Shown here: one piece after another, positions 1-37,217 of the stretch | Layout: every line of letters starts with the position of its first letter | Position numbering within the stretch: position 1 is the first letter of the stretch | NCBI GenBank assembly: GCA_011524805.1 | Contig: WTJO01000019.1 | Coordinates: forward strand, 1-37,217 | Origin: Alphaproteobacteria bacterium | GTDB taxonomy: Bacteria > Pseudomonadota > Alphaproteobacteria > Puniceispirillales > Puniceispirillaceae | Direction of reading: 5' to 3' | Length of the DNA stretch: 37,217 nucleotides | Position numbers and translations under genes: made by a program | Notes under the pieces: generated by a model | What the model was told of the DNA's origin: nothing | Databases searched by the model: none | The model's input: the letters and a program-made list of their open reading frames with translations, nothing else

Positions 1-929
1 CCTTTTGCTCTGTTCATCACCTCTTCACGATAGGCTTCCGCTTCTGCAATAAGCTGAGCGGCCTGACCACGGGCACGCGGCACAATATCATTTCGGAAGG
101 CTTCAGCCTGGTTTTTCAGCCTGTCTCTATCCTGACGCGCACGCTGAACATCGTTAAAGGCATCGATCACATCAGATGGCGGGTCAACAGCTAGTAGCTG
201 TACCTCGCGCACCCGCACGCCTGCGCGATAATCATCAAGCAATTCCTGCAGTTTCTCTCGAACGGCGAACTGCACATTCTGACGACCTTCTGTCAGGGCT
301 GTCTGAATAGCTGTCTGCCCGATAATTTCTCGCATCACCGCCTCGGCCGCGACTTTAATAGTTTCATCAGGGTCAGCCAGATTAAACAAATATTCACCAG
401 CATCCGAAATTCGCCAGAATACGACAAAGTCAATATCGACAATATTCTCATCACCTGTAATCATCAGGCTTTCATCTGCAATGTCACGTCTGGTAGCACT
501 GCTGCCAGCCACATCACGGAAGCCAATTTCAAGCCTGTTATCCCGTGTAACATCCGGTGTCAGCACCTGCTCAATCGGAAATGGCAGATGGTAATGAAGT
601 CCCGGCCCTGTAGTTCTGATCCATTCACCAAATCTCAGCACAACGCCCTGTTGCTGTGGGTTTACCCGATAAAACCCTGTGGCCGCCCACAGACCCATCA
701 GGATAATAAGTCCCAGCAGGATAAAACGCCGTGACGAACCACCGCCCGGCATCTTGCCACCGAAATTGTTTTTCAGATCATTAATGACCTTGTCGAAGTC
801 AGGCGGATTAGGCCGGCCGCCAGATGGGCGCTGTGGTCCGCCTCCCCACGGGTTGCCGCCATTATTGCCGCCATTATTACCGCCGCCCCATGGGCCGCCA
901 TTGTTATTGCCTTGATTGTTCCAGGGCAT
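1..929 (-). CDS. hflK: HflK, membrane protease modulator (SPFH/band 7), C-terminus cut by window edge
   Basis: Minus-strand translation starts MPWNNQGNNNGGPWGGGNNGGNNGGNPWGGG..., then a TM segment and ...YRVNPQQQGVVLRFGEWIRTTGPGLHYHLPFPIEQVLTPDV..., typical HflK; open to position 1. Confidence 0.93.
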   Translation of the reverse strand, partial: MPWNNQGNNNGGPWGGGNNGGNNGGNPWGGGPQRPSGGRPNPPDFDKVINDLKNNFGGKMPGGGSSRRFILLGLIILMGLWAATGFYRVNPQQQGVVLRFGEWIRTTGPGLHYHLPFPIEQVLTPDVTRDNRLEIGFRDVAGSSATRRDIADESLMITGDENIVDIDFVVFWRISDAGEYLFNLADPDETIKVAAEAVMREIIGQTAIQTALTEGRQNVQFAVREKLQELLDDYRAGVRVREVQLLAVDPPSDVIDAFNDVQRARQDRDRLKNQAEAFRNDIVPRARGQAAQLIAEAEAYREEVMNRAK

Positions 930-1080
930 GTATCAGGCTCCTATTCGCCGCTTCGCAAAAAAATTATGACAATTTATGCATCCTGTTATCATCTGCACTT
1001 GTAAAACAAGCCCATAATGACTAAGTCAACACAATAGCCTATCCCTTACTATATTTGACCTTTGGACAGGAAATTCAAGA

Positions 1081-2244
1081 ATGTCAGACAAAATAACCGA
1101 ACAAAAAATACTGTCGAGCCTGTCAGATGTGAATTTACCGCTGGAAAATGGTGATTTTTCAGGAAAAAATATTGTAGAGGCGAAGGCTGTATCAGGTATC
1201 GCCATCAAAGATGGCAACGTTATTTTTACGATTGAGATAAGCCCGTCTATCAGCGCGCATGCAGATGCATTACGCACTACAGCAGAACAGGCCGTCCATG
1301 CCATTGATGGTGTGTTGTCTGTTACCGCGATTGTGACAGCACATCGTGAGGCAGGCACGCAACCATCCCCCCACGCCCATGCTGGTCATTCTCATGGCCA
1401 CTCTCACGGCCACTCTCATGATCATGCTGGCGCACAAACAGGGGTTGAGCAGATGGCATCACCTGCCACGCATATTGTAGCGGTTGCCTCTGGCAAGGGC
1501 GGCGTTGGGAAATCGACAACAGCGATAAATCTGGCGCTTGGCTTTGCTGCGCTTGGTAAAAAGACAGGCATTCTGGATGCAGATATTTACGGGCCGTCTT
1601 TGCCACGCCTGCTAGGCATTAATCAGCGCCCTGAAACAAAAGATAAAAAGCTTGTACCAATTGATGCATGGGGTCTGAAAGCTATGTCTATCGGGTTTCT
1701 GGTAGAAGAAGATAGCCCGACCATCTGGCGGGGGCCCATGGTCATGTCTGCGCTGCAGCAAATGCTGACAGATGTGGCATGGGGCGAGCTTGATATTCTG
1801 GTGATTGATATGCCTCCCGGCACAGGCGATGCCCAGCTTACCTTGTCACAGCGTGCTGCACTGGCAGGGGCGGTGATTGTATCAACACCTCAGGATCTGG
1901 CACTGATTGATGCCCGCAAGGGGCTGAATATGTTCAGACGTGTTGATGTGCCGGTGCTTGGCATTATTGAAAATATGAGCTATTTTCTCTGCCCTGATTG
2001 TGGCGGTCGCGCAGATATTTTTGGCACAGGTGGTGCCGAGGCTGAAGCGGCCAGAATGGGTGTTCCGTTTTTGGGGCATGTGCCGCTTGAAATGGAAATC
2101 CGCAAAACATCTGATGAAGGCACACCTGTTGTCGCCAGCGCGCCTGACGGACCTCATGCGCTGATCTATAAACAGATAGCAGCAAGCGTTACCAGCCAGC
2201 TTGACACACAGTCAGATGGCATGCCCGCGATTATCATGGAATAG
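1081..2244 (+). CDS. mrp: Mrp/NBP35-family P-loop ATPase (Fe-S cluster carrier) with N-terminal MIP18-like domain and His-rich linker
   Basis: Deviant Walker A VASGKGGVGKSTTAINLALGFA, DADIYGPSLPRLLG, VIDMPPGTGDAQLTLSQ, CPDCGG motif. Confidence 0.95.
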   Translation: MSDKITEQKILSSLSDVNLPLENGDFSGKNIVEAKAVSGIAIKDGNVIFTIEISPSISAHADALRTTAEQAVHAIDGVLSVTAIVTAHREAGTQPSPHAHAGHSHGHSHGHSHDHAGAQTGVEQMASPATHIVAVASGKGGVGKSTTAINLALGFAALGKKTGILDADIYGPSLPRLLGINQRPETKDKKLVPIDAWGLKAMSIGFLVEEDSPTIWRGPMVMSALQQMLTDVAWGELDILVIDMPPGTGDAQLTLSQRAALAGAVIVSTPQDLALIDARKGLNMFRRVDVPVLGIIENMSYFLCPDCGGRADIFGTGGAEAEAARMGVPFLGHVPLEMEIRKTSDEGTPVVASAPDGPHALIYKQIAASVTSQLDTQSDGMPAIIME

Positions 2245-2262
2245 GCAGAATAGCTGATTTAT

Positions 2263-2841
2263 CTATGTGCTCTGCGCACGCTCGGCAAGTGACATGGCCG
2301 GCTGTGCGATCCGCGTCAGCCTGTGATAGCTGAAGGCAGGATGGCTGTCAGAGGCAGGAATAGCCTCTAAAAGCTCATCATGCCACGCCGCATTATCTAT
2401 CTGCGGGAAACGCACCCCGTCATGGCTGGCATCTTCAACAATTGTTGCTTCAATGGCATCACAGCAATCAAGCCCAATCCTGTATATCTCGCCGCCGCCA
2501 AATAAAATAATGCGCCGTTCTGGCACATCTGTCTGGCTATTCTGCTCTTCCAGCCATTGCTCGGCGCGTGCGATTGCAGCCTCAAAGCTAGTGACAGCTA
2601 CAATACCTTCTGCCGAAAAGCCGGCATTTCTGGTAAGTACGATATTCAGCCTGCCCGGAAGCGGCCTGCCAATTGACTGATAGGTCTTGCGTCCCATAAT
2701 CAGCGGACAGCCCATGGTGAGCTGTTTGACACGACGCAGATCACCTGGCAGGTGCCAGATTAAATCTTCGCCATCGCCGATCACATGATTGGTTGCCATT
2801 GCAACAACGCATACCAGCCTGTTTTGAGATATATCAGCCAT
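2263..2841 (-). CDS. folA: Dihydrofolate reductase
   Basis: VCVVAMATNHVIGDGEDLIWHLPGDLRRVKQLTMGCPLIMGRKTYQSIGRPLPGRLNIVLTR; next to thyA. Confidence 0.95.
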   Translation of the reverse strand: MADISQNRLVCVVAMATNHVIGDGEDLIWHLPGDLRRVKQLTMGCPLIMGRKTYQSIGRPLPGRLNIVLTRNAGFSAEGIVAVTSFEAAIARAEQWLEEQNSQTDVPERRIILFGGGEIYRIGLDCCDAIEATIVEDASHDGVRFPQIDNAAWHDELLEAIPASDSHPAFSYHRLTRIAQPAMSLAERAQST

Positions 2842-2846
2842 CAGCT

Positions 2847-3641
2847 TTACACAGCTATCGGCGCAGGGATAGAAGGTTCAGCCTGATAATCCTCAATCGC
2901 TATATGCTCATAGCGGAAATCAAACAGGCTGTCTGGCGGCTGGCGAAATACCAGCTTTGGCAGTGCAGTCGGTGTTCTGGTAAGTTGCAATTTCGCCTGC
3001 TCAAAATGATTATGATATAGATGGGCATCGCCAAGCGTATGCACAAAATCACCTACCTTCAGCCCTGATACATGCGCAATCATGTGGGTAAATAACGCAT
3101 AGGAAGCGATATTAAATGGCACACCCAGAAAGATATCTGCAGAACGCTGATAAAGCTGGCAGGACAATCTGTCTTCTGCGACATAGAACTGGAACAGACA
3201 ATGGCATGGCGGAAGTGCCATATCCCCGACATCCGCAGGGTTCCATGCCGTAATAATATGACGCCGCGAGGCAGGATTATGTTTCAGCCCGTCAAGCAAT
3301 TCTGCCAGCTGGTCAATGGCCTGTCCGTCTGGTTTTTGCCATGACCGCCATTGCCGACCATAGACAGGGCCCAGATCGCCATGTTCATCTGCCCATTCAT
3401 CCCAGATGGATACGCCATGTTCGTTCAGATAGGCGATATTGGTATCACCTTGGATAAACCACAATAATTCATGGATGATTGAACGAATATGCAGCTTTTT
3501 TGTGGTCAGTAACGGAAAGCCTTGCGAGAGATCAAAACGCATCTGGTGACCAAACACAGAACGTGTGCCGGTGCCGGTTCTGTCGCCTCTATCTACGCCC
3601 TGCTCCAGCACATGTGACAGCAATTCAAGATACTGTTTCAT
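2847..3641 (-). CDS. thyA: Thymidylate synthase
   Basis: [62 protein letters not shown]. Confidence 0.98.
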
Positions 3642-3789
3642 TTCCGCTCCTTTGACAGCATGATCGCCTGATATCTTCGACAGACAACCTAGGCAAAAAT
3701 CCAGTGGTCAGCCTGCTTGCACATTACCAAGCCAAGCGGCTAGCGGCAAATGGTTAAATTGGCTGAAACCGGCAGTGTGACAATTTACT

Positions 3790-3817
3790 TTGCCTTAATG
3801 CAAACAGGGCTTATACT
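3790..3817 (+). promoter_or_regulatory. Candidate sigma-70 promoter for ssrA (TTGCCT - 16 nt - TATACT)
   Basis: TTGCCT 3790-3795, TATACT 3812-3817, just upstream of the tmRNA acceptor piece. Confidence 0.5.
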
Positions 3818-3823
3818 AGCCTT

Positions 3824-4183
3824 GTCAGGCTTGTCCTGACTATGGCGATAAACGTGATACGGAATAAGCAGGGCGGACCCGGGGGCGGTACCCGGCGCCT
3901 CCACCAATTCTGGCCGGACTGTGATAGCTATCATCAGAACGGTCTGCGCATATCCAGCATATGGTTTTGGGGGCGAAATAGGATCGACGCATGTAGTAAA
4001 GGTATTATTTTCGCTCGGTATGGTAACCGCCGATATCGGGCCAATGTAGTAGTTGCAAACGACAACACTGCTCCGGTTGCTGTAGCTGCGTAATGCAGGT
4101 AAAGCACCATTTTAAAGTCCCGGCCGCTTGAGCTCGGTCGGGCGGGGTTGGGAAGCGCACCTGGCAACAGAAGCGTTTCCACT
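3824..4183 (+). ncRNA. ssrA: tmRNA, circularly permuted (two-piece) alphaproteobacterial form; acceptor piece ends ...CGCCTCCACCA (3906), coding piece begins GGGGGCGAAATAGGATCGACGC (3969); tag ORF 4055..4093 = ANDNTAPVAVAA*
   Basis: Acceptor stem pairs GGGGGCG (3969-3975) with CGCCTCC (3896-3902) followed by ACCA; T-arm-like CCGGG/CCCGG stem upstream; TAGTAGTTGCAAACGACAAC resume region; tag ends AVAA; final hairpin GGAAGCG/CGTTTCC 4151-4180. Outer ends approximate. Confidence 0.95.
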
Positions 4184-4217
4184 TTATTCATGGCGAGCTG
4201 AAAGGCGCTGGACTGTA

Positions 4218-4805
4218 ATGACTGAAAGCAAAGACGACGATGCGATAAATTATGAGCTTTTGGTCGAAGATTCGCTCCGGACAGTTGTCAGAAGCGCATT
4301 GGCACTAGTTGCCCATGAAGGCCTGCCTGGTGATGCACATTTCTATATCTCGTTCAATACCAGCCATCCAGATGTTGATATCAGCGATTCTCTTCGGAAT
4401 GCCCACAAAGACGAGATGACGATTGTTCTGCAACACCAATTCTGGGATCTGGCTGTTACCGAACATAATTTTAGTGTTGGGCTGTCATTTTCAGGGGTTC
4501 AGCACCGCCTAAAAATACCGTTTTCAGCGATTACGCATTTTACCGACCCGTCTGTCGGATTTGGCCTGCAATTCAGTGGTGCTGAAGATGCAGAAGGCGC
4601 TGATGATGGTTCATCGGACGGAACAGCTGATACCAATACCCCAACCGTGGTAGAGGCTGGCAGTAAGCCGGCATCTGATGATAATGCGGCAGAAAAAAAC
4701 ATAACCGCTCCGGATATCATGGACACTGACACCGCAGACACCACAGATAGTGCCAAGGTTGTATCGCTTGATCATTTCCGGAAAAATTCTGATGCCGAAT
4801 CCTGA
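4218..4805 (+). CDS. sspB: SspB-type ClpXP adaptor/specificity factor (alphaproteobacterial type)
   Basis: MTESKDDDAINYELLVEDSLRTVVRSALALVAHEGLPGDAHFYISFNTSHPDVDIS...MTIVLQHQFWDLAVTEHNFSVGLSFSGVQHRLKIPFSAITHFTDPSVGFGLQF, acidic linker, VVSLDHFRKN tail. The 4128 start in the ORF track overlaps tmRNA; ATG 4218 preferred. Confidence 0.92.
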   Translation: MTESKDDDAINYELLVEDSLRTVVRSALALVAHEGLPGDAHFYISFNTSHPDVDISDSLRNAHKDEMTIVLQHQFWDLAVTEHNFSVGLSFSGVQHRLKIPFSAITHFTDPSVGFGLQFSGAEDAEGADDGSSDGTADTNTPTVVEAGSKPASDDNAAEKNITAPDIMDTDTADTTDSAKVVSLDHFRKNSDAES

Positions 4806-4838
4806 CAGGCTGACAATAGCGGCAATATTCTGCCTGTC
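4804..4838. repeat. Inverted repeat GACAGGC...GCCTGTC overlapping the sspB stop codon
   Basis: 7-bp perfect arms 4804-4810 and 4832-4838; no T-tract. Confidence 0.5.
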
Positions 4839-4931
4839 TGCTAGTTGGCACACCCTATCTTGCCGCCTGCCCCGACTGTTACATATTCATATTCTCTTAA
4901 CGTAAACTCTGTATAGCTTCATGGTGATATT

Positions 4932-6536
4932 ATGACAGAATTTCTGTATAGCCCGCTTCTTGCTGTAACCTCTGACGATACTGAATATCGTAAACTCTCA
5001 TCTGACTATGTGTCAGTTAGCCAGCATAATGGCACCGATATATTACATATTGACCCCGAAGGCCTCACATTTCTGGCACAGGAAGCCATGGCAGATGTGT
5101 CTCATCTATTGCGGAGCAGTCATCTTGGCCAGCTAAAATCTATTCTGGATGATGACGAGGCCAGCAATAATGACAAGTTCGTTGCACTGGAAATGCTGAA
5201 AAATGCAGTTATTTCAGCAGATAAAGTCCTGCCCATGTGTCAGGATACAGGCACCGCGCTGATTAATGCGACCAAAGGTGAGCGTGTGCTTACTGGCGGC
5301 GGAGATGCAAAAGCATTATCAAAGGGCATTTATGATACCTATCAAAGCCATAATTTGCGCTTCTCACAGCTTGCGCCACTTAGCATGTTTGAAGAGGTCA
5401 ATACCAATAATAACCTGCCTGCCCAGATAGATATCGCCGCCGGTGATGGTGACGAATATCATTTTACCTTTATCCAGAAAGGTGGCGGGTCTGCGAATAA
5501 AACATTTCTGCATCAGAAAACAAAGGCTGTGCTGAATCCGCAAGCGCTACGCGAGTTTTTGCATGACGCGATTATATCGCTGGGGACTGCGGCCTGTCCG
5601 CCCTATCATCTGGCGATTGTGATTGGCGGGACGTCTGCTGAATTTAATCTGAAAACAGTCAAAAAAGCCTCAGTGCGCGATCTGGATAATCTACCAACAT
5701 CGGGCGATGCATCAGGGCGCGGATGGCGCGATCTGGAATGGGAAGCAGAAATTCTGCAAATGACCAGAGAGCTTGGCATAGGCGCACAGTTTGGCGGCAA
5801 ATATTACTGCCATGATGTTCGCGTTATCAGACTGCCACGTCATGGGGCAAGCTGTCCTGTCGGTATTGGCGTGTCCTGTTCTGCAGACAGACAGATAAAG
5901 GCCAAAATCACAAAAGACGGGCTATTTCTTGAGCAGCTAGAAGCCAATCCAGCACGTTTTCTGCCTGATATTGACATCTCTGATGCAGATGAGGTGGTGA
6001 ATATTGATCTGAACCAGCCAATGGCAGATATTCTGAAAACCCTGTCTCAATATCCGGTGAAAACGCGGGTTAATCTGACAGGGCCAATGATCGTTGCACG
6101 GGATATTGCCCATGCAAAATTGCGCGAAGTGCTGGAACAGACAGGTACATTGCCAGACTATATCAAAAATCACCCTGTCTATTATGCTGGCCCTGCAAAA
6201 ACACCTGACGGCCATGCTTCAGGATCATTCGGGCCAACCACCGCAGGCCGCATGGATAGCTATGTTGACCAGTTTCAGGCCGCAGGCGGCTCAATGGTGA
6301 TGCTGGCAAAGGGTAACAGGTCTGCCAGCGTAAAACAGGCCTGTGCCAAGCATGGCGGTTTCTATCTTGGCTCAATTGGCGGTGTGGCCGCAAAATTGGC
6401 GCTGGATTCAATCAAGAAGGTTGAGGTGCTGGAATATCCCGAATTGGGGATGGAAGCTATCTGGCGCATCGAAGTTGAAGATTTCCCTGCCTTCATTGTA
6501 ACAGATGATAAAGGCAATGATTTTTTCACTCCCTAG
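4932..6536 (+). CDS. Class I (iron-sulfur) fumarate hydratase
   Basis: [60 protein letters not shown]-like, [48 protein letters not shown]. Confidence 0.95.
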
Positions 6537-6539
6537 CCG

Positions 6540-7862
6540 TTAATCTGATACGTGCTGTATGCTGATGCCTGCCTGCGCAACTGCCGCAGGTGCGTCACCC
6601 CCATATGCCCAGTCAAGTAGCTGGGCAGTGTGGCAGATAGGCGCCGTGCTATCAGCTAGCTGGTTTATACATCCCAGATTGCCAGCCGCTACAATATCTG
6701 CCCCTGTGGCATTCAGAGCAGAAAGTTTACGTGCCTGAAGCTGTTGCGATAGTTCTGGCTGAAGCACATTATAGACACCGGCAGACCCGCAACAAAGATG
6801 CGATTCAGCGGGGCTGACAATGCGAAAACCGGCACGTTCCAGAATCGCTTTTGGGGCTTCGGTGACTTTCTGGCCATGCTGGAGTGAACAGGCAGCATGA
6901 TAGGCCACAACCAGCCCGTTTGGTGCGTTCAGGGGCAGCACATCCAGCCGTGCCAGCAACTCGGAAATATCCATTGCATAGTCGGATATCTGACTGCCTA
7001 TCTCGGCATAATCAGCATCATCTGCCAATAGTTGGCCATAATCTTTAAGCTGGGTACCACAGCCTGAAGTATTGACAATAATCGCGTCAATCCTGCCCGC
7101 CTCAATCTCGTCACGCCACGCATCTGCTGTCTGCCGCATTGTCTGCATTGCCTTGTCATGCGCCGAGATATGATGGGCTAGCGCACCACAACAGCTGGCC
7201 TGTGATTTTACAACAACCTCTATGCCGAATCTGTTCAGCAGTCTTATGGTGGCCGCATTAATTTCTGGATCTATAGCGCGCTGGGCGCATCCTGCCAGAA
7301 GCATCACCCGTTTTATTGAAGCTGTGTTTTTATCTGCATAGCTGGCATCTGTTCTGCCAATTCTGTCAAGCGGTTGAGGCGTTGCCGGCGCAAGTGATAC
7401 CATTGCCTTCAGGCGCTTTGGCAATAGAAATGAGACCGGCTTTGCCAGCCGTGCGGCCAGCAATGCCAGATGAAACCGTCCGGCATGCGGCACAATATGG
7501 CTTAACATCCACCTGACAAGCCTGTCTGAAAGCGGGCGTGATGTAGTGCTATCCAGACGCTCTCGGCCAATATCTACCAGATGCATATAATCTACCCCCG
7601 AGGGACAGGTTGTCATGCAGGACAGACAGGTCAGACATCTGTCCAGATGATATTGCAGGCGACTATCAGCAGGACTATCCTGCTCAAGAAAATCGCGTAT
7701 CATCCATATCCGCCCACGCGGGCTATCACGTTCATCACCTGTTAGCACAAAGGTCGGACAGGTCGCTGTACAAAAGCCGCAATGCACGCATTTCCGCAAA
7801 ATATCATCTGCCTGCTGAATCTGGGGCTCTGCTAGCTGTGTGGCTGAAAAATGGGTTTGCAT
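6540..7862 (-). CDS. glcF: Glycolate oxidase iron-sulfur subunit
   Basis: CVHCGFCTATCPTFVLTGDERDSPRGRIWMIRDF, CLTCLSCMTTCPSGVDYMHLVDIGR, CCG motifs; downstream of glcE/glcD. Confidence 0.95.
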   Translation of the reverse strand: MQTHFSATQLAEPQIQQADDILRKCVHCGFCTATCPTFVLTGDERDSPRGRIWMIRDFLEQDSPADSRLQYHLDRCLTCLSCMTTCPSGVDYMHLVDIGRERLDSTTSRPLSDRLVRWMLSHIVPHAGRFHLALLAARLAKPVSFLLPKRLKAMVSLAPATPQPLDRIGRTDASYADKNTASIKRVMLLAGCAQRAIDPEINAATIRLLNRFGIEVVVKSQASCCGALAHHISAHDKAMQTMRQTADAWRDEIEAGRIDAIIVNTSGCGTQLKDYGQLLADDADYAEIGSQISDYAMDISELLARLDVLPLNAPNGLVVAYHAACSLQHGQKVTEAPKAILERAGFRIVSPAESHLCCGSAGVYNVLQPELSQQLQARKLSALNATGADIVAAGNLGCINQLADSTAPICHTAQLLDWAYGGDAPAAVAQAGISIQHVSD

Positions 7863-7864
7863 GG

Positions 7865-9076
7865 CTATTCTTTCTCTCCAGCATCAGCCCGTGCTGTGCT
7901 GTCAGGCACTTCATGCCCCATAATATCCGGATTCAGAATATGAAGCGGGTCAAAGGCTGTTTTGATACGCGACTGAAGCATTGCAAGCTGTTCTGGCTGC
8001 GGCTGGAATTTAGCGATATGTTCACCAGCCTCACCCCGCACCAGATGGGCGTGCCCGCCGCCATGCGCAGAAATAGCGTTCCGGATAATGGCGCTTGAGG
8101 CTGCGGTATCTGATATCTCGCAATTCAGCCATACCAGCCCGCCTGCCCAGTCTGCAATATAGCTGCATGTATGCGCTGACGAGATAATTTCAATAATTTG
8201 CGGCAAGGCTGATGGCACGATAGATAATTTCCAGATTTGCCCTGAAGATGAGGCTAGCTGTTCGGCATTTGTTATCTGCTGCCAGAATAGTGTGCTTTCG
8301 TCTGCTTCCAGAACGCTAACCTCGCCCTGTCCATCCAGAATATTTTTAAGCGCTGTAAGTCTGTCTGCAACAGATACCGCTACACCTTCCAGCCTGATAT
8401 AGCTGGTAAACCTGTCTGCCACTGGCAAAATAGCGCCGCCTGATGGCTCAACTGATGAGGTGAATGCCTGACTGACACTCGCCTGTGCCTCTGCCAGCGT
8501 GTCTGTTGTCAAACAGACAGTCTGCACAGTCTGCGGCTTTGGAAGTACTTTTAAGGTTATGTCTGAGAGGATAGCCAGCCTGCCATAAGACCCGCACATT
8601 AATTTTGACAGATCATAACCAGTGACATTTTTCATCACGCGGCTACCAGATTTAAACTGGTCACATCGGCCAGATATCGCATCAAACCCAAGCAGATAGT
8701 CACGCGCTGCCCCTGCAGAAATTCTGCGTGAGCCTGAGAGGTTTGTCGCAATTATACCGCCAATTGTGCCACCATGTTCAGATGCAAACATCTTTGACAG
8801 ATTTGCCGGCTCAAAGGCCAGCATCTGGTTATGTTTCGCCAGAAGCTGGTCAATTTCATCCAGCCTTGTGCCTGCCCGCACCACCAACACCAGCTCTTCA
8901 GGTTCATAATCAATAATACCCGAATAATGTTCCATAGACAGGCTGTCTTCTGCGGAAACCTGACAATGCATGCCGGATTTGGTGCGGGTGCCACAGGCAT
9001 AAAGCGGACGCTGTGAGTCCATTGCCTGCGCAAGTATCGACTGTATTTCATCGGTATTTTGGGGTGTATATATCAT
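7865..9076 (-). CDS. glcE: Glycolate oxidase FAD-binding subunit
   Basis: FAD-binding PCMH-type domain, short subunit between glcD and glcF (GGTIGGIIATNLSGSRRISAGAARDYLLG). Confidence 0.93.
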   Translation of the reverse strand: MIYTPQNTDEIQSILAQAMDSQRPLYACGTRTKSGMHCQVSAEDSLSMEHYSGIIDYEPEELVLVVRAGTRLDEIDQLLAKHNQMLAFEPANLSKMFASEHGGTIGGIIATNLSGSRRISAGAARDYLLGFDAISGRCDQFKSGSRVMKNVTGYDLSKLMCGSYGRLAILSDITLKVLPKPQTVQTVCLTTDTLAEAQASVSQAFTSSVEPSGGAILPVADRFTSYIRLEGVAVSVADRLTALKNILDGQGEVSVLEADESTLFWQQITNAEQLASSSGQIWKLSIVPSALPQIIEIISSAHTCSYIADWAGGLVWLNCEISDTAASSAIIRNAISAHGGGHAHLVRGEAGEHIAKFQPQPEQLAMLQSRIKTAFDPLHILNPDIMGHEVPDSTARADAGEKE

Positions 9077-9109
9077 CTGAATATCTTCTGGCCAGATTTT
9101 GCCAAAAAA

Positions 9110-10597
9110 TTAAAATCGTGGAATATCAGGATGCGGTAACTTGCCATGATGTACATGAAGCCTGCCTAGCTCGGCACATCTGTGCAGAACAGGAAATACC
9201 TTGCCCGGATTTAACAGATGCTGCGGATCAAATGCACATTTCAGGCGCTGCTGCTGTTTGAGATCATCTTCGGTAAACATCTCACCCATCAAATCTCGCT
9301 TTTCTACACCAACCCCATGTTCACCTGTCAGCACACCGCCTAGCGCAACACAGTTTCGCAGGATATCGGCGCCAAATTCCTCTGCCCGTTCAAGCTCGCC
9401 CGGCTGGTTCGCATCAAACAGAATCAGAGGATGCAGATTGCCGTCACCTGCATGAAATACATTGGCAACCCTAAGGCCATATTTCTGGCTCATTGAGGCC
9501 ATGCGGGTTAGCATTTCAGGCAAAGCCTTGCGCGGGATGGTACCATCCATACAAAGATAATCTGGCGAGATACGCCCCACCGCTGGAAAGGCCGATTTGC
9601 GCCCTGCCCAGAACTGGTTTCTCTCAGCCTCCGAAGTGCTGGCACGGATAGAGGTTGCTCCAGCCTTTTTCACAATTTCAGAGACAGCATTGATCAGAAA
9701 ATCAACTTCTGTTTCAGGGCCGTCTAGCTCAACAATCAGCAAGGCCGCCGCCTCTCTTGGATAGCCTGCCCCGACAAAATCTTCTGCCGCATTAATCGCA
9801 GGGCCGTCCATCATCTCCATACCGGCCGGAATAATGCCGGCAGCAATAACGTCACTTACCGCCTGCCCGCCTTCCTGCGCACTGTCAAACCCTACCAATA
9901 GGGCGCGCTGGCTCGCCGGTTTGCGTAATATCCGTACAGTGACTTCGGTAACCACACCCAGCAGACCCTCAGACCCAGTCATCACCCCTAGAATATCAAA
10001 CCCGTCAGCATCCAGATGCTTTCCGCCCAGACGCAATATCTCGCCATCCATCGTGACCATTTCAATGCCAAGCACATTATTTGTGGTCAGCCCGTATTTC
10101 AGGCAATGCACCCCGCCCGAATTTTCAGCGATATTGCCGCCAATTGAACAGGCTATCTGGCTTGACGGATCAGGCGCATAATAAAAGCCCTCATCCTGAA
10201 CGGCCTGCGTAATGCCAAGATTGGTGACGCCGGGCTGTGCGGTCACTGCTCTGTTTTCATAATCAATTTCGGTAATTTTGTTAAATTTACCAAGCCCCAG
10301 AAGCACGCCATCTGACAACGGAATAGCCCCGCCAGATAATGAGGTGCCTGCCCCCCGTGGTACAATCTTTACCGCATTATCACGGCACCAGCGCATCACA
10401 TCAGCTACCTGCTGTGTGGTTTCAGGCAGGACAACTACAAGCGGCTGATTTCGATAGGCAGACAGCCCATCCGTATCAAAAGCGCTCATGCTTTTATCAT
10501 CATCAATCACACATCCGGCTGGCAGCATTGATTTCAATGCAGAGACAATCTCAGCCCGTCTATCCAGAATCCCCTGATCTGCGTTCGGTAACAGCAT
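9110..10597 (-). CDS. glcD: Glycolate oxidase subunit GlcD (FAD-linked)
   Basis: VVPRGAGTSLSGGAIPLSDGVLLGLGKFNKI, AEDSGG-like NSGGVHCLKYGLTTNNVLGIE, VFHAGDGNLHPLILFD, GVLTGEHGVGVEKRDLM. Confidence 0.95.
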   Translation of the reverse strand: MLLPNADQGILDRRAEIVSALKSMLPAGCVIDDDKSMSAFDTDGLSAYRNQPLVVVLPETTQQVADVMRWCRDNAVKIVPRGAGTSLSGGAIPLSDGVLLGLGKFNKITEIDYENRAVTAQPGVTNLGITQAVQDEGFYYAPDPSSQIACSIGGNIAENSGGVHCLKYGLTTNNVLGIEMVTMDGEILRLGGKHLDADGFDILGVMTGSEGLLGVVTEVTVRILRKPASQRALLVGFDSAQEGGQAVSDVIAAGIIPAGMEMMDGPAINAAEDFVGAGYPREAAALLIVELDGPETEVDFLINAVSEIVKKAGATSIRASTSEAERNQFWAGRKSAFPAVGRISPDYLCMDGTIPRKALPEMLTRMASMSQKYGLRVANVFHAGDGNLHPLILFDANQPGELERAEEFGADILRNCVALGGVLTGEHGVGVEKRDLMGEMFTEDDLKQQQRLKCAFDPQHLLNPGKVFPVLHRCAELGRLHVHHGKLPHPDIPRF

Positions 10598-10723
10598 ATT
10601 ATCTTCCTAAATGAGTTTGCGTCATCAAAGATGGCGAATTTATACCAAAAATATAATTCTACCGTTCCTTTTCAACAGAACGAAGAGTATCACTATCACG
10701 ATTTAAGAACAAACATATGATGT

Positions 10724-10746
10724 GCCTTTCCGCATCGTGGAAAGGC
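10724..10746. other. Perfect 8-bp hairpin GCCTTTCC-N7-GGAAAGGC in the rpmJ-glcD intergenic region
   Basis: Arms 10724-10731 / 10739-10746, loop GCATCGT. Confidence 0.55.
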
Positions 10747-10758
10747 GTTTTAGATAAT

Positions 10759-10789
10759 GAAAAAGCCGCATATCATGTGACATACGGCT
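10759..10789 (-). terminator. Rho-independent terminator downstream of rpmJ
   Basis: Minus strand AGCCGTATGTCACATGATATGCGGCTTTTTC: 11-bp stem with two wobbles, ACAT loop, T-tract. Confidence 0.85.
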
Positions 10790-10849
10790 GATTACACTAT
10801 AATTTTGGGTTGCAGCTTGATGCAAGCGCAACAAATCGGGCGCGAGATG

Positions 10850-10975
10850 CTAGCCCTGACGTGCCTTCATTCTTGGATTCTTTTTGTTAATCACATAAAG
10901 ACGGCCACGACGGCGTACTACCTGACAGTTACGGTCGCGGTTTTTCAAGGTTTTCAGAGAGCTTGCAACTTTCAT
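10850..10975 (-). CDS. rpmJ: 50S ribosomal protein L36 (41 aa; below the ORF-track size cutoff)
   Basis: Hand translation [41 protein letters not shown]. Confidence 0.96.
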
Positions 10976-11061
10976 TTTCTTAACTTTCGCCCACATGCCC
11001 GAAACGGGCTAAATTCGTCATTGAGCCCGCACAATAGACAAGACACCACAGAAGGTCAAGC

Positions 11062-11736
11062 CTAAAGGCGAAAATCTGCCGAAACCTGACATCCTGCGAG
11101 CCCGCAATAGCCGTTTGGGTTTTTATGCAGATATTGCTGATGATAATCTTCAGCATAGAAAAAATTATCTTCTTTCCTGATTTCGGTGGTGATAGCGCCA
11201 TATCCTGCACTTGCCAGCGCCTGACCATATATCTGTGCTGTCTGACGCGCGCACCCTAGGGATTCATCATCATCAAGATACAGGGCTGTGCGATATTGTG
11301 TGCCTCTGTCATTGCCCTGCCGCATTGCCTGCGTAGGATCATGCTCTTCCCAGAAAATCTTCAACAGCGCTTCAAGCGGGACGATACCGGCATCATATAT
11401 AATCAGCACCGCCTCTGTGTGGCCAGTTTGCCCCGAACATACCTCTTCATAGGTCGGATGCGGCGTAATCCCGCCACTATATCCAACAGCCGTGCTATAC
11501 ACACCCTCCACCTGCCAGAACAGCCGCTCGGCACCCCAGAAACAGCCCATTCCGACTACCAGCCTGCTGAGATGTTCAGGAAATGGCGGCACTAGCGGTG
11601 TGCCAAGAACGCAATGCTGTTTTAGCCCGCCAAGCGGCGTATTGCGGCCAGCCAGCGCTTCAGACTTCATCGGCAATCTAGTTTTGAAAGGATTGGCAAA
11701 GAACATTGGCATTTCCTCATCTGTCATGTTCGGCAT
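11062..11736 (-). CDS. msrA: Peptide methionine sulfoxide reductase MsrA (start may be an internal Met)
   Basis: VVGMGCFWGAERLFWQVEGVYSTAVGYSGGITPHPTYEEVCSGQTGHTEAVLI, RTALY. Confidence 0.95.
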   Translation of the reverse strand: MPNMTDEEMPMFFANPFKTRLPMKSEALAGRNTPLGGLKQHCVLGTPLVPPFPEHLSRLVVGMGCFWGAERLFWQVEGVYSTAVGYSGGITPHPTYEEVCSGQTGHTEAVLIIYDAGIVPLEALLKIFWEEHDPTQAMRQGNDRGTQYRTALYLDDDESLGCARQTAQIYGQALASAGYGAITTEIRKEDNFFYAEDYHQQYLHKNPNGYCGLAGCQVSADFRL

Positions 11737-11789
11737 CTTATATCATTCAAGATAATCCCGAGATTAAGAATTGGAAGCCAGTAAATTTT

Positions 11790-12968
11790 CTATGCCTCTA
11801 GCGCTGCGATGCCGGGCAGGATTTTACCTTCAATCCATTCAAGAAACGCTCCACCAGCCAGAGATACATAGCTAAATTCTTCGGCTACCCCTGCCCCGTT
11901 CAACGCTGCGACTGTATCACCGCCCCCTGCAACAGAGGTCAACCCGCCTTTTGATTTGGCGGCCACATGACGGGCAAGCTGGTAAGTGCCCTGATCAAAT
12001 CCTGCCAGCTCAAACGCGCCCATGGGCCCGTTCCATAGCACTGTATTTGCCTTATCAATCACCTGGCCAAATGAAGCTAGGGTCTGCGCGCCTATATCAA
12101 GCATCATCTCGGCGTCTGACAGCCCGTCTGACAGCATCACCTGACGCGATGGTGCGTTAGCGGCGAACTGCTCTGCCACGATTCCGTCTATGGGCAGATG
12201 GATGGTGCATCCGCTTGTGCTGGCCGTGGCTTCGATTTCCCTGACAATCTCCAGCATCTCAGGTTCGGCCAGAGACGCACCCATCTCATAGCCGCGCGCC
12301 AGTGCAAAGGTGTTGGCCATGCCGCCGCCCAGCAGAATATGATCTGTCTTGTCTACCAGATGGTTCAAAACGGCTAGCTTGGTAGATACTTTTGCACCCC
12401 CAACAACAGCCACAACAGGGCGGACAGGCGCATCCAGCACCCTGTTTAATGCGGTAACTTCAGCACTTAGCAACGCCCCTGCATAGGCAGGCAGCAATGC
12501 CGCCACCGCATGCGTTGAGGCATGCGCCCGATGCGCACATGAAAACGCATCATTAATATAGACGTCACCAAACCGTGCCAGCATGGCTGCAAATGCAGGT
12601 TCATTTGCTTCTTCACCTGCAAAAAATCTCAGATTCTCAAGCATGATGACAGATGCATCAGAGCCCGTGTCAGCCTCTGGCGCATCAGGTGATAAAAGCG
12701 GCACAGCAAACCCCAATCTTGATGAGAGGTACTCTGCGACCGGCAAAAGCGAATATTCAGGCTTTATCTGCCCCTTGGGCCGCCCAAGATGAGAGCAGAG
12801 CCTGAGTTTTGCCCCTGCCTCAAGAAGTGCCTTAAGCCCGTCAACTGTCCTGTCTATGCGGGTGGTATCTGTTATCCTGCCGCCATCAATCGGGCAGTTA
12901 TAATCTACCCTGATAAGGCATGGCGTGCCTGATACATCTCCGGACAGCAACTCTGCTATATCTCTCAT
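11790..12968 (-). CDS. pgk: Phosphoglycerate kinase
   Basis: LIRVDYNCPI, LCSHLGRPKG, VINDAFSCAHRAHAS-like, VVGGAKVSTKLAVLNHLV, NGPMGAFE, VAGGGDTVAALNGAG. Confidence 0.97.
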   Translation of the reverse strand: MRDIAELLSGDVSGTPCLIRVDYNCPIDGGRITDTTRIDRTVDGLKALLEAGAKLRLCSHLGRPKGQIKPEYSLLPVAEYLSSRLGFAVPLLSPDAPEADTGSDASVIMLENLRFFAGEEANEPAFAAMLARFGDVYINDAFSCAHRAHASTHAVAALLPAYAGALLSAEVTALNRVLDAPVRPVVAVVGGAKVSTKLAVLNHLVDKTDHILLGGGMANTFALARGYEMGASLAEPEMLEIVREIEATASTSGCTIHLPIDGIVAEQFAANAPSRQVMLSDGLSDAEMMLDIGAQTLASFGQVIDKANTVLWNGPMGAFELAGFDQGTYQLARHVAAKSKGGLTSVAGGGDTVAALNGAGVAEEFSYVSLAGGAFLEWIEGKILPGIAALEA

Positions 12969-13078
12969 CTCTGGCCCCGATACAATTATCTTTGTCTGGT
13001 ATTTATGTTTCTCTGGTACAAAATTGGGATGAATTATGCAATAAGGCGTATATCAACAAGCTAAAGATTTTAACAGAG

Positions 13079-13783
13079 ATGAAACAGCCCAGCCCTACAT
13101 TTGCCGAATTCAAGTCAGGTATTCTTGATGAACTGCCACTTCAGGCAGGTATTGTGCCGTTCGGGATGGTCTATGGCATTCTGGGCGTTGAAAGCGGCAT
13201 GTCTGCACTGGAAACATTCATGCTTTCGTCAATATTATTTGGCGGTGCCAGCCAGATTGTCTTCACCCAGCTTCTGGCAGCGGCCACCCCTGCGGTTGTT
13301 CTGGTCTCGTCAATTGCGGCGATTAATGCGCGCCATATGCTCTATTCAACATCGATGCTGCCTTATCTGAGGCATTTGCCTTTGCGGTGGCGTGTTGTGC
13401 TTGCCTATCTGCTAACAGATGAGGCCTATGCAGTCACTATTAGGCGATATATCGACAAGCCACATAATCAGTATATGCATTATCATCTTCTGGGTAGTGG
13501 GCTGTTGCTATTTACGGTCTGGCAGATATCCACACTGGCCGGCATTATGCTTGGCACCACCATCCCAAAGGCGCTTTCACTTGGCTTTGCGATACCGCTA
13601 TCATTTATGGCGATTGTGATACCACTTCTGAAATCCACACCCCAGATTGTTGCCGCGCTGACCGCAGGTGTGATTGCGCTTACCTGCCAGTCACTTCCAT
13701 GGAATAGCTGGCTGATACTGGCGGCCTGTGGCGGCATTATCGCGGGCATGATATCTGACAGGCTTACAGGAGAGGCGGCATGA
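13079..13783 (+). CDS. azlC: AzlC-family branched-chain amino acid exporter, large subunit
   Basis: GIVPFGMVYGILGVESGMSALETFMLSSILFGGASQIVFTQLL, INARHMLYS; overlaps azlD by ATGA. ATG 13079 preferred over the 12920 ORF start, which overlaps pgk. Confidence 0.9.
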   Translation: MKQPSPTFAEFKSGILDELPLQAGIVPFGMVYGILGVESGMSALETFMLSSILFGGASQIVFTQLLAAATPAVVLVSSIAAINARHMLYSTSMLPYLRHLPLRWRVVLAYLLTDEAYAVTIRRYIDKPHNQYMHYHLLGSGLLLFTVWQISTLAGIMLGTTIPKALSLGFAIPLSFMAIVIPLLKSTPQIVAALTAGVIALTCQSLPWNSWLILAACGGIIAGMISDRLTGEAA

Positions 13784-14091
13784 TCTGGATTATTATGATC
13801 TGTTGTGGTCTGGCAACCTTTGCAGCGCGTTTTCTACCTCTAAGCGGAATTTTACCTGCCGAATTGCCAAAGCCTGTGCAAAAAGCAATGCAGTTTGTGC
13901 CTGTGGCTGTGCTGATGCCGATAATTCTGTCCGGTATTTTTATATCGACAGACCAGCAGATTCAGATTGACGGTAATATGCGTATCTATGCGGCCGTGAT
14001 AGCGGCTATTGTTGCAATAACAACCAGAAATGTCATCGCCACCATCATTACCGGCCTGTTATGTCTGTGGGGGCTGGATTTTCTATTTTAG
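13780..14091 (+). CDS. azlD: AzlD-family branched-chain amino acid exporter, small subunit
   Basis: ~103 aa membrane protein; FAARFLPLSGILP...VQKAMQFVPVAVLMPIILSGIF; ATGA overlap with azlC. Confidence 0.9.
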   Translation: MIWIIMICCGLATFAARFLPLSGILPAELPKPVQKAMQFVPVAVLMPIILSGIFISTDQQIQIDGNMRIYAAVIAAIVAITTRNVIATIITGLLCLWGLDFLF

Positions 14092-15015
14092 CTTTACCGG
14101 TATAAATCTGTTTAGCCGCCCATCCATAACCATCAGCCCGATTGCGACCAGTCCGAACCCTGCCATATCTGCATAGCTGACAAATTGCTGTAACAGCATT
14201 GCATCTATAACAAGCGCAAATACAGGCACGATAATCGTTACCAGCATCAGGTTGGATGCGCCTGCAAGTTCAAGAATACGGAAATATAGCGGATAGGCCA
14301 GTGCCGTGCCAAAGACACCTAGCCCTATCACCAGCAATATCATGTCAAACGGCGCAGAGAATATCGCAGGTTGCGGTGTACCTGAAAACAGGCTGGCCAC
14401 AAATACAGATATGACAGCCGAGCAGACCAACATTATAACAGCACCATGAATTGGCTGAAATCCGGCCAGTTTCACCTTGCCCCACACGCCCGCAAAAGCA
14501 TATGAAATGGTTGCCAGAATAATGGCAATCTGCCCCCATAAAATAGTGCTATCTTCTGTCCCGCCAGACAGATTTTCAAGGCCAATGGCGATGCTAACGC
14601 CAAAAATCCCAATAATAACCCCGATGATGCGGTGCCATTTTGCTGGTTCTGCCGCCAGAAACAGACCCGAGACAATTACCCCCATAAAGGCTGTATTTGC
14701 ATTCAGGATAGAGGCCATCCCGCCTGTCACATATTGCTGGCCAATGGCAATCAGGCTGAAGGGGATGATATTATTCAGCACCCCCATCACCGCACCTGCT
14801 ATCCATAAAGAACGGGTCGGCGATAATGAAAAATTGGGGACAGGCATATTGCCTGTTAACACCAGCCACGCCGTTAACGCTATCGCCCCTGTCACTAGCC
14901 TGAGGCTGACAAGCCAGTACGGGTCAAGATAGCCAAGCCCCACCTCAATAAAATAAAATGATGCGCCCCAGATAAAGGACAACAGGAGCAACAGCCCCCA
15001 CGCTATAGATGACAT
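14083..15015 (-). CDS. DMT-superfamily (EamA) transporter
   Basis: ~10 TM segments, FIWGASFYFIEVGL...; two EamA repeats. Confidence 0.9.
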   Translation of the reverse strand: MSSIAWGLLLLLSFIWGASFYFIEVGLGYLDPYWLVSLRLVTGAIALTAWLVLTGNMPVPNFSLSPTRSLWIAGAVMGVLNNIIPFSLIAIGQQYVTGGMASILNANTAFMGVIVSGLFLAAEPAKWHRIIGVIIGIFGVSIAIGLENLSGGTEDSTILWGQIAIILATISYAFAGVWGKVKLAGFQPIHGAVIMLVCSAVISVFVASLFSGTPQPAIFSAPFDMILLVIGLGVFGTALAYPLYFRILELAGASNLMLVTIIVPVFALVIDAMLLQQFVSYADMAGFGLVAIGLMVMDGRLNRFIPVKLK

Positions 15016-15057
15016 GATGTGCCTTGTGAAAAATTACCTGCCGCCCCTTATCAGGGC

Positions 15058-15822
15058 TCAATTCATAAAAGAAGTCAATGAAGCATAACCAAGCCTCAGC
15101 CCCATAAACAGAAACAGCACAAGTACCAGCTTGCGGAAAAACACCGCACTGACAAAGGGGCGCAGACGCTCACCAATGGCAAACCCTGCGATCGCTGTCA
15201 AACTGCCCAATATGCCATAGCCAATAATGCCCAGATGGAATATCGAGGTGACACTATAGCCGAAAATAATCGGCACACAGCCTATTGTCACAAGAAAACC
15301 TGTCGCATCAATAAACTGCTTTGGTGATACATTCTTCATCACCAGATATATTGTAATTGGCACACCCCATGCCGAGGTCAGCCCGCCAATCAGGCCAGCC
15401 AGCCCGCCAAGTACATATTGAAACGGCCTGTCCAGATGCGGTGGCAGATATAGCGCATGCCCAAATAGCTGATTCAGGGTAAAGCCAAAAATAGATATCG
15501 CTATCATCAGCCTGATAATATCGTTGCCAAGCGATGCGGCCAGCAATGCAGTCCCTGTCATACAGACCATCATCACACCGGCAAACCGCCAATATGACGA
15601 GATAAGCTGTCTAATGCTATCTGCCTTGCATAGCTGATAGAGGTTGGTGACTACCATAGGCATCACATTCAGACCGATTGCTTCAAGCGGTGTTACCGAA
15701 ATCGTCAATAGCGTGAGCGCGGCAGTTGGCAGACCAATACCGATAAGACCCTTGATGATACCTGCGATAAAAAAGCTGATGCCGACAATGCCGGATAATT
15801 CAGCTGTCATGGTGCTGATCAC
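15058..15822 (-). CDS. TauE/SafE-family membrane transporter
   Basis: IAGIIKGLIGIGLPTAALTLL, LAGLIGGLTSAWGVPITIYL repeated motifs, ~8 TM. Confidence 0.85.
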   Translation of the reverse strand: MISTMTAELSGIVGISFFIAGIIKGLIGIGLPTAALTLLTISVTPLEAIGLNVMPMVVTNLYQLCKADSIRQLISSYWRFAGVMMVCMTGTALLAASLGNDIIRLMIAISIFGFTLNQLFGHALYLPPHLDRPFQYVLGGLAGLIGGLTSAWGVPITIYLVMKNVSPKQFIDATGFLVTIGCVPIIFGYSVTSIFHLGIIGYGILGSLTAIAGFAIGERLRPFVSAVFFRKLVLVLFLFMGLRLGYASLTSFMN

Positions 15823-16160
15823 AAAATACCAGCCTGTCTTGTGTGTGCAGCCTTGTCCATGGCCTTGGCAAGCTCTATATCCAGCATGCTGACACCGCCT
15901 GCATCGTGGGTTGTCAGGCTGATATGCACGCGGTTATACACATTTGACCATTCGGGGTGATGATTCATCTTGTCAGCGATAATCGCGATCTGCATCATAA
16001 AGCTGATAGCACTGGCAAAACTGTCAAACCGGTAGCCAATCTCCAGCGCGTGCTTATCTTTGTTAAACTGCCAGTCAGGCAATGAGCCCAGATGCTGTTC
16101 AATTTCCTGCTGTAAGAGGACTGACACAATATGCTCCTTATCAATTATACCGACATCCAC
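15819..16160 (-). CDS. 4a-hydroxytetrahydrobiopterin (pterin-4a-carbinolamine) dehydratase family
   Basis: LPDWQFNKDKHALEIGYRFDSFASAISFMMQIAIIADKMNHHPEWSNVYNRVHISLTTHDAGGVSMLDIELA; start codon uncertain. Confidence 0.92.
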   Translation of the reverse strand: MDVGIIDKEHIVSVLLQQEIEQHLGSLPDWQFNKDKHALEIGYRFDSFASAISFMMQIAIIADKMNHHPEWSNVYNRVHISLTTHDAGGVSMLDIELAKAMDKAAHTRQAGIL

Positions 16161-16188
16161 ATATCACCATAGAACAGGAAGCCGGATA

Positions 16189-16647
16189 TTGAAAACTCTT
16201 CTTTTCATCGCCCATACTCCGTCTGAAAATACCCGCCTGCTGGCCACACAGGCGATTGCCAGTATTCAGGAATATGCGCCCGCCCTCAGGCTTGTAACTA
16301 AACAGCCTCAAGAGGTGCAGATAGAAGATGGGCTGGCATGTGACGGTATCATGCTTGGGACTATTGAAAATATCGGCTATATGTCGGGCATGACAAAAGA
16401 TATGTTTGACAGATGCTATAATGGCTGGTTGGACAGGCAGGCAGGCTTGCCAGCTTGCATATATATCCGCGCAGGGCTTGACGGCACAGCCACCAGACAG
16501 GCCATTAATGCCATCGCAACTGGTCTGAAATGGCGCCTTGTCCAGCCGCCTATTGTGCTAAAGGGCAGCTTTTGTGATAGCTTTGGCGACACATTATCAG
16601 AACAGGCGGCAGGCTTTGCTGCGGGGCTTGAGCAGGGTATATTCTAG
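16189..16647 (+). CDS. Flavodoxin-like fold protein / NAD(P)H-dependent oxidoreductase, probable TTG start
   Basis: LKTLLFIAHTPSENTRLLATQAI...DGIMLGTIENIGYMSGMTKDMFDRCYN; upstream ATG of the ORF overlaps the divergent pterin dehydratase gene. Confidence 0.7.
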   Translation: MKTLLFIAHTPSENTRLLATQAIASIQEYAPALRLVTKQPQEVQIEDGLACDGIMLGTIENIGYMSGMTKDMFDRCYNGWLDRQAGLPACIYIRAGLDGTATRQAINAIATGLKWRLVQPPIVLKGSFCDSFGDTLSEQAAGFAAGLEQGIF

Positions 16648-16708
16648 GGGCAGTTATCTGGCGCAATGGCAGGGTTGTGATCGCCAGCATGTAAGGAACA
16701 GGGTTGTT

Positions 16709-17251
16709 ATGCGTATTGTGTCAATGGCAAGTGAAATTCTGCCTCTGGCGGCCTTTTTTCTAGGCAATCATTTTGGCAATATTTTTGTGGCGGCCACAGC
16801 CGGTGTCATAACCGCCGCCATTATCATTATTTTCACCAGATTTAGCGAGGGGCGCTGGGCCTATTTTGCACTATTTTCGGTGCTGCTTCAGGCGGTGTTT
16901 ACCATTGCCGCCCTGATTATGTCTGACAGCCTGTTTATCAAAATCCAGCCTACCCTGTTTAATGGTATTTTTGGTGTTATCCTGCTGGCAGGCAGACTTC
17001 GCGGCATGGCCGTGATGAAGCTGTTTTTTGGGGCACAATTCCAGCTTACACAGGCCACATGGCTGACCCTGTCGATGCGGTGGGGGATATTTTTCTGCTG
17101 TAACGCGCTGATGAATGAATGGGCATGGCGCAATCTAAGTGATGATGGCTGGGTCTATTTCAAGATATTTTTTGTGGCACCGCTCAGCCTGCTATTCATG
17201 GCCGCACAAATCCCGATTACCCTAAGAGGCAGAACGGATAAAGCTGACTAG
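16709..17251 (+). CDS. Septation protein A / YciB-like inner membrane protein
   Basis: Multi-TM; PTLFNGIFGVILLAGRLRG, NALMNEWAWRNLSDDGWVYFKIFFVAPLSLLFMAAQIP typical of the YciB/IspZ family. Confidence 0.8.
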   Translation: MRIVSMASEILPLAAFFLGNHFGNIFVAATAGVITAAIIIIFTRFSEGRWAYFALFSVLLQAVFTIAALIMSDSLFIKIQPTLFNGIFGVILLAGRLRGMAVMKLFFGAQFQLTQATWLTLSMRWGIFFCCNALMNEWAWRNLSDDGWVYFKIFFVAPLSLLFMAAQIPITLRGRTDKAD

Positions 17252-17262
17252 CCAGCACACTA

Positions 17263-18423
17263 TCAGCTATCTGTGCGCATATCCCGTAATTCGGCCAGTG
17301 TGGTTGCGCCTAGCTGAACCATGGTATTTTCCAGCTCGTCTTTGAGGATGGCGGCAACATGTTCTGCCCCGCCCTGCCCCATCGCCGCCATACCAAACAG
17401 AAAGGCACGGCCACACATCACAAAATCTGCACCGCTGGCAATGGCGCGCGCTACATCCAGCCCCGAACGGATGCCGCTATCAAGTGCGATTGGCACATCA
17501 TTGCCGGCCATCTTGCGGATATCGCCTAGCATATCAATGCTGGCAGGCACAGCGTCAATCTGTCTGCCGCCATGGTTTGAGACAATCAGCCCGTCAACAC
17601 CTGCTGCAAGGGCACGCTCTGCATCTGCAACAGACAGCAACCCCTTGACAAGCATAGGGCCATCCCATTCTTTTCTGATCTCGTCCAGATAATCCCATGT
17701 CAGAGAGCCGTTAAGCTGGCTGCCGATAAATTCGCTAATATTCCGCAAGGCAGATTTCTGCGCATAGGGTTCAAGATTTTTGAATCTGAATTTGCCACCA
17801 TTTGCCAGCACAGATAGCGCCCAGTGCGGATGCAGCATAGATTGCCAGAAGACGCGCGGGGTTAGTGCCATCGGGTTACGAGAGCCTATTGGCGCACCAG
17901 CCAGCCGCATGGCTTCACGGCGTGACGGCCCCGGCACATCTGCGGTAACAATCAGCGCCTTCATACCTGCCTGTTTTGCTCTGCCCAACAGGTCTGCCAT
18001 TATCTGTCTGTCATTTGGGGCATAAAGCTGAAACCAGCTAGTGTCATTATTGACCGCAGCTACCTCTTCAATAGACGCCCCTGCAACTGTGCTAAGCGCA
18101 TAGGGAAAGTTAAATTTCTTTGCCGCCTGAGCCAGCGCCTTTTCAGAGCCCGGCCAGATAAGCGACTGAAGCCCGATAGGCGACACACCAAACGGCAGGG
18201 CATAATGCTGAGACAGAAATGTGCAGCTGGTATCAGGTGATACTCTACCGCGCAGAAACCTAGGGGTGAGATGCACAGATGAAAGACGTTCTTCATTGCG
18301 GCTTACCGCCTGTTCGGCGCCTGTGCCACACGCCATATAGGCATGGACAAAGGGCGGCAATCTGCGCTTTGCCACAGGCACCATATCGCTGATACGCAAT
18401 AGTTTATCTGGGCTCGTCATCAT
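17263..18423 (-). CDS. FMN-dependent alpha-hydroxy acid dehydrogenase (LldD/glycolate oxidase-type family)
   Basis: LPFGVSPIGLQSLIWPGSE, ALIVTADVPGPSRREAMR, GLIVSNHGGRQIDAVPASIDML, ALDSGIRSGLDVARAIASGADFVMCGRAFLFG. Confidence 0.93.
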   Translation of the reverse strand: MMTSPDKLLRISDMVPVAKRRLPPFVHAYMACGTGAEQAVSRNEERLSSVHLTPRFLRGRVSPDTSCTFLSQHYALPFGVSPIGLQSLIWPGSEKALAQAAKKFNFPYALSTVAGASIEEVAAVNNDTSWFQLYAPNDRQIMADLLGRAKQAGMKALIVTADVPGPSRREAMRLAGAPIGSRNPMALTPRVFWQSMLHPHWALSVLANGGKFRFKNLEPYAQKSALRNISEFIGSQLNGSLTWDYLDEIRKEWDGPMLVKGLLSVADAERALAAGVDGLIVSNHGGRQIDAVPASIDMLGDIRKMAGNDVPIALDSGIRSGLDVARAIASGADFVMCGRAFLFGMAAMGQGGAEHVAAILKDELENTMVQLGATTLAELRDMRTDS

Positions 18424-18495
18424 TCCCCCGAAATATCACACTATCTTTACCTTGCCGGCAGATAGCCAGCATTTACCCATATCCAGATGGCGAGG

Positions 18496-18882
18496 CTAGT
18501 TGCTGAACTGTTTTAGATAGGCAATGACATTTGCTCTATCATCTTCTTTTTTCAGGCCGGCAAAGGCCATTTTCGTACCTTTAATATATTTTTTAGGTGC
18601 GGCAAGATAGCCATCAAGCGTTTCGTCATTCCACACAATGCCCGAGGCTTTCATGGCCTTTGAATATTTTTTATATCCTTCTGCTGTGCCCGCAGTGCGG
18701 CCAAACAGATTTACCAGATGAGGGCCTGTCTTGTGTTTTTCTTCAACAACATGGCATGCCTTGCATTTTTTGAATACCTTTTCGCCCGCCGCCACATCAC
18801 CTGCCAGCGCAGGGGCAGCAAAAAAGATAGATGCAACGCCAATATAAAGAGATAGGGTTTTCTTCAGTGTCATAATATCCAA
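18496..18882 (-). CDS. Class I c-type cytochrome (c2-like), exported
   Basis: Signal peptide, [39 protein letters not shown]-like, [24 protein letters not shown]. Confidence 0.93.
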
Positions 18883-19000
18883 TCCTGTCGATCATCTGGT
18901 TTGGCCTTCATCTTAAAGGCGTTAAAGCTAGATGTGTAGTTATTTTTCCGCCAGCCGCAAACTGATTTATGCAACCGGCTGTCAAGATGCACACCTGCCC

Positions 19001-19954
19001 TCAAGCTGGCTGGCTGATAACGCGGATAGGCTCACCTGCCAGCCATGCTGCCAATGCCTCCAGCGTCTGGCCGTAAAATACGTTCATTGTCTCGGCTGTA
19101 ACATAGCCAATATGCGGCAGTAATAGCAGATTTGGCACATCTCTTAGCCTGTCATCTTGTGGCAATGGCTCATGATTGAACACATCGGTGGCCGCACCGG
19201 CAATCTGTCCAGCCCTCAGCGCCTCTATCAGCGCATCCTCATCAACAATGGGCGCGCGCGATGTATTCACGATATAGGCGTCCGGCTTCATCCATGCCAG
19301 CTCCTGTGCCCCGACAAGCCCCCTCACCCTGTCAGAGAGTTTCAGATGGATTGAGATAAAATCGGATGTTTTGAAAAATGTCTGTTTATCAGCGTAAGTT
19401 ACGCCCTGTTCTGCACACTGCTCTTCTGTCAGGTTCTGAGAATATGCAATCACATTCATGCCATAGGCCTTGCCTAGAGATGCGACTGCCGAGCCAAGTC
19501 TGCCAAGCCCCAGAATACCAAGCGTAGCCCCTCTTAAATCGCGTCCTGTCGCTACCTGCCAGCCGCCCTGTTGCATAGACAAAGCCGACGGCACAATCTG
19601 GCGTGCCAGTGCCCCTATCAGGCTCATCGCAAGCTCTGCTGTTGCATGACCGGGAGACTCTGTGCCGCAGACAATAATGCCGCGCCGTGCAAAACAGGCT
19701 AGATCAAGTGCCGCATTTCGCATACCTGACGTAAAAACAGCCTTCAGGTTTGGCAATTGTTCTATTACCTCTGCTGGAAAGCCTGTCCGCTCGCGCATCA
19801 CAAGCAGAACATCACATGGCGCGAGCCTGTCTATCAGAGGCTGACCTGAGAGTGTGTCAGAGAAAAATATTACCTCATGCTCTGCCTCAAATGGTGCAAA
19901 ATCTGCAAAATTGCGGGCATTTTCCTGCCAGTCATCCAGAACTGCGATTTTCAT
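19001..19954 (-). CDS. D-2-hydroxyacid dehydrogenase family protein
   Basis: TLGILGLGRLGSAVASLGKAYGMNVIAYS, VNTSRAPIVDEDALIEALRAGQIAGAATDVFNHEPLP, LLPHIGYVT. Confidence 0.93.
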   Translation of the reverse strand: MKIAVLDDWQENARNFADFAPFEAEHEVIFFSDTLSGQPLIDRLAPCDVLLVMRERTGFPAEVIEQLPNLKAVFTSGMRNAALDLACFARRGIIVCGTESPGHATAELAMSLIGALARQIVPSALSMQQGGWQVATGRDLRGATLGILGLGRLGSAVASLGKAYGMNVIAYSQNLTEEQCAEQGVTYADKQTFFKTSDFISIHLKLSDRVRGLVGAQELAWMKPDAYIVNTSRAPIVDEDALIEALRAGQIAGAATDVFNHEPLPQDDRLRDVPNLLLLPHIGYVTAETMNVFYGQTLEALAAWLAGEPIRVISQPA

Positions 19955-20116
19955 GATATTTTTTCCACGGTTATAAGAAGATAGATACCGGTTACAGGCC
20001 GGCTCACTATATCATATCTAGCGGTGATGCAAACGCAATATTTGCTATCTGCGATAAGCTATATTACACCCATGCACACAGATATGACTGATAAAGATAA
20101 AAGATAGGCACATATT

Positions 20117-20857
20117 ATGCTGAAAGCGGTGATTTTTGATAAAGATGGCGTCTTGCTTGATCTGGAGGCCACATGGCTGAACAGCGCAATAGCAATGACA
20201 CATTTTGTGGCCTCTCTTAGCGGCGGCAGGCATTCTGCATCTGCCTTTCAGCAGATTATCGGCATTGATGAGACAAACCGGTCTATTGACCCGAACGGGC
20301 TGTTTGCGGCAGGCACCAGCAAAGGCCAGATTGAGGCCTTCTGCGCGTTTGAACCTGAACTGGCACCCCAGCTTACAGAAGATGCAGAGACACGCAAAAA
20401 ATTACGGGATATCTTTCTGGATGAACGCCAGACAACCTTGCAGCAAAATGGTACTGTGTCCAATGGTGATGTGGTTACACCGCTTAGCGCGCTGAAAGCG
20501 GCAGGATACAGGCTGGCGGTGCTAACCAATGATTCAGAAACATCTGCAATACAGGGCTGTCAGGATATTGGCATTTTTGAGATGATGGACGTTGTTATCG
20601 GCTTTGATAGCGGCTTTGGACATAAGCCTGAACCATACGGGTTTCTTGAGATATGCAGACGCTTTGAGATTACCCCGCAAGAGGCGGTGATGGTTGGCGA
20701 TACCGCTGCTGACAGAGATGTTGCTATCGCCGCAGGGGCTGGCAGTTTCATTGGGGTATCTGCCCATCAGACAGCGCCTATCGCGCTTCAGGACTGTGCC
20801 TATCTGGTCAGTGACCTGACATCACTGCCTGAAATTATGATAGAAATAAATGGCTGA
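20117..20857 (+). CDS. HAD-superfamily hydrolase (phosphoglycolate phosphatase-like)
   Basis: VIFDKDGVLLDLEATW, LAVLTNDS, HKPEPYGFLEICRRFEITPQEAVMVGDTAADRDVAIAAGAG. Confidence 0.9.
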   Translation: MLKAVIFDKDGVLLDLEATWLNSAIAMTHFVASLSGGRHSASAFQQIIGIDETNRSIDPNGLFAAGTSKGQIEAFCAFEPELAPQLTEDAETRKKLRDIFLDERQTTLQQNGTVSNGDVVTPLSALKAAGYRLAVLTNDSETSAIQGCQDIGIFEMMDVVIGFDSGFGHKPEPYGFLEICRRFEITPQEAVMVGDTAADRDVAIAAGAGSFIGVSAHQTAPIALQDCAYLVSDLTSLPEIMIEING

Positions 20858-20860
20858 ATG

Positions 20861-21676
20861 CTAGCCCACAAAGGCCTTTTCAAGCACGAATTCGGCTGGC
20901 TGGCTATTGGCACCTTCGTTAAATCCTGCCTGCTCGCAAATTGCTTTCATATCCTGATTCATGGCCATAGAGCCGCAAATCATCACCCTGTCCGAACCAA
21001 CCGAGAGGGCAGGTATATTCAGCCTGTCAAATAGTTCGCCAGAGCTGATCAGGTCAGTTGGCCTGCCGGTCAGTTCAGATGGCTCACGGGTAGTTGATGG
21101 CAAATGGGTCAGCTTGGCAGTTGCCTGCTCACCTATCAGCATATCTGATTTCGCTTCTGCGACCAGCGATTTACCATAGCTCAGCTCATCTGCAAACCTG
21201 CACCCGTGAAGCAGGTAGATTTCGTCAAACCGCTCATAGGTCTCAGGGTCACGTATGATAGACGCAAACGGCGCAATGCCTGTGCCAGTTGATACCAGAA
21301 ACAGCCTGCTGGCAGGGGTTAGCGCATCAAGCACCAGCGTGCCTGTCGGCTTCCGCTTCATGATAATAAACTCATCTGGTTTGATATGCTGAAGCCGAGA
21401 GGTTAGCGGACCATCTGCCACCTTGATAGAATAAAACCCGATTTTCTCATCCCAGAACGGCGTGGTAATAGAATAGGCGCGAAGAAGCGGCTTTCCCTGC
21501 TCTGTCAACAGGCCAATCATCACAAATTCGCCAGACCTGAATCTGAAAGAGGCAGGCCGTTCTACCTCAAAAGAGAACAGCCTGTCTGTCCAGTGCTGTA
21601 CAGATAGCACCCTGACAGCATCCGGAGTCTGGTCTGTAATGGCGGCAATATCACTCATACTGGCTTGATCCCTCAC
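20861..21676 (-). CDS. fpr: Ferredoxin--NADP reductase
   Basis: FRSGEFVMIGLLTEQGKPLLRAYSIT, FLVSTGTGIAPFASIIRDP, YLLHGCRFADELSY, MICGSMAMNQDMKAICEQAGFNEGANSQPAEFVLEKAFVG. Confidence 0.95.
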   Translation of the reverse strand: MRDQASMSDIAAITDQTPDAVRVLSVQHWTDRLFSFEVERPASFRFRSGEFVMIGLLTEQGKPLLRAYSITTPFWDEKIGFYSIKVADGPLTSRLQHIKPDEFIIMKRKPTGTLVLDALTPASRLFLVSTGTGIAPFASIIRDPETYERFDEIYLLHGCRFADELSYGKSLVAEAKSDMLIGEQATAKLTHLPSTTREPSELTGRPTDLISSGELFDRLNIPALSVGSDRVMICGSMAMNQDMKAICEQAGFNEGANSQPAEFVLEKAFVG

Positions 21677-21794
21677 ATGCGTCTCGGCTTTGCAGACAGC
21701 TCACTGTTTCATACGCACTAGCTGAAATTTTGTCCAGTCCGGTGATGCAATATCCTGAGCTGTCATTAACGCCTTGAACTGGCCAAACTTAGCA

Positions 21795-21822
21795 TTGACT
21801 AACTTACTAAGTATCCTATATT
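21795..21822 (+). promoter_or_regulatory. Candidate sigma-70 promoter (TTGACT-N16-TATATT) with palindrome ACTTA-C-TAAGT in the spacer
   Basis: TTGACT 21795-21800, TATATT 21817-21822, palindrome 21802-21812. Confidence 0.55.
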
Positions 21823-21853
21823 AGAGTTGTTTCCCGCAAATAGGGTTAGCGCT

Positions 21854-23032
21854 ATGCAATCTTCTGACATAATCTTTGCCTCTTCTAGGCCAAAACCAAA
21901 TTACTGGTTTGCAGGTATCATCGGGCTTGTGATTATGCTGATGGTGCTGGATAGCTCTGCCATCACTGTTGTGGTAAATGCGATTTCTGAAGCATATCTT
22001 GCTGTCTCAACCTTTGTTGCAGGCACCTTGCTATTATTTTTTGCAGTAGAGCGATATTTCAATATTGATCTCAGCGACAAGCTGAGACATGCCGGCAAAT
22101 GGCAGGTAGTCATCGCAGCCTTTCTGGGCGCGTTACCCGGTTGTGGCGGGGCTATTATCGTGATGACCAGATATGTAAGCGGCTCGCTCAGCTTTGGTTC
22201 TGTGCTGGCGACCCTGACAGCCACAATGGGAGATGCTGCCTTTTTGTTGATAGCAAAAGAACCGCTAACAGGGCTGATGATTATCATTCTTGGCTTCAGT
22301 GTTGGTACAATTACTGGCTATTTCGTAGATTTCACCCATGGGCGCGATTTCATGCGTGATGCCGTGCCAGCGCAAAAAACAGAGGCTGTGCTTCTGGAAG
22401 ATGATGAACATGCAGACCTGTCCAGCAGGTTTCTGGATAAATTATGGCTGATATTGATGTTCCCCGGTCTCATCATTGGCATTATGCAGGCATTCCAGAT
22501 TGATATTGACAGTTTGCTGCCAGTACAATTTGCCTTCTCGCCAATTATTCTACTTGGCTTTGTGGGCGGTATTTTATGCTTTTCAATGTATATGCTGCCC
22601 CGTCTGTTTCCGTCTTTGCCCAGAAACCGGACATCTGATGTTACTGGTGCCTATGCTACTATCCGGCACACTATTTCAGATACAAATTTTGTCACAAGCT
22701 GGGTGATATTTGCCTTTATCGCATTTGAGCTGACAGTCCATACAACAGATTTTGATCTTGCCGCCATGTTTGACGGTATTGCGATATACGCACCCTTGCT
22801 GGCAATTCTGGTTGGCCTGTTACCTGGCTGCGGGCCACAGATTATCGTTACCAGCCTGTATCTTTCAGGATATATTCCACTATCTGCGCTTATGGGTAAC
22901 GCTATTAGCAATGATGGTGACGCCTTATTTCCGGCAATTGCCATTGCACCGCGCACGGCTATCGTGGCGACATTATATTCTACCATACCTGCCGTGCTGA
23001 TTGCCTATGGCTGGTATTTTCTGGAACGCTAG
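21854..23032 (+). CDS. Putative manganese/heavy-metal transporter (ten-TM ArsP_2/DUF2899-like family)
   Basis: Internal duplication: LPGCGGAIIVMTRYVSG...GDAAFLLIAKEP and LPGCGPQIIVTSLYLSG...GDALFPAIAIAP; many TM segments. ATG 21854 preferred since the 21827 start abuts the predicted TSS. Confidence 0.75.
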   Translation: MQSSDIIFASSRPKPNYWFAGIIGLVIMLMVLDSSAITVVVNAISEAYLAVSTFVAGTLLLFFAVERYFNIDLSDKLRHAGKWQVVIAAFLGALPGCGGAIIVMTRYVSGSLSFGSVLATLTATMGDAAFLLIAKEPLTGLMIIILGFSVGTITGYFVDFTHGRDFMRDAVPAQKTEAVLLEDDEHADLSSRFLDKLWLILMFPGLIIGIMQAFQIDIDSLLPVQFAFSPIILLGFVGGILCFSMYMLPRLFPSLPRNRTSDVTGAYATIRHTISDTNFVTSWVIFAFIAFELTVHTTDFDLAAMFDGIAIYAPLLAILVGLLPGCGPQIIVTSLYLSGYIPLSALMGNAISNDGDALFPAIAIAPRTAIVATLYSTIPAVLIAYGWYFLER

Positions 23033-24279
23033 CCCCGCATCTCTATAATCTTCTGTCTGGCAAGCTGGTCAAGTTCGCTATCTGCCATGCCAAGCACATC
23101 TGACAGCACCTGATAGGTATCAGCCCCTAATCGCGGGGCGGGCGCCGAGGGCGTTAGCGGCGTATCCGACATTCTGATAGGATTGGCCACCATAGGATGG
23201 CTGAACCCGTCTTTTTCGGGGGTGGTGCGCATAAGCTGACGGTGAATAGCCTGTGGCTCGTCAAAGACACGATGAAGGTCATTTACAGGCCCCGCAGGAA
23301 CGCCATTCTCGCCAAGCACAGCCAGCCAGTCATCTGTTGTTCTGGATTTCAACAGAGGGGTAAGCACGCCAAGTGCCTGTTCACGATGCATCACCCTGCT
23401 TTCATTGGTGCGGAATCTGTCATCTTCTGCAATTTCAGGCTTGCCGGCAATAGCACAAAAGCGGCTAAACTGGGCATCATTACCAATGGCCAGGATTATA
23501 TGACCATCTTTCGTCTCAAATGCCTGATAGGGCACAATATTGGGATGGGCATTTCCCATCCTCTGGGGTGCAATGCCTGTTGCCAGATAATTCAATGCCT
23601 GATTGGCCATGCTGGCCACTGCCACATCAAATAGTGCCAGATCGATATGCTGGCCTTTGCCGCTTGTTTTGCGATGCTCAAGCGCCGCCAGAATGGCGAT
23701 GGTTGCGTTCAGCCCCGTCAGTATGTCTACCAGCGCGACCCCTGCCTTTACCGGCATGCCACCAGGCTCATCATCAGGAAATCCGGTAACAGACATCAGC
23801 CCGCTCATGGCCTGTATCATAAAATCATAACCTGCACGATGCGATTCAGGGCCATCCTGACCAAAGCCTGTTAATGAGCAGTAAATCAGATGCGGAAAAC
23901 GGCTTTGCAAACTGTCATAATCAAGACCATATTTTTTCAGCCCGCCAACCTTGAAATTCTCAATAACAATATCTGCCTTGCTGGCAAGCTGGCAAATAAG
24001 TTCTGCGCCCTCAGAAGAGGTGATATCAATCGCAAGTGATTTTTTATTGCGGTTGGCACTGGCAAAGTAGGCAGAGATGCCCGGCTCGTCCGCTTGTGGA
24101 TCACGCAGATAGGGTGGCCCCCAGCCGCGTGTTTCATCACCTGTGACAGGCCGTTCTATCTTCCATATCTCTGCGCCCATATCACCCAGAGTCTGGGTTG
24201 ACCAGGGCCCTGCCAGCACGCGGCTGAGGTCAAGAATCTTCAGATGCCCAAGCGCAGCGGCAAGCGGATTGGCCGACAT
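23029..24279 (-). CDS. CaiB/BaiF (family III) CoA-transferase
   Basis: LKILDLSRVLAGPWSTQTLGDMGAEIWKIERPVTGDETRGWGPPY, ADIVIENFKVGGLKKYGLDYDSL, GYDFMIQAMSGLMSVTG. Confidence 0.95.
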   Translation of the reverse strand: MSANPLAAALGHLKILDLSRVLAGPWSTQTLGDMGAEIWKIERPVTGDETRGWGPPYLRDPQADEPGISAYFASANRNKKSLAIDITSSEGAELICQLASKADIVIENFKVGGLKKYGLDYDSLQSRFPHLIYCSLTGFGQDGPESHRAGYDFMIQAMSGLMSVTGFPDDEPGGMPVKAGVALVDILTGLNATIAILAALEHRKTSGKGQHIDLALFDVAVASMANQALNYLATGIAPQRMGNAHPNIVPYQAFETKDGHIILAIGNDAQFSRFCAIAGKPEIAEDDRFRTNESRVMHREQALGVLTPLLKSRTTDDWLAVLGENGVPAGPVNDLHRVFDEPQAIHRQLMRTTPEKDGFSHPMVANPIRMSDTPLTPSAPAPRLGADTYQVLSDVLGMADSELDQLARQKIIEMRG

Positions 24280-24287
24280 AATGGTCT

Positions 24288-25514
24288 CTAAAGCGAGGCA
24301 AATGCCTGAAGGCCGGTCTGCGCACGCCCAAGAATGAGCGCATGCACATCATGTGTGCCTTCATAGGTATTGACGGTTTCAAGATTCATCATATGGCGCA
24401 TCACATGATATTCTTCGGCAATTCCGTTACCGCCATGCATATCTCTGGCAAGCCGCGCAATATGCAGTGCCTTGCCACAGCTATTGCGCTTGATGAGCGA
24501 GATAAGCTCAGGTGCGCACGCATGCTCATCAAGCATCCGGCCGGCCCGAAGAACCGATTGTAGGCCAATGGCAATTTCTGTCTGCATATCAGCCAGCTTT
24601 AGCTGGATAAGCTGGGTGGCGGCAAGTGGCTTGCCAAACTGTTTGCGCTCAAGCGTGTAGTCTCTGGCAGCATGCCAGCAAAATTCGGCGGCACCAAGCG
24701 CACCCCAGCCAATACCAAACCGTGCCTTGTTCAGACAGCTAAACGGGCCTTTCAGCCCCTGGACATGCGGCAGAATAGCCTCTTCACCAACCTCAACCCC
24801 GTCAAGGCTGATTGAGCCTGTTACAGACGCACGAAGTGATAATTTGCCTTTGATTTTATCTGCGGACAGACCCTTCATGCCCTTTTCCAGAATAAAGCCT
24901 TTAATCTGGTTATCATGGGCGTCTGATTTTGCCCAGATAATGAAAACATCGGCAACAGGCGCATTAGATATCCACATTTTTGAACCTGACAGGCGATAGC
25001 CGGACGCGGTTTTTTCGGCGCGGGTACGCATGCCGGCAGGGTCTGAGCCTGCATCTGCTTCTGTGAGCCCGAAACAGCCTATCATCTCGCCTTTTGCCAG
25101 TTTCGGCAGATATTTCTGTTTCTGTTCTTCTGTGCCAAATGCTTCAATCGGGTGCATGACCAGCGAAGATTGCACACTCAGCATTGAGCGATAGCCTGAA
25201 TCAATCCGCTCAATTGCCCGTGCGACCAGACCATAACTGACATGATTTGCCCCTGCCCCGCCATAGGCCGTATCAACAGTAATGCCTAACAGCCCTCGTT
25301 CACCCATCTCGCGAAAAATCGACAAATCTGTCTTTTCTTCCCGATATGCCTCAATAATGCGAGGTGCCAGATATTCATCTGCATAGCCACGCGCCATATC
25401 CGAGACCATACGCTCTTCTTCAGTAAGCTGGCTTTCCAGACCAAACGGGTCTGCCCAGTCAAATATCGCTTTTTTCGGACGTGTGTTCACATCAGCACTA
25501 ACGCTATCCATCAT
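24288..25514 (-). CDS. Acyl-CoA dehydrogenase, most like glutaryl-CoA dehydrogenase
   Basis: [35 protein letters not shown]..., [71 protein letters not shown]. Confidence 0.9.
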
Positions 25515-25649
25515 ATCTCCAATGCACCAAGGCAGTTATATCGTGTGATTTTGCATCCCATGACAATAGCGTGTTTTCCCGATATATCAAATATCTAATT
25601 GCCAGTTTCAGCAATGCTTCCCGAACTGTAAAAAAATGGGCGGCAAGGG

Positions 25650-26549
25650 TTATTTCTGCGCTACCTTCCCAACTTGCTGGCTTCGCCGCCATAAATACAG
25701 CCCCGAAGCGACGATTAACGCCGCCCCTGACAGGGTTGCCGCATTCGGAATTTCGGCGAAAAACAGAAAGCCCCATATCATCGCAAATACCATTGCAAGA
25801 TAATTCAGAGGTGCAAGCTCAGTTGCTTCTGCCCGCATCAGTGCCTGTATCACACAATAATGACCAAAGCCGCCAAATAGTGACATGCTAGCCATCAGCA
25901 GAATTTCGAAATAGGATTGAGGTGTCTGCCAGATGAAAGGCAGAATGGCGGTGCTGACAACAGCCCCGAAACCGGCCGTATAGAACAGGGTTGTGTTGGC
26001 TGTCTCACCGGGCTTTAACAGACGTGTCAGCACCGAATAGCCAGCATAGCAGGTAGCGGCAAGCATTGGCAGAAAGGCGGCCAGTTCAAAAAATCCTGCC
26101 TCTGGCTGGATGATGATAAGCGCACCCACAAATCCGCCAATCAGGCTGATTATCCGCCTGATACCAATTGTTTCTTTCAGAAACATCACCGCCATCAGGG
26201 TTATAATAACGGGCGCAACCTGAAAAATGGCGGCGACCTTGCCTATCTGCATATAGGAAAGCGAGGTAAAGAAAAAGAACGTTCCGCCAAATAACGCTAT
26301 CGACCGCGCCAGTTGAAGACCAGGCTGTGTAGTGGTTGCCACCTCACCTAACCGGTTGATGAATATCAGCAAAATCAGTATAAACTGGCCTGTATATCGT
26401 GCCCACACCACCTGCATTGGTGGCTGTGCCTGGGATAGATATTTTGCCATTACATCCATGGTAGGAAAGGATATAACCGCAAAAACCATCAACATGATTG
26501 CCACCTGTCTGCTATTCAGGTATCTATCCAGAAAATTAACAAAAAACAT
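25650..26549 (-). CDS. DMT-superfamily (EamA) transporter
   Basis: ~10 TM segments, two EamA repeats; APLNYLAMVFAMIWGFLFFAEIPNAATLSGAALIVASGLYLWRR. Confidence 0.88.
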   Translation of the reverse strand: MFFVNFLDRYLNSRQVAIMLMVFAVISFPTMDVMAKYLSQAQPPMQVVWARYTGQFILILLIFINRLGEVATTTQPGLQLARSIALFGGTFFFFTSLSYMQIGKVAAIFQVAPVIITLMAVMFLKETIGIRRIISLIGGFVGALIIIQPEAGFFELAAFLPMLAATCYAGYSVLTRLLKPGETANTTLFYTAGFGAVVSTAILPFIWQTPQSYFEILLMASMSLFGGFGHYCVIQALMRAEATELAPLNYLAMVFAMIWGFLFFAEIPNAATLSGAALIVASGLYLWRRSQQVGKVAQK

Positions 26550-26587
26550 GATGTTACTCGTTGTGGCGCTTGCCGCTATCCAGTCAT

Positions 26588-26614
26588 AAAAACAGGTTCG
26601 TCACCTGTCTTTTT
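26588..26614. terminator. Bidirectional terminator-like hairpin AAAAACAGGT-TCGTC-ACCTGTCTTTTT between divergent genes
   Basis: 6-bp stem ACAGGT/ACCTGT with A-tract on one side and T-tract on the other. Confidence 0.6.
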
Positions 26615-26693
26615 ATGCTAGGCTGTAGATCAGACATACAGATGGCAAAACAGAAGAATTATAGACTAAGCACATAAAGGCTCGCATTAATCA

Positions 26694-28928
26694 ATGCCTA
26701 ATTTTGAAAATGACAGCCGTAAAGTGGTGAAAAATATGTCCAAAGATACCGATAAGGAGTTTGAGAAATGGCAGGCTCAGGCGCAAAAAGAGCTGCGTGA
26801 CACGCCACTTTCAGACCATAAAAAGGGAACGCTGGAAGGTATTGATATACAGCCGCTCTATACCGAAGCTGACCTTGACGGGCTGGCACATCTTAACACT
26901 CTGCCAGGTCAGGCACCCTATTTGCGGGGGCCACGTGCAACCATGTATACTGGCCGGCCATGGACCATCCGCCAATATGCAGGCTTTTCGACAGCATCAG
27001 AAACAAACAGATTCTTCAAATCAGCATTGGAGGCTGGCCAGAAAGGCCTGTCTGTTGCGTTTGATCTGGCCACGCACAGAGGATATGATTCAGACCATCC
27101 ACGCGTCTCGGGCGATGTTGGCAAGGCAGGCGTTGCGATAGATAGCGTTGAAGATATGAAACAGCTATTTGATGGCATACCGCTTGACAGGATGAGCGTT
27201 TCTATGACCATGAATGGCGCTGTTCTGCCAGTATTGGCTGCTTTCATTGTCGCAGGTGAAGAACAGGGCGTATCACAGGCACAGCTATCTGGCACTATCC
27301 AGAATGATATTCTGAAAGAATTTATGGTGCGCAACACCTATATCTATCCGCCAGAACCATCCATGCGGATTGTGGCCGATATTATTGCCCACACAGCAGA
27401 GCATATGCCGAAATTCAATTCGATTTCTATTTCCGGCTATCATATGCAGGAAGCAGGTGCCAATCTGGTTCAGGAACTGGCCTATACCCTGTCTGACGGT
27501 CTTGCCTATGTTCAGGCTGCAAAAGATGCCGGGCTGGATGTAGATAGCTTCGCCCCGCGCCTGTCATTCTTTTTCTGCATTGGCATGAATTTGTTTATGG
27601 AAGCATCAAAATTGCGTGCCGCCCGCTATCTATGGGCACGCTGGATGGAAAAGCTGTTCCAGCCATCTGACCCGCGCTCGCTTATGCTGAGGACGCATTG
27701 CCAGACATCTGGTGCCAGCCTAGCAGAACAGGACCCCTATAATAATGTTATCCGCACTACCATAGAGGCACTTGCCGCAACCCTTGGCGGCACCCAGTCA
27801 CTGCACACAAATTCATTTGATGAGGCGATTGCCCTGCCTACGCCATTCTCGGCGAGAATTGCCAGAAATACACAGCTTATCCTGCAACATGAAGCAGGAA
27901 TTACAGATACTGTCGACCCGCTGGCTGGCTCGTATTATGTAGAGACTCTGACCGCAGAGATGATCGAAAAAGCAGACCAGCTTATGACCGAAATTCACGA
28001 GATGGGCGGCATGATTAACGCTGTGCAGGATGGGCTTCCAAAGCGTGAAATCGAAAAGATGGCTACCATCCGTCAGGCAAAAATAGATTCAGCAGACACC
28101 GTGATTGTAGGCGTGAATAAATACCAGCCAGAAGAAGACGCAGCTGTGGATATTCTGGAAATAGATAATCAGGCTGTCCGCACAGAACAGATAGACAAGC
28201 TAGGTGCAATCAGATCAAAACGCGACGATGCGCGCGTTACAGACAGGCTGGCGGCGCTGGAGACTGGCGCAGGCAGCACAGGGCAAAATTTGCTGGCGCT
28301 AAGCATTGATGCGATGCGCGAGCGTGCAACTGTGGGCGAAGTATCAGATGCGCTGGAACGTGCCTTTGGCAGATATAAGGCCACCCCTGAACTGGTAACA
28401 GGGGTATATGAGTCACATTTTGGCGAAGCAGACCAGCTGGCCAGCATCAGAGAGTCACTTAACGCTTTCAGAGCTGAATCAGATGGCGAGGCACCTGTGC
28501 TGTATCTCGCAAAACTTGGCCAGGACGGCCATGACAGAGGCGCCAAGGTTATCGCCAGCGCCTTTAGCGATTTTGGTGTTGACGTAAGGGTCGGCGATCT
28601 GTTCGAAACCCCGACAGAGGCAGCCGGCACTGCGCTTGAGCTTGGCGCGCATATTATCGGTGTATCCTCCCTTGCAGCAGGTCACAAGACCTTACTGCCA
28701 GAACTGATCACCGAGCTGAAAGCGCAGGGCGCAGAGGATATTATGGTGATTTGTGGCGGCATTATCCCGCAACAGGATTATCAGTTCCTGTATGATGCAG
28801 GTGTGGCAGCTATTTTTGGCCCCGGCACCGCGATTCCCGAGGCAGCCTGTCAGACCATTGATAAGGCCACAGAAAATCTGCGCAGAATGCATAATTACAG
28901 GCAGGCCAGACTTGAATCATCTGGCTAG
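26694..28928 (+). CDS. Methylmalonyl-CoA mutase (fused catalytic and B12-binding domains)
   Basis: [102 protein letters not shown]; start may be internal. Confidence 0.93.
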
Positions 28929-28964
28929 CTTTCTCTGTTTGGTAAGCTGGTTCCTTTAGTGCGG

Positions 28965-30632
28965 TTACGCCTTGCCACTTATCTCAGAGAGTGATCTGGC
29001 AGGGGTAATGGCCTCAACAGAAATATCAAGCTCGATAACACCGCCTGTCTCAGAATTATTCACAGCCTCAAAGGCGGCGGCAAATTCTGTTGTTGTGCTG
29101 ACCTTCTTGCCAGCCAGACCATAGGCGTTAGCGACAGCCACAAAATCAGGATTCTCAAGACTAGTGCCAGAGATTCTGCCCGGATAGTCGCGTTCCTGAT
29201 GCATTCTGATTGTGCCGTATGAACCATTATTCAGCACAATGATAATGATTTTAGCCCCTGCCTGTTTTGCCGTGCCAAGCTCGGCTATGCCCATCTGGAT
29301 ATCACCATCACCGGCAAAACAGACCACCTGTCTGCCCGGATGTGCAAGCGAGGCCGCAATCGCCGCAGGCAGGCCATAGCCCATCGCCCCTGACTGAGGT
29401 GCAAGCAGACGCTGTTTTGCGCCATAGCTGAAGACTTTATTTGGCCAGAGAGCGAAATTGCCAGCCCCGTTGGTAATGATCACATCCTCATCCAGATGGG
29501 TTTGAAGCCAGCCCATCACAGCCGACATATCAACCGGGCTATTCTGGGCGCGCGGACGAAGCGAGCTTTCATAATCTGAACGCGCATCTGACAGCCATTT
29601 CTGTTTTGCCTCAATATGCTGGTTATCAATTTCAAGAGAGGTTAACGCATGGGCAAGCTGGTTCGGCCCCGCATGAAGGCTAAGTGCCGGCTGATAGATT
29701 TTGCCAAGTTCCCTGTCACAGGGATGGATATGGATAATTTTCTGCGCCGGATAGGGTACATCAAACAGCGTCCAAGCTTTGGTGGTAGCTTCGCCAAACC
29801 GCGCATTAATCGCCAGAATGACATCTGCCTCCTTCAGGCGGCGCTCAACGCCTGCTGCCATGCCAACTCCGGCATCTCCGATATAACATGGATGCGTATT
29901 ATCAAATACATCATGATAGCGAAATACAGCAGACACAGGAATATGATTGCGTTCTGCAAAATCCTGCAGGGCTGATTTTGCACTATCCTGCCAATAGCTA
30001 CCCCCTGCCAGAATCAGCGGCTGTTTTGCTTCTGCCAGCATCTTGCCTGCCTCTGCTAGTGCCTGCATATCTGTTGCTGGCTCCGGCACGCTCATTGGCT
30101 GAACTGCGGGGGCATCTGTAAGCTGTATCAGCATATCTTCCGGCAGGGCAATCACCACAGGCCCCGGCCGGCCTGACAGCGCGATATGCCATGCCCGCGC
30201 CACAATTTCGGATACGCGGCTTGCATCATCAATTTCTATTGCCCATTTTGCAACCGTGCCAAACATCGCCTTATAGTCAATTTCCTGAAAGGCTTCTCTT
30301 GCCTTGTCACCAACAGCCACCTGCCCGACAAACAAGATCATTGGCGAGCTATCCTGCATAGCCGAATGTACGCCGATAGAGCCATTTGTTGCCCCCGGCC
30401 CACGTGTTACAAAACAGATGCCGGGCGTGCCAGTCAGCTTGCCCCATGCAGAGGCCGCAAAGCTGGCTGCACTCTCATGACGGCACAGGGTGAAATTGAT
30501 ACTGGCATCATAGAGCGCATCCAGCACCGCAAGATATGATTCCCCCGGCACGCCAAAACAGGTTGTAACGCCCAGATTCTGCAATGATCTGACCAGTAGC
30601 TCGCCACCAGTAAGGCTGTTTGTTTCCGGCAT
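28965..30632 (-). CDS. Thiamine pyrophosphate-dependent enzyme (acetolactate synthase large-subunit-like), substrate uncertain
   Basis: GVTTCFGVPGESYLAVLDAL, CRHESAASFAASAWGKLTGTPGICFVTRGPGATNGSIGVHSAMQDSSPMILFVGQV, GDGDIQMGIAELGTAKQAGAKIIIIVLNNGSYGTIRMHQE. Confidence 0.9.
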   Translation of the reverse strand: MPETNSLTGGELLVRSLQNLGVTTCFGVPGESYLAVLDALYDASINFTLCRHESAASFAASAWGKLTGTPGICFVTRGPGATNGSIGVHSAMQDSSPMILFVGQVAVGDKAREAFQEIDYKAMFGTVAKWAIEIDDASRVSEIVARAWHIALSGRPGPVVIALPEDMLIQLTDAPAVQPMSVPEPATDMQALAEAGKMLAEAKQPLILAGGSYWQDSAKSALQDFAERNHIPVSAVFRYHDVFDNTHPCYIGDAGVGMAAGVERRLKEADVILAINARFGEATTKAWTLFDVPYPAQKIIHIHPCDRELGKIYQPALSLHAGPNQLAHALTSLEIDNQHIEAKQKWLSDARSDYESSLRPRAQNSPVDMSAVMGWLQTHLDEDVIITNGAGNFALWPNKVFSYGAKQRLLAPQSGAMGYGLPAAIAASLAHPGRQVVCFAGDGDIQMGIAELGTAKQAGAKIIIIVLNNGSYGTIRMHQERDYPGRISGTSLENPDFVAVANAYGLAGKKVSTTTEFAAAFEAVNNSETGGVIELDISVEAITPARSLSEISGKA

Positions 30633-30751
30633 TATATTCTCTCCCCCTGCGTCACGCGCCGCATCAAATATAGGGCGGCATCTGACCTGCTTGTGTCAAG
30701 AATACCGAAAAGCAGGCAACACTCAACCTATAAAACGGTTTTTCTATGCTA

Positions 30752-30781
30752 CTTGAATTTATCAATGCGGCTTCTTACATA
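30752..30781 (+). promoter_or_regulatory. Candidate RpoH (sigma-32) promoter of clpB: CTTGAA-N16-CTTACATA
   Basis: CTTGAA 30752-30757; CTTACATA 30774-30781. Confidence 0.65.
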
Positions 30782-30947
30782 CACAATATGAAGATGCTGT
30801 ATCTGATAGGTGCTTGAAAGATGAAGGCATGCGCGGACAGTATTGGCAGTCAGGGCGCCTGTTTAGGGCCTGCCGCCCCTTAGATAATATCGCGATGCGT
30901 CTCGCCAGTTTCGGGGGACAGCGCGCACAATATAAGGAGCAAGATAG

Positions 30948-33572
30948 ATGAATAGTGAACAGCTTACCGCATCATTACGACAAATCATTTCGGCTGCCCA
31001 GTCACAGGCAATTGCGAACCAGAACCCGCAACTGGCCGACCTGCATATCCTGTCTGCCCTGCTGGAGGATGAAGCCCAGACCGCAGCCCGTCTGCTATCC
31101 CGTGCCGGTGGCAATCTAGAAGCAATTAGCTCAGATACGGAAGATTCGATATCCAAACTCGTTCAGGTATCAGGCAACAGCACAGCCGAATTGCGGGTAG
31201 ACACCGAATTACTGCGTGTATTGAACACAGCAGAAAGCTATGCCAAACAGCGCAAAGACAGTTTTGTGTCAACAGATGCGCTTGTGATGGCACTTGTCGC
31301 CAGCACAGGCAAGGTAGGCAAAATTCTTAGCAATGCAGGCGTTAAGGCCAATGCCCTTGAAGCGGCGATAGACGAATTTCGCAAAGGCCGTACAATTGAT
31401 AGCGATCATGGAGACGAGTTGATGGATAGTCTGGCCAAATTTTCGGCCGACCTGACCGCAGATGCGATGCGCGGCAAGCTTGACCCTGTTATTGGCAGAG
31501 ATGAAGAAGTAAGACGCACAATCCAGATACTTGCACGCCGCACCAAAAACAATCCTATTTTAATAGGTGTGCCGGGGGTTGGCAAAACTGCCATTGCCGA
31601 GGGGCTGGCACAGCGTATTGTCAATAAGGATGTGCCAGAAGCCCTGCAGAATAAGCGCCTGCTCAGCCTTGATCTTGGCGCGCTGGTTGCTGGCGCGAAA
31701 TATCGCGGCGAATTTGAAGAGCGGCTTAAGGCCATATTAGATGAAATCGAACAGGCAGATGGCGAGATTATTCTGTTTATTGACGAAATGCACCAGCTGG
31801 TTGGTGCCGGCAAAACAGAAGGTGCGATGGATGCTTCAAACCTGTTAAAACCTGCCTTGGCGCGAGGCCAGCTTCACTGTATCGGCGCAACAACACTGGA
31901 TGAATATCGCAAACATGTCGAAAAAGATGCTGCTCTTACCAGACGCTTCCAGCCTGTCTTTGTAGATGAGCCATCTGTAGAGGATACGATTTTCATCTTG
32001 CGCGGGCTGAAAGAAAAATACGAACTTCATCACGGTATCAGAATTACCGATGAAGCACTGGTATCTGCTGCCCAGCTATCTCACCGTTATATTAACGACA
32101 GGTTCCTGCCAGACAAGGCGATAGATGTGGTTGACGAAGCAGCCAGCCATATCCGTATCCGTTCTGACAGCAAACCAGAAGCACTAGACAAAATAGACCG
32201 CCAGCTTATGCAGTTGAGGATTGAGCAGACAGCGCTGATGCGTGAAAATCAGGGCGATGCCAACACAACGCGGCTTGAGCAGATTCAGGCTGATATTAAA
32301 ACAGCTGAACAGGAATCAGAACAGCTTGCGAGCCAGTGGCAGGCTGTCAAACAGCTGATGGCAGAGGTAAAGACACTTCAGCAGCAGATAGATGATGCAC
32401 GTCACAATCTGGACGTCTCACAGCGCGAAGGCAATCTTGAGCGCGCCGCCGAGCTGACCTATGCGGTTCTGCCGGAACTTAGCACCTCGCTTGAAAAGGC
32501 AAAAGCAGAGCTATCAGACACAGAGCTGGCAGATGAACAGGTTGCCGCCCGCCATATCGCACAGGTCATCAGCCAGTGGACAGGTATTCCAGTTGATAAA
32601 ATGACCGCAGGCGAGCAGGGACATCTGCTAGCGATGGAAGCTATTCTGGCACAGCGTGTTGTTGGCCAGACAGAGGCTATTGCCAGCATATCAAACGCTG
32701 TCAGACGTGCCCGTGCAGGTTTGAATGACCCGAACCAGCCTATGGGCAGCTTTCTGTTCCTTGGCCCCACAGGGGTAGGTAAAACAGAACTGGCCAAGGC
32801 GCTGGCCGGCTTTCTGTTTGATAATGATGACGCCATCTTGCGCCTTGATATGTCGGAATATATGGAAAAACATTCTGTATCCCGCCTGATTGGCGCTCCG
32901 CCCGGCTATGTTGGCTATGATGAAGGTGGCGCGCTTACCGAAGCTGTGAGGCGCAGGCCCTATCAGGTGGTCTTGTTTGACGAAATTGAAAAGGCGCATC
33001 CTGATATATTCAATATTATGCTTCAGCTGCTAGATGACGGGCATCTGACAGACTCGCAAGGCAGACATGTTGATTTCAGAAATACGATCATTCTAATGAC
33101 GTCAAATCTGGGCGCAGAGGCTTTGCTTGAACTTGGCGATGAAGACGATGTCGAGCTGGCAAGGCCGCAGGTAACAGAGCAGGTTGAAGCAGCATTCAGG
33201 CCAGAATTTCTGAACCGTCTGGATGGACAGCTTCTGTTCAAACGGCTGTCAAGGGAGCATATGGGGAATATTGTTGCCATCCAGCTTGAAAGGCTGAAAG
33301 CACGCCTTGCCGAAAAAGGCTTCGGGCTTGACATTAGCGATAAGGCAATTGGCTGGCTGGCAGAAAAAGGATATGACCCGCGTTTTGGGGCACGCCCGCT
33401 AAAACGTGTTATCCAGACAGAATTACAAGACAAGCTGGCAACTGCTATCCTTGACAAATCAGTAGATAGCTCTCATCCTATAGTTGTGGAGTACACAGAG
33501 GTACCAGAGGGACTGTTTATTTCGTCTGGAAATAACCAGAACAGTCAAGGCAAAGACAGGCAGGCTTCCTAG
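30948..33572 (+). CDS. clpB: ATP-dependent chaperone ClpB
   Basis: Two AAA+ modules: [19 protein letters not shown] and [19 protein letters not shown]; coiled-coil middle domain; SD AAGGAG at 30934-30939. Confidence 0.97.
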
Positions 33573-33619
33573 ATAAACAGTGCCCTGACACAGCGCCTTC
33601 ATTCAGGAGAATTTTAGCG

Positions 33620-34855
33620 ATGCGAGTTTTGGCAGAAATCAGACAGATAGAAAATGCGCCACGAAGCTACCACCGCACCCCCTCTTCTTTGAAAGCTGTT
33701 TTTGCCTCGATTTTAATCTTCCTGATGGGCATGCTCCAGCCTGTCCAAGCGCAAAATAGCATCAGCCTGTCACCTGAATTTACCCTGAATTATGAAAGCG
33801 GGAAGCTAGATTTGAATGGCGGCATTATTGATGTGGTCAATGCAGAACTCATCTCTGGGGGTGAGGTGCTATTCACCGCAGATACGCTCATGGCAGAAGT
33901 TGACGAGAGCAACCCTGAAAATCCAATATTAAAGATGTTGGATATATCCGGGCTATCTGTCGAAGAGGATGCGATAGCTATATCTATTGCCGAAATTTCG
34001 GCTATCAACATGCCGTTAAATTATAATTATCAGCTGTCTGAACAGCCAGAACCAGAAGAGATACTTGCCTATTTTAAGCACCAATCTGATATCAAATACC
34101 GGGTGGCAGAAATTGTGATAGTGTCAAAAGAAGAAGGCATATCCATTACAATTGACGAAATCGTGATTGATGTTGAAACCACCAACCGGCAGGCAGTTGA
34201 CGCCGCCGGTTCTAAAACCAGCTATGCCGTTTCAAACATTGTTATGTCTCCATATGGCAACAGTAATGATGCCAGCGAATACCAAGACGGGCTGGCACAG
34301 GTAGGGATAGATTCCTTAGCGCTTAATCTCAATGGGGTTATTGAATCACTGTATAAGGACAGGCGGCTTGCCATCCGTCTATATCAGGCGTTTGACCTAC
34401 CACAGCTATTCGATATCTCATGGAATCTGGATATGTCTTTTGGCCACAAACTGTTTGAGCTGAATGCCTATCTTGCATCAAACACAGACATTTATGATTT
34501 TGACAATTTTGATTTATCTGATGATGAAGTCAAAGGCCTGTTGCTGGCCAATGCCGGTGAAATTCTGTTACACAGATTTACCGTAAATCTCGAAGATAAA
34601 GGTATTCTGGCCAAAGCCAAGAACCCCGAAATTGTGGCACCATCCGTGGAAAGTGGGCTTGATGGTATGCCAGAGCCGATTGCCAATTTGCTACGCCAGC
34701 CAGTTACAGAATTCATTCATAATGGCGGGCTGCTCGCAGTTGATGCGAACCCGCCAGAACCTGCCAATCTGCTTCAATTAAGCACGATTATGCTAGCCCC
34801 TGAAGTGGCTATCCAGATATTGGGGCTGTCAGTGTATCATCAATTGAAAAGCTAG
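33620..34855 (+). CDS. Uncharacterised exported protein (N-terminal signal/TM segment, no recognised domain)
   Basis: 411 aa ORF 47 nt after clpB; hydrophobic SLKAVFASILIFLMGMLQPVQAQ then an acidic soluble region; no recognised motif. Confidence 0.7.
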   Translation: MRVLAEIRQIENAPRSYHRTPSSLKAVFASILIFLMGMLQPVQAQNSISLSPEFTLNYESGKLDLNGGIIDVVNAELISGGEVLFTADTLMAEVDESNPENPILKMLDISGLSVEEDAIAISIAEISAINMPLNYNYQLSEQPEPEEILAYFKHQSDIKYRVAEIVIVSKEEGISITIDEIVIDVETTNRQAVDAAGSKTSYAVSNIVMSPYGNSNDASEYQDGLAQVGIDSLALNLNGVIESLYKDRRLAIRLYQAFDLPQLFDISWNLDMSFGHKLFELNAYLASNTDIYDFDNFDLSDDEVKGLLLANAGEILLHRFTVNLEDKGILAKAKNPEIVAPSVESGLDGMPEPIANLLRQPVTEFIHNGGLLAVDANPPEPANLLQLSTIMLAPEVAIQILGLSVYHQLKS

Positions 34856-36744
34856 CCAGCAAGCCCGCGTTCCATCAGACGTGTCATGCGTCTGGCAAAT
34901 TCGGTCAGGCTATCAGGTGATTTGCCTTCCAGAATTTGCGCCTGATCAAACAGCATCAGACAGGCATCTTGGACCAGTTCAGGATCAGCATCATGTGCCA
35001 GCTTCTCGCTTATCGCCTGTATCAGCTTATGATCGGCATTCAGCTCAAGCACACGTGGCATGCCCACAAAATCCTTATTATGTGCTTTCATCAGACGTTC
35101 CATCTGAATATCCATACCATCATCATCAGCGACTAGACAGGCAGGGCTGTCGACAAGCGTTTTTGATAAACGCACATCTTTGACCTGCTCGCCCAGCTTT
35201 GATTTCAGGCTGGCAATGAGCGGTGCAAATTCTTCATCCTGATTCTCAGATTTCTGATCATCTGCTTCATCTTTTTTCGGCGCAATATCATCTAGATTTT
35301 GCGAGCCACGGCTGATTGAGGTAAGCGGCTTTTCATCAAAACTGCCAACTGCCTGAACCCAGAATTCATCAACAGGGTCAGTAAGTAACAGCACGTCAAT
35401 ATCGCGCGCCCGATAACCCTCTAGATGCGGGCTTGTTTCTGCCTGTGCGACAGATTCAGCAGATAGAAAATAGATTTTATCCTGCGTTTCAGACATGTTA
35501 TCGCAATATTCCTGCAGGCTTATCTGCGCGCCTGTTCTGGCAGAGGTGAATAGACACAGCCCCAGCAATTTGTCGCGATTATCTATATCTTCATACAGAC
35601 CCTCTTTCAGCACAATGCCGAACTGTTCCCAGAATTGCTGATAGGCCTCAAAATCTTTTTTCTTTTTCTTGTCAAGTTCGGACAGGATGCGTTTGACAAC
35701 GGCCTTGCCAATTTTCACCACCGCCGGATTATGCTGCAGCATCTCGCGGCTGACATTCAGATCAAGATCAGGCGTATCAATTACCCCTTTTACAAATCTT
35801 AGCCATGGCGGCACAAACTCCTCACATTCATCTGTGATAAAGACTTTATTGATATATAGCTGCATGCGCGATTTACGATCTGGATTAAACAAATCCATCG
35901 GGCGCTGTGACGGGATAAATAGCAGGCTGGTATAATTCAGCGCACCTTCTGTGCGGTTATGCAGGGTCATAAACGGCTCGTCATAGCCTGCACCAATCTG
36001 GCGATAGAACTGGGTGTAATCATCGTCCGAAATATCTGATTTCTGACGTGTCCAGATGGCCGAGCCTGTATTTAACTGGCGCGCATCATCTACATTTACA
36101 GGCTGCCACATCACCGGATAGCTAAGATGGTCTGAATATTTTTTTACCAGATAGCCAATTCTTTGTTCTTCAAGAAAATCCTTACAATCCTTTTTCAGAT
36201 ACAGCGTAATATCTGTGCCTGCTGACGGCTTTTCGGCCGGTGATATGTCATAACCTGATACCCCGTCTGACGACCAGAGATGCGCCTGTGTCTCGCCTGC
36301 TTTCAGCGATAACACCTCTACCTTGTCTGCTACCATAAAGGCAGAATAGAACCCGACCCCAAATTGTCCGATAAGTGACAGCGTATCATCTGATTTTTTG
36401 TCTGATGTGTCTGCTGACTGGGCAAGTTGTTCTACAAAGGCTTTCGAGCCAGAACGCGCAATCGTGCCAAGAGACGAGATCAGGTCATCATGCGACAGCC
36501 CGATACCATTATCAGAGATTGTCAGGGTCTTGGCTTTGGCATTGACCGCAAGTGTAATACCTAGCTGGTCCTCTGCTAGCAAAGCACTATCTGTTGCAGA
36601 TAGATAGGTACGCTTATCCAGCGCATCAGACGCATTCGAGATAAGTTCCCGCAGGAAAATTTCTTTATTCGAATATAGAGAATTAATTACAATATCCAGA
36701 ATTTTGCCGGTATCGGCTTCAAACTGATGCATCGGTGCAGACAT
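34852..36744 (-). CDS. htpG: Chaperone HtpG (Hsp90 family)
   Basis: MHQFEADTGKILDIVINSLYSNKEIFLRELISNASDALDK, ISDNGIGLSHDDLISSLGTIARSGSKAF, IGQFGVGFYSAFMVADKVEV; start ATG 36744. Confidence 0.97.
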   Translation of the reverse strand: MSAPMHQFEADTGKILDIVINSLYSNKEIFLRELISNASDALDKRTYLSATDSALLAEDQLGITLAVNAKAKTLTISDNGIGLSHDDLISSLGTIARSGSKAFVEQLAQSADTSDKKSDDTLSLIGQFGVGFYSAFMVADKVEVLSLKAGETQAHLWSSDGVSGYDISPAEKPSAGTDITLYLKKDCKDFLEEQRIGYLVKKYSDHLSYPVMWQPVNVDDARQLNTGSAIWTRQKSDISDDDYTQFYRQIGAGYDEPFMTLHNRTEGALNYTSLLFIPSQRPMDLFNPDRKSRMQLYINKVFITDECEEFVPPWLRFVKGVIDTPDLDLNVSREMLQHNPAVVKIGKAVVKRILSELDKKKKKDFEAYQQFWEQFGIVLKEGLYEDIDNRDKLLGLCLFTSARTGAQISLQEYCDNMSETQDKIYFLSAESVAQAETSPHLEGYRARDIDVLLLTDPVDEFWVQAVGSFDEKPLTSISRGSQNLDDIAPKKDEADDQKSENQDEEFAPLIASLKSKLGEQVKDVRLSKTLVDSPACLVADDDGMDIQMERLMKAHNKDFVGMPRVLELNADHKLIQAISEKLAHDADPELVQDACLMLFDQAQILEGKSPDSLTEFARRMTRLMERGLAG

Positions 36745-36819
36745 AATATTAGGCTCTCTTCGATAATTTATATGCATAATCATGATATAGACATCGGGCG
36801 TATCGCCCTGCCTGACGTT

Positions 36820-36849
36820 CATGTGGGAGGCAGAGAGCAGAATTTCAAG
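36820..36849 (-). promoter_or_regulatory. Candidate RpoH (sigma-32) promoter of htpG: CTTGAA-N16-CCCACATG
   Basis: Minus strand CTTGAA (36849-36844) + 16 nt + CCCACATG (36827-36820). Confidence 0.7.
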
Positions 36850-36947
36850 ACCGGATACCTATGGTTTTTACAGTTTTCAGCGCTATCTTAAACCTGCTAC
36901 AAAACATGTAGGAACATTGATACCAACAAGATCTATAGGCAAAAGCA

Positions 36948-37217
36948 CTGTCTCTTCTAGACCATACCCCCCAGCAACAGCAGGCAATTGTACTTCATCC
37001 GGAGTTGGCAAACCTGCCGGCGCGGCATAATCTCGGCAGAACCGCCGACACAAAGCTGGAAGAGGCCGTCGGGCTGGCGCAGGCAATATCGCTTAAGATT
37101 GTGCATCAGGAAATCCTGAATATTAGCAGACCCAGAGCTGCTACGATCATGGGTTCAGGCATGCTGGAGCGTCTAGCACTATTGGCGAAATCATTCGAGC
37201 ATCCCTTATTTATTATC
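36948..37217 (+). CDS. hflX: HflX-like GTPase N-terminus, truncated by window end; start codon uncertain
   Basis: Hand translation SLLDHTPQQQQAIVLHPELANLPARHNLGRTADTKLEEAVGLAQAISLKIVHQEILNISRPRAATIMGSGMLERLALLAKSFEHPLFII resembles HflX N-terminal domain. Confidence 0.7.
   Translation, partial: MSLLDHTPQQQQAIVLHPELANLPARHNLGRTADTKLEEAVGLAQAISLKIVHQEILNISRPRAATIMGSGMLERLALLAKSFEHPLFII

Follow-up and report, generated by a model that had tools for sequence, protein, structure and literature searches.

A circularly permuted ssrA gene directly upstream of sspB in a probably SAR116-related alphaproteobacterium

Does the segment at positions 3824-4183 of the window (the whole 37,217-nt stretch of DNA analyzed here) encode a two-piece tmRNA, as proposed in the initial annotation, or one of the proteins whose reading frames overlap it? 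That annotation had named the Rfam alpha_tmRNA model (RF01849) as its check. The model matches positions 3785-4183 (+) end to end (model positions 1-355 of 355) with 267.3 bits (E 6.8e-77), compared with a gathering score of 50 bits. The match starts before 3824 because the first ~39 positions of RF01849 represent unpaired upstream sequence, including a TATACT-like box. A second model, tmRNA_permuted (RF04321), aligns over all 213 of its positions at 3844-4093 (150.1 bits, E 5.6e-30). These E-values, together with compensatory changes in 126 loci (see below), exclude a chance match.

The full-length RF01849 match, with the two halves in swapped order, bears out the proposed identity as a permuted alphaproteobacterial tmRNA. 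Each feature examined for membership in this family was present: the score, the permutation, the G3-U70 pair with CCA, the tag and an SmpB gene. Only one ssrA copy was found in the source genome, which is rated 97% complete. We put the probability at about 98% that 3824-4183 is the sole ssrA gene of this probably SAR116-related alphaproteobacterium, that it has the standard circularly permuted form, and that its product is processed, charged and functions as its homologues do; these last properties are expected by analogy with the homologues. The gene is already known in kind, being an ordinary member of a class described in Alphaproteobacteria (PMC3985003, PMC11915505), as the annotation had stated. 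The catalogue of permuted tmRNAs holds nearly 12,000 unique sequences (PMC11915505), and a two-piece tmRNA from a permuted gene has been shown to function in Caulobacter (Keiler et al. 2000, as cited in PMC3985003).

Architecture of the two halves

The acceptor piece, i.e., the 3' half of the tRNA-like domain, occupies 3824-3906 (+), based on the Rfam alignments and parsed stems and loops. It contains a T-stem (CCGGG/CCCGG), a T-loop (GGCGGTA), the acceptor strand CGCCTCC, the discriminator A and an encoded CCA, with CGCCTCCACCA ending at 3906 and the half closing as CGCCTCC-A-CCA. Its 5' end is predicted from the RNA start near 3824, which agrees with the start given in the initial annotation and with a -10-like TATACT ending at 3817. 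That hexamer is part of a promoter-like site (TTGCCT, 16 nt, TATACT; 3790-3817, +; 9/12 matches in a consensus scan) that lies within the conserved upstream part of the RF01849 model, and a TATA-like box occurs at about the same place in the family members printed.

The coding piece, or 5' half, spans 3969-4183 (+) according to both Rfam matches and comprises the acceptor strand GGGGGCG, the tRNA-like 5' end, a pseudoknot region, the tag frame and a 3' hairpin. It begins at 3969 with GGGGGCGAAATAGGATCGACGC, which opens with GGGGGCG. The tag frame, ANDNTAPVAVAA-stop by translation, lies at 4055-4093 (+; codons GCA AAC GAC AAC ... GCG TAA), with an ANDN start, a hydrophobic AA end and a stop codon; with the tmRNA-borne alanine, the tag is AANDNTAPVAVAA. 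Tags of relatives in the family have the form ANDN[TS]APV.... The 3'-terminal hairpin (4150-4181, +), identified by folding the single strand, pairs GGAAGCGC ... GCGUUUCC around the conserved ACCUGGCAACAGAA; it is built around ACCTGGCAACAGAA, and its core pairs are kept by two-sided changes in relatives. A single-sequence fold of the whole of 3824-4183 gave a minimum-energy form without the two-piece structure, which is unsurprising when a pseudoknotted RNA is folded in its uncut form.

Between the halves lies a 62-nt segment (3907-3968, +) that tRNA processing enzymes would be expected to remove; the initial annotation had placed the end of the acceptor half, the start of the coding half and this gap exactly. 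It had also described a seven-base acceptor stem, GGGGGCG/CGCCTCC, formed across the spacer, and this stem is complete, with all seven pairs present (six Watson-Crick and one G-U at 3:70). G3·U70 is the pair read by alanyl-tRNA synthetase and confers alanine identity. Spacer length differs among relatives, at 35-78 nt within the family and anywhere from a few nt to several hundred across the class, with conserved flanks; such variability is expected of a segment that is removed. Unusually long spacers were parsed in two loci, L101 of genome G113 (232 nt) and L121 of G149 (115 nt).

Gene order, acceptor stem and an ANDN-type tag ending in AA are the same as in RF01849 and the Caulobacter crescentus ssrA, and the T-loop fits the RF01849 consensus, GGC[A/G]GTA. 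Differences from RF01849 relatives are in details only (the 62-nt spacer and a tag body, TAPVAVAA, that is typical of its own family). Compared with RF04321, which includes alpha, beta and cyanobacterial forms, the tRNA-like domain is the same over the entire model, and only the alpha-specific T-loop and the lengths differ.

Conservation, overlapping frames and annotation

Matches to alpha_tmRNA above the cut-off were obtained in 26/41 genomes of the same family and in 105/115 genomes sampled across the class. At least some of the missing matches among relatives are due to contig breaks: in two genomes without a match (G003 and G019), SspB lies ~245 bases from the start of a contig, and the tmRNA probably falls in the assembly break. 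In addition to its main gene, one class genome (G136) has a second, weaker match (C5:288509-288849, -; 72.8 bits). Of 128 loci, 126 have the acceptor half before the coding half and a fully paired acceptor stem. In these 126 loci every one of the seven acceptor pairs is of a standard type, and pairs 4, 5 and 6 show compensatory changes (e.g., pair 5 is G-C, A-U or C-G, and pair 6 is C-G or U-A), while G3-U70 is invariant (126/126).

The locus was also said to be hidden under an ORF call. This is true insofar as an 83-aa ORF (3842-4093, +) spans the acceptor piece, spacer and tag, ending at the tag stop codon, and a TTG-started extension of the sspB ORF (4128-4805) covers the final 56 bases of ssrA; it fails for longer frames, since no ORF of at least 100 aa covers the acceptor half. 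Both frames are open, so a protein-coding gene could be read here instead of an RNA, but we consider this extremely improbable. The 83-aa frame runs through the CCA end and the spacer as far as the tag stop, and it is the RNA structure that is conserved; with a spacer so variable in length (35-78 nt in the family), the reading frame cannot be. In the TTG-extended ORF, the match to the SspB domain does not start until residue 46, downstream of M31, which corresponds to position 4218. It is unlikely that either the 83-aa frame or the extension is translated as such.

A decayed, non-functional ssrA copy with the working gene elsewhere in the genome would be compatible with the failure of ARAGORN, which at default settings missed the gene at 3824-4183 and reported nothing. 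However, every acceptor pair, every T-stem pair and the tag are intact, and the score is typical of full-length relatives in the family (about 222-288 bits). We give this reading almost no credence, and the sole-copy result in a 97% complete genome rules it out, barring a real gene that falls within an assembly gap.

The intact permuted ssrA is the preferred reading, and its T-loop may account for the default ARAGORN miss. The usual T-loop is TTCRANN, from which GGCGGTA (noted within 3879-3895 of the window) departs. GGCGGTA is nevertheless the consensus of the alpha model and the commonest form among the loci parsed (70/125), which marks it as a trait of the clade rather than as damage. At several settings less lenient than -ps80, ARAGORN again found nothing; with the threshold lowered to -ps80 it made 17 calls, most of them false, and listed the correct tag with a wrong 5' end. 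As an annotation point, this ssrA gene escapes default ARAGORN and is overlain by ORF calls, which makes covariance models the method to use in this clade.

Proposed rescue pathway and the adjacent sspB gene

Judging from the gene order and from the Caulobacter homologue, which has been studied experimentally (Keiler et al. 2000, as cited in PMC3985003), the mature RNA is likely to consist of two pieces, of ~83 nt and ~215 nt. A single transcript from ~3824 to 4183 would carry the acceptor half ahead of the coding half. The 62-nt spacer would then be excised by tRNA processing enzymes, probably through cleavage by RNase P at position 3969 and 3'-end processing at position 3906, leaving two pieces held together by the acceptor stem and other tRNA-like stems. 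Charging by AlaRS through G3-U70 and rescue of stalled ribosomes with SmpB (smpB is encoded elsewhere in the source genome; PF01668, E 2.6e-48) would add AANDNTAPVAVAA to the protein, which would pass to ClpXP with the help of SspB, encoded directly downstream.

SspB is an adaptor that binds tmRNA-tagged proteins and delivers them to ClpXP. The sspB gene (4218-4805, +; Pfam SspB PF04386, E 1.7e-43) is the first gene after ssrA on that strand, starting 34 nt past the tmRNA end; ATG at 4218 is the likely start codon, with GTG at 4215 possible. All 25 full-length family loci have sspB directly downstream of ssrA, including one (L025) that our script labelled 'other' because the Rfam match there extends into the SspB gene. 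Across the class, 69/105 loci have sspB on the same strand no more than 700 bases away and 4 more have it close by; the neighbourhood occurs in about 70% of class loci. Four of the remaining loci end at a contig edge, and 28 of the 32 genomes without the neighbourhood encode SspB elsewhere. Conversely, by motif count, 67 of 80 named SspB loci have a tmRNA 5' half and tag motif.

A scan found no terminator-like site between ssrA and sspB, although the 3' hairpin, which has a long loop and is followed by ACTTTATT, might serve as a weak terminator. The two genes may be co-transcribed. It is conceivable, though we think it rather unlikely, that they form one conserved transcription unit in SAR116 and in most of the other alphaproteobacteria, in which tag and adaptor are co-regulated by read-through past the 3' hairpin. 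The neighbourhood was not found in the literature searched, which probably did not extend to the paper on SspB of Caulobacter by Lessner et al. (2007, as cited in PMC3985003), and we claim no novelty for it; its conservation offers a small testable lead on the balance between tag and adaptor.

Elsewhere in the window, a 411-aa ORF without a Pfam match (33620-34855, +) lies between clpB-like and Hsp90 genes. On the other side of ssrA from sspB, thymidylate synthase and dihydrofolate reductase genes (2263-3641, -) are located upstream of ssrA and divergent from it.
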